DNA of 64,000 bases from an uncultured Caryophanales bacterium. GTDB lineage: Bacteria > Bacillota_I > Bacilli_A > RFN20 > CAG-449. Under the pieces are notes generated by a model. The model was not told where the DNA came from. It worked only from the letters and a program-made list of their open reading frames with translations, and did not search any database. A program made the translations under genes and the position numbers. Positions 1-64,000 of the stretch are shown in pieces (positions within the stretch are counted from its first letter, which is position 1; each line of letters starts with the position of its first letter). The stretch covers positions 1 to 64,000 of the forward strand of contig CAMCEE010000010.1 of assembly GCA_945873815.1 (NCBI GenBank), given 5' to 3'.

Positions 1-29
1 TTTTTCGCAGTTTAACTTTTCCGACGCAT

Positions 30-167
30 TTATCGTCTTGGTAGTAAAGATATATGATATTCAATCAAGTATTCTTTATAATAGGGACCAACTGTAAGTT
101 TTGAAATGAGATTTTCTATATTAGATGAATATTTGTAACAAAATAATAAATTATTAAAATTCTTCAT
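30..167 (-). CDS. Small unidentified protein (45 aa)
   Basis: A 45-codon ORF begins with ATG five bases after a full AAGGAGG ribosome binding site (173-179) and ends in TAA. This strong site is the main reason to think it is translated. The product is polar with no membrane segment and starts MKNFNNLLFCYKYSS. I recognise no family. It follows the unidentified membrane protein gene on the same strand, with a 60-bp gap, and could share its transcript. It may be a genuine small protein or the shortened relic of a larger one; the sequence does not decide. Confidence 0.45.
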   Translation of the reverse strand: MKNFNNLLFCYKYSSNIENLISKLTVGPYYKEYLIEYHISLLPRR

Positions 168-227
168 AAAAACCTCCTTAGTAAGTAATCAAAAAACTTT
201 GTCAATCCTTAATTTCGTCATAATCTG

Positions 228-1175
228 TTATTTCATCCATAACTCCTTATTAACAAGTTCTAAAGTATACGATATATTTTCTTTTATATTTTCAGGTATT
301 TTTGAAAATGGAACTTTATTAACAGAGCATACATTCAAATGTGAGTGTGCTTTGAATAACTTATCTGAATTATCAATAGGAGCATTTATCAGATAACATA
401 AATACGAATAATCATTAATATCCCCATCTCTTGTAATAACTGGTTCTTTTCCGACTAGATAATAATTAATTTCATCATCTTCAAATATAACAACATCGCC
501 TGCCTTAAACAGAATTGGTAAATCTATTTTTTCGTTAAATGGTAAATTAGGTTTATCATTTCCTCTTGGATCATTTTTCAAATAGAAAGATATCGTCCTT
601 TCGTCAATATCATTAAATTTTCTGATATCCTTTAAAGCAATGTCAAGCAATTTTCTTTCATATTCGGTTGCTGATATATCCCTAAGTTGCTCAAATATTC
701 CAACTTTCTTTCCTTTCCAAAATTTAAGTGCCAATGTGCTCCATTGTAATACGTTCAATTCATCTTGATGCTTTCGAAGATATTCTTGTGTCTCTTTAGA
801 AAAAATATATCTTAAAATATTTTCATAAACCTGATTAGGATTAACATTGATACTTATAATAGATTTCAAAAACTCGGAAGAATAGTCTATAAAAGCATAT
901 TTTTTAATTAATGCATGAGCAACATGTTTGTGCTTTGGATAACTCCTAATTACCTTTATCGAAACTAAAGGATATAAAACAGCAAATAAATAAAATAATG
1001 CTGATAATACACTCATACAAATATTAGTAGACGTAGAAACATTATGGCCAAAAATCAATGCTAATAATACTGCTGTTCCTATGATAAAACATACTGATGG
1101 AACAATGATTAAAGTACTTTTTATCCAATCTATATATGCAGATTGTATTTTACCGTTGAACCAATCTTTCTTCAT
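228..1175 (-). CDS. Unidentified membrane-anchored protein
   Basis: I recognise no family. The protein (about 315 aa) has two hydrophobic helices near its N-terminus, roughly residues 20-45 and 55-75, followed by a soluble domain of about 240 residues rich in charged and aromatic residues. It therefore looks anchored in the membrane with a large domain on one side. The reading frame extends nine codons upstream to an ATG at 1202 that has no ribosome binding site. I prefer the ATG at 1175, which follows a GGGAAG sequence, though the spacing is long. Four regularly spaced A-tracts lie just upstream (1248-1320), and the small ORF at 30-167 follows. Confidence 0.6.
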   Translation of the reverse strand: MKKDWFNGKIQSAYIDWIKSTLIIVPSVCFIIGTAVLLALIFGHNVSTSTNICMSVLSALFYLFAVLYPLVSIKVIRSYPKHKHVAHALIKKYAFIDYSSEFLKSIISINVNPNQVYENILRYIFSKETQEYLRKHQDELNVLQWSTLALKFWKGKKVGIFEQLRDISATEYERKLLDIALKDIRKFNDIDERTISFYLKNDPRGNDKPNLPFNEKIDLPILFKAGDVVIFEDDEINYYLVGKEPVITRDGDINDYSYLCYLINAPIDNSDKLFKAHSHLNVCSVNKVPFSKIPENIKENISYTLELVNKELWMK

Positions 1176-1247
1176 AACTTTAATCACTTCCCTTGTATAC
1201 AATTATTTTACCATTTTTCATATACTTTAACAATCGATTAGACCTAT

Positions 1248-1320
1248 CGTTTTTTTATAGGGCTATCGTTTTTTTATTGTCACTTTTCGTTTTTTTATAG
1301 CGAGCAATCGTTTTTTTATA
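1248..1320. repeat. Four phased CG-T7-AT(A/T) boxes
   Basis: The 12-base box CGTTTTTTTATA occurs at 1248, 1288 and 1309, with a one-base variant ending ATT at 1267. Starts are 19, 21 and 21 bp apart, about two helical turns, so the A/T tracts lie on one face of the DNA. Phased A-tracts are known to bend DNA. The array sits upstream of the membrane protein gene that starts near 1175 and downstream of the tmRNA terminator. It could be a bent promoter element, a binding array for a regulator or nucleoid protein, or a degenerate tandem repeat. Confidence 0.6.
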
Positions 1321-1434
1321 AATACTTCAAATACACAATAAAATGAGGTCGATCGTGAAAATTTAATGATATTTGTATCAAAACAATTCATTTAACATAC
1401 CAAAATCGGGATTCATACCCTTATTCAAGTATGG

Positions 1435-1462
1435 AAAAAGGCTTGATAACGAGTATCAAACC
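1435..1462 (-). terminator. Terminator of tmRNA
   Basis: Read on the minus strand, GGTTTGATA and TATCAAGCC pair around a five-base loop (1440-1462), with one G-U pair, and are followed by five T. It stands 14 bases beyond the mature tmRNA CCA end, as expected for the end of ssrA transcription. Confidence 0.75.
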
Positions 1463-1475
1463 TATGCTTCTAAGA

Positions 1476-1851
1476 TGGTGGACCAGCTGGGAATTGAACC
1501 CAGGTCCGAAACAAGTCCCATATAGACCACTACAGTTTAGTTAACTAATAGATTTTCATAAAAGCTAAGACTAATTAACGAATCTAACTTTTACTATCGT
1601 ATGTTTTTTTCGTATCCTATTTATCCGAGTCGTAGAATCTTATTCTCTCTAAGGTTACACCATCTTTGAGCCGAGAGACCCATCTCGCGATGATGCTTTC
1701 CATCCCAATTATAGGGACACAATATGTGGCTTAATTAGCAAGCTGCGAAAGACATTGATGTTCTGTTGCCAGATATTTTTTGTTAGTCTTTAACGCGACA
1801 ACCCGACTGCGTTCCATACCCTACTCGCCCCGTCGAAACCGGAACTAGCCC
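1476..1851 (-). ncRNA. ssrA: Transfer-messenger RNA (tmRNA)
   Basis: tmRNA rescues ribosomes stalled on broken mRNAs and tags the unfinished protein for proteolysis. The 5' end (1851) reads GGGCTAGTTCCGGTTTCGAC, the conserved tmRNA start. The 3' end has a T-arm with loop TTCAATT, an acceptor strand CTGGTCC that pairs with GGGCTAG, and an encoded ACCA. The length of 376 nt is normal. The most tmRNA-like resume codon is the GCA at 1769-1767, after the A-rich stretch. That frame gives a tag ATEHQCLSQLAN ending at TAA 1733-1731. Another frame ends in SFAAC. Neither ends in the usual ALAA, so the tag frame is uncertain while the gene identity is not. Confidence 0.95.
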
Positions 1852-1876
1852 ATGTTGCACAAAAGTGCACTACAAT

Positions 1877-1904
1877 ATTATCATATGCACTATTTCTTTG
1901 TAAA
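1877..1904 (-). promoter_or_regulatory. Promoter of tmRNA
   Basis: On the minus strand TTTACA (1904-1899) and GATAAT (1882-1877) are separated by 16 bp, a good sigma-A promoter. The transcript would carry a leader of about 20 nt containing the small hairpin TGCAC-TTTT-GTGCA, which RNase P would remove to make the mature 5' end. Confidence 0.6.
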
Positions 1905-1908
1905 GAGT

Positions 1909-3102
1909 CTATTTTTTTCTCATCGAGAGGAAATCATATAACTCATTCAATTCATCTAAGGTCGATACATTAATTACATAGAAGTCATTTCCCATCGCTT
2001 TTGAAAAAATATCAGGAAGACGTTCCGCCATTTTTAAGGAGGAGCCATATTTCTCTTTTATCTCAAAATCATCATGTAAATACTCTATACCATCTCTTCT
2101 TCCATAATACGCACAATAAAATGTCTCATTAGAATTATTGATAGAACACTTATTAAAAGTCATTGAATCCGCCCAAATCTTATAAGTATTCACGCTTTTA
2201 GAATAATTGATTATATCTGGAGTATATCCTCCTGGACAACGCATGTTTACTTCAAGCCCGATAATATCTCCTTTTTTTCCTAATCCCTCTTTATCCTTAT
2301 TCAATCTAAAAAATTCTAAATGGAAATAACGGTATTTAGCATCAAATGCCTTTAATACTCTTTTTCCGACCTCCTCTAAATCTTGAGGCATTTCCTTATT
2401 TGAGTAATAGAAACAATCTTTATTTTCATTAACAATATTCATAACTGGAGTTGGAAATACTTCATTAGAAGAAAAAATAGGCTCACAATCACCATTTGTT
2501 ACTCCATCATACGATATAAGATCGCCAGGTACAAACTCTTCCATTATATATTTAATGTCTGGTTTATGTTTATAGAAAGATAATAATTCATCTTCGTTAT
2601 TGATCTTAAAAGTATTGTATGCACCTACTCCATTATCTGGTTTTGCCACAAGTGGATATCCAACATCAAAAGCAAAATCCTTTCCCTTTTCAAAAGTAGT
2701 AGGAATGATAAATCTAGCTACTTTGACATTAGCCTTTTTATAACATTCTTTCATCGCTTCTTTTGATTTAAAAAAATTGATTTCCTCCATTTTTTTACCT
2801 GTAGAAACATTAAAATCGCTACGAAGTCTTGCATCTTGTTCTAACCAATATTCATTGTTTGATTCAATAAAATCTATCTTTCCGTATTTAAAAGAAAAAT
2901 AAGCAACTGCCTTAAACATCTCATTGTAATCTTCCATATTAGATACACGATAATATTCAGTTAAAGATCTTTTCAATTCATTTGGCAAATATTCATAAGG
3001 AGTGGAAGCAATACCTAAAACAGTAACGCCATTATTCAATAATTCTTCACAAAAATGATAATAAGTTTTTGGAAAATCTGGTGAAATAAAAATAAAATTC
3101 AT
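1909..3102 (-). CDS. ATP-grasp ligase family protein
   Basis: ATP-grasp enzymes join a carboxylate to an amine, thiol or other nucleophile through an acyl-phosphate. The order of parts fits: an N-terminal nucleotide-fold (FIFISPDFPKTYYHF), a lysine strand YPLVAKPDNGVGAYNTF, a hinge YIMEEFVPGDL, and a metal-binding IIGLEVNMRCPGGYTPD near residue 290. The substrate cannot be read from the sequence. The start is set by GGGAG nine bases before ATG 3102; the frame is open for three more codons. It lies about 100 bp downstream of an esterase on the same strand and just before the tmRNA promoter. It could make a small peptide-like or amino-acid conjugate; that is inference. Confidence 0.8.
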   Translation of the reverse strand: MNFIFISPDFPKTYYHFCEELLNNGVTVLGIASTPYEYLPNELKRSLTEYYRVSNMEDYNEMFKAVAYFSFKYGKIDFIESNNEYWLEQDARLRSDFNVSTGKKMEEINFFKSKEAMKECYKKANVKVARFIIPTTFEKGKDFAFDVGYPLVAKPDNGVGAYNTFKINNEDELLSFYKHKPDIKYIMEEFVPGDLISYDGVTNGDCEPIFSSNEVFPTPVMNIVNENKDCFYYSNKEMPQDLEEVGKRVLKAFDAKYRYFHLEFFRLNKDKEGLGKKGDIIGLEVNMRCPGGYTPDIINYSKSVNTYKIWADSMTFNKCSINNSNETFYCAYYGRRDGIEYLHDDFEIKEKYGSSLKMAERLPDIFSKAMGNDFYVINVSTLDELNELYDFLSMRKK

Positions 3103-3210
3103 GATTAGCATCTCCCTTCATTAACAAAATCTTAACTTTGTATAAAAAATAAATCCATAATCCGGTATTATGAAAACGAATACATTTTGTTGAAATGTGA
3201 ATAAATAATC

Positions 3211-4305
3211 TTATTTATAGTCAATAATAAATTTCAATCCCTCACTAATTGCAATTCTCCAATAAATCTCATTATGATTCCCAGAATTATTAATTCTCAT
3301 CATAAATCTATTTTTGAATTCTTTTTTCTTTTTTAAAAGTTCATACATATCTTTTGTCGGGCCACAAATTGTATTCTCTAGTTTTCCTTTCTTTCCAGAA
3401 TACATATATATGTAAGGAACATCAATTTTTTGTTTAATTCTACTATCAATAAACGATTCAAAATCCTTCATGCTAAATAAAAGGAAAGCAGGAGAAAAAG
3501 ATAACGCAAATGAATAAACATCAGGATTTCTTAAAGCACCATAAAATGAAGCAAGACCACCAGAAGAAGCGCCATACAATCCAATATTTGAACAATCAAT
3601 AGAATAATTCCTTCGAACATAAGGAAGTACTGTTTCAATAATAAAATCTAATAAACCATCTAAATTACCATTATAAAAGCCTTCATTATTTTCAATATTA
3701 TCTGCACATACATCTCCGAAAGAAGAATCCATTGTAAGTTCTTCATCTCGATATTTAGAACCATTATCGATTCCAACAACAATATATTTCTTTTCCGTTT
3801 TCTCTTTTATTTTTTCAACGTATTCATCCAATTGGATTCCTCCATACGGATTCTTCTTTTCCATCTTGTTTTTAAAGAATGCGTTTTGCCCATCAAAAGC
3901 AATGATTAACCCATATTTATCTTTTTCATCATAAAAAGAAGGTGAATAAATCCAAATCCTTTTCTTTCCTGTCCAACAAGATAAATTCTTTTTATCCACT
4001 AGCACAATAGAATTTATTACCCCATCCTTTGAGTTCGACCCCACATAAAGAGCGTTCTTTTTAATCGCTTTATTGTATTTATAAATATAAGTATCTTCTA
4101 TTCCATTAACATAAATGAAATTAGTTTTTTCCTTATGTCCATTTGAAAAGCTTACATAATCCACCTCTAATTCATCCACATCAACATAGAATGTTTCTTT
4201 ATTTAGTTTTTTTGCAAAAACCCTCTTATGTTTATTATTCTTATAATAGATATTGCAATAACTTTTATCCCATTTGCATTTTGAGATTAATGTAATTCTT
4301 TTCAT
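3211..4305 (-). CDS. Putative esterase, enterochelin-esterase-like fold
   Basis: This is an alpha/beta hydrolase of the esterase-D/enterochelin-esterase type (PF00756-like). The nucleophile elbow is GASSGG near residues 245-250, preceded by the typical strand RIWIYSPSFYDEKDKYGLII and followed by a late histidine in NNSGNHNEIYW. The first 75 or so residues form a separate beta-rich region that recalls starch-binding modules of the CBM25/26 type, but that is only a resemblance. There is no signal peptide, so the enzyme is probably cytoplasmic. It starts six bases after uvrB with a GGGAG site inside the end of uvrB, so it is the last gene of the secA-uvrB operon. The substrate is unknown. Confidence 0.75.
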   Translation of the reverse strand: MKRITLISKCKWDKSYCNIYYKNNKHKRVFAKKLNKETFYVDVDELEVDYVSFSNGHKEKTNFIYVNGIEDTYIYKYNKAIKKNALYVGSNSKDGVINSIVLVDKKNLSCWTGKKRIWIYSPSFYDEKDKYGLIIAFDGQNAFFKNKMEKKNPYGGIQLDEYVEKIKEKTEKKYIVVGIDNGSKYRDEELTMDSSFGDVCADNIENNEGFYNGNLDGLLDFIIETVLPYVRRNYSIDCSNIGLYGASSGGLASFYGALRNPDVYSFALSFSPAFLLFSMKDFESFIDSRIKQKIDVPYIYMYSGKKGKLENTICGPTKDMYELLKKKKEFKNRFMMRINNSGNHNEIYWRIAISEGLKFIIDYK

Positions 4306-4311
4306 TATTTG

Positions 4312-6282
4312 CTATTCTCCCTTTAACTCAAATAAAATATCACGTAATGTTGCTGCTCTTTCGAAATCGAGATTTCTTGCAGCTTCTCTCATTTCCTTTT
4401 CTATTTCTTTTATGTAAGCTTCTTTTTCAGCACGCGTCTTTTTAGCATCATTTGTTTTCAAAGAAAATGCACTATCTTTAATTTTTAAAGGAAGAGAAAT
4501 TGGTTTAACGATAGTTTTTGGGGTGATATTATGCTCAAGGTTATACGCTTCTTGAATCGCACGTCTACGAGAAGTTTCTTTTATCGCTCTTTCCATTGAT
4601 TCGGTGATATTCTTCGCATACATTATTACTCGTCCATGCTCATTTCTTGCAGCTCGACCAATAACTTGAATAAGCGATCTTTCACTTCTTAAGAATCCTT
4701 CTTTATCTGCATCGAGTACTGAAATCAAACTAACTTCAGGAATATCAAGTCCTTCCCTTAATAAGTTAATACCGATTAATACATCATATTTCCCTCTTCT
4801 CAAATCATATATGATTTCTGTTCTTTCAAGAGTCTTAACATCAGCATGAAGATATGCAACCTTGTAACCACGATCCTTTAAAAATGCAGTCAATGATTCA
4901 GCATCTTTAACAGTCAAAGTAACTACCATTACTCTTTCTTTATTCTCAATTGTTTTATCGATTTCACCGATTAAATCATAGATAGGATTACTAACATCTC
5001 TAACTTCAACCATAGGATCAACTAAACCAGTTGGACGAATAATTTGTTCACTTACTTCATGGTTAGCCTTTTCAAGTTCATAATCTCCTGGAGTAGCACT
5101 AGTACAGATAACTTGATTAATCTTACTCTCAAATTCTTCAAAATTTAATGGGCGATTATCCAAGGCACTAGGCAATCTAAAACCATAATCAACAAGAGTT
5201 TGTTTTCTTGCTCTATCGCCGTTATACATACCTCTAACTTGTGAAAAAGTCACATGCGATTCGTCAACTACCAACAAAAAATCATCTGGGAAATAATCAA
5301 ACAACGTATAAGGAGTTTCACCTTCTTTTCTTCCATCTAAATGACGTGAGTAATTTTCAATTCCAGAACAGAATCCAAATTCTTCTAATTGTTCAATATC
5401 ATATCTTGTTCTTTGATCCAATCTTTCCTCTTCAAGAAGTTTTCCTTGTTCATGGAAATAATTTAATCTTTTAACAAGTTCTTCTCTAATCGATTTTGTC
5501 GCACGTTTAATCACTTGACTTCCAGAGGCGTGATCATGCGCAGGAAAAATCGGATACTCCGAATAAGTATGATATATTTCACCAGTTAATGAATCAACTT
5601 CAACAATCGAATCAACTACATCCCAATCATCAAGAGTTACTCTTAATACATGATCCTTCATAGAAGGAGTAATAAGTTCTAGACTTTCTCCTACGAATCT
5701 AAATGTACCCGGTTTTAAGGCAAGGTTATTTCTCGTATATTGACTAAGAATCAATCTCTTAGAAATCTCTTTTCGATCGATCTCTTCTCCCTTATGAATA
5801 ACAAAAGCAAGGTTTCGATATTCATCCGGATCCGTTAAACCATATATACTTGCAACAGAAGCAACCACGATTGTATCTCTCCTATCAAGAATCGATTCAA
5901 TCGCAGAACAACGCATAATCTCGATTTCTTCATTCATCTGCGCATTCTTTTCAATGTATGTATCACTTGAAGGCATATAAGCCTCTGGTTGATAAAAATC
6001 AAAATTAGATACAAAATATTCAACTCGATTTTCTGGGAATAATTCTTTGAATTCAGCGTAAAGTTGACCTGCAAGTGTCTTATTATGAACTAAAACTAAA
6101 GTAGGTCTATTTACTTTTTCAATAACATTAGAAATGGTAAAAGTTTTACCAGTTCCAGTCGCACCTAATAAAACTTGGTATTTCTTTCCTTTCCTAAGTC
6201 CCTCAACAAGGCTTTCAATCGCAGTAGGTTGATCACCCATTGGTTTATGATTTGATACTAATTTAAATTGTTTTTGTTCCAT
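4312..6282 (-). CDS. uvrB: Excinuclease ABC subunit B
   Basis: UvrB is the damage-verifying helicase-like subunit of nucleotide excision repair; it is loaded by UvrA and recruits UvrC. The 656-residue length is normal. Visible are Walker A GATGTGKT (residues 40-47), the beta-hairpin region around [14 protein letters not shown], helicase motifs [19 protein letters not shown] and QVIGRAARN, and a C-terminal UVR domain for UvrC contact ([21 protein letters not shown]). Its start overlaps the end of the S41 protease gene by 20 bases, so the two are translationally coupled. uvrA is not in the window. Confidence 0.97.
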
Positions 6283-8113
6283 ATGCTTTTGCTTTCTCTA
6301 ATACTGCTTTTTGAAATTCCACACTCTTTTCATACATTTTTCCTTGAAGTAAATAAGCTGTCTCTAGATTATATGCTGTCGATTTATCAGTGATTTGACT
6401 TGCATATTCTACTTGGAAATCATTACAAGCAACATAGAAATTATCGTATGATTTACCTATAATAGTTTCAATTTGTTTCTTGACTACTTTTCTTTGAATG
6501 GAAGAGAATGAATCGATATCGTTATCTCCATTCACAAAAGTAGTATAAACATTATAAGGTGGATTCGAATGGTAATAATTAAAGAATTGGTCATTTAACG
6601 ATTTTATCGTTTCTTCATCGAATAAACCATTTTCTGTAAGAGAATATGCTTTTTGATAAGCAACAAGTGCATCATTAACATTGTTAAATGTATTATTAAG
6701 TAAGGCCTCAATTCTTGCAAGTACAATCGCTTCATCATATTCATTATCAATTGTCTTTACCTCCTTACGATAATAATCATAAAGTTTTTCATCTTGAATG
6801 CTGCGATATTTAGGTTCGACAAAAATATCTGGAACGATACCTCTTTGATTAATTGAATTCTTCTCCATTGAAACTACCTCTGCTGAAGTATATCTAATAC
6901 TTGAAGTATAATCTCCTTCACTTGCAAAAGGGTACATAAACGATTGTGCAATCCCTTTTCCATAAGATATCTCACCAACGATAGTAACTTTATCTTTCGT
7001 ATCTTTATAATCTCTTAATCCTACAACAAATGATTCAGCCGCAGAAGCAGTCCCTTCATCAATGATAAGAGTATAATGACCTATGCTTTCATTAAAATTG
7101 CGCCATCCATCATAATTATAAATGCTTCCCCTATTATTACTATTAGGTGCCTCTACTGGCGTATATTTATTTTCACGAGGAAAATAGTAATACCCGTAAG
7201 CATCGATTTTTCCAGTAAACAAGCTTAATAATTCAGAGAAATTCAATACGTATCCTCCTCCATTACCTCTTAAATCAAGGATAAGATTATCGATGTAGTT
7301 ATTATCTTTTAATAAATCATTCTTAAAAATATCAACTAGTTCACGTGCAGGAGTAGATTCATTATTATTAAGATTTCCTAAAAAGGAACTGATTTGAACA
7401 ACTGCTTCTTTTTTTAATGAAGAATAATTCTTTTCAATTAATCGCGCTTTATCGGTATCAAAATAATTTCTAGTCGCAACGCATCTTTTTGTTACCCCAT
7501 CACGCAAAATGACTAATTCAACATTAGTATTAATACTACCTGCAAATCTATTAGACCAATCTGATGAAGGGTGTTCTTTTAAAACATAATAAGGGCTCCC
7601 CATATCATCAAACTCCCTAATTTTTACGATTATATCACCTTTTTTAAGTCCTACTTCACCATCGATAAATTGATTTGAATCATCAATAAATCTTGCTTTT
7701 GAAGCTGGAGAATTACTCATAACATGGTTAACTAATGCATTTCCATAATACGTTGCTCTTTCAAAACCAATACCTACTTGAGAGGTAGATAATCCTTGAG
7801 ATTCATTATTCTCTGAAGATACATAAAAAGTAAACCTATCATCAACTGAAGCCGTTAAACCATAATATAATCCATCGATTAATACCCTCTCATCTTGTTG
7901 ATGATAATATTCATTTTTAAAGGAATTGTAAAACGAAATGAATTTTGCCATATCTTTAGATACACTGATAGATTCTTTTCCACCAAGCAATCTTCCTAAG
8001 CCAAATCCAAGCGAACCAACGATAAGAGAAACTACAACTCCAGTTACCAAATAACTAGTTTTTATCGATTTAATTTTCTCTTCATAAGCTAAATCTTTCT
8101 CTTTATTCATCAT
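6263..8113 (-). CDS. C-terminal processing peptidase, S41 family with PDZ
   Basis: The protein has one N-terminal transmembrane helix (about residues 19-45, ending in a glycine-rich stretch), so its body lies outside the cell. A PDZ-like domain ([15 protein letters not shown]) precedes the S41 peptidase domain with [14 protein letters not shown], the nucleophile region [16 protein letters not shown] and a lysine in GEISYGKG. The Ser/Lys dyad is intact. A C-terminal extension of about 150 residues follows, perhaps a peptidoglycan- or substrate-binding part. CtpA/CtpB relatives process envelope or sporulation regulatory proteins; the target here is not known. It overlaps uvrB by 20 bases and the preceding gene by 11. 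Confidence 0.88.
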
Positions 8114-8606
8114 ATTTTACCTCCTCAACTTCATAAGCAATTCTATTATTTTCATGAGTAAATGTATACTTGAGCATATAATGTGAAGGGCGATAGCTAG
8201 AAACTAATATCTCAATTTGTTTTATGCTATCATCGATAACCATATATTCTTTATTATTTTTGTTTACTATTTCAAAAGGATAGTTCAATTCATTATTTAC
8301 GATAAATATAACTCTTTGCTTAATAAAAGTATAACCTTTTTTTAATTTAATATTAGTTAATTCATCATAATCTATTTTATTAAATTTTCGCGTTATTCCT
8401 GCGACTACTTCCTTGTCAAAAGGGAATAACCTATCATCTTCAATTCCAATACCCATAAAATATTCTTTCGTCTTATATTCAATCTCAGATAATATAGTCT
8501 CAAAATATCTCTTTCTATTTTTTAGAACAATCAAAATAAAAACAAAGAAAGAAAGAGTTACAACAAAGAATACAATTGATAAAACTAACATTTCTACTTC
8601 AGTCAT
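8103..8606 (-). CDS. Unidentified single-pass membrane protein
   Basis: The 167-residue protein has one N-terminal transmembrane helix (about residues 5-30) followed by a basic stop-transfer stretch KNRKRYFE and a soluble domain of about 130 residues with alternating beta-like segments. I recognise no family. It starts two bases after yitT ends and overlaps the S41 protease by 11 bases, so it is translated as part of this operon and may work with the extracytoplasmic protease. That link is inferred only from position. Confidence 0.6.
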   Translation of the reverse strand: MTEVEMLVLSIVFFVVTLSFFVFILIVLKNRKRYFETILSEIEYKTKEYFMGIGIEDDRLFPFDKEVVAGITRKFNKIDYDELTNIKLKKGYTFIKQRVIFIVNNELNYPFEIVNKNNKEYMVIDDSIKQIEILVSSYRPSHYMLKYTFTHENNRIAYEVEEVKYDE

Positions 8607-8607
8607 T

Positions 8608-9567
8608 TTACTTCTTATGATTTAGTGGTCTAAATCCCTCTCCATTAATATCATGCGCACGGTGAATCGTTACAAATGCTCTTCTATCAACAGAGCAAAT
8701 AATCGCCATAAGTTGATTATATTCACGCATTGAATATGAAATCATCACCATCTTTTTATCATCCAAAGAGTATCCTCCTTGAATATCGATAATCGAAGTC
8801 GTACGATCCATATCTTTTATTACCTTTTCCGTGATTTCTTTATATTTATCCGTAATGATGTAAGCAACGAAGAATTTTGAACTACCCGCGAAAATCTTAT
8901 CAATAACGAGTGAAGCGATAAATGCGGATAAAACACCTTCTAAACATAATGCTAAATCATGAGAAGGATTTAATATAAAACCAGAAATGACTACAAGAGC
9001 ATCAATTACAAAAATAGACACTGAACTTTTTAATCTTGTAAAATATTTACATAAAACAAAAGTAATGATATCAACTCCACCAGTAGATCCACCACCTAAG
9101 AAAGTAATCGCACACCCAGTACCGATAAAGAATCCACCAAATAATGAACTAAGTAAATTCACCATTGCCTCATTTCCAATAAGAGAAGCGGAATATACAA
9201 TCGATAACCAAGGAGCAACTTCTAACAAATATTTAATTCCAATAAGAAAAATAGGATATGCAATTGTTGAACATAAAGTTTTTAATGAGAACTTAAAACC
9301 TAAAAATATTACACCAATAAAGAAAAGAGACCAGTTGAGAATAGTAATAAAGAATTCTATCTCAATCGGTAAACCTAAATAAGAAACTGAAACAGCAATA
9401 CCAGAAACTCCACCTGTTACAAGATTTGCAGGAATGAGGAATAATTCCGTTGCAAGAGCAATGATAAGCGTTCCTAAAAGGACTAAGAAAGTATTCTTAG
9501 AAAACTTTTTCACTTCTTCTTTAGTAATATTCTTAATCTTTCTTTTGATTTCTTCAATTCTACCCAT
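8608..9567 (-). CDS. YitT family membrane protein (DUF161 + DUF2179)
   Basis: The protein has five or six hydrophobic helices, the last with the sequence CAITFLGGGSTGGVDIITF that marks the YitT/DUF161 family. A C-terminal cytoplasmic DUF2179 domain follows (FVAYIITDKYKEITEKVI, GGYSLDDKKMVMISYSMREY), related to PII-like ligand-binding folds. Transport is presumed for the family but the substrate is not established. It overlaps the prfB end by eight bases and precedes the unidentified membrane protein, inside the secA-uvrB operon. Confidence 0.88.
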   Translation of the reverse strand: MGRIEEIKRKIKNITKEEVKKFSKNTFLVLLGTLIIALATELFLIPANLVTGGVSGIAVSVSYLGLPIEIEFFITILNWSLFFIGVIFLGFKFSLKTLCSTIAYPIFLIGIKYLLEVAPWLSIVYSASLIGNEAMVNLLSSLFGGFFIGTGCAITFLGGGSTGGVDIITFVLCKYFTRLKSSVSIFVIDALVVISGFILNPSHDLALCLEGVLSAFIASLVIDKIFAGSSKFFVAYIITDKYKEITEKVIKDMDRTTSIIDIQGGYSLDDKKMVMISYSMREYNQLMAIICSVDRRAFVTIHRAHDINGEGFRPLNHKK

Positions 9568-10673
9568 TGTTCTTCATCTCCCATCTCAAATAAGAATAAA
9601 TGAATTCATCAATATCCCCATCAAGAACATTGAATACTGCGCTAGTTTCATATCCAGTGCGATGATCCTTCACCATCGTATAAGGACAAAAAACGTATGA
9701 TCTAATTTGGCTTCCCCACTCAATATTTTTTTGTTCTCCCACGATTTTATTCAATTCTTTTTGTTGTTCTTGCACCTTTATTTGATAAAGACGAGATTTT
9801 AATATATTCATTGCGATTTCACGATTTTGAATTTGGCTTCTTTCATTTTGACAAGTGACTACAATTCCAGTTGGAAAATGAGTAATTCTAACTGCCGAAT
9901 CGGTTTTATTAACATTTTGTCCACCAGCACCCGTTGAACGATATGTATCGATACGAATATCTTTATCAAGAATCTCTATGTCGATAGAAGAGTTCATTTG
10001 AGGAATAACCTCAACGCTTGCAAAAGAGGTATGACGTCTTTTATTTGAATCAAAAGGTGAGATTCTTACTAATCTATGAACGCCCTTTTCCGCTTTTAAT
10101 AAACCATATGCATTCTTTCCACTCACGATAAAACTCGCAGATTTTATTCCAGCATCATCTGCAACTTGATAATCGACAACTTGCATCTTCATTTTATGTT
10201 TTTCTATATATCGAGAATACATTCTATATAACATATTTGCCCAATCTTGTGATTCAGTTCCTCCTGCACCTGGATGAATCTCAATAATGGCATTAGATGA
10301 ATCAAATTTATTAGATAAAAGTGTTAGTATTTCAAAATCGGATAATTCTTTTTCCACATCAAAAATTTCCAAAGAGACGATTTCTCTTATCTCCACATCA
10401 TCCGCATCTTTTAGCATTTCATATGTTTCTAGTAAATCTTTCAATTTATTATTCAAGGAAGAGTAAGAATTAATCGTCGATTCGATTTCATTCTTACGAT
10501 CCATTATTTCTAATGCTTTTTTTTGGTCATCCCAAAAAGAATCTTCATTTATTTTAATAATTAATTCATCACGCTCTTTTTCGATAGTTGCGAGGTCAAA
10601 GTGAATCTCCCAATTCCGCAAGTTTAGAAAGAGCCTTTTGGAGACGAGTTTTGATTTCAAATAGTTCGAGCAT
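9560..10673 (-). CDS. prfB: Peptide chain release factor 2, with programmed +1 frameshift
   Basis: RF2 reads UGA and UAA and triggers peptide release. The gene is in two frames: ATG at 10673 opens a 25-codon frame ending CTT TGA at 10601-10596; skipping one base there gives GAC CTC and a frame that runs to 9560, for 370 residues. A GGGAG sequence lies just upstream of the slip site, as in other prfB genes, where internal ribosome pairing and slow UGA reading drive the shift. The product has the RF2 tripeptide region SPFDSNKRRHTSF and the catalytic GAGGQNVNK. A continuous ORF starting near 10660 would have the wrong N-terminus. The start lies one base after the secA stop. Confidence 0.95.
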
Positions 10674-10674
10674 A

Positions 10675-13149
10675 CTATTTTCCTTCTCCACTATCCGCAT
10701 TTTTAGCTGCTTCTGCAGCTCTTTTTGCTCTCATTTCTTCAATTTGCTTTTTTTCTTGTTCAATTTCTTCAGGAGTTTTCATTCTAATCTCAGCATGTAA
10801 CAATGTACTTACTGTCAATTCTGCGATATTGAAAATCATCTCATTGAACATATCCCATCCTTCATCGACATATGCCTTTAATGGATCGGATTGAGCGTAG
10901 CTTCTTAAACTGATACCTTCTTTTAATTTAGCCATAGAATCGATATGTGTGGTCCAGAATTTATCAACGCAACGTAAAGCAACCATCTTTTCGATATCAT
11001 TGACTGCTTCACTAGGCCATGTACTCTTCTTTTTAGCATATTGTGCATAGATGATTTCTCCAATTTCTTCAGAAACTTCATCAACTGCAGCATCATCGTA
11101 ACCAGTAGGATCAAAAGAACCCTCTGGTAAATACTTAGGTTCAAGATTTTTCTTTAACAATTCACCAGATAAGAACGCATTTCTAGCATCAGAGTCATCG
11201 ATGGAATTCTCAACGATTTTCTTACCTACCGTTTTAAAATATCCATAAACCAAATCACTTACTGATTCAGCATATAATAATGTATCTCTTTGTTTGTACA
11301 TTGATTCACGTTGTTGTCTTAAAACATCATCGTAATCAAGAAGCGATTTACGAACATCAAAGTTTTGGCCCTCAATCTTCTTTTGTGCAGAAGTAATTGC
11401 ATTCATAACCATCTTACTCTCAAGTGCTTCATCACCCATTTTTTCAAATAACGTCTTCAAATAATCAGGTGCAAATCTTGCTAATAGTTCATCGTCACAT
11501 GAGATGTAGAATCTAGAATATCCTGGGTCTCCTTGACGTCCAGAACGTCCTCTTAATTGGTTATCGATACGTCTTGCTTCATTTCTTTCCGTTCCAATAA
11601 CGCATAATCCTGCAGGTCCTTTTACAATTCCCTCTGGATCAACGATATCTTTAACTCCAGGCCCTAACTTAATATCGGTACCACGGCCAGCCATATTAGT
11701 TGCAATAGTAATCGCATTCATTTGCCCAGCCATTTCAATGATATGTGCTTCACGTTCATGGTTTTTAGCATTCAATACTTCATGAGCTAATCCTGCTTTA
11801 TTTAATAAATCATCCATAATCTCAGAAGCTTCAACAGAAGGAGTACCAATTAAGATTGGTTGTCCTAATTTATGTCTTGCAATAATATCTTTCAAAATTG
11901 CTTTATATTTTGCGCTAGAAGTACCATAAACTAAATCCGTATCATCAATACGTAAGATAGGTTTATTAGTAGGAATTGGTGTAACATGCATGTTATAAAT
12001 CTTTTCAAATTCTTCCTCTTCTGTTTTTGCAGTACCAGTCATACCAGCAACTTTGTTATATAATCTAAAGAAGTTTTGATATGTGATAGAAGCCATCGTA
12101 ATTGTTTCTTGTTTAATCTTAACATTCTCTTTAGCTTGAATTGCTTGTTGTAAGCCGTCAGAATATTCTCTTCCTTTCATAACACGACCTGTGAATTGAT
12201 CAATAAGATGAATTTCTCCATCCTTGACCATATATTCAACATTCTTCTTCATGATGTAATTAGCTTTAAGAGCTTGGTGAATACGGTGAACCAAATCATT
12301 AAATTCTGGTGCGTAAATATTCTTAATTCCGAATGCTCTTTCTGCAGCATCATTACCGCTGTCAGTTAAAGAGCATGCTTTTGTTTTTATATCAATTGTA
12401 AAATCCCTTTCTTTCTTGAGTGATTTAACAAATCTATCTGCAAAGATATAAGTATTTGCGTTTGCTCTTTCTCCTCCAGAAATAATTAAAGGAGTTCTTG
12501 ATTCATCAATTAAAATCGAGTCTGCCTCATCAACAATAGCGTAATTTAATCCACGCAAAACGCGTTTACTAGTTGATTGAGCCATATTGTCTCTTAAATA
12601 ATCAAATCCTAATTCTGAGTTTGTTGTATATGTAATGTCTGCGTTATATGCTGCTTGTTTTTGTTCAGTAGTTTTTTCTCTTAAGTTACAATCGCAAGTT
12701 AAGCCTAAGAAATTATAAACCTTTCCCATTAATTCAGCATCACGTGAAGCTAAATATTCGTTAACAGTAACAACGTGAACACCCTTTCCAGTTAACGCAT
12801 TCAAATATACTGGCATAGTTTCAGTTAATGTTTTACCTTCACCAGTTTTCATTTCTGCAACGTCGCCTTCATTTAAGACAATTGCACCCATAACTTGTAC
12901 TTTATATGGAAATTCATTTCTAACTCTTCTACAAGCTTCTCTTACTACCGCATAAGCTTCAGGAAGAATGTCTTCTAAAGTTTGTCCGTTTGCAAGTAAT
13001 TCTTTAAAATAAGGAGTTTTAGCTGCTAATTCTTCATCGCTTAACGCTTTCATTTCGTCTTCATAAGAAAGAACGATATTCGCAGTTCTTTCAATCTTTT
13101 TTAACGCTCTTTCATCTACTCTTAATAATCTGTCTAACCAGTTTCCCAT
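10675..13149 (-). CDS. secA: Preprotein translocase motor SecA
   Basis: SecA is the ATPase that pushes unfolded proteins through SecYEG. Visible are Walker A MKTGEGKTL near residue 100, the DEAD-like VDEADSILIDESRTPLI, the peptide-crosslinking region, and the second-motor motifs TNMAGRGTDIKLG and QLRGRSGRQGDPG. The start is ATG 13149, eight bases after GGAGGA; the frame extends ten codons further without a site. The C-terminal tail ends in a charged coiled stretch and lacks the zinc-binding CxC...CH/CC motif that binds SecB in many bacteria. prfB follows immediately, as in many Firmicutes. Confidence 0.97.
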   Translation of the reverse strand: MGNWLDRLLRVDERALKKIERTANIVLSYEDEMKALSDEELAAKTPYFKELLANGQTLEDILPEAYAVVREACRRVRNEFPYKVQVMGAIVLNEGDVAEMKTGEGKTLTETMPVYLNALTGKGVHVVTVNEYLASRDAELMGKVYNFLGLTCDCNLREKTTEQKQAAYNADITYTTNSELGFDYLRDNMAQSTSKRVLRGLNYAIVDEADSILIDESRTPLIISGGERANANTYIFADRFVKSLKKERDFTIDIKTKACSLTDSGNDAAERAFGIKNIYAPEFNDLVHRIHQALKANYIMKKNVEYMVKDGEIHLIDQFTGRVMKGREYSDGLQQAIQAKENVKIKQETITMASITYQNFFRLYNKVAGMTGTAKTEEEEFEKIYNMHVTPIPTNKPILRIDDTDLVYGTSSAKYKAILKDIIARHKLGQPILIGTPSVEASEIMDDLLNKAGLAHEVLNAKNHEREAHIIEMAGQMNAITIATNMAGRGTDIKLGPGVKDIVDPEGIVKGPAGLCVIGTERNEARRIDNQLRGRSGRQGDPGYSRFYISCDDELLARFAPDYLKTLFEKMGDEALESKMVMNAITSAQKKIEGQNFDVRKSLLDYDDVLRQQRESMYKQRDTLLYAESVSDLVYGYFKTVGKKIVENSIDDSDARNAFLSGELLKKNLEPKYLPEGSFDPTGYDDAAVDEVSEEIGEIIYAQYAKKKSTWPSEAVNDIEKMVALRCVDKFWTTHIDSMAKLKEGISLRSYAQSDPLKAYVDEGWDMFNEMIFNIAELTVSTLLHAEIRMKTPEEIEQEKKQIEEMRAKRAAEAAKNADSGEGK

Positions 13150-13184
13150 TATTTTATCCTCCGTAAAACGATTTACCATTGTTA

Positions 13185-13212
13185 ATTATACACAAAATGA
13201 AACCCTATTCAA
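13185..13212 (-). promoter_or_regulatory. Promoter of the secA operon
   Basis: On the minus strand TTGAAT (13212-13207) and TATAAT (13190-13185) are 16 bp apart. The transcript would start near 13178, about 30 bases before the secA start codon. No other promoter as good is seen within the downstream operon. Confidence 0.6.
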
Positions 13213-13702
13213 ATACTAATATAGTATTTAATGAAAATTGAGAATTCTACCAAAGATTATATCTTTGTGGTAGCACAAAAAGAAGCAAACTAACCTTCAA
13301 ACATTTCTAATTTCAAAATTGGAAAAATTTACGATAAATGAGTATTGGAATTTCCTCAAATACACTCTAAATAGGAGATTTGAAAGGGCCTCTATCACAA
13401 CATTTTTTTCTTTTACTTTTGTAAGTTTTCCCCGATAATTTTTTTTAAAAAATATATAATAATATTTATAATATATTATTACATATCCCCCATCTCATTC
13501 GACAAAAATCACTAAAAAACTACTAAAAATTAGAAGTAAAAAATTATCTGATTTTTCTTCGTTTTTTATGTTTACAACTCTATTTAAAAATGTTATATTT
13601 TATTCACCCGAACGCAAGCACTATAATAGCTTACGATAATTACGGTAATCAACCAATCTTTGGTTATTTTTATGCACGAAAAAATTTGAGAAGGAGATTT
13701 AT
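13213..13702. other. Divergent secA/nrdD intergenic region
   Basis: About 490 bases without a gene. It holds an imperfect hairpin CTACC-AAAGAT-TAT-ATCTTT-GT-GGTAG (about 13248-13273) without a T-run, and a very AT-rich block at 13438-13482. A TATAAT box (13622-13627) lies within the semi-palindrome AAGCACTATAATAGCTT upstream of nrdD. That position and shape could suit an NrdR repressor site, but the match to the NrdR box is poor and I see no second box. A GAAGGAGAT ribosome site precedes nrdD. Nothing coding is visible. Confidence 0.4.
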
Positions 13703-15877
13703 ATGAAAGTAATTAAGAGAAATGGCTCTGAAGCCAAATTTGACATTAAGAAGATTGTTGCTGCTTTAGATAAGGCAAACAATTCCGTCGACGAATCAAG
13801 CAGAATGACAGAAGAAGAAATCTATGAAATTGCTGGACAAATTTGCAAGAACATTAAAAGCATCAAACGTGCATTAAATGTCGAAGAAATTCAAGACATC
13901 GTTGAAAATGAATTAATGCAAAGAAACTATTTTAGCCTTGCTCGTAGTTATATTACATATCGTTTTCAAAGAGCATTAGTCCGTAAATCCAATACAACAG
14001 ATGCTCAAATTCTTTCTCTTATAGAATGTAATAATGAAGAAGTAAAACAAGAAAATTCCAATAAGAACCCAACTGTTAATAGTGTTCAAAGAGACTATAT
14101 GGCAGGCGAAGTATCAAAAGATATCACAAAGAGATTTTTATTACCTCCTGAGGTAGTTAAAGCGCATGAAGAAGGTATCATTCATTTCCATGACGCAGAT
14201 TATTTCGCACAACATATGCATAACTGCGATCTTGTAAATCTAGAAGATATGTTACAAAATGGAACAGTTATCTCTGGAACATTAATCGAAAAGCCTAAAT
14301 CTTTCTCTACCGCTTGTAATATCGCAACACAAATTATCGCTCAAGTTGCATCCAATCAATACGGTGGACAATCAATTTCCCTTTCACATTTAGCACCATT
14401 TGTTCAAATTTCTAGAGAGAAAATTACAAAAGCAGTAATCGATGAGTTAAAAGATAATCAAATTGATGCAACGGAAGAACAAATCGCTAATATCGTTGAA
14501 AAAAGAGTTAGAGATGAAATAAAAAAAGGTGTTCAAACAATTCAATATCAAGTTGTTACTTTGATGACAACAAACGGACAAGCTCCATTCATCACCGTAT
14601 TTATGTATTTAAATGAAGTTCCAGAAGGAAGAACACGTGATGATCTTGCAATGATTATAGAAGAACTCTTGAAAGAAAGAATTCAAGGCGTTAAAAATGA
14701 ACAAGGCGTATGGATTACTCCTGCTTTCCCTAAATTAATTTACGTTCTAGAAGAAGATAATATCAAAGAAGATTCAAAATATTGGTACTTAACATGTCTA
14801 GCAGCAAAATGTACTGCAAAACGTATGGTTCCAGATTACATCTCTGAAAAAATCATGAAAGAATTAAAGAAAGATAAAAACGGAGAAGGTCATTGCTACA
14901 CATGCATGGGCTGTAGATCATTCTTAACACCATATGTTGACGAGAATAACAAACCAAAATACTATGGTAGATTCAATCAAGGTGTTGTTACTATCAACCT
15001 TGTCGATGTCGCTTGTTCAAGTAAATCACTCGATGAATTCTGGGAAATATTAGATGATAGACTAGAATTATGCTACAAAGCATTGATGTGTAGACATAAT
15101 AGATTGAAGGGAACATTATCAGATGCTGCGCCAATCTTATGGCAATATGGTGCACTCGCAAGACTTCCAAAAGGTGAACCAATCGACAAATTACTATATG
15201 GTGGATATTCAACTATTTCTCTTGGATATGCTGGATTATGGGAAACAGTCTATAAGTTAATAGGAAAGGAATTAACTGATTCAGAAGGAGAAAAACTCGG
15301 ATTAGAAATCTTAACTAGATTAAACGATGCATGTGCAAAATGGAAAAAGAAAGAAAACATTGATTTTTCAATCTATGGAACACCACTCGAATCAACTACA
15401 TATAAGTTTGCAAAATGCTTACAAAAAAGATTTGGTGTCATCCCAGGAGTTACCGATAAAAACTACATTACAAACTCATATCACGTACATGTAACAAAGA
15501 ACATTTCTGCTTTTGATAAACTCGCATTCGAATCCAAATTTCAAAAGCTATCTCCAGGAGGAGCTATCTCCTATGTTGAAGTTCCAAATATGAACGATAA
15601 CATCCCTGCAGTACTTGAAGTTATGAAATTCATATATGAGAACATTATGTACGCAGAATTGAATACAAAGAGTGACTACTGTCAAGTATGTGGATACGAT
15701 GGAGAAATCCTAATTGTAAAAGATCCAGATGGAAAATTAGTATGGGAATGTCCAAAATGTAAGAATAGAGATCAATCAAAACTCAATGTTGCAAGAAGAA
15801 CATGTGGATACATTGGTTCACAATTCTGGAATCAAGGACGTACTCAAGAGATTCAAGAAAGAGTATTACATTTATAA
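13703..15877 (+). CDS. nrdD: Anaerobic ribonucleoside-triphosphate reductase
   Basis: NrdD makes dNTPs from NTPs without oxygen, using a glycyl radical installed by NrdG. The 724-residue protein opens with an ATP-cone allosteric domain (MKVIKRNGSEAKFDIKKIV) and then the class III catalytic barrel. Near the C-terminus are a four-cysteine zinc site (CQVCGYDG and CPKCKNRD) and the glycyl radical motif RRTCGYIGS. It is preceded by GAAGGAGAT at good spacing and followed after two bases by nrdG. The gene shows that the organism can grow without oxygen; no aerobic class I reductase is in the window. Confidence 0.97.
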   Translation: MKVIKRNGSEAKFDIKKIVAALDKANNSVDESSRMTEEEIYEIAGQICKNIKSIKRALNVEEIQDIVENELMQRNYFSLARSYITYRFQRALVRKSNTTDAQILSLIECNNEEVKQENSNKNPTVNSVQRDYMAGEVSKDITKRFLLPPEVVKAHEEGIIHFHDADYFAQHMHNCDLVNLEDMLQNGTVISGTLIEKPKSFSTACNIATQIIAQVASNQYGGQSISLSHLAPFVQISREKITKAVIDELKDNQIDATEEQIANIVEKRVRDEIKKGVQTIQYQVVTLMTTNGQAPFITVFMYLNEVPEGRTRDDLAMIIEELLKERIQGVKNEQGVWITPAFPKLIYVLEEDNIKEDSKYWYLTCLAAKCTAKRMVPDYISEKIMKELKKDKNGEGHCYTCMGCRSFLTPYVDENNKPKYYGRFNQGVVTINLVDVACSSKSLDEFWEILDDRLELCYKALMCRHNRLKGTLSDAAPILWQYGALARLPKGEPIDKLLYGGYSTISLGYAGLWETVYKLIGKELTDSEGEKLGLEILTRLNDACAKWKKKENIDFSIYGTPLESTTYKFAKCLQKRFGVIPGVTDKNYITNSYHVHVTKNISAFDKLAFESKFQKLSPGGAISYVEVPNMNDNIPAVLEVMKFIYENIMYAELNTKSDYCQVCGYDGEILIVKDPDGKLVWECPKCKNRDQSKLNVARRTCGYIGSQFWNQGRTQEIQERVLHL

Positions 15878-15879
15878 AT

Positions 15880-16404
15880 ATGAATTACGCAACGATTAAA
15901 AATTGCGATATCGCGAATGGCTTAGGAATTAGAGTATCATTGTTTGTTTCAGGATGTACACATCATTGTAAAGGATGTTTTAATTCAATTGCCTGGCCAT
16001 TTGATTATGGAGAAGTCTTTACAAAAGAAATCGAAGAACAAATACTTGAAGAATGTTCTAAAACATACATCGCAGGATTGACTCTTTTAGGAGGAGAACC
16101 ATTCGAACCATCAAATCAAATAGGGCTGATTCACTTATTAAGAGAATTCAAAAAAAGATTTCCAAACAAAAATATTTGGGCATATACTGGATATGTTCTT
16201 GAAACAGAAATTCTCCCTAAAAATGGAAAAGCACATAACGAAGTTACAGATGAGATGCTTTCATATATCGATGTGCTAGTCGATGGAAGATTCGTTGAAG
16301 AATTAAAAGATATCTCATTAAAATATCGTGGCTCATCAAATCAAAGATTAATAGATTTGAAAAAAACATTAAGTGAAAATAAAATTGTATTATTTGAATT
16401 CTAA
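15880..16404 (+). CDS. nrdG: Anaerobic ribonucleotide reductase activase
   Basis: NrdG is the radical-SAM enzyme that forms the glycyl radical on NrdD. The iron-sulfur motif is CTHHCKGC (CX3CX2C), followed by TLLGGEPFEP, the usual radical-SAM glycine-rich turn. The product is 174 residues, normal for the family. The reading frame is open upstream inside nrdD, but homologous NrdG proteins start at MNYATIKNCDIANG, so I place the start at 15880, two bases after the nrdD stop. The pair forms a two-gene operon ended by the hairpin at 16403-16438. Confidence 0.95.
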   Translation: MNYATIKNCDIANGLGIRVSLFVSGCTHHCKGCFNSIAWPFDYGEVFTKEIEEQILEECSKTYIAGLTLLGGEPFEPSNQIGLIHLLREFKKRFPNKNIWAYTGYVLETEILPKNGKAHNEVTDEMLSYIDVLVDGRFVEELKDISLKYRGSSNQRLIDLKKTLSENKIVLFEF

Positions 16405-16438
16405 AAAAAGATAACCCGTATTTGGATTATCTTTTTTT
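16403..16438. terminator. Bidirectional terminator after nrdG
   Basis: AAAAAAAGATAA and TTATCTTTTTTT pair around a short loop with further CC/GG pairing, giving a U-run on both strands. It serves nrdDG from the left and the minus-strand DUF3781 gene from the right. Confidence 0.85.
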
Positions 16439-16449
16439 CATATCTAGTT

Positions 16450-16704
16450 TTATGCGAAAATCTTTATTCTTTTTGCAGTGATAATAGTATAGCTATACGA
16501 GTTAATAGTTAATACAATATCATTTATACTAACATAATAATTCTTTCCCTTTTTAATCGTAGAAGCATTTTTATTAAGAATAAGCGATTTGGCATATTCA
16601 ATAACATCTATCTCATCTAATAAGGATAGATTTCGTTTAATTCTTATTTCACCCATTGGAGTAGTATGGAGTTTATCAAGATTATCGATTAGAATTCTTT
16701 CCAT
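16450..16704 (-). CDS. DUF3781 family protein
   Basis: This 84-residue protein matches the pattern of the DUF3781 family: NLDKLHTTPMGEIRIKRNL near the start, then a variable acid-rich helix and a short beta hairpin SINDIVLTINSYSYTIITA. No biochemical role is established. It overlaps the end of the flavodoxin-like gene by 16 bases, so the two are translated together. Confidence 0.75.
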   Translation of the reverse strand: MERILIDNLDKLHTTPMGEIRIKRNLSLLDEIDVIEYAKSLILNKNASTIKKGKNYYVSINDIVLTINSYSYTIITAKRIKIFA

Positions 16705-17615
16705 AATGTTTTTGTTAGATATTTTCCTTTTCTACAACATACACTTTTATAATTTTTGTGTTTAACGTTTAATAATCCATCTAAATATTCTGATACTTTA
16801 TTAAATTCTGCTTTCATATAATGACATGTAACATAACTAACGTTTTTTATTTGACCTGATAATTTTTTGCATAATGTTCTTATAGGAGAAGCTACATCAA
16901 ATACCCATATTGGAGAAACGATAATTACATTCTCATATTCTTTCACATCAAGATTAAGTTCTTCGATTCCCATATCAAGTTTATTCATTCCAAATCTTCC
17001 ACACCACCAGAATCCTAATGTGCCATCAATTTTTTCTGTTGCCTTAACTTCATATATTGTCGCGCCTTTTGCATCTACAATCTCATAAGCTAACTTTTTC
17101 GTATATCCCATTCTAGAGAAATATAGAACCAATGTATCTTTATTCTCATTAATATTAGTATATGCATCTTCGTTTATAGAGAATATCTCTTGTTTATAGA
17201 AGGTGATAGCCATATATCCTGTAAGAAATTGTAAAACTCCAAAGATGAAATAAACAGTAGAAAGGAAATTTGGAGGAAAAATAACAAATTGAATAATAAT
17301 CCAAAGCATCAAAGTAAACCCAAATATCATCCCTAAATATAATCCAGCACGCATTTTGAATAAAATTAAAGTTGATGCTACCAAGTTAGATAAACCATTT
17401 ACAATAATCAAAGCTATTCCAGAAAAAATATAGTTTTGAAATAAAACATCCGCGAAAGGTAACACTTGAAAGTAATCTATCATTGCTTCCATATGGAGAA
17501 TACTACCAGATGGTTCTATTAACATACATACTCCACCAAGCATTGCACCTAATCCAATAAATAAGCACCAAAATAATAAAACATTCTTTGTAATCTTAAA
17601 CCTACTCTTTTTCAT
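16689..17615 (-). CDS. Membrane protein fused to a flavodoxin-like domain
   Basis: The first 140 or so residues contain four hydrophobic helices. The rest is a flavodoxin-like domain: a phosphate-loop-like LYFSRMGYTKKLAYEI, a strand YENVIIVSPIWVFDVASPIR, and a final strand VSYVTCHY. It would bind FMN on the cytoplasmic side and may pass electrons to or from the membrane. The start at 17615 follows AAGGAG; an upstream TTG in frame is less likely. A cysteine pair CC lies near the C-terminus. The DUF3781 gene overlaps its end. The fusion, rather than either part alone, is what is unusual. Confidence 0.75.
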   Translation of the reverse strand: MKKSRFKITKNVLLFWCLFIGLGAMLGGVCMLIEPSGSILHMEAMIDYFQVLPFADVLFQNYIFSGIALIIVNGLSNLVASTLILFKMRAGLYLGMIFGFTLMLWIIIQFVIFPPNFLSTVYFIFGVLQFLTGYMAITFYKQEIFSINEDAYTNINENKDTLVLYFSRMGYTKKLAYEIVDAKGATIYEVKATEKIDGTLGFWWCGRFGMNKLDMGIEELNLDVKEYENVIIVSPIWVFDVASPIRTLCKKLSGQIKNVSYVTCHYMKAEFNKVSEYLDGLLNVKHKNYKSVCCRKGKYLTKTLWKEF

Positions 17616-17765
17616 TTTTAACTCCTTCAAAAAAATATACTAACATTCGGTAGTATGCAAGTGTTTTTTTAAATAATCTTACAAACAATGAAATTATTTT
17701 AAAATAAATAATTGATAAAGCTATACACAATAAATGATATAATTATTCTAGGGGGGATAATAATC

Positions 17766-17963
17766 ATGGCAAAAACAATATATCATGTTTCGAAAAGAGA
17801 TAACGATGGAAGAGAATGGAAAGTATTCATACAAGGTTCTGACAAAGTTATCAAACTATTCCAAACGCAAAAAGAAGCATTAGAATACGCCAAGCATCTT
17901 GCTTTAACAAAAGAAGGAACAGTAATGCTTCATGGATTGGATGGAAAAATTAGAAAATACTAA
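17766..17963 (+). CDS. DUF2188 domain protein
   Basis: This 65-residue protein is a single DUF2188 domain: KTIYHVSKRDNDGREWKVF, then a helix with FQTQKEALEYAKHLA and a glycine-rich end VMLHGLDGKIRKY. Family members are small and of unknown function. The start is the ATG at 17766, eight bases after GGGGGGAT; an earlier in-frame ATG at 17712 has no site. It stands alone between two minus-strand genes and has its own terminator. Confidence 0.8.
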   Translation: MAKTIYHVSKRDNDGREWKVFIQGSDKVIKLFQTQKEALEYAKHLALTKEGTVMLHGLDGKIRKY

Positions 17964-17965
17964 AA

Positions 17966-18004
17966 AATAGCTCTACTTTTCAACAAGTAGAGCTATTATT
18001 TTTA
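17966..18004 (+). terminator. Terminator of the DUF2188 gene
   Basis: AATAGCTCTACTT and AAGTAGAGCTATT form a 13-bp stem around a six-base loop, followed by a T-rich run. It begins directly after the stop codon. Confidence 0.85.
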
Positions 18005-18031
18005 TGCAAAAAGTCTATTATTTTATTCATT

Positions 18032-19228
18032 TTATGAGATGGAAAAATATATTTTTTCTAATTCACTTCTATCCATTAATCTTGGGACTGGATATAAAGG
18101 ATTAGCCTCTTTATCCGCATGATCTGCCATCATTCTAATATCTTCTTTTTTTATCCCAGGTATTGTTGAAGGAATATTCATACATTCATTTAAATCACGA
18201 ATGGATTGAATAAACCTCTTAGCCCCTATCTCAATAGAATCTTGATCATCAACTATTCCTGCAGCTTTCCCGAGTTTGTACAATTTCTTATAAGCACTTT
18301 TTCCATAAGCATCAAGAACATAAGGCATAATAACTGCATTTGCTAAACCATGTGCAATATTATATTGACCTCCTAAAGAATGTGCAATTGCATGAATATA
18401 TCCAACATAAGATTTTGTAAAAGCTACTCCAGCAAGATACGATGCCTTTAACATATTAGAACGTGCATCATAATCATGTCCATCGTCATAAGCTTTCTTT
18501 ATATTTGCATAAATCAATGAGACTGCTTCTAAAGCTTTTTTTCTAGTTTCTCTTGTAGTAGATCGACCAATATATGCTTCTACTGCATGAGTAAGAGCGT
18601 CCATTCCCGTAGTTGCCGTCAATCCTTTTGGTAGTGTAAAAGTGACTTTAGGATCTAAAACTGCATATGATGGAATCAGTGGAAATGAATTCATTGCATA
18701 TTTATGCTTTGTTTCTGAATCTGTAATAACTGCAGCAATTGTCACTTCGCTTCCTGTTCCAGCAGTTGTAGGAATAGCGATTAGTGGAGGAATTCTCCTT
18801 CTTACTTTCAATGTTCCCTTTAATTTGTTCACTGATTTTTTAGGATAAGCAACTCTAGCGCCTACACCTTTTGCGCAATCAATGCTAGATCCTCCTCCAA
18901 AAGCAATTAATGCCTTGCAATCATTTTTAATATACATTTCTAAAGCTTCTTCAACGTTCTTTATCGTTGGATTAGGACAAGTTTTATCATAAACGATGCA
19001 ATCGATTCCATTATCTTTTAATATTTCTTCTAAGTGTGAAGTCACTCCAAACTTACGCAAACTTTCATCTGTTACTAATAAAACGCTTAAATGTCCTTTT
19101 TTAATTAATAAATCAGGTAACTCATCAACAGAATGGAATATTGTAGGTTCTCTATAAGGTAAAATTGGTATTAAAAGACGAAATACAGCTTGATAACACC
19201 TACAATACACTCTTTTAAAAACGTTCAT
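18032..19228 (-). CDS. Iron-containing alcohol dehydrogenase
   Basis: A member of the Fe-dependent alcohol dehydrogenase family (398 residues), which reduces aldehydes or ketones with NAD(P)H during fermentation. The dinucleotide loop is FGGGSSIDCAKG, and metal ligands are visible in GMDALTHAVEAY (Asp/His) and AHSLGGQYNIAHGLAN (His, His). The exact substrate is unknown; butanol-, propanediol- and glycerol-type enzymes all look alike. The start at 19228 follows AAAGGAG; the frame extends eight codons upstream into the degV end without a site. It lies just downstream of degV on the same strand. Confidence 0.9.
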   Translation of the reverse strand: MNVFKRVYCRCYQAVFRLLIPILPYREPTIFHSVDELPDLLIKKGHLSVLLVTDESLRKFGVTSHLEEILKDNGIDCIVYDKTCPNPTIKNVEEALEMYIKNDCKALIAFGGGSSIDCAKGVGARVAYPKKSVNKLKGTLKVRRRIPPLIAIPTTAGTGSEVTIAAVITDSETKHKYAMNSFPLIPSYAVLDPKVTFTLPKGLTATTGMDALTHAVEAYIGRSTTRETRKKALEAVSLIYANIKKAYDDGHDYDARSNMLKASYLAGVAFTKSYVGYIHAIAHSLGGQYNIAHGLANAVIMPYVLDAYGKSAYKKLYKLGKAAGIVDDQDSIEIGAKRFIQSIRDLNECMNIPSTIPGIKKEDIRMMADHADKEANPLYPVPRLMDRSELEKIYFSIS

Positions 19229-19241
19229 ATGAACTCCTTTC

Positions 19242-20090
19242 TTATTTTTCAAAGAATGCTACTCCTATAGCACCAGGACCAATATGAGTTCCAATAGTTC
19301 CGCCTAAAATATATGAAGGTATTTTGTCAGTATGTCCTTCCCACAAAGAAGCACTATCATTAATATATTTTTGTAGCATTGAATCATCTAGTCCCGACCA
19401 AATTGTACCATATGGCATAGTAAAATCAATACCACCTTTACTTTCTACCAATCTATTTAATAGATTATTTCCTCTTCTAGAGCCAATTGCCTTACCAACC
19501 ATCTTTACTTCCCCTCCAACAACACCAATAACAGGTTTTAGAGAGATAAGTTCTCCTGCAAATGCAACAGTACTTGAGATTCTTCCACCTTTTTTAAGGT
19601 ATTCAAGCGTATCAATAAGGGCTAAAACATGGATTTTACTCTTTTTCTCTTCTAATTCATTAACGATTTCATCAAAAGATACCCCTTCATCTATCAAACG
19701 CAAAGCATATTCGCATAATATACGTTCTCCAATTGCAGCATTCATACTATCAATCACTCTAACTCTTCCATCAAAAATAATTGCAGCTTGCAAAGCACTA
19801 GAATAAGTTCCAGATAATTTAGAAGAAATAGTAATTATAAGAAGTTCATCACCATCTTTTAAATTTTCTTTTATCGCTTCTTCAAAACGATAAGGGTTTA
19901 TTTGTGTAGTTTTTGGAAGTTCATCACTTTCAATTAGTTTTTCATAAAATTCTCTTGGAGTAATATTAACTCCATCATAGAACTCTTCTTTTCCAATTGT
20001 AATTATCATTGGAACCATAATGATTCCCATTTCTTTTGCTTCTTTTTCACCGATATCTGAAGCAGAATCAATCATCAACTTTATTGCCAT
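19242..20090 (-). CDS. DegV family fatty acid-binding protein
   Basis: DegV/FakB proteins bind a fatty acid and present it to the kinase FakA for incorporation into phospholipid. The 282-residue protein starts IKLMIDSASDIG, has the lipid-site motif TISSKLSGTYSSALQAA and the second conserved segment GGRISSTVAFAGELISLKP, and ends with GTIGTHIGPGAIGVAFF. FakA is not in the window, as is common. It precedes the alcohol dehydrogenase gene by a short gap and probably shares its transcript. Confidence 0.92.
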   Translation of the reverse strand: MAIKLMIDSASDIGEKEAKEMGIIMVPMIITIGKEEFYDGVNITPREFYEKLIESDELPKTTQINPYRFEEAIKENLKDGDELLIITISSKLSGTYSSALQAAIIFDGRVRVIDSMNAAIGERILCEYALRLIDEGVSFDEIVNELEEKKSKIHVLALIDTLEYLKKGGRISSTVAFAGELISLKPVIGVVGGEVKMVGKAIGSRRGNNLLNRLVESKGGIDFTMPYGTIWSGLDDSMLQKYINDSASLWEGHTDKIPSYILGGTIGTHIGPGAIGVAFFEK

Positions 20091-20099
20091 ATCTATTTA

Positions 20100-20290
20100 T
20101 CTCCATATTTCTTACATATTTTTCTAGGTTATCGTTTATCAAAGTAAGATTTTCATAAAACATTACTCTTTTTTCTTCATCTAACTCATCGCTTGCCTCT
20201 TCAAGAATACAATCAATTTTATCGCAAATTATCTTTCATAAATTCTCCAAGACGTTGTAAAAACAACAAGTTTACATTACCATCTAATTC
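20100..20290 (-). pseudogene. Possible degraded coding fragment upstream of degV
   Basis: On the minus strand one frame reads DELDGNVNLLFLQRLGEFMKDNL and stops. A shift of frame continues as CDKIDCILEEASDELDEE and KRVMFYENLTLINDNLEKYV up to degV. Both pieces look like acidic amphipathic helices, and neither has a good start or ribosome site. The simplest reading is a frameshifted gene remnant, but chance open frames in AT-rich DNA are possible. I recognise no family. Confidence 0.3.
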
Positions 20291-20330
20291 ATCCTATCGT
20301 CAATATATTTGACAAAATATTATTAAATGT

Positions 20331-20356
20331 AAAAAAACTATGGAAAATTCCATAGT
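20331..20356 (-). terminator. Terminator of the alpha/beta hydrolase gene
   Basis: On the minus strand ACTATGGAA pairs with TTCCATAGT and is followed by seven T. It stands just after the stop codon at 20360. Confidence 0.8.
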
Positions 20357-20359
20357 AAG

Positions 20360-21445
20360 TTACATTATTCCTTGGTTTTGTAAATATTCAATAACAACTT
20401 CATTTACCATCTCTAAATTCTTCTTCGCGCTATTACTCGAATCCATTCCTGAAAAAACCATAGAAAGGAAAGGACTTGTCAATTGAAAATCACATAAATG
20501 CATATGTCCAATGCCAGATAAATATACATTGACATATTTATCATCATTCTCATTCAATATGTTATAGTTTTGTTTATATTGAGGTAATTCATTTAATCTC
20601 GAATATGAAGAATCAGTATATACATTTAAGCAAGAAATAGGATAAACTTCTTCATTCAATACAAATTCATCATTTTGTACATCAACTATGTCATACATAA
20701 ACGGAGATTCTAAAGCGACAACTGCTTTTACATCATCTCTCACTCTCCCAATTCCTAATGCTGCGCTTCCACCAAGAGAATGACCCATAACTACAATCTT
20801 AGAAGAATCAATATATTTAAGCACTTTATGATCAACTTTACTTTTCTGCGTATCGATAACAAAGGATATATCATCCATTCTAAGTTTCATCCATTTACGA
20901 TAGCATTCTAAACTTCCTTCTTTATCTTTACGAGCATTCTCTTTCATTAATTCATTCATATATGAACTATCAATGGAAACCTTTTTCCCATTAGATAAAA
21001 CCGTCTCAAAAGCATGAAAAGTGTGTGAGATTGAAGTAACTATGAATCCTCTAGAAGCAAGTTCAACACATAATGTTTTATTATTATCAATCGTTCCAAA
21101 TGATCCATGAGAGAAGACAACATAAGGACATTCTTTATTGATGTTTTTAGGATACCAAATTCCGACTTGAAGTTCTCTTTTTGATCCATCATTTAAGAAC
21201 TCCTCTATTCTATTCTCATCAACATAATTCTCACTTATATACGCTACCTCATAATTACCAGTAGGTGAAAGTTCTTTATATGGAGGAAATAACATCATCC
21301 ATCCTGTTACAAATAAAATTACAACAGTTAAAGTAATCGATGTAATTTTATTCACTACATGATCCATCTTCTTAATTGAAAAGAATATCAATAATCCTAA
21401 TTCAACAACTAATAAAATAATAAAAGCTATATTTCTAAACCTCAT
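20360..21445 (-). CDS. Membrane-anchored alpha/beta hydrolase
   Basis: Two or three hydrophobic helices fill roughly residues 1-60; the rest is an alpha/beta hydrolase of the dienelactone/PAF-acetylhydrolase-like kind. Visible are the oxyanion region VVFSHGSFGT, the nucleophile elbow GHSLGGSAAL, and the late histidine GIGHMHLCDF. The catalytic domain likely faces outward. It lies two bases downstream of a TetR repressor gene that has a palindromic operator, so the hydrolase is probably induced by the TetR ligand, perhaps a toxic ester or lipid. The substrate is unknown. Confidence 0.8.
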   Translation of the reverse strand: MRFRNIAFIILLVVELGLLIFFSIKKMDHVVNKITSITLTVVILFVTGWMMLFPPYKELSPTGNYEVAYISENYVDENRIEEFLNDGSKRELQVGIWYPKNINKECPYVVFSHGSFGTIDNNKTLCVELASRGFIVTSISHTFHAFETVLSNGKKVSIDSSYMNELMKENARKDKEGSLECYRKWMKLRMDDISFVIDTQKSKVDHKVLKYIDSSKIVVMGHSLGGSAALGIGRVRDDVKAVVALESPFMYDIVDVQNDEFVLNEEVYPISCLNVYTDSSYSRLNELPQYKQNYNILNENDDKYVNVYLSGIGHMHLCDFQLTSPFLSMVFSGMDSSNSAKKNLEMVNEVVIEYLQNQGIM

Positions 21446-21447
21446 AA

Positions 21448-22017
21448 TTACCTCTTCAAATATTGCATAAGTAATGCCTTTGATACATTTGCAATTTTCT
21501 CTTTAATTTCTTCTTTAGAAGCATCGATAATACCAGAAACCTTAAATGATAAAATACCTTGTGTATAAACGATAATATCTAAAATATAATTCATCATATT
21601 TTCTTTGGTAGAATTGTACTTTTTAGCCAAAAAGTCTGCTATTTCATCATTTCCTTTATCCTCTTTTATCTCCTTTAATCCACCAAGAGAATACTTACTT
21701 CCTCCATCTAAATAAAGGAACTTATATAGATTTGGTTTTTCAAATGCTATATCGACAAAAACATCACCAATACTTGAAAATGGATGTGGATCATCTTCAT
21801 TTGGTTCCATTAATTTATTTGCATATTCATAAGCGAAAATACTAAGGGAAGAACGAAGCCCATCCATATTCTTGAAATGCCAAGAAATAGGTTGAGTTGA
21901 ACATCCGATTTTTTTTGCAATTGTTTTTATATTTACATTATTCCATCCTTCCTCAATTAAGAGTTCTAAGGATTTTTCTAGAATTAAACTTTTAGGAATC
22001 TTTGGACTTGTTGGCAT
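21448..22017 (-). CDS. TetR family transcriptional regulator
   Basis: A 189-residue TetR-type repressor. The N-terminal helix-turn-helix reads KSLELLIEEGWNNVNIKTIA and then GCSTQPISWHFKNMDGLR; the C-terminal domain binds an unknown ligand and mediates dimerisation. It starts 13 bases from a 28-bp palindrome that overlaps its presumed promoter and is followed after two bases by the hydrolase it probably controls. Autoregulation is inferred from that layout. Confidence 0.88.
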   Translation of the reverse strand: MPTSPKIPKSLILEKSLELLIEEGWNNVNIKTIAKKIGCSTQPISWHFKNMDGLRSSLSIFAYEYANKLMEPNEDDPHPFSSIGDVFVDIAFEKPNLYKFLYLDGGSKYSLGGLKEIKEDKGNDEIADFLAKKYNSTKENMMNYILDIIVYTQGILSFKVSGIIDASKEEIKEKIANVSKALLMQYLKR

Positions 22018-22030
22018 ATTATCACCTCAA

Positions 22031-22058
22031 AAATACTGTAAACGCGTTTATAGTATTT
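22031..22058. promoter_or_regulatory. Palindromic operator of the TetR operon
   Basis: AATACTGTAAACG and CGTTTATAGTATT form a 26-bp palindrome with one mismatched pair, extended by one more A/T pair on each side. TetR dimers bind palindromes of this length, and this one lies directly upstream of the tetR start codon. Confidence 0.8.
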
Positions 22059-22094
22059 GTCAATATATAATGATAAACTTCATAATATTAATAT

Positions 22095-22138
22095 AAAAAA
22101 GCCTAATGAACAAACATTTTTTATTTGTATCACTAAGC
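22095..22138 (-). terminator. Terminator of the SAP-domain gene
   Basis: Read on the minus strand, GCTTAGTGATACAAA pairs with TTTGTTCATTAGGC through G-U pairs and a small bulge, then six T follow. It lies about 30 bases after the stop codon at 22169. Confidence 0.6.
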
Positions 22139-22168
22139 CAATTAATCATTATATTATGATAAAGTCAT

Positions 22169-22735
22169 TCATTTTATAGCAATCAGATCTTCCTTTTCAT
22201 ATTTATGACTACCAGGTAAACTCTTTTTATATTTCCAACATTTTATTGCATCATTTAATGACAAACCATCATTATCCAAAAAGAAGTCTCTAATATACGT
22301 ATTATATTCGAATTGCTTATCTATTTCTGGTTTTATCTTTTTCTTTTGCTTAACAATCTCTTTATACGCTTCAATAGAATCTCCATATGTCTTCCCAACA
22401 TTTTGTTTAATCCACCTTTGAAATTGAACATTAAAGGTGAAACTTTTTCCTATATTTTCCTCATAAAAAGCCCTTTTCTTTTCAGAAAAGCGATAATTTT
22501 CTTCAATGATAGTATCAAGTGTATATTCTTCTATTTTTTCCTTAGGTTTTGCTGTATAAGATGAAACTATCTCTCCATTATCTAAATATTTTGCAATTCG
22601 ATTAGTTATATCGATTTTACTCCCATTAAGAGGGAGATTATGTTCTTTACAGAATTCTATTAATTCTTCTTTTAAATAATAGAAGCTTCTAAAAGTAGAA
22701 CTGTCGAGTCCTTTAGTAATCTTTGGTCTTTCCAT
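22169..22735 (-). CDS. SAP and DUF6434 domain protein
   Basis: The first 65 or so residues resemble a SAP-type DNA/RNA-binding helix pair (FRSFYYLKEELIEFCKEHNL, then SKIDITNRIAKYLDNG). The middle and end match the DUF6434 pattern, with FTFNVQFQRWIKQNVGKTYG followed by a basic helix and SLNDAIKCWKYKKSLPG. The combination suggests a small nucleic-acid-binding protein, but no role is established. It lies 61 bases downstream of the DUF2130 gene on the same strand. Confidence 0.7.
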   Translation of the reverse strand: MERPKITKGLDSSTFRSFYYLKEELIEFCKEHNLPLNGSKIDITNRIAKYLDNGEIVSSYTAKPKEKIEEYTLDTIIEENYRFSEKKRAFYEENIGKSFTFNVQFQRWIKQNVGKTYGDSIEAYKEIVKQKKKIKPEIDKQFEYNTYIRDFFLDNDGLSLNDAIKCWKYKKSLPGSHKYEKEDLIAIK

Positions 22736-22796
22736 ATATCCATTTTCTCCATGTATTATTCATGTGCCGTAAGTTCAAAATAATAAGAAATCAATA

Positions 22797-23999
22797 TTAC
22801 TGTTTATCAAGATTAGCAAATTTTTCCTTCATCGTTTCATTTCCTCTAGTAAGTTTTCTTACTTCTAGATTAGGTAATTGATTCTTAGCTTTTTCAATCC
22901 ATCCCGTTGCTGTTTTGAATTCTTTCCTGAAGCTTTCTACTTTTTTAACAATATCATCACACATCTTATCTACTTCAGAATAGATTGATCCTGCTTTTTC
23001 ATAATCATTAGTAATTTTTTCTGCAATTGCTTTTACCGTATTTTCAAAATTAGTAATATCCACATTCTCTCTTTGATATTCGATTACTTGTTTCTTATAT
23101 GAAAATGAGTTATTTGCCATATTCCTAATTAAACCAATAATAGTTAGGAAAAATTGAGGTCTAACTACAAACATTTTTGGGTATCGATGTGAAACATCAA
23201 CAATTCCATTATTATACAATTTACTGTCCTCTTCTAAAGTAGAAACAAGTACTGCATATTCACATCCTTTTGATTTTCTATTCCTATCTAATTTTGCAAA
23301 GAAATCTTCATTTTTATGTTTTTTAGTCGTCGTTTCTTTTTGATTTTTCATCTCAAACATAATAGAAACAGTTTCTATTCCTTCTTGATAATCTCTAAAG
23401 ATGAAATCTCCTTTTCCTTCTTCATCTACTTCATTATCTTTTTCAAAATAAGCATTTGGATAAGCATAAGGTCTAACTTCATCGAATGCATCATGACAAT
23501 ATTGTTCTAATGATTCACCTAGATCCTTTGTTGAATCACCCATTCTATATTCCTTCCAATGTTTAATTTCCTCATCTTTTGCTTTTAACTGAAATTCGTA
23601 TTGTTCTTTAATCTTTTGTGTCGATAGATCTGTATCTCTTTTCACATTAGAAACATCATCTTTTAATTTTGTGATTTCTTCATTCTTTTTAGATAATTGA
23701 TCTTTAAGTCCTTCAACTGCTTTATTAACAGCGATTTGAATATCTTTATCTGAGCTTTCTAATTTTTCTTTTAATAGCTTGATTTGTACATTTAATTCAT
23801 TGATTAATGAATCTTGAGCATTTTTCATCTTATTTGTTTCTAATTCAAGTTTTGCCTTATATGTGTTTTGAATCTCAGATACTCTTTCTTGTACTCTATT
23901 ATTCAATTCTTCTTTCTCTATCTCATTCAATAAGGAATTATATTCATCCTTACCAAGTTTAATCACTTCATTACACTTTGGGCACTTAATTTCTATCAT
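22797..23999 (-). CDS. DUF2130 family coiled-coil protein with nuclease-like domain
   Basis: The protein starts with a short metal-site-like CPKCNEVIKLGKDEY, then about 150 residues of heptad-rich coiled coil (EELNNRVQERVSEIQNTYKA onward), then the DUF2130 domain. That domain contains GDFIFRD, IMFEMKNQKETTTKKHKNED and CEYAVLVSTLEEDS, resembling a PD-(D/E)XK nuclease core (D, ExK). A second coiled segment ends the protein. DUF2130 members are thought to be nucleases or nucleic-acid factors, not proven. It may be coupled with the SAP protein downstream. Confidence 0.85.
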   Translation of the reverse strand: MIEIKCPKCNEVIKLGKDEYNSLLNEIEKEELNNRVQERVSEIQNTYKAKLELETNKMKNAQDSLINELNVQIKLLKEKLESSDKDIQIAVNKAVEGLKDQLSKKNEEITKLKDDVSNVKRDTDLSTQKIKEQYEFQLKAKDEEIKHWKEYRMGDSTKDLGESLEQYCHDAFDEVRPYAYPNAYFEKDNEVDEEGKGDFIFRDYQEGIETVSIMFEMKNQKETTTKKHKNEDFFAKLDRNRKSKGCEYAVLVSTLEEDSKLYNNGIVDVSHRYPKMFVVRPQFFLTIIGLIRNMANNSFSYKKQVIEYQRENVDITNFENTVKAIAEKITNDYEKAGSIYSEVDKMCDDIVKKVESFRKEFKTATGWIEKAKNQLPNLEVRKLTRGNETMKEKFANLDKQ

Positions 24000-24027
24000 A
24001 TTTTCTCCTTCTTAAAACTTCCTATTC

Positions 24028-25374
24028 TTATCGATATATATCCATAATAGATTTAATTGATTCTTGTGTTTGCGATAATGTAAAGATTTTATCTCCTTCT
24101 AAAAGGACATCTGTCCCATTAGGAATAACTACTTTATTATCCTTTAATATCGCACCAATAATAATTCCTTTTTTTATTTTTTGATCTTTTAATGGTATTC
24201 CTAGATATTTAAAATCCTTCGTTATTTCAAAAATGAATGTCTTAAGCATTTCATCTCCAAAAGCATAATAAGAAGTTCCATCTCCTTTTCGACTAAATAT
24301 TTTTTCTAGTATTGTTTGTGAAATTAAAGCCGAAGTAGATAAAGTTAAACATAACATCGTCCTTTTTAAAATATTCTCATATGATTTAGTTTTTACAACC
24401 GATATATTCTCTGCAACATTATAGCTTCTACCAATAATTGCAGATAATAGATTTGTTTCATCATTATCAGTTGTACAAACAAAAGCACTTCTACTTGAAA
24501 TGTTCATATTCTCATATACTTCAACATCCATCGCATCTGCGTTAATAACATTAATATCATTATATTTATTAATTAGATATTGGCATCTTTCATTATCTTT
24601 ATCAACGATTGAAATCTTAATTCTCTTATCATCCATTTGCTTCAAGATTTCTTCACTTAACAACCCTCCACCAATGATTAAAAGAGAATTAATAGGATTA
24701 TGAACAAGATTGAGCTTACTAAACAAATCATTCATTAATTCTTTTGATGTCAATATACCAACATAATCACCCTCTTTGATTAAGAATTCACCATCTGGAA
24801 TAATCAATTTATCATTTCTTACAACTCCCGTGATAAGAAAGTTGATATCAAGAAGAGGTTTAATATCTTTTAGTTTTTTCATATTAAAAAAACTATCTTT
24901 AGAGACTACAAGTTCGGATAGTATTAATTTCTTATCAAATAAGAAAGTAACCTTTTTAGCAACGTTATATCTGATTTGAGATACTATCTTATGAGCAATA
25001 ATTCTATTTGGAATGATTACTTCATCGATTTCAAATTGTTCCTTTAATCTCTCAATATCCTTTCCAAATTCATTCCCTTCAATGATAGAAATAACATATT
25101 TTGCACCTAATCTCTTTGCCATAGAAGATGCAAAAAGATTGATTTCATCAATCGGAGTCAAACTAATAACGTAATTCGCGCAGTTTACTCCAGCACTTTC
25201 TAATACATCACTAGATGCACCACTACCACATATTCCAGTAACGCTATATTTATCCGTTACGTAGTCAATCACTTCTTTATCTTTATCAATAACAACTATA
25301 TCATGCTTTGAATGTTCAAAATAATTAATCAAATATTCTGCAATACGACTAACTCCAATAATAACTATACGCAT
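24028..25374 (-). CDS. TrkA-like potassium regulatory protein
   Basis: TrkA-type proteins bind NAD(H) or nucleotides and gate an ion transporter from the cytoplasmic side. The 448 residues contain two RCK halves: MRIVIIGVSRIAEYLI near the N-terminus and LLIIGGGLLSEEILKQM near residue 230, each followed by an RCK_C-like part (EFLIKEGDYVGILTSKE; DVLLEGDKIFTLSQ). Its start overlaps the end of the cation antiporter gene by ten bases, and no trkH/ktrB channel gene is nearby, so the antiporter is its likely partner. It may also work with a TrkH elsewhere. Confidence 0.9.
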   Translation of the reverse strand: MRIVIIGVSRIAEYLINYFEHSKHDIVVIDKDKEVIDYVTDKYSVTGICGSGASSDVLESAGVNCANYVISLTPIDEINLFASSMAKRLGAKYVISIIEGNEFGKDIERLKEQFEIDEVIIPNRIIAHKIVSQIRYNVAKKVTFLFDKKLILSELVVSKDSFFNMKKLKDIKPLLDINFLITGVVRNDKLIIPDGEFLIKEGDYVGILTSKELMNDLFSKLNLVHNPINSLLIIGGGLLSEEILKQMDDKRIKISIVDKDNERCQYLINKYNDINVINADAMDVEVYENMNISSRSAFVCTTDNDETNLLSAIIGRSYNVAENISVVKTKSYENILKRTMLCLTLSTSALISQTILEKIFSRKGDGTSYYAFGDEMLKTFIFEITKDFKYLGIPLKDQKIKKGIIIGAILKDNKVVIPNGTDVLLEGDKIFTLSQTQESIKSIMDIYR

Positions 25375-26663
25375 TCCTTATCACTCTCCTTCTTAATCCT
25401 CAACGCTTTATGTCTTTCAATTCCATAATACACTCGTTTAGTTAATAATCCTTGAATTATTACTGTAAATACAATCGTAATATAGACTGCACTGAAAAGG
25501 ATTGTATTCTCATTAATAGAAAGAATTGATTGAGCGCTTAAAACTAAAGCTAAAGATAATCCACCTTTTAAAGCACACCAAGTCATCAAACTTGAATATT
25601 CTAATAAATTATATCCTCCCGGAGCTCTTCTTCCCCTAAAGAAGCATAAAGGCAAAGAAACGCCAGAAAACCGAGAAATAAATGAAGATAGAATTGCTGA
25701 AATAGAAATAAAGAATAAGATATAAGATATATCTAGTTTAAAGAACATTAACCCGATCAAAACAAACAAAGCACTATTCAAAATACTATCGATTAATCTC
25801 CAAAAGGATTCATACATATTATGTTGATCGACGAGTGAAAAATAGTTTTCATTCTTATGACGATAGTATGAGAAAATCATTCCACATAACACAGAAGCAA
25901 TGCAACCTGAAAAATCAAATAAAGTACATAAAACATAAGAAGAGGAAACTGCTAATACGCTTATTAGAACGTGATTTATAGGTTTTTTAGATAGTTTCAT
26001 AAGAAGAATCAAAATGAAGCATATGATGGAGGCAACTAAAATCGCACCAAAGATTTCTTTTACCAAGACAATACCAATATTTGTTCCAATATTAGTTATA
26101 ATACTCTTAATAAAAGCGAATAGAATAACTCCCATTCCATCATTAAATAGCGATTCGCTTTCAATAACAGTAGTTAAGTTCTTCGACATTCCAAGTTTTG
26201 AAAGAATTCCAGTCGCAGCAATAGGATCCGTAGGAGCGATAATTGTTCCAAGTAAAATGCAAACCCATAAACCAATATCCAATTTAAATAATAATGAGAA
26301 TAAATAAAATATCAAACCATATATAAATGCAGATATCGCGGTAGATACAAAAGATAAAATCGTAATATTCTTAATATTCTGACTAAATTTATTGAATTTT
26401 ACTTCACTTGCGCCTGCAAAAAGCATAAAGCATAAGACTCCATCTAGTAAATACGATTCAAAGCTAAAATCTTTTAATGAATTAATAGTAGAATTAACCC
26501 ATTCAATCTCAATAAATGAATCAATTATCTTTAGAATAATCGACATAAAAAGTGTGAATATCAATATCGCAATTTCATTAGGAATCTTGATATATCTATC
26601 ATTAATAATTGAAACTAACACAACAATTAATATAATTACTGTAAAAAAAACTAAAAAAGGCAT
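25365..26663 (-). CDS. CPA1-type cation:proton antiporter
   Basis: A 432-residue integral membrane protein with about 12 hydrophobic helices and the CPA1 signatures APTDPIAATGILSKLG (transport-site Asp region) and ESLFNDGMGVILF. Members exchange Na+ or K+ for H+. The overlapping TrkA-like gene points to nucleotide-controlled K+/H+ exchange, as in CvrA/NhaP2 or KefC systems, where the RCK domain is usually fused instead. Ion choice cannot be read from the sequence. Confidence 0.9.
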   Translation of the reverse strand: MPFLVFFTVIILIVVLVSIINDRYIKIPNEIAILIFTLFMSIILKIIDSFIEIEWVNSTINSLKDFSFESYLLDGVLCFMLFAGASEVKFNKFSQNIKNITILSFVSTAISAFIYGLIFYLFSLLFKLDIGLWVCILLGTIIAPTDPIAATGILSKLGMSKNLTTVIESESLFNDGMGVILFAFIKSIITNIGTNIGIVLVKEIFGAILVASIICFILILLMKLSKKPINHVLISVLAVSSSYVLCTLFDFSGCIASVLCGMIFSYYRHKNENYFSLVDQHNMYESFWRLIDSILNSALFVLIGLMFFKLDISYILFFISISAILSSFISRFSGVSLPLCFFRGRRAPGGYNLLEYSSLMTWCALKGGLSLALVLSAQSILSINENTILFSAVYITIVFTVIIQGLLTKRVYYGIERHKALRIKKESDKECV

Positions 26664-26851
26664 ATATAAATAAGTGATAATCTCCTATAAGCATTTCTAA
26701 CAACACTATAATACAAAACGCAAAGCCTTTTATCAACTTTTCTAGAATAGATTTCTAGATAGAAATTGGAATAGGAAAACGTTGCTGACTAATTCTAATC
26801 AATTAGAGAAAATATAATAAAAATAATTGAAATAGCAATATTTACTTTTTC

Positions 26852-26880
26852 TTGTTATTCATCTAAAATTATTTTACAAT
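26852..26880 (+). promoter_or_regulatory. Promoter of the XRE regulator
   Basis: TTGTTA (26852-26857) and TACAAT (26875-26880) are exactly 17 bp apart. The transcript would start near 26887 and have a leader of about 70 nt before the start codon. Confidence 0.6.
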
Positions 26881-26958
26881 TTGTTGTCCCCAAAGAAACC
26901 GTTGATGAGTTCATCAAATGACAAACCATTGTATTTAAAGGAAAGGGGCTCATTTTAT

Positions 26959-27264
26959 ATGAAAACACAACAAATTAACATACACCAAATCGGAAGATCA
27001 ATTAAGGTGTTGAGAGTAAGAAGCAATCTTACTCAAGAGGATCTTGCCGACCGCATTGGATACAGCGTAAGAAACTTACGCCGTATTGAAAATAACGGGA
27101 CAAAAAGCATTGAGACAATCAATTGCTTTGCTGAATTCTTCAACGTTTCCGCATTCGACATCCTTAATGGATGTCTTTTATTTACAAAATCCCCAAGGAA
27201 TGAATATTACCAGCCTTCGCCATACATTATAATCCAATCTATTATTCGTACATGTGCACCCTAG
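26959..27264 (+). CDS. Small XRE-family helix-turn-helix regulator
   Basis: The N-terminal 65 residues are a clear XRE/Cro helix-turn-helix: IGRSIKVLRVRSNLTQEDLA, DRIGYSVRNLRRIENNG, then the third-helix region CFAEFFNVSAFDIL. The start follows AAAGGAAAGGGG at ten bases; an ORF start at 26881 has no site. The last 28 or so residues, after NGCLLFT, are coded within the 3' arm of the structured RNA region and look unlike a folded domain, so the natural gene may have been shortened or extended there. A hairpin GACATCC-TTAAT-GGATGTC followed by TTTTATTT lies inside the frame (about 27157-27183) and could terminate some transcripts. Confidence 0.75.
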   Translation: MKTQQINIHQIGRSIKVLRVRSNLTQEDLADRIGYSVRNLRRIENNGTKSIETINCFAEFFNVSAFDILNGCLLFTKSPRNEYYQPSPYIIIQSIIRTCAP

Positions 27265-27728
27265 GCTGAGCAAGAAGGAGCGACCTTAATGCGACTAGGA
27301 GGAGTATTTCTACTGACCCACAGGAAGAATCGATATCTTCCAAATTTCACGGAGATCCAGCCTAACTTATAAAATACATGTGTCTAATTAACTGACATAC
27401 CGCTACTTTTGCCCGTAAAATTTGTTATAGGTAATTACTTACCATCAAGTCAAACACTTCTTTTGAGAACGAAGATGATGAGTTCTCAATTCATCATCTT
27501 TACGTGGGATGTATTACTACAGAGCCTCTTGTCGTGCCAAATCGTACGGCTACTTATATATAGAGAAAGATAATGTGCCACTACCCACAGCGAGTGTTTA
27601 TTCTCGTTGACTATTTCTAGTCTTGTTTGAAATGCAGCATCCCACATTTCATCCTCTCGTGGTTAGTGCCTCAGCCATTTTCAAGATGGAGTTACTGAGG
27701 TCTAATATTCATTCCTTGGAGATTTCCA
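27187..27728 (-). ncRNA. Candidate large structured non-coding RNA, unidentified
   Basis: The ends, 27187-27209 and 27703-27725, pair over 23 bp with one exception, which is a U-G pair only on the minus strand. Inside, minus-strand hairpins GACTA-GAAA-TAGTC, AGTA-GAAA-TACT and GGTAA-GTAA-TTACC all have GNRA tetraloops; on the plus strand they would be TTTC and TTAC. A 3' domain is closed by ACATGT (27376/27250) and TAGGCTG/CAGCCTA (27358-27364/27262-27268). Another hairpin has CCTCAG/CTGAGG (27669-27700). A TATAAT box at 27740-27735 sits about ten bases before the 5' end, but I see no good -35 box and no clear terminator at the 3' end. No long frame is open. Large ornate RNAs such as ROOL, GOLLD or OLE are candidates; a MITE with terminal repeats is the alternative. 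Confidence 0.65.
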
Positions 27729-27753
27729 GGAACAATTATATTGTATTGCATAT

Positions 27754-27794
27754 AAAAAAGAAGCGTGAGGACAAGAAATGTCCTCTTACTTCTT
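27754..27794 (-). terminator. Terminator of the GGDEF gene
   Basis: On the minus strand AAGAAG, then GAGGACA around the loop, pair with TGTCCTC and CTTCTT across a small internal loop, followed by six T. It lies just after the stop at 27802 and separates the GGDEF gene from the structured RNA. Confidence 0.8.
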
Positions 27795-27801
27795 ATTCAT
27801 A

Positions 27802-29937
27802 TTACATCTTATTTTTCTTCGTTTTTTCGTAATATTCCTTCTTATTTTGATACATGTATTCATCCGCAAGATTAATTGCATCTACAATCGAAAGTTCCGG
27901 GTGTTCATGAATAGCTACATATCCCCAAGAATATGAGATATGATTTATATATTTCCCTTTATATGTTCTTGTTAAGAAGGCAAGTTCTTTAAGGGAAGAT
28001 TTAACTTTTTCTTTACCACTTGGAGTAATAACGATGAATTCATCTCCACCGATTCGATAACATTTACTTAAATTAAATACTGAAAGAATAATATTTGATA
28101 AAGCTATGATTAATTCATCACCAGCTTTATGACCTAAGGTATCATTTGTATTTTTAAGCTCATTAATATCAATCATTACGATTGAATACATATCTTTCTC
28201 TTCCTCAATGGATGCTATATCCGCCTCATATGCACGTCTATTAAATAGTCCAGTCATCTCATCAGTTAACGATTCAAGTTTTCTTTCTACTAGTAGATTA
28301 TACGTTTTTTGTTCTCGTGCATTGAAGAAAGCAAGAATCGCACCATATAACAGTAATCCACCTGCAAAAATAATTAAAGAAGGAATTGTGATTAATACAG
28401 TGTTAATCTTATTGCTATTTAAATCATTAACGATTATATACCAATCAAATTCTTCAATATATCTAGTTAATATTGCTTCTCCATCTTTTTTCTCATAAAA
28501 GAATTCATTTGAGTTAACCATATGGAAATAAGAAGAATCCACACTTTCTTTTTCAATCTTTTTCTCATCACTGCAAACTTGGATCAATCCTTCTTTATTA
28601 ACTAATGATACTTTGACATTATATTCTTTTTCAAAAGATTTAATTTCATTAAGAAATTCAACAATATTAACGCCTACTCCTACCACTCCTAAATTAGAGC
28701 CATCTTTGTCGTATATTCTTTTATTAACGAAAAGTGAAACGTCATAATTATAGAATTCATCCTGATCCACATTTAATTCATAATCTTTTTGTAAATCAAT
28801 AAAATCAAAATACCATTTATCATTTACATCATCGTTAGAAACAGTTTTTACAATCCCAGAAGACTTATAATAAGCTTTTGTTTTATCGCATATAATGTAT
28901 ACTTGGCTATAACCAAATCCATCTTCAACCGTATTTATATAAGAACTAAATTCTTCTTCTATCATTTCTGGATTGTTACTCAATGTACTATTATGCAATC
29001 CTTCAATCAACGTACTACTTTGTGCCATTGTCTTAGAAACCATCAATGGTTCTAGTATTTTTGTTTCTATTTTATTAGAAATAAGTTCACTAATCGTTGT
29101 ACTATCTTTTTTAGAATAATCTTTGGAAACATTATCAAGAGAATACAAACTCGAGATTAAAGAAGCGGCCATAGAAATAGCCATAATCACAAAAAGAACA
29201 ATGAATTCAATTCTTCTTTTATTCTTTTTCTCATACACTTCTTCATTTTCTAGTTTATTCCAATCTCTAAAATAGACAATCAACATGATGATTAATGTAA
29301 TCCCTAGTCCAATATTAGTAATTGCTATTCCTTGGAAAAATAATTGAAATATTGTAGAAATCAATGGAATGCAAATGAATACAATATTCATACAAACAAT
29401 TTTTATTCCCATTTCATTTCGATAAACAATATTAAGAACTATCAAAGGTATCATTGAAGCTAGAATCAAGGAGCTATAAACATAAAACATATAATTACGA
29501 TGATAATAATTATTTTCATCAATTACATACATCCACTTAAAGAAAACATTGCAAAGAAGAATAATGAAAGATAAAACTAACAATCCTTCAGTAATATATC
29601 TATAAATATTTTTAGGTTTAATATTAATGCTATGAAGAAGCCCATATACATATAAAGAAAAAATAAAGACAAGCACGATATTACCAGAAAAAACTACGAA
29701 ATTTGATATCGAGGTAATATATATGGATATAAGATCATTATTTCCTCTAAAAATATATGATAATGATTCAAATACAAATAGCACAAAACATATCGCAAAT
29801 AAATATTTGAAATAATGAAGATTCTTCTTTTCATTTTTATAAAACGATATAAAAGCAAAGCTAAAGATGCAAACTAATGCACCAAATAATTCAATTGTCA
29901 CTTGAGTGAGTTCTAGACTCGTAATATTGAATAACAT
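27802..29937 (-). CDS. Membrane diguanylate cyclase with extracellular sensor
   Basis: The 711-residue protein has seven or so hydrophobic helices in its first 215 residues, a further helix near 240, an extracellular dCache-like sensor domain of about 230 residues, another membrane helix near 500, and a C-terminal GGDEF domain (FNRRAYEADIASIEEEKDMY, DTLGHKAGDELI, RIGGDEFIVI). The intact GGDEF motif predicts synthesis of cyclic di-GMP in response to an external ligand. The segment before GGDEF (NLSKCYRIGGDEF) lacks the RxxD inhibitory site, so product inhibition may be absent. No EAL or PilZ protein is in the window. The start lacks a strong ribosome site. Confidence 0.88.
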   Translation of the reverse strand: MLFNITSLELTQVTIELFGALVCIFSFAFISFYKNEKKNLHYFKYLFAICFVLFVFESLSYIFRGNNDLISIYITSISNFVVFSGNIVLVFIFSLYVYGLLHSINIKPKNIYRYITEGLLVLSFIILLCNVFFKWMYVIDENNYYHRNYMFYVYSSLILASMIPLIVLNIVYRNEMGIKIVCMNIVFICIPLISTIFQLFFQGIAITNIGLGITLIIMLIVYFRDWNKLENEEVYEKKNKRRIEFIVLFVIMAISMAASLISSLYSLDNVSKDYSKKDSTTISELISNKIETKILEPLMVSKTMAQSSTLIEGLHNSTLSNNPEMIEEEFSSYINTVEDGFGYSQVYIICDKTKAYYKSSGIVKTVSNDDVNDKWYFDFIDLQKDYELNVDQDEFYNYDVSLFVNKRIYDKDGSNLGVVGVGVNIVEFLNEIKSFEKEYNVKVSLVNKEGLIQVCSDEKKIEKESVDSSYFHMVNSNEFFYEKKDGEAILTRYIEEFDWYIIVNDLNSNKINTVLITIPSLIIFAGGLLLYGAILAFFNAREQKTYNLLVERKLESLTDEMTGLFNRRAYEADIASIEEEKDMYSIVMIDINELKNTNDTLGHKAGDELIIALSNIILSVFNLSKCYRIGGDEFIVITPSGKEKVKSSLKELAFLTRTYKGKYINHISYSWGYVAIHEHPELSIVDAINLADEYMYQNKKEYYEKTKKNKM

Positions 29938-29973
29938 ATTTTCTGTCCAAAAAATAATACTAAAACTATATTT

Positions 29974-30444
29974 TTATTTTGATGATAATGAAAGGCTTGC
30001 AAGATAAATGCTTAGAGCCAACAATCCAATTCCTAAGATAAATCCGATTATTGCAACAAGAAGATCAAGAAAATTATGTGCACGTGGTTCTTTCTCCACT
30101 TCTTCAATTTCTTCTTTTCTCTTCTTTCTCTCATTTGCCTTGATTACAATATTATGAATAGTTCCTGAGAAAAACATCGTTAATCCAAGATAGCAATATA
30201 ATGTACACATATCTAATGTTACAACAAATGTAGTCAACGCTAAGAAAATCAGTTCGATTAATCCAGTAAAGAAGTTCTCCTTTATAAGATCAAATCCCCA
30301 TAGTTCCAAAGCTATAGTCCCTCCAAATAAAATTAGCATAATAATTAATGCAAATATTTTCGATCCTATAGTCCCCTTACTATACCTTCTAATATCACCA
30401 TAATGGCGTCGATGTAAATCAAAAAGCCATCCAAGAAATCTCAT
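29974..30444 (-). CDS. Unidentified small membrane protein
   Basis: The 156-residue product has four hydrophobic segments (about residues 28-50, 56-78, 82-105, 128-152) joined by a very charged KANERKKRKEEIEEVEKEPR stretch. It opens with an Arg/His-rich RFLGWLFDLHRRHYGDIRR. I recognise no family. It starts after GGAGTG and precedes the GGDEF gene by 36 bases, so it may be cotranscribed with it. Confidence 0.6.
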   Translation of the reverse strand: MRFLGWLFDLHRRHYGDIRRYSKGTIGSKIFALIIMLILFGGTIALELWGFDLIKENFFTGLIELIFLALTTFVVTLDMCTLYCYLGLTMFFSGTIHNIVIKANERKKRKEEIEEVEKEPRAHNFLDLLVAIIGFILGIGLLALSIYLASLSLSSK

Positions 30445-30564
30445 ATATTATCACACTCCATTTAAATTATATTTTAATAAATTAAAAAACTTTTCTCCTT
30501 GATTAAATATTACATTCAAAAACACATTTTTTCAACCCTCATCATTTTGTATTTTTTCAAAAAT

Positions 30565-30607
30565 AAAAAAATGCCTCTATCTGCAAGTAGATTTGCAAAT
30601 AAAGGCA
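30565..30607 (-). terminator. Terminator of the membrane hydrolase gene
   Basis: On the minus strand TGCCTTTATTTGCA pairs with TGCAGATAGAGGCA, followed by seven T. It lies 20 bases after the stop at 30627. Confidence 0.85.
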
Positions 30608-30626
30608 AGAATTAATTTATTTATTA

Positions 30627-32759
30627 TTATGCATATAGCATCGCTGACCCACCAGTAACAATCCAGCAAGATAGCATTGCAACGATGATTGCTCCTAAAA
30701 AGACATTTCCTGTTTTCCTATAACAATATGTACATATAAATGAAAATACAAGAACTTGTGGTGCAAAGACGATTAATAAAGACATAAATGGTCCACCAAA
30801 AGTCGTGCCAAATAGTAAGTCTGCACCTGGGCCAATTTGTAAAAAGAATGGAATGTATTCAATCAAACATAATAATAGAATTCCACCAACCATACATAAT
30901 GCATATTTCCACCAACATTTAAAAAACGCTGCAAATCCTTTTTCTTCCGTATGTTCTACTCTAGAACAAGCAAAAATTCTTGAATTGTTTAAGATGAAGA
31001 ATAAAGCAAAGACTGGGAAGTAAACTAAGAATTGACCAAATCTACTCCAAGAGAATCCTTTAAAGAAAGGCCAAATAAAACGATAATCCAGTTGAGCAAG
31101 TTTTTCAAAAATAATTACTTGAATATACATCCATAATACACCGATAAATGCAACAAGAGCAGCTTTGCCTAATAAAGCCCAATCGAATTTATTTTTATGA
31201 TTATCATCATCTCTTGCAAATCCTAAATCGACAAAATCTGTTGTTTTTGTTCCCTTTTTCTTTTTTGTAAACCATGGGATAAGCGTAAATCCCAACATAA
31301 CAAGGATTAAGAATAGATACCATACTAAGAATCCATTACCAATTGTCATCTTAAATACTTTTTCAGGGAGTGGCATCAAACCATGACCTAATTGAGTCAA
31401 GAAAGGATAAGATAGTGCTGATAATAAAACAGTAATAAGCGCACCTTTATAAAATTTCCATCCTTTTTTAACTTTTTCTGGTCTATTTGGAACTGGTTGA
31501 AATACCGCTTTAAAAAATGGGATCTCTTTTAAACACATTGCCATTGCAACAGTTGAAGCAATGCCGCATAACATAGCAACTAAAACAAGTACTTCTTTAA
31601 CCATAAAAATTTGGTTACTTGAATCTAATGGTGAAGTTATTCCATACGCATTAAAGAACCAATCAACGACTGATTTAACTGCATTTTTATCATGCGTTGC
31701 TAATCTATGATTTGTAATAATATATTCATTTCGGACTGAAGTACCTTTATTAAAATCTTCATGGAATGTTTTATTGAATTCTGCTTCCGATTGATTTACT
31801 CCAAGGAAATTAGATCTAATTTCATTTTTAACCGTATCATCAAGAACAGGGGTTTTAATGTAATCACGGAAATAATTAAACTCATCATATTTCGAAGTGA
31901 TTAATAAAACATTATTCCAATAAATATCTGCATCTCCATCATTATCTTTATCGTATGCAAGTCTTCCTTCAGAATCTCTCATTGTTTTAAACAATTCACC
32001 ACATTGAAGTGCAGTTGCTCTAGGAGCAATGCTAGTTCCTGAATATGCCGCAGAAACACTCCAAGAAGCCCATGTTCCCATTGAGTGACCAGTAACTGCC
32101 ATTTTGCTATTATCAACATAACTCAAATTTGATAACCAACCATATGCCGCAGTAGCACCCATTGATGAATCTCGCATATGAGCTGCATCTTCTTTTGAAA
32201 TAATAGTATTTGTTTCAAAATCATATGAATTTGCATAATAATCACTGAAGAACGATAGATTTGAGAAGTTCATCATGATTTTATATCTAGAAACTCCTCC
32301 TATTTCAAGATATGTTTTACCAAGTTCATCATATCCATAATTAGTAGTTACTTTATGGTTAACATATCCTCTTTCAATCATTCCAGCATCAGTAGAACCA
32401 TGCCCATATTCATCGATACATAGTGCAACGACTCCTCTACGAGCAAGTTCAAGTGCATATGCTGCAGAAGTTTCATGGTCATTTTGATATCCATGTAAGC
32501 ATAAAGCAGCTGGAAGTTTATTTGTAGCACTTGCTTCCTTAGGAATGTAAATCTTAAAACCAATATTAACTGTTTCATTAGAGTCGATAAGTTTTGTTTC
32601 AATCACTCCACTTTCAACCTTAATTTTCCCAAAATTGGTTTGAATTCCGTTTGCAATACATATAGAAACGATGGAAGTAACAAGTAAAGATAATAAAACC
32701 ACTAGTTGTTTCCATGTTTTTTTCACGTATTGCAAAAACACATCGAACATTTTTTTCAT
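30627..32759 (-). CDS. Alpha/beta hydrolase fused to a polytopic membrane domain
   Basis: One N-terminal membrane helix is followed by an alpha/beta hydrolase domain (about residues 50-370): LCLHGYQNDHETSAAYALEL, the nucleophile elbow AVTGHSMGTWASW, and a late acid/His region ITNHRLATHDKNAVKS. The last 320 residues hold about eight membrane helices. The hydrolase domain is expected outside the cell. Such fusions are not a family I can name; an acyl-transfer or lipid-processing role is only a guess. The start at 32759 follows AAAGGA at nine bases; an ATG 27 bases upstream has no site. It stands alone, divergent from the glycerate kinase gene. Confidence 0.75.
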   Translation of the reverse strand: MKKMFDVFLQYVKKTWKQLVVLLSLLVTSIVSICIANGIQTNFGKIKVESGVIETKLIDSNETVNIGFKIYIPKEASATNKLPAALCLHGYQNDHETSAAYALELARRGVVALCIDEYGHGSTDAGMIERGYVNHKVTTNYGYDELGKTYLEIGGVSRYKIMMNFSNLSFFSDYYANSYDFETNTIISKEDAAHMRDSSMGATAAYGWLSNLSYVDNSKMAVTGHSMGTWASWSVSAAYSGTSIAPRATALQCGELFKTMRDSEGRLAYDKDNDGDADIYWNNVLLITSKYDEFNYFRDYIKTPVLDDTVKNEIRSNFLGVNQSEAEFNKTFHEDFNKGTSVRNEYIITNHRLATHDKNAVKSVVDWFFNAYGITSPLDSSNQIFMVKEVLVLVAMLCGIASTVAMAMCLKEIPFFKAVFQPVPNRPEKVKKGWKFYKGALITVLLSALSYPFLTQLGHGLMPLPEKVFKMTIGNGFLVWYLFLILVMLGFTLIPWFTKKKKGTKTTDFVDLGFARDDDNHKNKFDWALLGKAALVAFIGVLWMYIQVIIFEKLAQLDYRFIWPFFKGFSWSRFGQFLVYFPVFALFFILNNSRIFACSRVEHTEEKGFAAFFKCWWKYALCMVGGILLLCLIEYIPFFLQIGPGADLLFGTTFGGPFMSLLIVFAPQVLVFSFICTYCYRKTGNVFLGAIIVAMLSCWIVTGGSAMLYA

Positions 32760-32874
32760 ATTTTGTTGTCCTTTCTTTATATTCATATATTATCACCGAT
32801 TATTACAATGGACAATACGGTTTTTTCGCCACCATTTTCATATAAATGATATATAATGATGATAGGTGATAAAA

Positions 32875-34017
32875 ATGAAGAAATGCATTATTATATCTGA
32901 TTCCTTTAAAGGCACTTTATCCACTTTTGATATTATAGATCTCTTTAAAGAAGGAGTGAAAGATGTTTTTCCTTCTTGTACAGTAGAAGGATTCCCCATT
33001 GCAGATGGAGGAGAAGGAACAATGGAAGCGTTCAGTGCTTCATTAGAAGGTAATAAAATAACTATTGATAGTGTCGATAGTAACTTTAATCCTATAAAGG
33101 CTACTTATTTTATATCAAATTCTACCGCATATATGGATGTTGCAACCTGCATATATCTTGCTTCAACAAAAAACAAAGATCCAAAGATTACTACTTCATA
33201 TGGAGTAGGATTAATGATTAAGGATGCAATAGAAAGAAGATGCAAAAAAATAATAATAGGACTAGGAGGAAGTTCAACAAACGATGGAGGTGCAGGTTTA
33301 TTATCTGCATTAGGAGTAAAATTCATCAATAAGAATAACGAAATTTTTATTCCAACTGGAGGAACATTAGATCAAATCACATCGATAGAAACAAACAAGC
33401 TCAAAGACACAATCAAAGATATAGAGTTCATTGGAATGTGTGATGTAACGAATCCTTTATTATTTGAAAATGGCGCATCAAGGATTTATTCTAAACAAAA
33501 AGGAGCAACAGAAGAAGAAACATTTATACTCGATAATAAGATGAATTCATATCATAAAGTCGTCTTAAAAGAAGGCTTTAAAGATTATTCAAAACACCCT
33601 GGATCAGGTGCTGCAGGAGGGATAGGGTACGCACTCATTACATTCCTAAATGGGACACTAGAAAAAGGAATCAAGGTTCTTCTAGATGCATTAGAATTTG
33701 AAGAAAAGTTAGATGATGTTGATGTGATATTCACCGGAGAAGGAAATATCGATTCACAAACATTAAATGGTAAAGTAGTAGATGGAATTAGAGAAGTTGC
33801 TTCTTTACACAATATTCCGGTTGTTGTAATCGCAGGAGGTGCAGATTTAGATACAGAAAAAATAATAGGAAACGGCATTGACGCAATTATAACTACATCA
33901 AGGAAACTAATGGACTTTAAAGAAATCAAGCCTTATTCAAAAGAATTCTATCTTACAACGGTTAAAAATACATTAAGACTCATAAAACTTGGAATGAAGA
34001 TTAAAAGAGATTCTTAG
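32875..34017 (+). CDS. glxK: Glycerate 2-kinase
   Basis: A 380-residue type I glycerate kinase, which phosphorylates glycerate and feeds it to lower glycolysis. Conserved segments are MKKCIIISDSFKGTLST at the start, GFPIADGGEGTMEAF, the glycine-rich IGLGGSSTNDGGAGLLSALG, and HPGSGAAGGIGYAL followed by VIFTGEGNIDSQTL. The start at 32875 follows AGGTGAT; an in-frame GTG nine bases upstream is less likely. Its stop overlaps that of yabQ on the opposite strand, so the two transcripts converge with no room for a terminator. Confidence 0.93.
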   Translation: MKKCIIISDSFKGTLSTFDIIDLFKEGVKDVFPSCTVEGFPIADGGEGTMEAFSASLEGNKITIDSVDSNFNPIKATYFISNSTAYMDVATCIYLASTKNKDPKITTSYGVGLMIKDAIERRCKKIIIGLGGSSTNDGGAGLLSALGVKFINKNNEIFIPTGGTLDQITSIETNKLKDTIKDIEFIGMCDVTNPLLFENGASRIYSKQKGATEEETFILDNKMNSYHKVVLKEGFKDYSKHPGSGAAGGIGYALITFLNGTLEKGIKVLLDALEFEEKLDDVDVIFTGEGNIDSQTLNGKVVDGIREVASLHNIPVVVIAGGADLDTEKIIGNGIDAIITTSRKLMDFKEIKPYSKEFYLTTVKNTLRLIKLGMKIKRDS

Positions 34018-34379
34018 CGTTTAATCTTTTTACTTTTCTTTTTTATCATGAATTTCTTAAAAGAATTTATCATCTCTTTTAATTTTTTTTGCATCATAAT
34101 GAATATCTCTTCAAAATAAGAAGCATAAAACTTCTCATAAAGAAAAGAGCCAATAAATAGTGCTGGAAGAAAAAAGATATTATAAACTCCACGAGTTCTA
34201 TTAAATAAAAAAATAAGGTAAACGACAGTATATCCAAGAAATAATATAAGATTGAATAGTATTCCTATAATTATTAGTTTTGATGTGAAAACCTTATTAA
34301 AAAGATGAAAGAACCACATGAAAAAAAAGCCTAAAAACAATGAACCGAATAACCCTTGAAATTGATTAATTAGCTCCAT
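34014..34379 (-). CDS. yabQ: Sporulation protein YabQ
   Basis: The 121-residue protein has three or four hydrophobic helices (residues about 10-30, 35-60, 68-90) and a basic C-terminus, and it follows yabP, as in B. subtilis. YabQ is a membrane protein needed for spore cortex formation, made in the mother cell. The sequence GLFGSLFLGFFFMWFFHLF fits the family, but YabQ is poorly conserved, so context carries much of the call. It shares one base with the yabP stop codon. Confidence 0.75.
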   Translation of the reverse strand: MELINQFQGLFGSLFLGFFFMWFFHLFNKVFTSKLIIIGILFNLILFLGYTVVYLIFLFNRTRGVYNIFFLPALFIGSFLYEKFYASYFEEIFIMMQKKLKEMINSFKKFMIKKKSKKIKR

Positions 34380-34636
34380 TATTTAAATAACTTATTCCAT
34401 AAAGATTCACCTTTTTTTTGAACGTAAGAAAATGAATCAATAATCCCATCTATTAGTAAAACGCCATTAGTCGAATCTAAATTCACAAGTGCCATCTTCT
34501 TTCCTTTAATTTCCGCATAACCTAGTATCGTTTCAAAATAGAATTGTTTTTCATCAAAAGCTTCTAATTTCTTTACTCCTGTCACTTCACACCTTTTTTT
34601 ATCAATTATTTTTACTATGCTAGAAGAATTGTCCAT
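34379..34636 (-). CDS. yabP: Sporulation protein YabP
   Basis: The 85-residue protein is a single YabP/YqfC domain: RCEVTGVKKLEAFDEKQFYF, then LGYAEIKGKKMALVNLDSTN and GVLLIDGIIDSFSYVQK. YabP supports spore cortex assembly. It lies in the order yabO-yabP-yabQ, as in B. subtilis. Its AGGAGG ribosome site is inside a hairpin (34645-34668), so translation may be limited unless the hairpin is opened. Confidence 0.85.
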   Translation of the reverse strand: MDNSSSIVKIIDKKRCEVTGVKKLEAFDEKQFYFETILGYAEIKGKKMALVNLDSTNGVLLIDGIIDSFSYVQKKGESLWNKLFK

Positions 34637-34644
34637 AAAAAAAC

Positions 34645-34668
34645 CTCCTACAAGAATTTATGCAGGAG
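34645..34668 (-). promoter_or_regulatory. Hairpin covering the yabP ribosome binding site
   Basis: On the minus strand CTCCTGCA pairs with TGTAGGAG (one G-U pair) around an eight-base loop. The 3' strand contains the AGGAG of the yabP ribosome binding site, nine bases before the start codon. It could lower yabP translation relative to yabO. Confidence 0.5.
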
Positions 34669-34669
34669 A

Positions 34670-34930
34670 TTATAAAGAAATAACTTCATCGCTCACGATT
34701 TCAAATAGAGCTTTACTATCTTCTTTTTTTATTGTGTTCGAAATGGCACATACTTTTACTTTCAATAAACGTTCACCTAATTTTAAAGATAGGATATCTC
34801 CTTCTTTAACTTCACTACTTGGTTTTGCAACCTTGTCATTTATTTTCACAAATCCAAAATCTAGAACATCTTTTGCAATCGTTCTTCTTTTTATTATTCT
34901 TGCTACTTTTAAATATTTATCAATTCTCAT
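34670..34930 (-). CDS. yabO: S4-domain RNA-binding protein, YabO/Hsp15-like
   Basis: The 86-residue protein is mostly an S4 domain: MRIDKYLKVARIIKRRTIAK, VLDFGFVKINDKVAKPSSEV, KEGDILSLKLGERLLKVKVC. Such proteins bind structured rRNA; Hsp15 relatives rescue 50S subunits with stuck nascent chains. It sits between spoVT and yabP, the B. subtilis yabO position. Confidence 0.88.
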   Translation of the reverse strand: MRIDKYLKVARIIKRRTIAKDVLDFGFVKINDKVAKPSSEVKEGDILSLKLGERLLKVKVCAISNTIKKEDSKALFEIVSDEVISL

Positions 34931-34931
34931 A

Positions 34932-35468
34932 TTACATTTTATTCCTCATCATTACACTTAAAAATATAGCATAAGATGAGATTATATTACGATTATTTTC
35001 TTTTAAAATATCATTATATAAATAAACTAACATTCCTTTTACTGCTTTAGCTTCACCAAAAATAGGTACAAAATAAGAATATCTTTCTTCCTTAAAATCA
35101 CTAACGATAAAAACATTATCTCTAATTGATTCACATTCATTTATTCGACTTAAGCTAGTGGAAGACAATTTCTTTCCTTTTGAATAAACATTAAGTCTTT
35201 CTCCATAAGAAGCAATAATTGTATTATCATTTGTTATTAATATTGTACCTCCTATACTCTTATATATAGCTTCGCAAACACTAGATAATAAAGAATAATT
35301 AGAAAGAAAAAAATCATGTTTTCTCATAATTATTTCACTATCATGTATTTCTATTTCTAACGAATCTTCTTCGCTTAAATTAATTTTCTTTCGAATATGA
35401 ATTGGAATAACAACTCTTCCAAGAGAATCTAATCTCCTAATAACTTCTTGTTTAATAAAAACCACCAT
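34932..35468 (-). CDS. spoVT: Stage V sporulation regulator SpoVT
   Basis: The 178-residue protein has an N-terminal AbrB swapped-hairpin DNA-binding domain (VIRRLDSLGRVVIPIHIRKK) and a C-terminal GAF-like domain (CEAIYKSIGGTILITNDNTI). SpoVT tunes forespore gene expression late in sporulation. It follows mfd, as in B. subtilis, and precedes yabO by one base. There is no ribosome site before the ATG at 35468; homologs start about four residues later, so the true start may be a nearby alternative codon. A 7-bp inverted repeat overlaps the start. Confidence 0.9.
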   Translation of the reverse strand: MVVFIKQEVIRRLDSLGRVVIPIHIRKKINLSEEDSLEIEIHDSEIIMRKHDFFLSNYSLLSSVCEAIYKSIGGTILITNDNTIIASYGERLNVYSKGKKLSSTSLSRINECESIRDNVFIVSDFKEERYSYFVPIFGEAKAVKGMLVYLYNDILKENNRNIISSYAIFLSVMMRNKM

Positions 35469-35483
35469 AGTTAGTATATGGTG
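35463..35483. promoter_or_regulatory. Inverted repeat overlapping the spoVT start
   Basis: CACCATA and TATGGTG form a perfect 7-bp inverted repeat with a seven-base spacer, covering the spoVT start codon. It could be a binding site for SpoVT itself or an mRNA hairpin at the start codon. Confidence 0.4.
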
Positions 35484-35511
35484 ATTTATTATTTTTATTA
35501 TATTTTGAGTT

Positions 35512-38500
35512 TTATGCGGAAATCTCGCTTATTATTTTTAGTAACATCTCCAATTCTTCTAAAAAATCTTTATTCTTCATAAGGCGTAATTTAATCTGTT
35601 TATTAACAAAACTTCCCTTAATATGATCTGCTAAATGCCCCATTTTTTCAAATAGAGTGATACCGATTTTACGAATCATTGATGTTTCTTTTGTAAGAAT
35701 AATCACAATCGATCCCATTTCTTCTTTCATACTATCGATATATGGAGAAGACGATAAGATATCAATCTTCCTTTTTCTAAATAGCATTTCAACTGATTGA
35801 GGGAGTTGTCCATAGATATCCCTCATCTTCTTCTTATAGACATCTAGTTCAGGAATAGAACTTATTTTTTGTATTTCTTGATACATCTCTAGTTTATCTC
35901 CATCGCTACTAGCATATTCTATTGGAATATATCCATCCATTGATACATTAGTTACTTTGATTTCTTTCTTTTCCTCTTTTTTACCCATCTTTTCTTCGAT
36001 TACTTCATTGAGAAGTTTTACGTACATATCGATTCCAACAGTATCAATAAATCCTGCTTGTTCAGGCCCTAGAATATCTCCTGCTCCTCTAATTGATAAA
36101 TCTCTTTGCGCGATTTTATATCCACTTCCTAATTCGGTAAAATCTTTTAATGCTTTCAATCTCTTTTTTGCAATATCCGTTAATTCTTTATTTTCATCAA
36201 ACATCAAATAAGCATATGCTATTCTATTACTTCTTCCTACACGTCCTTTGATTTGATATAGTTGAGCTAGTCCAAATTTATAAGCATCTTCAACAATAAT
36301 CGTATTAACGTTTGAGATATCTAATCCTGTTTCAATAATCGATGTACATACAAGAATATCAATCTCTCCATTATAGAATCTTACCATTATCTCTTCGATA
36401 TCGTCCTTATCCATCTTTCCATTAACAATATCAACCCTTGATCCTTTAATAAGCTTTCTTAAACTTTCCGCTTTTTTACTCATCGTTGAAGTATCGTTAT
36501 GTAAATAGAATATTTGACCTTTTCTTGCAAGTTCTCTTTCAATAGCCTCTTTTACTGTCGTTTCATTATAAGGTATAACATAAGTTTGAATCGGCATCCT
36601 ATTTAACGGAGCACTTTGAAGTTGAGATAAACTTCTAATTCCTAAAAGTGACATTTGAAGAGTACGTGGAATAGGAGTTGCAGTAAGAGTAAGGACATCA
36701 ATATTTTTACTCATCTCTTTAATTTTTTCCTTATGTTCAACACCGAATCTTTGTTCCTCATCAATGATTAATAATCTTAAATTAGGAATTGAAATGTCTT
36801 TCGATAACAATCTATGCGTTCCTATAATCAAATGAGTTTGGCCTTCAATAATTTCTTTAATCTGTGCTTTTTGAATAGCATCAGGAACAAAGCGAGAAAA
36901 CATAGCAATTTTCACTCCAAAAAGAGAAAATCTTTCTAGCGCTCTTTCATAATGTTGTCTAGCAAGTAAAGTAGTAGGACATAATAATGCAACTTGTCCT
37001 CCGCTTAATATTGCTTTAAAGGCTGCGCGAAAGGCAACTTCTGTTTTTCCAAATCCAACATCTCCACATAATAACCTATCCATTGGATGAGGAGATTCCA
37101 TATCAGATTTTATTTCATTTACTGCCTTAATTTGATCTTCCGTTAAAGCAAAAGGAAATGCTTTTTCAAAAGCATCTTGAAATTCATCATCTTTTTTGCA
37201 TGCATATCCAGGAAGAGATGTTCTTTCAGCATATAGAGCAATCAATCTATCTGCAAGATCATTGACTCTATTCTTTATCCTCATTTTTGTTCTCGCCCAA
37301 TCCGTTCCACCAATCGTGCTTAATTTAGGTGCAACACCTTCTTTTGATACATATTTACGTACCAACTTAAATTGTTCAAGCGGAACAAATAAAACACCAG
37401 TTCCAGCATATTTAATCTTTAAGAAATCTTTATGAATACCTTCGACTTCCAAAGTTGATATCTCTTCAAACTGCCCAATCCCACATTCTTCATGGACAAC
37501 GTAATCTCCTTTTTCTAATTCATTATATGATTTTAATGTTTTTGCTTGTTTATAACGATGAATAAATTTACTTATATGTTGCTTATATCCAAATATTTCT
37601 CTTCCAGATAAATAAATTATTCCTTCATCGATTAATTCAAATCCTTCTGCAATATTAGATTCACATAATCCAATATTCCCTTTTGGAAGTTGATTTATCT
37701 CGATTCTTTCATATTGCATTTCATAATTTTTTAAGTATTCTTCATAAGCTAAAAGTTGTTGTTTATTCAAACAAATAATAACTTTCTTTTTTTCATCTAT
37801 ATATCTTAAAATATTTTCAATTGATTTACTTACGTTAGAAGCTACTTCTGGAACACTCCTTATCCCCATTTCGACATCATCATTATTTTCATATCTAGAA
37901 TGAATTTGAATAATATTAGATGCGTGATTTAAACCGGAGATAAAATCGTCAAAAAAAGAATATGATTTCAAAGCATGCCCAATCTTATATAATTCACGGT
38001 AATAATTATATGTTTGCTCTTCTAAAAAAGATGCTGCTTTAAGGCATTCTTCCATCTTATACACAACGGTTAAATCAGGATTAAAGTAATCTATTATATT
38101 CACGACTCCATCAATAAAAAATGAATAGTATTTATAATAATTCTCATTCATCCCATTTTCCATTAATGAGTAGATATCTTCATTTATTCGTCTTTCTAAT
38201 TCTTTATAGATATCGAGTTTCAATCCTTCTTTTGATTCTTCTAATTTCTTAGTTAATACGTCTTTAGTTTTTATGCAAAAACCCTCTTCTAATAAAAGAT
38301 CATTCGCAGGGTAAATAATCGCTTCATTTATTGAATCATACGATAATTGATCCGCAACATTAAAGAGTCTAATCGATTCAATTTCATCATCAAAGAAATC
38401 AATTCTTAAAGGTGTATCGTAGTTAATTGGAAAAATATCAATAATGTCACCACGATGAGAAAATTGTAACGAAGAATCTATCTTACTAACTTTAGTAAAT

Positions 38501-38964
38501 CCTTGTTTCATTAACGAAGAAACAATCCCTTTTATATCGTGATGTTCTCCAACTTTAAAAGTCAGAGTATTGTCTTTAAAAAGCTGAATATTAGGTAAAT
38601 ATCTAGTTAACGAAGCAATATGGCAAATTAAAACTCTAGGTTTATCTTCAAGAGCTTTTTCAAGAACATATAATCTTTGTCCTAGCATTTCTTTTGAATG
38701 TGCTTCAACATCTATTTTTATCACTTCATCCTGTGGAAAAAATAAAGTATTCTCTTCACCGATTAAATTTACTAATTGTTCATAAACTTGTTGCGCATTA
38801 TATAAATTCTCGCATACGATACAATATTTTTGAGGTTTTTTATAAAAAGATGATGAGATCAGTAATGATAGAGATAAAGCATCTTGCACCACAAAACGAC
38901 CATCTTTATTTAAAAAGCGGTTAACAGCCTTATTATTTTGTAATTTTTCAAAAATCTTTTCCAT
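35512..38964 (-). CDS. mfd: Transcription-repair coupling factor
   Basis: Mfd removes RNA polymerase stalled at DNA damage and brings in UvrA/UvrB. The 1150 residues show an N-terminal UvrB-like region, the RNA polymerase-interacting domain (LEKGDYVVHEECGIGQFEEI), the RecG-like translocase motifs CGDVGFGKTEVAFRAAF, DEEQRFG, LTATPIPRTL and QIKGRVGRSNR, and a C-terminal regulatory domain. The start is three bases after the pth stop, and spoVT follows by 43 bases. Length and order are as in B. subtilis. Confidence 0.97.
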   Translation of the reverse strand: MEKIFEKLQNNKAVNRFLNKDGRFVVQDALSLSLLISSSFYKKPQKYCIVCENLYNAQQVYEQLVNLIGEENTLFFPQDEVIKIDVEAHSKEMLGQRLYVLEKALEDKPRVLICHIASLTRYLPNIQLFKDNTLTFKVGEHHDIKGIVSSLMKQGFTKVSKIDSSLQFSHRGDIIDIFPINYDTPLRIDFFDDEIESIRLFNVADQLSYDSINEAIIYPANDLLLEEGFCIKTKDVLTKKLEESKEGLKLDIYKELERRINEDIYSLMENGMNENYYKYYSFFIDGVVNIIDYFNPDLTVVYKMEECLKAASFLEEQTYNYYRELYKIGHALKSYSFFDDFISGLNHASNIIQIHSRYENNDDVEMGIRSVPEVASNVSKSIENILRYIDEKKKVIICLNKQQLLAYEEYLKNYEMQYERIEINQLPKGNIGLCESNIAEGFELIDEGIIYLSGREIFGYKQHISKFIHRYKQAKTLKSYNELEKGDYVVHEECGIGQFEEISTLEVEGIHKDFLKIKYAGTGVLFVPLEQFKLVRKYVSKEGVAPKLSTIGGTDWARTKMRIKNRVNDLADRLIALYAERTSLPGYACKKDDEFQDAFEKAFPFALTEDQIKAVNEIKSDMESPHPMDRLLCGDVGFGKTEVAFRAAFKAILSGGQVALLCPTTLLARQHYERALERFSLFGVKIAMFSRFVPDAIQKAQIKEIIEGQTHLIIGTHRLLSKDISIPNLRLLIIDEEQRFGVEHKEKIKEMSKNIDVLTLTATPIPRTLQMSLLGIRSLSQLQSAPLNRMPIQTYVIPYNETTVKEAIERELARKGQIFYLHNDTSTMSKKAESLRKLIKGSRVDIVNGKMDKDDIEEIMVRFYNGEIDILVCTSIIETGLDISNVNTIIVEDAYKFGLAQLYQIKGRVGRSNRIAYAYLMFDENKELTDIAKKRLKALKDFTELGSGYKIAQRDLSIRGAGDILGPEQAGFIDTVGIDMYVKLLNEVIEEKMGKKEEKKEIKVTNVSMDGYIPIEYASSDGDKLEMYQEIQKISSIPELDVYKKKMRDIYGQLPQSVEMLFRKRKIDILSSSPYIDSMKEEMGSIVIILTKETSMIRKIGITLFEKMGHLADHIKGSFVNKQIKLRLMKNKDFLEELEMLLKIISEISA

Positions 38965-38966
38965 AA

Positions 38967-39521
38967 TTAATTGTATTTATTCATCGCACGATCAAATCCG
39001 TTCTTAATAATCTCTACAATCGCATCACTAGCTTTTTTTATTGCTACTTCAATTAAAGTAGCTTCATCTCCATTTGGACGTGATAATACATAATCTACTA
39101 CACTATTATCCGCCTTTCCAATACCTACACGAATTCTTTTTATATCTTTACTTCCAAGTAATTGAATAATATTATTCATTCCTTTTTGTCCACCGGAAGA
39201 TCCGCTTTTTCTTAATCTAATAGTCCCGGGATTCAAATCCATATCATCAAATACAACCACGATATTTTCTAAAGGTATCTTAAAAAAATGAACTGCTTCT
39301 ATTACTGATTCACCTGATAAATTCATATATGTCATCGGCTTTAAAAAGACAACATCCTCTCCAAGAAATCTCGTTTTTAAATATTGTCCTTTGAATCCAT
39401 TCTTATTTATTTCCATTCCTACATGATTTTTCATCAATTCGTCTAATACAGAAAAGCCCATATTATGTCTTGTATTTTCATACTCTATTCCAGGATTCCC
39501 TAAACCAACAATAAGAAACAT
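38967..39521 (-). CDS. pth: Peptidyl-tRNA hydrolase
   Basis: Pth recycles peptidyl-tRNA that drops off ribosomes. The 184-residue protein shows the active-site segments VGLGNPGIEYENTRHNMGF (catalytic His) and KPMTYMNLSG, and then VVFDDMDLNPGTIRLRKSG and IRVGIGK. The start at 39521 is eight bases after AGGAGG; an ATG two codons upstream is too close to that site. In B. subtilis this gene (spoVC) also affects sporulation. mfd follows directly. Confidence 0.97.
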   Translation of the reverse strand: MFLIVGLGNPGIEYENTRHNMGFSVLDELMKNHVGMEINKNGFKGQYLKTRFLGEDVVFLKPMTYMNLSGESVIEAVHFFKIPLENIVVVFDDMDLNPGTIRLRKSGSSGGQKGMNNIIQLLGSKDIKRIRVGIGKADNSVVDYVLSRPNGDEATLIEVAIKKASDAIVEIIKNGFDRAMNKYN

Positions 39522-39547
39522 ATCCATCTCCTCCTAAACGCAACGTA

Positions 39548-39556
39548 ATTATATCA
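39548..39556 (-). promoter_or_regulatory. Extended -10 promoter of pth-mfd
   Basis: On the minus strand TGATATAAT is an extended -10 element, about 30 bases before the pth start codon. I see no good -35 box. Confidence 0.5.
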
Positions 39557-39593
39557 TAGAAGCGATGAAAAAACACATTTTTATATTTATATA

Positions 39594-39632
39594 TAAAAAA
39601 AGTGGTAATACCATTTATGATATTTTCCACTT
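39594..39632 (-). terminator. Terminator of the DUF1540 gene
   Basis: On the minus strand AAGTGG pairs with CCACTT, with inner pairing of ATATCAT and ATGGTAT, and seven T follow. It separates the DUF1540 gene from pth. Confidence 0.7.
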
Positions 39633-39648
39633 AGTAATGTTAATAAAA

Positions 39649-39963
39649 CTAATATTCTTCCTTGCTTTCGTAACTAGAACAAAATGGTTCAAGATTTCTT
39701 TTTTCAACTGATATTCCTCTTCTAGAACATACACCATTATCATTGCTTATGCAACTTGCACTTTCACAAAGAATAAGTGGGTCTTCCACTTCAGTTTCAT
39801 TATTGAAAATAGCATATTCTTCCATGTAATCATGCATTTTATTTGAATCTTTTTTTCTATATGATTCACATTTTGCATCTTCTTCAATTAAGATTTTACA
39901 TTTTTTACAAAAGCAAGAACGATTGCTTTCACAGTCAGTTTCATTACAAGATATTTTTTTCAT
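39649..39963 (-). CDS. Cysteine-rich DUF1540 protein
   Basis: The 104-residue protein carries two cysteine clusters: CNETDCESNRSCFCKKCKI near residue 5 and CESASCISNDNGVCSRRGIS near residue 66, each followed by a further cysteine. The second fits DUF1540 well and the first is a looser copy. Such proteins are thought to bind a metal, and several are expressed in spore formers, but no function is established. It is a single gene divergent from the PopT gene. Confidence 0.75.
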   Translation of the reverse strand: MKKISCNETDCESNRSCFCKKCKILIEEDAKCESYRKKDSNKMHDYMEEYAIFNNETEVEDPLILCESASCISNDNGVCSRRGISVEKRNLEPFCSSYESKEEY

Positions 39964-40070
39964 AGCAATTTCCTTTCACAATTATTAGTATTGACAAAAC
40001 AAAAAGAATTATTATTTCACTTTGTAAAAAAAATCTTTTTCTATATACTTATTATAGGAGAATAAAAAAA

Positions 40071-40985
40071 ATGAAAAACTTACTTCAAAAATTTAAAAAA
40101 CCTTTAGTTAATTTTGTTAAAGGTATTGCAATTGGAATTGCAATGATTGTTCCTGGTGTTTCAGGTGGCACATTAGCATTAATATTAGGTATATACTCAG
40201 ATCTTATCGATTCCGTAAATGGTCTTTTTAAACATTTTGGTAAGTCTATTAAAACCTTACTTCCAATAATTTTAGGCGCATTAGTTGGCTTTTTAGCATT
40301 AGTAACTCCAATAAAATACGGTTTAGAAAATTGTCCATTAGTTGTAATCACACTTTTTGTTGGATTAATCATTGGAGGAATTCCATCATTATATAAAAAA
40401 GTAAAAGGTCATGAATCAATAAAAGGTTTTGCGTTATCGTTTGTTGCAATTGCATTTATGGTAGGCATTTGTTTTCTCGTATCTTCCATTACCGTTGATA
40501 TATCAACATTGACATTCGGATTATGGATGTATCTCTTTTTAGCAGGGATTCTTATTGCTGCAGCTCTTGTAATGCCAGGTATTTCTGGTTCAATGCTATT
40601 AATGGTTCTTGGGTTATACTCATCTATTCTATTTGTGATTAAAGATTTGATGGGATTTAATAATATTTTCAATAACTTGATGATTATTCTTCCTATTGGT
40701 CTTGGAGCACTTATTGGATTCTTTGCAATCTCCTTCATAATGGGAAAATTACTAAAAAAATGTGAAATTGGTACATATTTTGTCATCATCGGATTAGTTA
40801 TTGGTTCAATTGGTTCAATATATTATCTTTCATTACAAGAATATACAATCGTGTTTGATGCATTAAATATTATACTAAGCATTATTGGATTTATATTTGG
40901 TCTCTTATTAACTTTCTTAATCGAAAGATTTGTATCTAAAAATAAAATAGAAGAAAAGAAAGAAGAAGTAGATGAGACTAGATAG
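40071..40985 (+). CDS. DUF368 membrane protein, likely polyprenyl-phosphate transporter (PopT)
   Basis: DUF368 proteins have been shown to return the lipid carrier undecaprenyl phosphate across the membrane for wall synthesis. The 304-residue protein has about eight hydrophobic helices and two copies of the family motif, GIAMIVPGVSGGTLALILG near residue 23 and LVMPGISGSMLLMVLGLY near residue 166, an internal repeat with inverted halves. The last 20 residues are highly charged. It overlaps the pseudouridine synthase gene by 14 bases. Confidence 0.85.
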   Translation: MKNLLQKFKKPLVNFVKGIAIGIAMIVPGVSGGTLALILGIYSDLIDSVNGLFKHFGKSIKTLLPIILGALVGFLALVTPIKYGLENCPLVVITLFVGLIIGGIPSLYKKVKGHESIKGFALSFVAIAFMVGICFLVSSITVDISTLTFGLWMYLFLAGILIAAALVMPGISGSMLLMVLGLYSSILFVIKDLMGFNNIFNNLMIILPIGLGALIGFFAISFIMGKLLKKCEIGTYFVIIGLVIGSIGSIYYLSLQEYTIVFDALNIILSIIGFIFGLLLTFLIERFVSKNKIEEKKEEVDETR

Positions 40986-41673
40986 ATTTTTAGCAAATTC
41001 CGGTTATGGAACTAGAAAAGAAGTAAAGAAATTCATTAAGCAAAAAAGGATTAGCGTTAATGATTCCTTTGATGTTAAAGACAATCAAATAATCGACCCT
41101 ATTAATGATGTAATATGCTTTGATGGAGATAAAATCGATTATCAAGAATTCTATTATTTTTTGTTAAATAAACCTAAAGGTTATCTTTCTGCAACCGAAG
41201 ATTATTATGAGCAAACAGTTCTTGATTTGCTTCCGGAATATCGACATATTGATTTGTTTCCTGTTGGAAGACTAGATAAAGACACTACTGGCTTATTATT
41301 GATTACAAATGATGGGACACTAGCACACGATCTTATCTCTCCCAAAAAACATGTAGATAAAGTTTATATTGCTACTCTAGATAAAGAATTAGATTTAAAA
41401 ATCAAAGATGAATTCGAGCATGGAATTATTTTGGATGATGAATTAACTTTACCTGCGTCGTTAGAAAAAATCGAAGATAATATTGCTAAAGTAACCATTC
41501 ACCAAGGGAAATATCATCAAATAAAACGTATGTTTGAATATTTCGGATATAAAGTTGTTGAACTAGACCGCATCAAATTCTCTTTTCTAACATATGATGG
41601 ATTAGAAATTGGTGAATATCGTGAATTAAGCAAAGAAGAAATTGAAAGATTGAAATCACTAAAATCAAGATAG
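40972..41673 (+). CDS. Ribosomal small subunit pseudouridine synthase, RsuA/RluB family
   Basis: The 233-residue protein has an N-terminal S4 domain (MRLDRFLANSGYGTRKEVKK) and a catalytic domain with VGRLDKDTTGLLLITNDG, where the Asp attacks uridine. KVDKVYIATLDKE and HQGKYHQIKRMFEYFG are also conserved. The short length and the lack of a C-terminal extension fit RsuA (16S U516) rather than RluB, but the site modified cannot be proved. The gene overlaps the PopT gene, and a terminator follows. Confidence 0.92.
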   Translation: MRLDRFLANSGYGTRKEVKKFIKQKRISVNDSFDVKDNQIIDPINDVICFDGDKIDYQEFYYFLLNKPKGYLSATEDYYEQTVLDLLPEYRHIDLFPVGRLDKDTTGLLLITNDGTLAHDLISPKKHVDKVYIATLDKELDLKIKDEFEHGIILDDELTLPASLEKIEDNIAKVTIHQGKYHQIKRMFEYFGYKVVELDRIKFSFLTYDGLEIGEYRELSKEEIERLKSLKSR

Positions 41674-41680
41674 TTTTTAA

Positions 41681-41702
41681 GCCACTCATTGAGTGGTTTT
41701 TA
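41681..41702 (+). terminator. Terminator of the popT-rsuA operon
   Basis: CCACTC and GAGTGG pair around a three-base loop, then five T follow. It lies eight bases after the stop codon. Confidence 0.7.
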
Positions 41703-41851
41703 TAATGATTCCTTCTTCTTCATATTATAAATATGACTTTTGAAAATATATCTATATTTTTTTTATCTCATATGCTAAAATATTTAGGTAGCATAATTTA
41801 ACTATTAATTATATGAGCAGTTTAGTAGTTAAAGTATATAGGAGGAATATT

Positions 41852-44494
41852 ATGCAAAAACAATATGTTTTCAAATTTGACGAAGCATATGGAAAAGGCA
41901 AAGAACTCTTAGGCGGTAAGGGTGCAGGTCTTGCAGAAATGACACATATCGGTGTCCCAATTCCATACGGTTTCACAATTACAACTGAAGCATGTACATT
42001 ATATTATGATAATGGAAAAGCTTTACCAGATTATGTTATTGATCAAATTAAAACAGCTATCCATGATGTTGAAAAACAATCTGGAAAAACATTTGGTGGA
42101 GATAAGAATCCATTATTAGTTTCTGTCCGTTCTGGTGCTAGAGTATCTATGCCAGGTATGATGGATACAATCTTAAACTTAGGTTTAAACGATCGCACAG
42201 TCGAAGTCTTAGCAAAAGAAACAAACAATGAAAGATTTGCTTACGATAGCTATAGACGTTTCGTCTTAATGTTTACAAACATCGCTAAAGGCCATCCAAG
42301 AACAGATATGGATAAAATGCTTGAGGATTTAAAAGAATCAAGAGGCTACAAACTCGATACAGAAGTTACAGCAGATGAATTAAAAGCATTAGTAGTAAAA
42401 TACAAAGAATATTACAAATCAGTATTTGGTGAAGATTTCCCTGTTGATCCATATGAACAATTAATCGAAGCTGTTAAAGCAGTCTTCAGATCATGGGACA
42501 ACCCAAGAGCTAACGTTTATCGTATGATGAACTCTATTCCATATTCATGGGGTACAGCAGTCAACGTTCAATCAATGGCTTTCGGTAACAAGGGTGAAAC
42601 ATCAGGTACAGGTGTTGCTTTCTCACGTGACCCAGGTACAGGTGAAAAGAAGATTTCAGCAGAATATTTACCAAACGCTCAAGGTGAAGACGTCGTTGCT
42701 GGTATCAGAACTCCATTACACATTGACGAATTAAAGAAGAGAATGCCTGAAGTATACGCTCAATTCGTTGATACTATTACAAAAATGGAAGGTCACTACA
42801 GAGATATGCAAGATATGGAATTTACTGTTGAAGATGGTAAATTATTCTTCTTACAAACACGTAGTGGTAAGAGAACTCCAGCTGCAGCATTAAAGATGGC
42901 ATGTGACATGGTTGATGAAGGTTTAATCACAACTGATGAAGCAGTCTTAAGAATTGATGCAGTTTCATTCGATAAATTATTATTACCTGGATTCGATAAA
43001 GACGAACTCAAAAACGCAAAACCAATCGCAGTTGGTTTAGCAGCAGGTCCTGGTGCAGGTACAGGTAAATTAGCATTTACAGCTGCAGAAGCAGAAGCAA
43101 GACATAACAATGGTGAAAAAGTTGTCTTAGTTCGTGCTGAAACTTCTCCAGAAGATATCATTGGTATGGTCGCTTCAGAAGCTATCTTAACAATGCGTGG
43201 TGGTATGACATCTCACGCTGCAGTTGTTGCTCGTGGTATGGGTAAATGCTGTGTTTGTGGATGTTCAGCTGCATTAATTGATGAAGAAGCTAAAACAGTC
43301 ACAATCGATGGCAAAGTATATGGCGAAGGAGACACATTCTCAATCGATGGTTCAACAGGTAATGTTTACCTTGGAGCTATTAAAACAGTTAACCCAGACT
43401 TATCCGCTGGTTATTTCGGTAGATTAATGGGTTGGGTAGATGCAGCTAGAACATTAAAAGTTCGTACAAATGCAGATACACCAAGAGATGCAAAACAAGC
43501 TAAAGACTTCGGTGCAGAAGGTATTGGTCTTTGCCGTACAGAACACATGTTCTTCGATAAAGATAGAATCTTCTCAATGAGAAAAATGATTTTAGCTGAT
43601 ACAGTCGAAGAAAGAAGAGCAGCATTAGCTGAACTCGAACCAATGCAACAAGCAGACTTCGAAGGTTTATATGAAATCATGGATGGCGAAAATATGAACG
43701 TTAACGTTCGTTTATTAGACCCACCTCTACATGAATTCTTACCACAAGAAGAAGATAAGATTGAAGAATTAGCTAAAGCAACAGGTAGAACTGTTGAACA
43801 AGTTAAAGCAAGATGTGAAGAATTACACGAATTCAACCCAATGATGGGTCACCGTGGTTGCCGTTTAGCAGTTTCATATCCTGAAATCTGTGAAATGCAA
43901 ACAAACGCTATTATAAAAGCAGCTATCGCTGTTCAAAAAAGAACTGGTAGAAAAGTTGAACCAGAAATCATGGTACCACTCGTACTTGAAGTAAAAGAAT
44001 TAAAATTCGTCAAGAACATCATTAAAGCAACAGCTGATAAATTAATCGCTGAAGCAGGTGTTAATATGACATATCATGTTGGTACAATGATTGAAATTCC
44101 AAGAGCAGCATTATTAGCAGATGAAATTGCTACTGAAGCAGAATTCTTCTCATTCGGAACTAATGACTTAACACAAATGACATTTGGATTCTCAAGAGAT
44201 GATGTTACAAAATTCTTACCAGATTACTATGGCAACAAGATTTTCGAAGAAGATCCATTTAAGACATTAGATAAGAATGGTGTCGGTAAATTAGTTTCTA
44301 TGGCTGTTAAACTCGGTCGTTCAACAAACCCATCACTCCACATTGGTGTTTGTGGTGAAACAGGTGGCGAACCTAACTCAATCGACTTCTACCACAATGC
44401 TGGACTTGACTATGTTTCATGTTCACCATTCCGTGTTCCAGTCGCACGTTTAGCTGCTGCACAAGCTGCAATTAGAGCAAAAAAAGCAAAATAG
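41852..44494 (+). CDS. ppdK: Pyruvate, phosphate dikinase
   Basis: PPDK converts PEP, AMP and PPi to pyruvate, ATP and Pi, reversibly; it serves glycolysis in many anaerobes that lack or supplement pyruvate kinase. The 880 residues show the ATP-grasp domain (GGKGAGLAEMTHIG, VNVQSMAFGNKGETSGTGVA), the swivelling phosphohistidine GGMTSHAAVVARGMGK, and the PEP barrel ending GTNDLTQMTFGF and HIGVCGETGGEP (catalytic Cys). The start at 41852 is eight bases after AGGAGG. Codon use is more biased (GGT, ACA, GTC) than in its neighbours, as in strongly expressed genes. It is a single-gene unit with its own terminator. Confidence 0.97.
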   Translation: MQKQYVFKFDEAYGKGKELLGGKGAGLAEMTHIGVPIPYGFTITTEACTLYYDNGKALPDYVIDQIKTAIHDVEKQSGKTFGGDKNPLLVSVRSGARVSMPGMMDTILNLGLNDRTVEVLAKETNNERFAYDSYRRFVLMFTNIAKGHPRTDMDKMLEDLKESRGYKLDTEVTADELKALVVKYKEYYKSVFGEDFPVDPYEQLIEAVKAVFRSWDNPRANVYRMMNSIPYSWGTAVNVQSMAFGNKGETSGTGVAFSRDPGTGEKKISAEYLPNAQGEDVVAGIRTPLHIDELKKRMPEVYAQFVDTITKMEGHYRDMQDMEFTVEDGKLFFLQTRSGKRTPAAALKMACDMVDEGLITTDEAVLRIDAVSFDKLLLPGFDKDELKNAKPIAVGLAAGPGAGTGKLAFTAAEAEARHNNGEKVVLVRAETSPEDIIGMVASEAILTMRGGMTSHAAVVARGMGKCCVCGCSAALIDEEAKTVTIDGKVYGEGDTFSIDGSTGNVYLGAIKTVNPDLSAGYFGRLMGWVDAARTLKVRTNADTPRDAKQAKDFGAEGIGLCRTEHMFFDKDRIFSMRKMILADTVEERRAALAELEPMQQADFEGLYEIMDGENMNVNVRLLDPPLHEFLPQEEDKIEELAKATGRTVEQVKARCEELHEFNPMMGHRGCRLAVSYPEICEMQTNAIIKAAIAVQKRTGRKVEPEIMVPLVLEVKELKFVKNIIKATADKLIAEAGVNMTYHVGTMIEIPRAALLADEIATEAEFFSFGTNDLTQMTFGFSRDDVTKFLPDYYGNKIFEEDPFKTLDKNGVGKLVSMAVKLGRSTNPSLHIGVCGETGGEPNSIDFYHNAGLDYVSCSPFRVPVARLAAAQAAIRAKKAK

Positions 44495-44510
44495 TTTAAC
44501 CAATTATTTC

Positions 44511-44548
44511 ACTAGGTAAATCTATGATGGTTTACCTAGTTTTTTTTA
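44511..44548 (+). terminator. Terminator of ppdK
   Basis: ACTAGGTAAA and TTTACCTAGT form a perfect 10-bp stem around ten bases, followed by eight T. Confidence 0.9.
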
Positions 44549-44588
44549 TCGATATTTTTCAAGGTAATAGTTTTCTTTCCTTAAGTTC

Positions 44589-44800
44589 TTATTTATTCTT
44601 AGCATTAGCTAAATCAAGTGTTAATACCTTTATGCCATACATTTCTATAACATAATCTCGTACATCATCATATATATACTAAGCTTCTGCCTTTGTTTTG
44701 TTTGGATTATATACTTTTACCTCTTATATATCTTTTGTTTCTCGTTAAAAAAACAATCATACTGTCTCAACGAGCTCGACATCGTTAGGGCGAAATTTAA
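44589..44800 (-). pseudogene. Remnant of an RlmD-like rRNA methyltransferase C-terminus
   Basis: No intact gene is open in this 270-bp gap. On the minus strand the fragments FRPNDVELVETV, stop, then in another frame KTKAEA, a stop, and YIYDDVRDYVIEMYGIKV up to LANAKNK recall, from memory, the C-terminal end of some Firmicute 23S rRNA m5U methyltransferases (HVETV plus a small EIKEYVLEKYGLKVSSLY-like domain). Stops and a frameshift show that it is broken. The family call is weak; that it is a decayed gene is better supported. A 15-base piece of it recurs at 46792. Confidence 0.35.
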
Positions 44801-44821
44801 AACTTAAACACATCATAATAA

Positions 44822-45271
44822 TTAAAGCTGTTTTTTCAACGTTTCTTTTATTTCTTCGTGTTGCTTACAAAACATTTCTGGTAAGTCATTGACTTTAAAG
44901 AATTTTAGTTCAACGGTTTCAAGATTATCGCATTTAAGATTACCACCAACTTGTTTAAGCCTATAGACAACACATATACAATGAGCTTCATCCCCATTTC
45001 GATATTTCATGTCACCATCAGAATAAACTCCAATTAATGATTCTATATCCACATCTAATCCTGTTTCTTCTTTCAGCTCACGAATACACGCTTCTTCTGG
45101 TGTCTCTCCAAGTTCTATAGCACCTCCTGGAAATCCCCATTTTCCACTATCTCCTCTTCTTTGAAGAAGAACTTCTCCATAATCATTAAACACACAGCCG
45201 CCAGAAAAAATGAGTATAACTTTCTCATGACCAACTTTGCTTCTAATCCATTTTATATAATCTTTATTCAT
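44822..45271 (-). CDS. NUDIX hydrolase
   Basis: The 149-residue protein carries a full Nudix box, starting GGAIELGETPEEACIRELKE and ending ETGL, which binds the metal and cleaves a nucleoside diphosphate linked to another group. The substrate is not predictable: oxidised nucleotides, ADP-ribose and sugar nucleotides are all possible. The N-terminal DYIKWIRSKVGHEKVILIFS is typical of small Firmicute members. It is 32 bases downstream of the DUF4143 ATPase gene on the same strand. Confidence 0.93.
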   Translation of the reverse strand: MNKDYIKWIRSKVGHEKVILIFSGGCVFNDYGEVLLQRRGDSGKWGFPGGAIELGETPEEACIRELKEETGLDVDIESLIGVYSDGDMKYRNGDEAHCICVVYRLKQVGGNLKCDNLETVELKFFKVNDLPEMFCKQHEEIKETLKKQL

Positions 45272-45303
45272 ATTTTTATCCTTACCATAATTAAATTAAA
45301 AAC

Positions 45304-46533
45304 TTATGATAAAAATAAATCAGCTTTACCAATCAAAAAATCTACTATATTCAAATGAGTAATTCCATCTCTAGACATGTCAATTTTATCCAATGACAAT
45401 ACATATTTTGGAGAAGAATCGCTTATTGGCGAAAAGGCACCAAACTCGCGTTCTATAGTTGGTTTGCTAGATAATAAATACGCAACTTGAATAAAACATT
45501 TCTTTCCATTTTTTATCGCAACAAAATCAATTTCACCCTTATATGTTTTACCAGTAAATACCTCATAATCCCTTGATATTAGCTCATTATAGATTACATT
45601 TTCAAGAAAAAAAGTATCTTCAAAATCTATATAATTTGTGTTAATTATTCTTAATCCCATATCGATTGCATATTGTTTTTCTTTAGTTTTTAGAATTTCT
45701 TTACCAACAATATTATATCTTTTAACTCTTGAAATAAAAAAAGCCTTTTCCATTCTTTCTAAATAATTATATATACTCTTCTTTTCAATTTCACTTTTAT
45801 TTTTTGAGTTATTTGCATTATAATACGAAACAACATTTTCGGCAGAAAATTCTTTTCCAGCATTAGCTAAAATATATGATGAAACTGTATTAAATTTGTA
45901 CTTTTCAATAGTTGAATTCTTTTTAAATATATCTTTTTCACAAATACCTTTATAGTGATCTTTTAAATAATTAATAATTTGCGACTCTTTATTAAAATCA
46001 AATCTTTGAGGTAAACCACCATACTTTATGTAGTCGTAAATAAAATCATCTGTTACATTTTTCCCATTTAATAATAAGTACTCAACAGCCTCCTTATAAC
46101 TAAATGGCAATATCTTAAATTCAACTGTACGTCCAACTAATAAAGTTGCTAATTCACCGGACAATAGCTTTGAATTGCTTCCAGTAATAAAAATCGAGCA
46201 ATTTAATGTTGCTTTGAATGAAGCAATTACCTTTTCAAACTCGTTGACATGTTGAATTTCATCAAAAAACATATAATACTTATTCGAATCAATAATATTA
46301 TTTTTAATTAACTGATTGAAATCTTTTGCTTCTTTTATATCTTCATATTCAAAGTCTTCAAAATTAATATAAATTATATGATTATCTTTGACACCTAGAC
46401 TCTTTATCTCATCGATAATTTGACTCATTATTATGGATTTGCCGCATCTTCTTATCCCAGTTAAGACTTTTATTAAATCAATATCATAATATGGTCTAAT
46501 TTTTTCTAAATAATGTTCTCTTACAATTTTCAT
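45304..46533 (-). CDS. AAA ATPase with DUF4143 domain
   Basis: The 409-residue protein starts with a P-loop ATPase (LTGIRRCGKSIIMSQII near residue 25; YYMFFDEIQHVNEFE; FITGSNSKL) and ends with a DUF4143 domain that looks like a PD-(D/E)XK fold (DFVAIKNGKKCFIQVAYLLS). This family is widespread in anaerobes and archaea, often in many copies and variably present. Its role is unknown; links to defence or toxin-like systems are guesses. Upstream are a 12-bp inverted repeat and the remnant of a second gene of the same family. Confidence 0.9.
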   Translation of the reverse strand: MKIVREHYLEKIRPYYDIDLIKVLTGIRRCGKSIIMSQIIDEIKSLGVKDNHIIYINFEDFEYEDIKEAKDFNQLIKNNIIDSNKYYMFFDEIQHVNEFEKVIASFKATLNCSIFITGSNSKLLSGELATLLVGRTVEFKILPFSYKEAVEYLLLNGKNVTDDFIYDYIKYGGLPQRFDFNKESQIINYLKDHYKGICEKDIFKKNSTIEKYKFNTVSSYILANAGKEFSAENVVSYYNANNSKNKSEIEKKSIYNYLERMEKAFFISRVKRYNIVGKEILKTKEKQYAIDMGLRIINTNYIDFEDTFFLENVIYNELISRDYEVFTGKTYKGEIDFVAIKNGKKCFIQVAYLLSSKPTIEREFGAFSPISDSSPKYVLSLDKIDMSRDGITHLNIVDFLIGKADLFLS

Positions 46534-46586
46534 TTCATTATCAACTCCAAATATATTATAGCAATTTTCATCGAAATAGAAATATG

Positions 46587-46763
46587 TTTTTACACAAATT
46601 CAAAAAAAATCCATTTTTGTGTAAAAAGATATTTACTTGTTATAAGTAATAGTGAACATGTCATATTCGCAACTTATTTTCTTTCGTTGTAAATGCATTT
46701 TTTATTTACAACTAGATATATTTCATTCGGGGAAAAAATAAACCAATATTCTATGAATATTGG
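46587..46763. repeat. Three perfect inverted repeats upstream of the DUF4143 gene
   Basis: TTTTTACACAAA/TTTGTGTAAAAA (46587-46598 and 46616-46627, 12 bp) is the nearest to the gene. GTTGTAAAT/ATTTACAAC (46686-46694 and 46704-46712, 9 bp) and CCAATATTC/GAATATTGG (46743-46763, 9 bp) follow. None has a U-run on the gene strand, so they are not simple terminators. They may be operators or remains of mobile DNA. Confidence 0.55.
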
Positions 46764-46779
46764 CGAATATTTAATATTT

Positions 46780-46898
46780 CAGTTGATTTTTTCAACGAGC
46801 TCGACACCATCGGGAGATGAGTAAAAGATTTTATATACTTAAACATATCTATCCATTTTGTTTATTAGCTGATTTAAATAATAATCTCTTTTAACCAT
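46780..46898 (-). pseudogene. Truncated remnant of a second DUF4143 ATPase
   Basis: From ATG 46898, with AGAGGTGA before it, the frame reads MVKRDYYLNQLINKMDRYV and stops. This is the typical first part of an AAA/DUF4143 protein, which would normally go on to a P-loop (ITGIRRCGKS). The rest is missing. A little further on, another frame gives SSPDGVELVEKIN, sharing TGTCGAGCTCGTTGA with the remnant at 44767-44781. Confidence 0.45.
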
Positions 46899-47007
46899 AA
46901 TTGTCACCTCTCGTTGAATTTTTTTGCAATAACTTCATTACATTATCTAAAGAACTGACTTCACTGATAGATTTTTTCACACACATCACTTCAATATGTC
47001 CATTCAT
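46891..47007 (-). CDS. Possible small protein (38 aa) upstream of the DUF4143 remnant
   Basis: A 38-codon ORF starts at 47007 after GAAGGAGA and ends at TAA 46893, overlapping the start of the remnant. The product begins MNGHIEVMCVKKSISEVSSL and resembles nothing I know. It could be a leader peptide coupled to the lost ATPase gene or a leftover of a partner gene. Confidence 0.35.
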   Translation of the reverse strand: MNGHIEVMCVKKSISEVSSLDNVMKLLQKNSTRGDNYG

Positions 47008-47082
47008 TGGATTAATCTCCTTCTTTCCTCAAGCAATATATGTAAAGAAAATGTAAGATCCTGTTAATCTAATTGTATCCTA

Positions 47083-47123
47083 TAAAAAAAGATTGAGCAT
47101 AATGTTAATAAGCTACAATCTTT
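47083..47123 (-). terminator. Terminator of prs
   Basis: On the minus strand AAAGATTG pairs with CAATCTTT, with an inner GC pair step, followed by seven T. It lies 20 bases after the prs stop. Confidence 0.75.
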
Positions 47124-47142
47124 GTATTAATATTTAATCTAT

Positions 47143-48099
47143 TTATTCAACTTGAAATAATGAATAAACTTGAGATACTGGTGTTCCACTTTCGATATTT
47201 TCAATAACTTTTGCAATTACTGGTGCTAAACTCAATACCTTAACAATTTTGCTTTCTTTCATTTTCCCGTTTAATGGAATAGAATCGGTTGTAACAATCT
47301 CATCGAATGTTCCATCAAGTAATCTTTCACTCGCAGGATCAGAGAATACTCCATGAGAACAAGCAATCGAAACTCTTTTTGCTCCATTTGCTTTTAATGC
47401 TTTTGCACCAGCATGAGCAGATCCGGCAGTATCAATCATATCATCAATCATCAAGCAATCTTTTCCATTAACATCACCAACAATATTCATGACTTCTGCA
47501 ACATTAGGTCCTGTCCTACGTTTATCGATGATTGCAAGAGGAAGATTCAATCTTTCTGCAACTCTTCTTGCTCTATTAACTCCACCATGATCAGGTGAAA
47601 CAACTACAGTATTTGATACATCCTTTTCTGCATAATAATTTGCAATCAAAGGAATTGCTGTTAATTCATCTACTAAGCAAGAGAAGAATCCTTGGATTTG
47701 CGCAGCATGTAAATCAACTGTAATAACGCGATGAACACCTGCTGTTTTTAACAAATCTGCAACTAATCTTGATGTAATTGGTTGTCTTGGTTTTGATTTT
47801 CTATCTTGACGAGCATAACCAAAGAATGGAATAATCACATTTATTTGATGTGCTGAAGCTCTTTTTAAAGCATCTACAAAAATTAATATTTCAAATAAAT
47901 TATCATTTACTGGTGCACAAGTTGATTGGAGAATATAAACATCCTTTTCACGTACAGAATCAATTGGTTCTACTAGAATCTCTCCATTTGCAAATTTAGT
48001 ATTTTTTACAGGCGAAACAGAAAGGCCTAATTCTTTTGCAACCGCCTCAGTAAGTTCTTTATTCGCACTAAGCGAAAATAACATTGTCTTATCAACCAT
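47143..48099 (-). CDS. prs: Ribose-phosphate pyrophosphokinase
   Basis: Prs makes PRPP from ribose 5-phosphate and ATP for nucleotide, His and Trp synthesis. The 318-residue protein shows the ATP flexible loop FFGYARQDRKSKPRQPI, the metal site VDLHAAQIQGFF, SPDHGGVNRAR, and the PRPP loop CLMIDDMIDTAGS. GAGGAG lies nine bases before the start. It follows ispE as in B. subtilis, but the glmU, purR and spoVG genes that stand between them there are absent. Confidence 0.97.
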   Translation of the reverse strand: MVDKTMLFSLSANKELTEAVAKELGLSVSPVKNTKFANGEILVEPIDSVREKDVYILQSTCAPVNDNLFEILIFVDALKRASAHQINVIIPFFGYARQDRKSKPRQPITSRLVADLLKTAGVHRVITVDLHAAQIQGFFSCLVDELTAIPLIANYYAEKDVSNTVVVSPDHGGVNRARRVAERLNLPLAIIDKRRTGPNVAEVMNIVGDVNGKDCLMIDDMIDTAGSAHAGAKALKANGAKRVSIACSHGVFSDPASERLLDGTFDEIVTTDSIPLNGKMKESKIVKVLSLAPVIAKVIENIESGTPVSQVYSLFQVE

Positions 48100-48187
48100 T
48101 ATATCAATCTCCTCTTATTTCCATTATAAACGATTATTTTTTTTATTCATTAGAAAAGCAAAAGAAAAAGGAAATATTCTTTCCTTT

Positions 48188-49042
48188 TTACATTGTTTTT
48201 GTAATAAATGTGATATATCCTGCTTTTTTTAATATAGAAGCCACTTCTTCTCCTTTTTTTGCATTTTCAAAGAATCCAAAGACACACGATCCTGATCCTG
48301 TCATTAGATTTGCTTCTATTCCATTTTTATTAAAGATTTCCTTTATATCTTGAATATCTGAATTCATCGCAATTGCAGAATCTTCTAAATCATTCACTAA
48401 GTTATTCTTGATTAATTCCATATCATTATTTCTTAATCCCTTAATCAACAAATCAATGTCTCCTTTATTAGTTGATCCTATTTCATCATATTTATTATAG
48501 ACTTCTTTCGTTATTAATCCGTTTTTAGGGCGAGCAAGAATAACCTTATATTTATTTTTAAGATTTAATGGTTCTAATATTTCACCTTTTGAAGTAACGC
48601 GGCAAGAAGTATTTAATATACAAAAAGGAACATCGCTGCCAATTTTACTTCCTATCTCGCATAATTCTTTAATAGAAGTTTTAATCTTCAAATGCTTTAC
48701 TAGAGCCAATAAAACTGAAGCCGCATCCGCAGATCCACCACCAAGACCAGAACCTACTGGAATAATTTTATGAATATGGATTCTAAATTCATTTTTAAAT
48801 CCAAATTTTTCTCGTAAAATCTTTATTGTCTTCGAAACTAAATTTGTTTCATCTGTAGGAACTTGGCAATCATCACAAGTAATAATCGTATCGTATCCTT
48901 TAGGAAGTTCAGTGATTTCAATTCGATCATGTAATTCTAATGGAAGAATTGCCATATCTAATAAATGATATCCATCATTTTCATCTTTACCAACTATTTT
49001 TAAACCTGCATTAATTTTTGCATAAGCTTTAATCATGATCAT
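48188..49042 (-). CDS. ispE: 4-diphosphocytidyl-2-C-methyl-D-erythritol kinase
   Basis: IspE phosphorylates CDP-methylerythritol in the MEP route to isoprenoids. It is a GHMP kinase: KAYAKINAGLKI at the start, the ATP loop PVGSGLGGGSADAASVL near residue 95, and MTGSGSCVFGFF near the end. The start codon overlaps the yabG stop (ATGA), with a second possible start two codons later. It shows that this organism makes isoprenoids by the MEP pathway, which also feeds the lipid carrier recycled by PopT. Confidence 0.95.
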   Translation of the reverse strand: MIMIKAYAKINAGLKIVGKDENDGYHLLDMAILPLELHDRIEITELPKGYDTIITCDDCQVPTDETNLVSKTIKILREKFGFKNEFRIHIHKIIPVGSGLGGGSADAASVLLALVKHLKIKTSIKELCEIGSKIGSDVPFCILNTSCRVTSKGEILEPLNLKNKYKVILARPKNGLITKEVYNKYDEIGSTNKGDIDLLIKGLRNNDMELIKNNLVNDLEDSAIAMNSDIQDIKEIFNKNGIEANLMTGSGSCVFGFFENAKKGEEVASILKKAGYITFITKTM

Positions 49043-49803
49043 ATATAATGCGATCCTCCGACATATATTTTTCTAGCTTTTCCATGAGTCTCAATACCAC
49101 CTAATTCTTTAGATATCGTATTGACTAAAATGTATTCTATATCAATTGGCTCATTAATTCTACTATTTGCCAAAAAAGAAGCAACAATTACAGGATCTAG
49201 AAGATGAATATTATTTCTATTTGGAGAAGAAGCGAAGTTTGCACCTGCTTTTATCAGTTCTTCAAAATAGCTTTGGCAAGCACCTGCAATGATGATTAGA
49301 TCATCTTTATCGCTTCTAACTTTTCTTGCTTCAAGAACTGTATCCACAAAAAACTTAGAGTTGATATAAGATTCAATCTTATACTTATCTTCTTTACTCT
49401 TAAATGAATCATGTCCTGTAATCACTAAAATATCTGGATTATGTTCGATTAATAATTCTTTTATCCTATATTTCATATCTCCTTCTTTTATATAATAACC
49501 AAATGCTTCAACTTTATATTTACTATAAGCTTCCATCGCTCTACGGAGGTATAATTCATCACCATCAATATGAAGAACTTTTCCTTTAACATAATGATCA
49601 AATGATTTTATTCTAGGTAATATTAGATTTTGTTTTTTATTAGGTATATATTCCTCTAAATCATCCTCTCTAGCATCTGCGATAAGACGCACAAATTCTC
49701 CTTTTAAAATAAAGATATCATTCATTTTTCCAATCACACGAAAAACAATATCTCCTTGATACTTTTTTCTAATCACTAAATCATTAATCTTCATATAATC
49801 CAC
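49039..49803 (-). CDS. yabG: Sporulation-specific protease YabG
   Basis: YabG is a protease that trims spore coat proteins; it is made late in the mother cell. The 254-residue protein has the family pattern: DLVIRKKYQGDIVFRVIG at the start, ILKGEFVRLIADAREDDLEE, PDILVITGHDSFKSKEDKY, and ASPNRNNIHLLDPVIVASFL near the end. Its place between rsmA and ispE is that of B. subtilis yabG. This is one of the best single markers here that the organism forms spores. Confidence 0.92.
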   Translation of the reverse strand: MDYMKINDLVIRKKYQGDIVFRVIGKMNDIFILKGEFVRLIADAREDDLEEYIPNKKQNLILPRIKSFDHYVKGKVLHIDGDELYLRRAMEAYSKYKVEAFGYYIKEGDMKYRIKELLIEHNPDILVITGHDSFKSKEDKYKIESYINSKFFVDTVLEARKVRSDKDDLIIIAGACQSYFEELIKAGANFASSPNRNNIHLLDPVIVASFLANSRINEPIDIEYILVNTISKELGGIETHGKARKIYVGGSHYI

Positions 49804-49821
49804 CTATAAATATAGGTATGA

Positions 49822-50658
49822 TTATTTATTTAACATGTAAACTACTTTAGCCAAATTTAGATAATCGTCCAATTCCATTTGATCTGGTCTAATAAGAGGA
49901 TTAAGATTAGCTTTTTCAATTATATTTAACGCATTTTCCTTACCGTTAACAAAAGAGGAAAGATTATTAAGTAAAGTCTTTCTTCTTGATGTAAAAGAAG
50001 CTTTTATTAACTTATATAATAACTTATTAAATTCTTTATCTTTTGATATCTCTTTATTAAATTCAATCATTAAGATAATAGAATCAACATTTGGAACAGG
50101 AATAAAACTGGTTTTAGGTACTTTCCTAACTATAGATAACGTTCCTACATATTGTATATAAATATTTAACGGAGAATAATCCTTACTTCCAACCTTGGCA
50201 TTAATCCTATCATATACTTCTTTTTGAACCATAAACTCAAACTTTTTAACTCTAATATTTGAAGTAACGATTTTTTCAATCAAAGGAGTAGTAATATTAT
50301 AAGGAAGATTAGAGATAATATTAACTTCCTCTTGGTATCTATTTAAATCAACTTTTAAGAAGTCCTCATTAAATATTTTAACGTTTGGATATCGTACAAA
50401 AAAAGCACTCAAATGATTGTACATATCCTTATCGATATCATATGCATCAAGGGGGAATTTTCTATCTGCAAGTTCTTGAGTAAGCGCACCAAGTCCTGGT
50501 CCTATTTCAATCGTTTGAATTAAATCATTTCCCAATGAATCAATTGCTTTTACAACAGTTTCATAATCTGTTAAAAAATTTTGAGAAAACTTCTTTTTTG
50601 GAGTTATCATCAATTCAGTCATCTTTTTAATTACATATTCTTTACTTGCAATTCTCAT
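49822..50658 (-). CDS. rsmA: 16S rRNA dimethyladenosine transferase
   Basis: RsmA (KsgA) dimethylates two adjacent adenines at the 3' end of 16S rRNA during 30S assembly. The 278-residue protein shows FSQNFLTDYETVVKAI, the SAM loop IEIGPGLGALTQEL and the catalytic NLPYNITTPLIEK. The C-terminal helical domain has FTSRRKTLLNNL. It overlaps the rnmV end by 17 bases, a common pairing. Confidence 0.97.
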   Translation of the reverse strand: MRIASKEYVIKKMTELMITPKKKFSQNFLTDYETVVKAIDSLGNDLIQTIEIGPGLGALTQELADRKFPLDAYDIDKDMYNHLSAFFVRYPNVKIFNEDFLKVDLNRYQEEVNIISNLPYNITTPLIEKIVTSNIRVKKFEFMVQKEVYDRINAKVGSKDYSPLNIYIQYVGTLSIVRKVPKTSFIPVPNVDSIILMIEFNKEISKDKEFNKLLYKLIKASFTSRRKTLLNNLSSFVNGKENALNIIEKANLNPLIRPDQMELDDYLNLAKVVYMLNK

Positions 50659-51229
50659 TATTCTTTATAAACTCCTTTACTTCTTCTAAGCTAATACCTG
50701 CAAGAGACAAATGTTTTGCAAGAGTCTTTGCATTTCCATATCCTAAATCAAAATGTTTAAATACTTTTTCTCTTAGTTCTTTTGAATTGTTTTTTCCAGT
50801 TAAACCAAGGGAAAACAAATTAAAGGAACTAATTATTTCATTCTTCTCATCATATTCAAATTTCACTAATTTTGATAAAGCTCTTCTTATTTCTTCTTCA
50901 TCACATTCTGCAACCCCTAGTTTTTTGCCTTTAATTGACTTCGATCTATCCACATATGCATGAAAAACACCAGGTACGTTATTAGAAACTATGTTTCTAA
51001 TACGTAATCCAGGATAATCTGGGTCTGTAAGCACAATTATTTTTCTTGATGAAGAAAGACGTTGCAGATATGAAATTGTTTCACGTGAAATTTCCGAACC
51101 ATTAGTAATTACAAAATGTGCATCTACAATTTTCGACACTTTATCAACATCCGACTTACCTTCTACAACGATTATCGGCTTTTTCGTATTTTCACTATCT
51201 AATCCCAAACAATCTTTTCCCATTTTCAT
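50642..51229 (-). CDS. rnmV: Ribonuclease M5
   Basis: RNase M5 matures 5S rRNA. The 195-residue protein has a Toprim domain with the catalytic Glu in IIVVEGKSDVDKV and the metal-binding Asp cluster VLTDPDYPGLRIR, and a C-terminal part ending with a helix-hairpin-like KHLSLAGISLEEVKEF. The 5' end overlaps tatD by about 34 bases; the start at 51229 has only a weak site and a later one is possible. It overlaps rsmA by 17 bases. Confidence 0.95.
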   Translation of the reverse strand: MKMGKDCLGLDSENTKKPIIVVEGKSDVDKVSKIVDAHFVITNGSEISRETISYLQRLSSSRKIIVLTDPDYPGLRIRNIVSNNVPGVFHAYVDRSKSIKGKKLGVAECDEEEIRRALSKLVKFEYDEKNEIISSFNLFSLGLTGKNNSKELREKVFKHFDLGYGNAKTLAKHLSLAGISLEEVKEFIKNNENCK

Positions 51230-51971
51230 ACGTAGCCTCTTCTATTTCACGTGAATTATTTTCGCGAATTTTCGCTATCTCATCAATCACATACTTCACA
51301 TAATAAGGATAATTGATTTTGCCTCTATACGGATGAGGAGTTAAATAAGGAGAATCTGTTTCGACTAATAATTTTTCTAATGGTATATTTCTTGCAACTA
51401 ATTTTGGAGCTTCTGCTTTTTTCCAAGTAACAGGACCATCTAATCCAATATAGAAACCCATTTTTAATATCTCATTCATATACTCTAAACTACCGCTAAA
51501 ACAATGTAAAACTCCTCCATATTTTGGAGTATGTTTTTTTAGTATTTCTAACGTTAATCCATGTGCTTCTCTATCATGAACAATTATCGGTAGATGTAAT
51601 TCATTTGCTAGTTCTATTTGAGCGATAAAAAACTCTTTTTGTTTATTAATTGTTTTCTCATCTTTCACCCAATATCTATCAAGTCCAATTTCACCAATTG
51701 CTTTAATTTTATTTGAAGTTAAATATAATTCTTTTAATTGTTTAATTCCTTCTTCAAGATCAATTGAATCAACTTCTTCAGGATGAATCCCTATCGCACA
51801 ATATACTTCCTCAAATCGAGAGGCAATATCAATAGCCTTTTTTGAATTATTAATATTATCTCCTGGAATCATCATTAATGAAATTCCATTCATTAAGCAA
51901 GTTTCAACTACTTTATCAATTCCTTCTTCATATTTATCATCATATATATGACAATGCGTATCAAAAATCAT
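51195..51971 (-). CDS. tatD: TatD family deoxyribonuclease
   Basis: A 258-residue metal-dependent hydrolase of the TatD family, with DTHCHIYDDKYE (HxH), the Glu in IGEIGLDRYW, IVHDREAH, HCFSGSLEYM and the Asp in VETDSPYLTPHPYRG. Family members act as 3'-5' exonucleases on DNA. It starts one base before the mnmE stop and overlaps rnmV, so the series mnmE-tatD-rnmV-rsmA is tightly packed. Confidence 0.93.
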   Translation of the reverse strand: MIFDTHCHIYDDKYEEGIDKVVETCLMNGISLMMIPGDNINNSKKAIDIASRFEEVYCAIGIHPEEVDSIDLEEGIKQLKELYLTSNKIKAIGEIGLDRYWVKDEKTINKQKEFFIAQIELANELHLPIIVHDREAHGLTLEILKKHTPKYGGVLHCFSGSLEYMNEILKMGFYIGLDGPVTWKKAEAPKLVARNIPLEKLLVETDSPYLTPHPYRGKINYPYYVKYVIDEIAKIRENNSREIEEATYENGKRLFGIR

Positions 51972-51972
51972 A

Positions 51973-53307
51973 TTATTTACCTACACAGAATCTAGCAAAG
52001 ATTTCACTTGATAAATCAACTGAAATTTCTTCACCCAAAATATTTTTAATATCGTCATAAGCTGCTTTTATTCCAATAGAAACTAAATCTAATGATAAAC
52101 CCATTTTATTTTCATCAAGCGCTTGTATTAAATCCTGTTGTGCTTTTTTAAGTAATCCTATTTCACGAGCAGAGCATAATGAAGGAGAGAGTTCATTTAT
52201 CTTATCTAACGAGAACATTTTCTTAATCTCATTTAGAAGACGAGAAATATCTTTATCTTTTGCAGATATATAAATCTTATCTTCATCAAGTTTATCTACT
52301 AAATCCTTTTTATTATATATAGTAATAGATTTCTTATCCTTAATCATTTTCATTAAGATAATATCTTCATCTGTTATTCTATCCGCTTCAAGAACTAAAA
52401 TAACTAAATCAGCATCTTCAATACTTTTTCTTGAGCGATCGATTCCTATCTTTTCTACTTCATTATCCGCTTCTCTAATGCCTGCAGTATCAAGAAGATT
52501 GATCACTAATCCATTTAAATTAATTTTACCTTCAACAATATCTCTTGTTGTTCCTGGAATAGAAGTTACTATAGCTTTTTCCTCATTAACTAAAGCATTA
52601 AGTAAAGAGGATTTTCCAACATTTGGACGTCCAACGAGTGCAACTTTAATTCCATCCTTTATTATTTTTGCACTTTCTCCTTCTTTTATAATCTCATTCA
52701 ATGTTGAAAGAATACTACCAACATCATTTTCAATCTTTTCTTCCGTAACTACTTCAATATCCTCATATTCTGGGTAATCAATATTTACTTCGATTAAAGA
52801 AAGAATATCCGCGAGAGAATTCTTTATTGGAGTAAGAAGAGAAGAAGTTTCACCAGTTAATGAATATAAAGCTAATTGTTTTGCTTCTTTAGTTTCAGAA
52901 TTAATCATTTCATTAACTGCTTCTGCTTGAACTAAATCAATTCTACCATTAAAGTATGCTCTAGAAGTAAATTCACCTCTTTCAGCCATTCTAATTCCTT
53001 GAGAAAGAAATAAGGAAATTATTTGATCTACTATTAACATTGACCCATGACAAGAGATTTCAATCGAATCTTCTCCTGTATAACTTCTTGGTCCTTTAAA
53101 ATATGTCAAAAGCACCTCATCAATTTTTTCGTGAGTTATTGGATCAACAATATAACCATAGGAAACTTGATGCGTTTCTTTAATTTTCCCTTTAAAACAT
53201 TTTTGTACAATTTCAAGAACATTATCACCTGAAATCCTAATAACAGCAAGAGCACCTTTCATCGGTGGAGTTGCAAGTGCAATAATTGGATCAAACATTT
53301 TCTTCAC
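51973..53307 (-). CDS. mnmE: tRNA modification GTPase MnmE
   Basis: MnmE, with MnmG, modifies the wobble uridine (cmnm5U) of certain tRNAs. The 444-residue protein has the folate-binding N-terminal domain (DPIIALATPPMKGALAVIRI), a helical middle, and an inserted G domain (GRPNVGKSSLLNAL, DTAGIREADNEVE, IYNKKDLVD). The essential C-terminal FCVGK ends the protein. mnmG, usually the next gene, is not here; tatD follows instead. Confidence 0.96.
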   Translation of the reverse strand: MKKMFDPIIALATPPMKGALAVIRISGDNVLEIVQKCFKGKIKETHQVSYGYIVDPITHEKIDEVLLTYFKGPRSYTGEDSIEISCHGSMLIVDQIISLFLSQGIRMAERGEFTSRAYFNGRIDLVQAEAVNEMINSETKEAKQLALYSLTGETSSLLTPIKNSLADILSLIEVNIDYPEYEDIEVVTEEKIENDVGSILSTLNEIIKEGESAKIIKDGIKVALVGRPNVGKSSLLNALVNEEKAIVTSIPGTTRDIVEGKINLNGLVINLLDTAGIREADNEVEKIGIDRSRKSIEDADLVILVLEADRITDEDIILMKMIKDKKSITIYNKKDLVDKLDEDKIYISAKDKDISRLLNEIKKMFSLDKINELSPSLCSAREIGLLKKAQQDLIQALDENKMGLSLDLVSIGIKAAYDDIKNILGEEISVDLSSEIFARFCVGK

Positions 53308-53413
53308 CTCGATATAAGTATATATTAATTTCCTACATCCAAAAAGAAATTATTCATTTTTTATGGTACATTTCAAATAAAAAGTGCTAGGAATAACCTA
53401 ACACTATTAATAA

Positions 53414-53998
53414 TTAATCAACGTAGATGATTTGAATTTGTCTTGTCTTACCAAAACCAGTTGATTCTGTTTTGATATGAGGCATATTAGTTAAGCAATT
53501 ATGAATAACTCTTCTTTCATCTGCAGGCATAGGATCAAGAGTTGCGGTTTGATGAGTTTTTTGTACTTCATGTGCAATTCTTTTTGCCATCTTTGATAAA
53601 CGATCATATTTATCGCCTTTATATCCATTAATATCTAATAGAATTCTGTATCTATGTTTGAAATGATTTGATACAGCAATTCTTGTCATTTCATTTAAAG
53701 CTTGTAATGTATTACCATTCTTACCAATTAAAACTGAATTATGATCAGAATCTATCTTTAAATGGATGATATCATCACTAATTGATGGATTTACTTTACA
53801 ATCAATACCTAATGCTTCAATTGCATCATGTAGATAGAATTGTGCATATTCAATAACATCAACAATTGAATATACTTCAATTTCAACATTGTCTTCTTCT
53901 TGAGATAAGACAGTGTATACTAATTCTTCTTTTGCAACATATTCTTCTTTTGCAGCATTTTCTAATACTTCGTCTAATGTTTTTCCGTTATACTTCAT
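53414..53998 (-). CDS. jag: KhpB/Jag RNA-binding protein
   Basis: The 194-residue protein has a short N-terminal Jag domain (MKYNGKTLDEVLENAAKEEY), a KH domain with SVLIGKNGNTLQALNEMTRI, and a C-terminal R3H domain with DPMPADERRVIHNCLTNMPH. In Firmicutes Jag binds mRNAs with KhpA and affects cell length; its name comes from spoIIIJ, its usual upstream neighbour, which it also has here. The linker between the Jag and KH domains is short. Confidence 0.95.
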   Translation of the reverse strand: MKYNGKTLDEVLENAAKEEYVAKEELVYTVLSQEEDNVEIEVYSIVDVIEYAQFYLHDAIEALGIDCKVNPSISDDIIHLKIDSDHNSVLIGKNGNTLQALNEMTRIAVSNHFKHRYRILLDINGYKGDKYDRLSKMAKRIAHEVQKTHQTATLDPMPADERRVIHNCLTNMPHIKTESTGFGKTRQIQIIYVD

Positions 53999-54009
53999 AT
54001 TTATACCTC

Positions 54010-55395
54010 TTATTTACTTTTGTATTTTGCAAATTTATTCTTCTCAATGTTTCTTGTAGAAATCTTTTGCATAATGAGTGATTGTGCTAAAGAAATCAAA
54101 GCAGTAAAGAACCAATAAATACCCATTGCAATAGGTAATGATAAGCCCATAACAATGATCATAATAACCATAACGTTATTTACGATATTCATTGTTTTAT
54201 TTTGTTGATCTTGAGTTGGATTCTTTCCTAATTTTGGAGCATTCTTTTGATTCTTCTTTTGAATCCATTGTGGAAGTTTCATTGAGAAGAATTGTGATAG
54301 TGCCATTAGGATAAATACTACCCACGCAACATACCAAGGACCTTTAAAATTAAACATTGCGGCACTTGTTGTTGCAGAGAAAGCTAACCCGAAAATTTCA
54401 CCTTCCATCAATATTGAAGAGCCTTGCATTGCTGCCCAAACAGAAATGAAGATTGGGAATTGGAATATCATAACGATAAACATACCAAATGGATTAACTT
54501 TATTCTTTTTGTACAAGTTCATTTGATCTTGTGCCATTTTTTGTTTTTCATATGGATTTGTATTTGCGTTAGGATATTTTGCTTGAATTTTTGCAAGTTC
54601 AGGTTGAAGCTGAGTCATCTTTTGTTGAGACATTGTTTGCCTAAATGTTGCAAGAATCAATACACCTCTAACAATAATTGTAACTAGGAAGACTGCGAGT
54701 AATGTACCAAATCCACCCATAACTGAGAATGAATTTGAGAACGTATAGATCAACCATGAAATTGGATAGACTAACAATCCTTCTATTAATCCATAATCAG
54801 TAAATGCTTGCCCCCATGATTTTCCTTCTATAACAATACCAGCATATTCTCTTGTATCTGGACTTATACATGTTGTAAGATTAGCAACTAATTGATTTAA
54901 TGATTGTTTATAAAATGCAATGTAATTTGAATCAGGGCATTTATCTAAGCCAACAGTTGGATCATATTTTGCTTCTTCTACCCATTTATCGAAGTTTGTC
55001 CACAATTGATAACTTGCAATATCGGCTTTATCTTGACCGCCTGCAAATAGAGCAATGCCTCTTGCATATCCAATTGTGTATAAATCACTTGGATACTTTT
55101 TTTCGTCTTTACTATACACATTAGTGATAAGATAATTTGCTTCCTCAACAATTTTCGCTTCAATAAAGTTATTGAATTCAACTGTTGGTGTTAAATATCC
55201 TTTTCCTTTTGCTTGTTCGACGATTTCTTTTGTTTTTTCTCCGTCACCATAAGTTTTTCCTGCTTCATATTTTTCATATGAATACAATGTTGCAGCTTTA
55301 TCACTTACAGTACAGAATGATTTCGTACATGATGTTAGCATTGCTGCAGAAGCAAGTACTACACCAAGGAACAAACCAATCTTTTTAATATTCAT
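54010..55395 (-). CDS. yidC: Membrane insertase YidC/SpoIIIJ
   Basis: YidC inserts small membrane proteins, alone or with SecYEG; one Bacillus copy (SpoIIIJ) is needed for sporulation. The 461-residue protein begins with a lipoprotein signal ending in the lipobox LTSC near residue 23. An unusually long extracellular region of about 160 residues follows, and then five membrane helices of the Oxa1 core (about residues 225-445). The long N-terminal region is the odd part: Bacillus SpoIIIJ is about 260 residues. It follows rnpA by nine bases and precedes jag. Confidence 0.94.
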   Translation of the reverse strand: MNIKKIGLFLGVVLASAAMLTSCTKSFCTVSDKAATLYSYEKYEAGKTYGDGEKTKEIVEQAKGKGYLTPTVEFNNFIEAKIVEEANYLITNVYSKDEKKYPSDLYTIGYARGIALFAGGQDKADIASYQLWTNFDKWVEEAKYDPTVGLDKCPDSNYIAFYKQSLNQLVANLTTCISPDTREYAGIVIEGKSWGQAFTDYGLIEGLLVYPISWLIYTFSNSFSVMGGFGTLLAVFLVTIIVRGVLILATFRQTMSQQKMTQLQPELAKIQAKYPNANTNPYEKQKMAQDQMNLYKKNKVNPFGMFIVMIFQFPIFISVWAAMQGSSILMEGEIFGLAFSATTSAAMFNFKGPWYVAWVVFILMALSQFFSMKLPQWIQKKNQKNAPKLGKNPTQDQQNKTMNIVNNVMVIMIIVMGLSLPIAMGIYWFFTALISLAQSLIMQKISTRNIEKNKFAKYKSK

Positions 55396-55404
55396 TTTTT
55401 CCTC

Positions 55405-55725
55405 CTATATTTTAAGAATTAATTTTTTTAATTCATCCTTATTCTTTTCAAAATCTTGTTGGAGATAATTATTTCTAACAATGATGCAGTATTCCTTAGA
55501 AACGTTAAAATCAATTATTTCTCTACACATTGATCTTACTTGTCTTCTAATCCTATTTCTTATTACCGCATGTCCAAGTTTTTTTGAAGTAGATATTCCA
55601 ACTCTAGCGTGACCATATTCATTATCTTCATAGTAGATAGTGAATGATTTCGAGTGAATCTTTTTATTTGCGTGGATGACCTTTTGAAAATCTTCATGTG
55701 ATTTTACACGATACTTTACTTTCAT
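55405..55725 (-). CDS. rnpA: Ribonuclease P protein component
   Basis: RnpA is the protein subunit that helps the P RNA trim tRNA 5' ends, and it may also trim pre-tmRNA. The 106-residue protein shows VKSHEDFQKVIHANKKIHSK, the basic signature KKLGHAVIRNRIRRQVRSMC and a final helix. It lies between rpmH and yidC, the general bacterial order. A hairpin with a T-run (55747-55776) separates it from rpmH. Confidence 0.95.
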   Translation of the reverse strand: MKVKYRVKSHEDFQKVIHANKKIHSKSFTIYYEDNEYGHARVGISTSKKLGHAVIRNRIRRQVRSMCREIIDFNVSKEYCIIVRNNYLQQDFEKNKDELKKLILKI

Positions 55726-55746
55726 TTATCTCATCCTTTCTTTTTT

Positions 55747-55776
55747 AAAAAAACCGCTACTGAACATAGCGGTTTT
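55747..55776 (-). terminator. Terminator or attenuator between rpmH and rnpA
   Basis: On the minus strand AAAACCGCTA pairs with TAGCGGTTTT around seven bases, followed by T. It lies 11 bases after the rpmH stop and would make rpmH mRNA more abundant than rnpA mRNA. Confidence 0.8.
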
Positions 55777-55786
55777 AACTTTTTGC

Positions 55787-55921
55787 TTAAGCAGTTAATT
55801 GTTTTCTGCCTTTTAAGCGGCGTCTAGCTAACACCTTTCTACCATTTGGAGTTGCCATTCTTGCACGGAATCCACATGTATTTTTGTGTTTTCTTTTACT
55901 AGGTTGATATGTTCTTTTCAT
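55787..55921 (-). CDS. rpmH: 50S ribosomal protein L34
   Basis: The 44-residue product is a complete L34: it starts [20 protein letters not shown] and ends [19 protein letters not shown]34 is a small, very basic protein of the large ribosomal subunit. It is too short for many ORF finders. It is the first gene left of oriC, the usual place in bacteria. Confidence 0.98.
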
Positions 55922-56086
55922 TTTTATACCTCCGATTTACGTTCAATACGCTCTAAAATTATAAATATAATTTATATATTAGTCAACAAAACATCATTAA
56001 TTATTTGAAAAATGTTAGTTGAAAAACTAAATGCAACAATAATACATTCGAGATAGATTTCTACTTCAAAAGAAATAATTGAAATT

Positions 56087-56357
56087 TATTCCACAATAAA
56101 AAATGTTTAAAAAAATTAATCCACCATCTATTTCCACAAAAAGAGGAGAAATAACAAAGAACAAAAAAACCCTTTTTTCGGATTATTTATTTTCTTTTAG
56201 CATGAATAGTTTTTTTACATTTTAGATTATCCACCTTTTCCACAGTAAAATTATAAGAAGATATATTATAAACAACTTTTCCACAATAGGAAAGATGTGG
56301 AAAACTCACTCTATAAACGAATTTTCGGCTTTTTTCGACACTTTTCATTGTGGATAA
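56087..56357. other. oriC: Replication origin region (oriC) with DnaA boxes
   Basis: Between rpmH and dnaA lie a perfect DnaA box TTATCCACA (reverse, 56349-56357) and three TTTTCCACA boxes (56236-56244, 56277-56285; reverse at 56296-56304). There are also near matches TTATCCACC (56227-56235) and ATTCCACA/TTTCCACA at about 56089 and 56131. The surrounding DNA is very AT-rich, which suits unwinding. Gene orientations diverge here, as expected at an origin. One more TTTTCCACA lies after dnaA (57862-57870). Confidence 0.9.
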
Positions 56358-56378
56358 ATAAATTTTTGTGATTTTTCT

Positions 56379-56408
56379 TGTTCATTTTTCAACATTGATA
56401 TGATAATA
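56379..56408 (+). promoter_or_regulatory. Probable promoter of dnaA
   Basis: TTGTTC and GATAAT are 18 bp apart, about 35 bases before the dnaA start codon. The DnaA boxes end just upstream of it, which fits repression of dnaA by its own product. Confidence 0.4.
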
Positions 56409-56443
56409 TGTTCTTACACTTATATGAAAGGAGTCGCTTTTGT

Positions 56444-57814
56444 ATGGCAGTATCACTTTCTCAACAAGAACAAATTTGGGATTCAGTACTGAAAATAATT
56501 GAAACGCACATCAATGATCGACATGTTTTCGATTCATTCTTTGCAGATTCTAAGATTTATAGAATTTCTGGCAATTCAATTATCATTGTAACTAATTCTG
56601 GTTTGTCATGCACTCTACTTAAAACAAAGTACATTTCATTAATTGAAGAATGCGTTAAAAAGATTACAGAAACAAATTATGAACTAACTTTTATTTCAAA
56701 AGACGACATTCAATCTAGTAGCCAACCCCTAGTAGAAACAAAACCAACATATTTTCAATCTTATAGTTTAAATCCAAAATACACTTTTGATAATTTTGTT
56801 GTTGGAGAATGTAACAAAGAAGCGGTTCAAGCATCCTTATTAATCACCACTAATCCTGGTGAATCATTTAATCCTCTATTCATTTATGCGAAATCAGGAT
56901 TAGGTAAAACTCACCTTTTGCATGCAATTGGGAATTATATAAAAGAAAAAAAGCCGTTTTATCATGTCTTATACATTACTGCAGATGCTTTTATTGATGA
57001 ATACGTAAAGTTTGTAAGGGGTAATCAACAAGAGGAATCGTTAAAAGAATTCATCAAAAAAGTTGATGTTCTACTTGTTGATGACATTCAATTTTTATCC
57101 GATAAGAATAAAACTTCAGAAATGTTTTTTAATGTCTTCAATTTCTTGATTACAAATGGGAAACAAGTAGTTTTAACTTCAGATCGTTGTCCAAACGAAC
57201 TAAAAGGCTTAGAAGATAGATTAGTTTCTAGATTTAATATGGGATTAAGTGTCAATATCAAGAATCCAGACACCGATACTTTATTAGAGATTTTGAAATT
57301 AAAAATTGAGGCAAATGGCCTAAATATCAACAATTTTGATTATAATGGCCTAGTTTATCTTGCAGAAAATTTTTCACGCAATGTAAGAGAATTAGAAGGA
57401 GCGTTAAATAGATTGATTTTCTATACGATTACAACTAAACATCAATCAAAAATTAACATGGAAACAATTCAAGAATCCGTATCAGGTATTTCTTCTAAAA
57501 AAGGAAAAAATAATGAATTAACAGAAGATCGAATTATTGAAGTAGTTGGAGATTATTATCATTTAACAGAAGAACAAATAAAATCAAAGGTTAGAACATC
57601 TCAAATTGCTCTTGCAAGGCAAATATCAATGTATCTATGTAGAACGTTATTATCTACTCCATTTGTACAAATTGGAAATATATTTGGAGGAAGAGATCAT
57701 TCAACTGTTATGACGTCTGTGGAGAAAGTTGATAAAATGTTGAAAACTGATGCACAATTAAACAATGCAATTAGTTCAATAAAAAAGAGTTTAAATATTA
57801 AACAAAATACATAG
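56444..57814 (+). CDS. dnaA: Chromosomal replication initiator DnaA
   Basis: DnaA binds DnaA boxes and opens oriC. The 456-residue protein has an N-terminal DnaB-contact domain, a variable linker, an AAA+ domain with KSGLGKTHLLHAIGN (Walker A, near residue 147) and VDVLLVDDIQFLSDK (Walker B), and a C-terminal DNA-binding domain with the signature FGGRDHSTVM. The start at 56444 follows AAAGGAG; the frame continues 12 codons upstream without a site. Confidence 0.97.
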   Translation: MAVSLSQQEQIWDSVLKIIETHINDRHVFDSFFADSKIYRISGNSIIIVTNSGLSCTLLKTKYISLIEECVKKITETNYELTFISKDDIQSSSQPLVETKPTYFQSYSLNPKYTFDNFVVGECNKEAVQASLLITTNPGESFNPLFIYAKSGLGKTHLLHAIGNYIKEKKPFYHVLYITADAFIDEYVKFVRGNQQEESLKEFIKKVDVLLVDDIQFLSDKNKTSEMFFNVFNFLITNGKQVVLTSDRCPNELKGLEDRLVSRFNMGLSVNIKNPDTDTLLEILKLKIEANGLNINNFDYNGLVYLAENFSRNVRELEGALNRLIFYTITTKHQSKINMETIQESVSGISSKKGKNNELTEDRIIEVVGDYYHLTEEQIKSKVRTSQIALARQISMYLCRTLLSTPFVQIGNIFGGRDHSTVMTSVEKVDKMLKTDAQLNNAISSIKKSLNIKQNT

Positions 57815-57861
57815 TATTTTATATATGAAAATGATATAATTAAAACACGTAGAAATAAAAC

Positions 57862-57870
57862 TTTTCCACA
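57862..57870 (+). promoter_or_regulatory. DnaA box between dnaA and dnaN
   Basis: A TTTTCCACA box stands alone in the 113-bp gap between dnaA and dnaN, one mismatch from the consensus TTATCCACA. It could belong to a second half of a bipartite origin or regulate dnaN. Confidence 0.5.
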
Positions 57871-57927
57871 TATACACACCCATTATTATTGTTATAAAAA
57901 TTAATATAAAAGGAGAAAATATTTATT

Positions 57928-59046
57928 ATGAAATTTACCGCTGATCGTGTTAGTCTATTAAAAGTATTGACTACAGTAAACGTTGCTATTGGACAAAAAT
58001 CACCTACACCTGCATTTTTAAATTTTAAAATAACAATGTCTGATGAAGGATTACAAGTCCTTGGTAGTGATAACGATTTAACAATTACTAGTATTTTACC
58101 AATTAAAGATGGTGATAAAGAATTAATCACTGATTATTCTACTGGTTCAACTTTAATCTCTGCAAAATATCTTATTGAGATTATTAGAAAGCTCGAAGGA
58201 GATAAAGTTACTGTTGAAATTATAGATGAAGTCATTGCTCAAATTTCTGATTTAAAATCAAATTTCAAATTGAATTCAATGAAATCAGAAGAATACCCTA
58301 ACCTTGATTTAATGATAATTGGTGAAAATGTTGAATTAAAAGCAGAAGAATTTAAGAAAGTAATTTCTCAAACATCCTTTGCTGCTTCAACTAAAGAGAT
58401 TAGATTAATCTTAACTGCAATTAATGTTAAATCAGAAAATGGTATTGCAAGTTTTGTTGCAACTGATAGTTATCGTCTTGCAAAAAAGACTGCTAATATT
58501 GAAGCAAATGATTTTGAAACAAATATTCCTGTTAAAACATTAGTTGAAGTTTCAAAATTGATTGAAGATAATGATGTAACTATGTATATTGCTTCAAATA
58601 AAGTAGTTTTTAAATTTGGAAGAACTGTTATTTATTCAAGAGTAATCGCTGGCGATTTCCCAAAAACATCAAGAATGATTCCAACTAAATATCCATATGA
58701 ATTAAAAGTTAATGCAAGTAAATTTATAGATGCGATGGCTCGTGTTTCGCTTCTTTCGGTAGAAAGAGAAAGAATTGTAAAATTATCAATGAATGATGAT
58801 AATGTTGAAATATCTTCAAAAAGTGAACAAATTGGATCAGCAAACGAAAGTATTGACCTATATGAATATAGTGGTGGAAGATTCAATATTTCCTTTAATG
58901 TAGATTATGTTTCTGATGCGATTAAAGCAACTCAAAGTGAAGATGTAATTCTTGCTTTTGCAGGAGAGATGAATGCTTTTAAAATCACCGCTCCTGGAGA
59001 TGATACACTTGTTCAAATTATCACTCCTGTAAGATCATATTATTAA
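57928..59046 (+). CDS. dnaN: DNA polymerase III beta sliding clamp
   Basis: The beta clamp is a ring-shaped dimer that holds polymerase on DNA. The 372-residue protein has the three repeated clamp folds. It starts MKFTADRVSLLKVLTTVNVA and ends with VQIITPVRSYY, matching the MPxR/L-type end of the family. AAAGGAG lies about 15 bases before the start. It follows dnaA as in nearly all Firmicutes and ends its own transcript at the hairpin at 59069. Confidence 0.97.
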   Translation: MKFTADRVSLLKVLTTVNVAIGQKSPTPAFLNFKITMSDEGLQVLGSDNDLTITSILPIKDGDKELITDYSTGSTLISAKYLIEIIRKLEGDKVTVEIIDEVIAQISDLKSNFKLNSMKSEEYPNLDLMIIGENVELKAEEFKKVISQTSFAASTKEIRLILTAINVKSENGIASFVATDSYRLAKKTANIEANDFETNIPVKTLVEVSKLIEDNDVTMYIASNKVVFKFGRTVIYSRVIAGDFPKTSRMIPTKYPYELKVNASKFIDAMARVSLLSVERERIVKLSMNDDNVEISSKSEQIGSANESIDLYEYSGGRFNISFNVDYVSDAIKATQSEDVILAFAGEMNAFKITAPGDDTLVQIITPVRSYY

Positions 59047-59068
59047 TATGAAAATAGAATAGCTAATG

Positions 59069-59112
59069 AAATCCTTATTGCACAAAATTATGGCATGCAA
59101 TAAGGATTTTTT
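59069..59112 (+). terminator. Terminator after dnaN
   Basis: AATCCTTATTGCA and TGCAATAAGGATT form a perfect 13-bp stem around 13 bases, followed by a T-run. Confidence 0.9.
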
Positions 59113-59376
59113 GGTGTAAAAAACAATCATTTCTTCGTTATGTAAGTTAATTATGGTAATCATATATAAAGCAAATATGTAGGAAGCATATTGTATCTAT
59201 TAATCGAGGAAACTAGAATCTTATACCTTTAGTCATAGAAGGATTCAAAGATAGATTATTTTTCTTTTAGAATATTCTCCTAGATTTATATTTTAAAGGA
59301 CGATAAAATCTGTTTTTTCTTGATCATTATTTGAGTTTTATTTTGACGTTACGACGAAAAAAAGAAATAATAACTA
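59113..59376. other. Gap between dnaN and yaaA
   Basis: About 260 bases without a reading frame I would call a gene. The sequence is AT-rich with no DnaA box that I can find. It ends in the promoter at 59377-59405. I see nothing else in it. Confidence 0.5.
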
Positions 59377-59405
59377 TTTATATTTATATATAAATATGTT
59401 ATAAT
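59377..59405 (+). promoter_or_regulatory. Promoter of yaaA-recF-gyrB-gyrA
   Basis: TTTATA (59377-59382) and an extended -10 TGTTATAAT (59397-59405) are 17 bp apart. The transcript would start about 25 bases before yaaA. Confidence 0.55.
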
Positions 59406-59437
59406 TGCGAATGTATAAGAGTCTGGATGGTGAAAAA

Positions 59438-59653
59438 ATGAAAGAGATAGAGATTTATACCGAATACATCACTTTAGGTCAATTCCTTAAAATCGCAGAT
59501 ATTATCCAAACTGGTGGAGAAGCGAAGATGTATCTTAGTGAAGCAGTAGTTCTAATTAATGGGACTAACGATACAAGGAGAGGAAGAAAACTTAGAGAAG
59601 GAGATGTAATCGAAGTTGAAAATCAAAAATTTGTTATTAAAAAATGCGAATAA
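59438..59653 (+). CDS. yaaA: S4-domain protein YaaA
   Basis: The 71-residue protein is a single S4 RNA-binding domain: EYITLGQFLKIADIIQTGGE, AVVLINGTNDTRRGRKLREG, DVIEVENQKFVI. Small S4 proteins between dnaN and recF are standard in Firmicutes; a role in 50S assembly has been proposed. I start at ATG 59438 after a TGGATGGTGA site; the open frame extends 11 codons upstream. It overlaps recF by ten bases. Confidence 0.9.
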   Translation: MKEIEIYTEYITLGQFLKIADIIQTGGEAKMYLSEAVVLINGTNDTRRGRKLREGDVIEVENQKFVIKKCE

Positions 59654-60723
59654 CGAAAATTGAGGCTTCTGGGATAAGAAATTATCGTTCATTGAATATT
59701 TCATTCAATAAAGGTATTAACGCTTTATATGGAAGAAATGGAAGCGGAAAAACTAACATTGTTGAAATAATCGATTATGTTACTATCGGAAAATCATTTA
59801 AAGCAGATTCAGACGAGGAATTAATTAATTTTGAAGAAGAGTTTGCAAAAGTGAAAATTGAATATGATAGGAAACAAAAGAATGAGATAAAAATAATTCT
59901 TTATGGAGAAGGAAAAAAGATATTTAAGAATGATGTTGAACTTAAGAAACTATCTTTGCTTCCTGGAAATCTAATCGATATTTTATTCACTCCTCAAGAT
60001 GTATTTTTATTTAAAGACTCACCATCGATAAGAAGAAGGTTGATAGATGTAACTCTTTCTTCTATTGATAAACAATATTTAGTTGAATTATCAAATTATA
60101 AAAGACTTTTAAAAGATAGGAATACGGTACTAAAAGGGGAATTGTTTGATGAAAAATATCTTCAAATAATTACAGAACAAATGACGGAATCTGAATTCTA
60201 TATTTATTCTAAAAGGAAATGGCTAATTGATAAAATAAATAATTTAATTACGGGCATTTATAGAAGATTAGATGAAGAGAATAATGAATTATTTATAAAA
60301 TATAATCCGTTTATCCAAGAAGAGAATAAAGAAAAATACGTGTTCGAAGCTTTGAAAAAATATAACGAGACAAAAGAAACGGATTTGAAACGAAAATCGA
60401 CAACTGATGGAATTCATAGGGAAGATATTGAAACGCTTCTCAATGAACGTGAAATAAGCTTATTTGGCTCACAAGGACAAAACCGAATGGTGTGCCTTGC
60501 ATTAAAATTCTCTCTCTATGAAATTGTTAAAAGTGAAATAGGAGAGGATCCGATATTAATTCTTGATGATGTACTATCGGAATTAGATGTGATTCATCAA
60601 GAAAAACTCATTAAGTATTTAGAAAACGTTGAACAAACATTTATTACATGTACTGAACTTAATGAAAAACTTAAGAATTATTCTACATATGAGATTGTAG
60701 ATGGAACTGTTATAAGGAGGTAA
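59644..60723 (+). CDS. recF: DNA replication and repair protein RecF
   Basis: RecF is an SMC-like ATPase that helps load RecA at gaps. The 359-residue protein has Walker [16 protein letters not shown] near residue 30, a signature [11 protein letters not shown], and Walker [14 protein letters not shown]. It overlaps yaaA by ten bases and ends two bases before gyrB, so the group is one operon. Confidence 0.95.
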
Positions 60724-60725
60724 CT

Positions 60726-62711
60726 ATGGCAGAATTAGAAAAAGAAACAGTGTCTTACATTGCCGAAGAAGACAAAGCGGACAAAGAATATACTGAAAAG
60801 AATATTCAAGTTCTTGAAGGACTAGAAGCTGTAAGAAAAAGACCGGGTATGTACATTGGTACAACATCTGTTGGAGGTCTTCACCATTGTGTATGGGAAA
60901 TCGTTGATAACGCAATTGATGAAGCTTTAGCAGGATATTGCGATACAATTACAGTAACGATTAATCCTGGTGATACTATTACTGTTACAGATAACGGGCG
61001 TGGTATTCCAGTTGGTATTGTTGATAAAACAGGAATCTCGGCATTGGAAACGGTTTATACAAAACTTCACGCTGGTGGAAAATTCGGTGAAGGCGGTGGA
61101 TATAAGGTTTCTGGTGGATTGCATGGTGTTGGTGCATCTGTAGTTAATGCATTATCAGAATGGTTAACTGTTGAAGTTCATAAAGAAGGTGGAATCCATA
61201 CTATTAGATTTGAAAAAGGAGGACATACTGTTCAACCATGTACTCGTATCGGAGATTGTGATGATTCAGGCACTATAGTTACATTTAAACCAGATCCATT
61301 AATCTTTAAAGATACAGTAATCTTCTCATATGAAACAATTAGAAATCGTATTAGACAAATGGCTTTCTTAAATAAAGGCGTTAGGATTATTACAATGGAT
61401 AATCGTTCTTCAAATGAAGATGAACATATTAGAGAAGAATTCTGTTATAAAGGTGGAGTTAAAGAATATGTTGCTTATTTAAATAGAAACAAAACTCCTA
61501 TTGATGAATCTATTTTCTATTGTGATGGAAAAGAAGAGGATGTTCATGTTGAAGTAGCTTTCCAATATAACGAATCAGATGCAGTTAATGTATATTCATT
61601 CTGTAACAATATTGCAACTACTGATGGTGGAACGCATGAAGAAGGATTTAGACTTGCTTTAACTCGTGAATTAAATGCATATGCAAGAGCAAATAAAGTT
61701 CTAAAAGATAACGATGAATCATTGACTCAAGATGATGTTAGAGAAGGAATTACTGCAATTGTTTCAATTAAACATAAAGATCCTCAATATGAAGGTCAAA
61801 CAAAAGGTAGATTAGGTAACTCAGAAGTAAGAAAGATTGTTTCTTCTTTCTTTGGAAGAAATCTTGTTAGATATTTGCAAGAAAATCCACGTATTGCAAA
61901 ATTAATAATGGATAAAGTTATCGTTGCTTCAAGAGCGCGTTTAGCTGCAAAAGCTGCAAGAGAAAATATTAAGAGAAAATCTTCATTAGAAATTTCATCT
62001 TTACCAGGTAAACTAGCAGATTGTTCTTCCAAAAATGCGGAAGAATGTGAATTATTCATCGTTGAGGGTGACTCAGCTGGTGGATCTGCAAAACAAGGTA
62101 GAGATAAAGCAACTCAAGCTATTCTTCCTTTAAGAGGTAAAATCTTAAATGTTGAAAAAGCTCAACAAAGACGTATTTTCCAAAACGCTGAAATTGGTAA
62201 TTTGATTATTGCTATTGGTGGAGGATTTGGAAATGAATTTGATGTATCGAAGATTAGATATCATAAAATTGTAATCATGACCGATGCTGATGTTGATGGA
62301 TCACATATTAGAATATTATTATTAACATTCTTCTTTAGATTCATGAGACCACTTATTGAACAAGGATATATATATATTGCTCAACCACCTCTATATAAAG
62401 CATCAAGAGGAAATAAAGACTACTATTGCTATAATGATGAACAATTAGATGTATTAAAAAAGAAAATAGGACCTGAAGCTGCAAAACGTTTATCAATTCA
62501 ACGATATAAAGGTCTTGGTGAAATGGATTTTGAACAATTATGGGATACAACAATGGACCCTTCTAAGCGCAAGATGATTAGAGTTACTTTATCAGACGCG
62601 ATGGAAGCAGATCAAATCTTTACAGAATTGATGGGTGATTGCGTTGAACCACGTAAAGAATACATTAAGGAAAATGCTAAGTTTGTTAAGAACTTAGATT
62701 TGCAAGCATAA
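60726..62711 (+). CDS. gyrB: DNA gyrase subunit B
   Basis: GyrB supplies the ATPase that drives supercoiling. The 661-residue protein has the GHKL motifs [29 protein letters not shown] and [16 protein letters not shown], a transducer domain, and the Toprim motif [18 protein letters not shown] with [13 protein letters not shown]. It has a roughly 30-residue acidic N-terminal extension before the family start at [27 protein letters not shown] precedes it, and gyrA follows after 18 bases. Confidence 0.98.
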
Positions 62712-62729
62712 TGAAAGGAGGATCAACAT

Positions 62730-64000
62730 ATGAATGAAGAAAAGGAATTAGAGATTTCTGAAAACGAAGAAAAAGAAGAAAAAGAAGTAGTTGAGGAAGT
62801 TGAGAATGTAGATGATGATTCTCTTGAAGGAATTGAAGAAGGTATCGTGCCTGCTTTAACCGAACATGACTTAGCTGAAGAAGTTAAAAAAGACTTTTTA
62901 GAATATGCGATGTCAGTTATTATCTCACGTGCTTTACCAGATGTAAGAGATGGTTTAAAACCGGTTCATAGAAGAATTATTTATGGTATGAGTGAACTTG
63001 GAAATACTCCAGATAAACCTCATAAAAAATGTGCTCGTATTGTTGGTGATGTCATGGGTCGTTATCACCCACATGGTGACTCATCTATCTATATGGCTTT
63101 AGCTAGGCTTGCACAAAACTTCAATACTAGATACACACTTGTTGATGGACATGGTAACTTTGGTTCTGTTGATGGAGATGATCCAGCTGCAATGCGTTAT
63201 ACAGAAGCAAGAATGAGTAAGATTGCACTTGAGATGGTTAGAGATATTAAGAAGGATACAGTTGATTTTATCGATAACTATGATGGTGAAGAACAAGAAC
63301 CAGTTGTCTTACCTTCAAGAATTCCAAATTTAATTGTTAATGGATCTTCAGGTATTGCAGTTGGTATGGCAACAAATATCCCTCCACATAATCTAGGAGA
63401 AGCAATTGATGCTACTATTGCGGTTGCAAAGAATCCAGATATCACACCAACTGAAATCATGGAGAAATATTTATTTGGTCCAGATTTCCCAACAGGTGGT
63501 ATTATTCTTGGTAAATCGGGAATTAGAGATGCTTACGAAAAAGGACAAGGTTCGATTATCATTAGATCAAAAACTTCCATAGAAGAAATGGCAAATGGAA
63601 AACATCGAATTATTGTCAGTGAAATACCATATCAAGTTAATAAATCTACAATGATTGAGGCAATTGGACGTTTGGTTCATGAAAAAATTATTGATGGAAT
63701 TACTGATATTCGTGATGAATCAAATAAAGAAGGCATTAGAATTGTTATTGAATTAAGAAAAGATGTAGTTGCAGAAGTCGTACTAAATCAATTGTTTAAG
63801 AATTCACAATTGCAAACTTCATTTGGTATCATTATGCTTGTTGTCGATAAGGGTGAACCAAGAGTATTATCAATTACTGAAATATTGAAGAGATATTTGG
63901 ATTTCCAATGTGAAGTTGTTGAAAGAAGAATACGTTTTGATTTAAATAAAGCACTTGATAGATTACATATTTTAGAAGGATTGTTAACTGCAATTGATAA
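62730..64000 (+). CDS. gyrA: DNA gyrase subunit A (N-terminal part, runs off the window)
   Basis: GyrA cuts and rejoins DNA in the gyrase reaction. 423 codons are present, with no stop before the window end. After a 45-residue, very acidic extension come [20 protein letters not shown], the quinolone-binding helix [17 protein letters not shown] (residues 113-129), and the catalytic Tyr157 in [13 protein letters not shown]. Residue 122, which is Asp or Glu in most GyrA proteins (E. coli D87), is Met. The name gyrA rather than parC rests on its place next to gyrB. GGAGG lies nine bases before the start. Confidence 0.95.

Follow-up and report, generated by a model that had tools for sequence, protein, structure and literature searches.

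A chromosomal ROOL RNA gene flanked by a candidate operator and a convergent helix-turn-helix gene, probably its own switch

What is the large structured RNA that lies between the gene of a GGDEF protein and a cation/proton antiporter gene in an uncultured Caryophanales bacterium, and what may decide when it is made? In the window, by which we mean the whole stretch of 64,000 nucleotides that has been analysed, a first-pass annotation had described positions 27187-27728 as a large functional RNA, either ROOL-like or possibly of a new class. The cages that ROOL RNAs form exceed a ribosome in size; to our knowledge, neither a function nor a protein partner has been assigned to these RNAs, and we know of no earlier testable handle on their expression. 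The scan with all Rfam models that had been proposed at that stage has returned RF03087 on the minus strand with 188.8 bits (E 7.1e-41), far above the gathering score of 99.1 bits and over the full length of the model, and has given no match to GOLLD or OLE. The minus-strand RNA is a genuine full-length member of the ROOL family, as had been suspected, and since Rfam assigns it to RF03087, the idea of a new class has fallen away. Its main parts are the following.

27192..27723, minus strand: ROOL RNA (RF03087), model positions 1-574 of 574, with P1 reaching 27187/27725 (cmscan and covariation)
27703..27725, minus strand: 5' strand of the P1 end helix, 23 bp (complementarity and covariation)
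27187..27209, minus strand: 3' strand of the P1 end helix, 23 bp (complementarity and covariation)

The 23-bp helix that had been described as joining the two ends (27187-27209 with 27703-27725) is exact and corresponds to the P1 of the family. Watson-Crick pairs form at 22 of its 23 positions, the remaining one pairs, as U-G, only when read on the minus strand, and the helix is the longest inverted repeat within 700 nt in the window (the runner-up has 17 bp). GNRA tetraloops on the minus strand had been counted as three; they are present, but four have been found (GAAA at 27617-27614, GUAA at 27517-27514, GUAA at 27438-27435 and GAAA at 27310-27307). Similarly, the closing stem suggested at 27358-27364/27262-27268 does form seven Watson-Crick pairs at exactly these positions, but its conservation is limited to a GCUG/CAGC core, it is broken in the relative G006, and it is absent from the Rfam consensus. 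The earlier doubt about the strand has been settled in favour of minus. Covariation, likewise recommended at the outset as a check, has been evaluated in 16 aligned ROOLs of the same bacterial order with pairs derived from the window's Rfam alignment, and has given strong support. The share of paired cells is 93.6% (78.5% after shuffling), a figure that is favoured by retaining only pairs with at least 60% of cells paired; changes on both sides occur in 70 of 108 pairs, including 8 of the 11 pairs of P1, and the covariation score reaches 0.541, compared with 0.242 after shuffling and ~0.1 for slid structures. Compensatory changes among the relatives keep the secondary structure, and both this covariation and the family membership are read from the sequences themselves. 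A reading of the element as a MITE is excluded because the source genome holds one copy and the structure covaries strongly.

Regarding assembly, other ROOL members have been observed by cryo-EM to self-assemble into hollow multimeric nanocages (PMC12286853). Among the relatives, the five pairs between L8 and J8/6 are formed in 97.4% of cells, and three of the five show double changes, UGAGA/UCUCA being replaced by UGAUA/UAUCA in G006 and by UAGGA/UCCUA in G168b. A conserved hairpin loop, UCGCU in the window, keeps its GC without exception. On our reading of the structural work, this pairing is equated with the published intermolecular (quaternary) bridge B4 (PMC12286853), and, so equated, the L8-J8/6 kissing pairs are a further family trait found here. 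Short of proving a cage, the covarying pairs support conserved assembly contacts. The RNA would fold as a ROOL and self-assemble via these loop contacts into a multimeric cage, and, by analogy with its cryo-EM-solved relatives, it probably does so.

The unusual part of the locus is found in its flanks, which the first-pass annotation had missed, and consists of a palindrome in front of ROOL and a convergent HTH gene behind it.

27769..27783, minus strand: palindrome GGACA-TTTCT-TGTCC, the candidate operator, followed by a conserved TCAC (alignments, scoring and order-wide search)
27740..27745, minus strand: -10 box TACAAT at a conserved 23-nt spacing from the palindrome, with no recognisable -35
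26959..27264, plus strand: small solitary HTH gene of XRE/Cro-CI type, 101 codons (Pfam HTH_3, E 9.5e-10), common to non-syntenic ROOL loci

Is this arrangement peculiar to the window, in which the HTH gene overlaps the ROOL 3' end? In six ROOLs, three from the genus and three from a sister genus, a small convergent HTH gene is present past the 3' end, in genomic surroundings that mostly differ, and upstream of each of the six the sequence GGACA-N5-TGTCC or a one-base variant is present, usually followed by TCAC. A survey of 196 genomes of the order with a 149-position sub-model of the ROOL 3' domain, which divergent ROOLs may escape, has yielded 25 loci in 23 genomes, all confirmed by Rfam except the second G092 copy (L130), detected by the sub-model alone. 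The palindrome precedes 17 of the 25 ROOLs, which we term type A; those without it are termed type B. A convergent HTH gene, which may overlap the ROOL 3' end or lie up to 865 nt past it, is present in all 14 type A loci with downstream sequence (the other three end at contig ends), and all eight type B loci lack both palindrome and HTH gene, an association with a Fisher value of 3e-6 when kinship of the loci is ignored. The exact pattern GGACANNNNNTGTCCTCAC occurs at 12 sites in 11 of the 196 genomes, every one of them directly preceding a ROOL, and the reversed control pattern has zero matches in the same set. Outside the order, operator matches have been encountered in two genomes only (G211 and G218), which have no ROOL there, and are put down to chance or terminators. 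IMG/VR stretches holding the pattern number 83; in the 80 that have been searched (L163-L242) none has a ROOL, and the matches in phages are therefore considered chance.

Genus g2 has one genomic site common to three genomes; outside it, the HTH gene is the recurrent gene common to the loci, and a few locus pairs share others. The ROOL of G108 nests with those of g2 (clade support 0.991, with low support of 0.15 for its pairing with G009), yet it has neither palindrome nor HTH gene, which were either lost or never there. Co-divergence of ROOL and HTH has been considered and rejected, as the correlation obtained with the full set of 14 loci (r 0.66, P 0.0007) is carried by g2 only (r 0.06, P 0.38 without this genus). 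In five genomes, type B loci (L122, L123, L124, L126 and L128) contain a divergent gene for a protein of ~300-340 aa, 113-171 bp upstream, and a WCX domain of the kind found in WYL regulators is present in the G062 copy of this protein; the second ROOL lineage may have its own regulator. No paper joining ROOL and helix-turn-helix has been found in a literature search, and since this search was thin on subscription journals, the novelty of the pairing is provisional.

We consider it likely that the chromosomal ROOL gene has its own switch, in which the HTH protein binds the palindrome and controls, probably by activation, the production of a cage-forming RNA. The TATAAT noted earlier at 27740-27735 is indeed present, but it overlaps TACAAT at 27745-27740, and the latter has been taken as the -10 box because relatives conserve its spacing to the palindrome. 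With the -10 box chosen automatically, 12 of 16 loci have 23-24 nt between it and the palindrome end, a class that the window joins if TACAAT is the -10 box, and this distance centres the palindrome near -43. Scored for the palindrome, all 16 type A loci that were tested reach 9-10 of 10, as against 7 or less for ROOLs of type B and of phages. In the window a T-run follows the palindrome, hairpin and run together are scored as a terminator on either strand, and the GGDEF gene is oriented towards this hairpin, features that would also be expected if the palindrome were merely the terminator of that gene and the HTH gene an accidental neighbour. Such an explanation is nevertheless highly improbable: most type A loci have a divergent gene upstream, which needs no terminator there, the T-run is absent from most other copies, conservation extends to the spacing from the -10 box and to the asymmetric TCAC, within the order a ROOL invariably follows the pattern, and the HTH gene is common to unrelated genomic sites. 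One genome (G183, L098/L101) has two operator copies 219 bp apart before a single ROOL.

The linkage and the spacing are properties of the DNA as it stands; binding, the sign of regulation and the biological role are what we infer. In the proposed switch, a minus-strand transcript of ~535-545 nt would be made from the ROOL gene, and the HTH protein would bind GGACA-N5-TGTCC centred near -43 and control its transcription as a one-target regulator, acting as an activator in class II position. Class II activators sit in this way at their promoters, e.g., lambda CI at PRM. Because a -10 box is present, a -35 is not recognisable and the palindrome lies near -43, an activator is favoured over a repressor, the spacing being the sole guide to the sign. 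The main rival to activation is a phage-repressor-style repressor of ROOL, since the closest solved relatives of the HTH profile include PezA, HipB, SinR and the 434 repressor, many of which are known as repressors; against this, a site at ~-43, upstream of the -10 box and with no recognisable -35, gives the usual class II activator picture, and repression therefore seems the less probable sign, although one to be taken seriously. Autoregulation is not supported, as the palindrome has been found upstream of the HTH gene in 1 of the 12 loci scanned. Upstream of the HTH start (L004, L005, L084, L099 and L100), a leader with CTCATA...ACC that could pair with the Shine-Dalgarno and start region recurs, together with AGCGAAT; by visual inspection it suggests an anti-Shine-Dalgarno leader of the HTH mRNA, a reading that was rejected as not significant at most loci in an ungapped test.

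Does the cassette belong to the chromosome, or has it been carried in? ROOL is located ~29 kb from dnaA in the chromosomal backbone (dnaA, dnaN, recF and gyrB, as named from their translations, occupy 56-63 kb of the window), and the adjacent antiporter gene is missing from other genomes of the genus in an empty-site comparison. ROOLs are frequently phage-borne and near tRNA islands (PMC12286853), the IMG/VR ROOL copies recovered here adjoin tRNAs, and one of them (L014) is placed, weakly supported (0.37), among the type A ROOLs, which is what a prophage remnant with ROOL as leftover cargo might leave. This origin has been rejected as very unlikely, as neither phage nor tRNA context has been found at the locus. 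The window contains no tRNA genes and nearly all loci have none within the 1.5 to 10 kb scanned on each side; no phage structural or integration family is among the 25 most frequent PHROG matches of 113 proteins around 14 loci, and none of the 80 viral contigs with the operator pattern holds a ROOL. A plain blastn search with the RNA as query has given no match in phages or plasmids. ROOLs in non-prophage regions are already on record (PMC12191101), so that the location alone is not new. Two further observations concern RNA genes: a tmRNA gene at 1476-1851 of the window is detected by Rfam and missed by ARAGORN, and in the large tRNA array of L017 and L021 a raiA-motif RNA follows ~0.7 kb after a phage-type ROOL.

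A mobile or defence-island element with ROOL and HTH as its core would account for the occurrence of the pair at different sites in related genomes, for the MntA-HepT type toxin-antitoxin pair between ROOL and the HTH gene in G006 (L005:9041-9864), and for the AbiE, Fic and TIR proteins and restriction-modification genes that occur nearby. We regard it as unlikely, given that no integrase or repeats have been identified and that the PADLOC enrichment is modest, with 127 families compared with 64 in control regions (~twofold), which held defence genes too. In G146, G117 and G168 (contig 19), ROOL is followed, either directly or in the interval to the HTH gene, by a small ORF that carries KSKxxYTxxWLxRNK close to its start (L084:2033-2386, L097:2045-2317 and the right end of L139); Pfam gives no match for the two copies scanned.

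The proposed HTH switch may itself be under an additional control, as a terminator lies within its gene.

27157..27183, plus strand: intrinsic terminator GACATCC-TTAAT-GGATGTC-TTTTATTT, located in the HTH reading frame and 77 nt short of its stop codon

Since it precedes the stop codon, this terminator is predicted to yield a nonstop mRNA for a 75-aa protein, a truncated product that retains the whole HTH domain. A terminator before the HTH stop codon has been found in 10 of 14 loci including the window, which are related loci and not 10 independent events, and in G006 it precedes the stop by only 7 nt; among control ORFs examined with a similar detector, the count is 6 of 244 (~2%), one of the six being the HTH gene of the window. 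In the window, G002, G046, G123, G168a and G174, the terminator ends at most 7 nt from the ROOL 3' end. An intrinsic terminator before the stop codon is the hallmark of BrfA/ArfA-type genes: brfA of Bacillus subtilis is a small gene in which such a terminator in the coding region gives a nonstop mRNA, through which trans-translation keeps BrfA low, and a nonstop mRNA is likewise made from arfA of E. coli (PMC6881298). By analogy, the HTH regulator is predicted to be under tmRNA control. Taken a step further, an activator made from nonstop mRNA and normally cleared through tmRNA tagging would accumulate when phage attack or translation stress overwhelms trans-translation, and would switch on the ROOL cage, so that the cassette would couple a nanocage to ribosome-rescue capacity; we hold this extension to be quite doubtful.

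A dedicated regulator with a defined operator would offer a genetic handle on when the cage is made and on the effect of its absence, and nonstop control, if true, would point to translation stress as the signal. The RNA itself adds a new member to a family already known; provisionally, the dedicated regulator and operator look new. ROOL structures have been published for env-120, E. faecalis and L. salivarius (PMC12286853, PMC12191101), and the RNA described here resembles them in its P1 end helix, pseudoknotted core, L8-J8/6 kissing pairs, full-length family match, GNRA loops and variable linker; unlike them, it is chromosomal, has no tRNA island, and is accompanied by a dedicated palindrome in front and a convergent HTH gene. 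GOLLD and OLE are likewise large, ornate, homo-oligomeric bacterial RNAs (PMC12286853), but they differ from it in sequence and structure. The HTH protein shares its DNA-binding domain with solitary XRE regulators such as PezA, SinR and CylR2; in contrast to these, it has no conserved toxin partner, its partner being a non-coding RNA gene. With brfA, finally, the HTH gene has in common the terminator within the coding region, whereas brfA and arfA encode ribosome-rescue factors and the gene at this locus encodes an HTH regulator.
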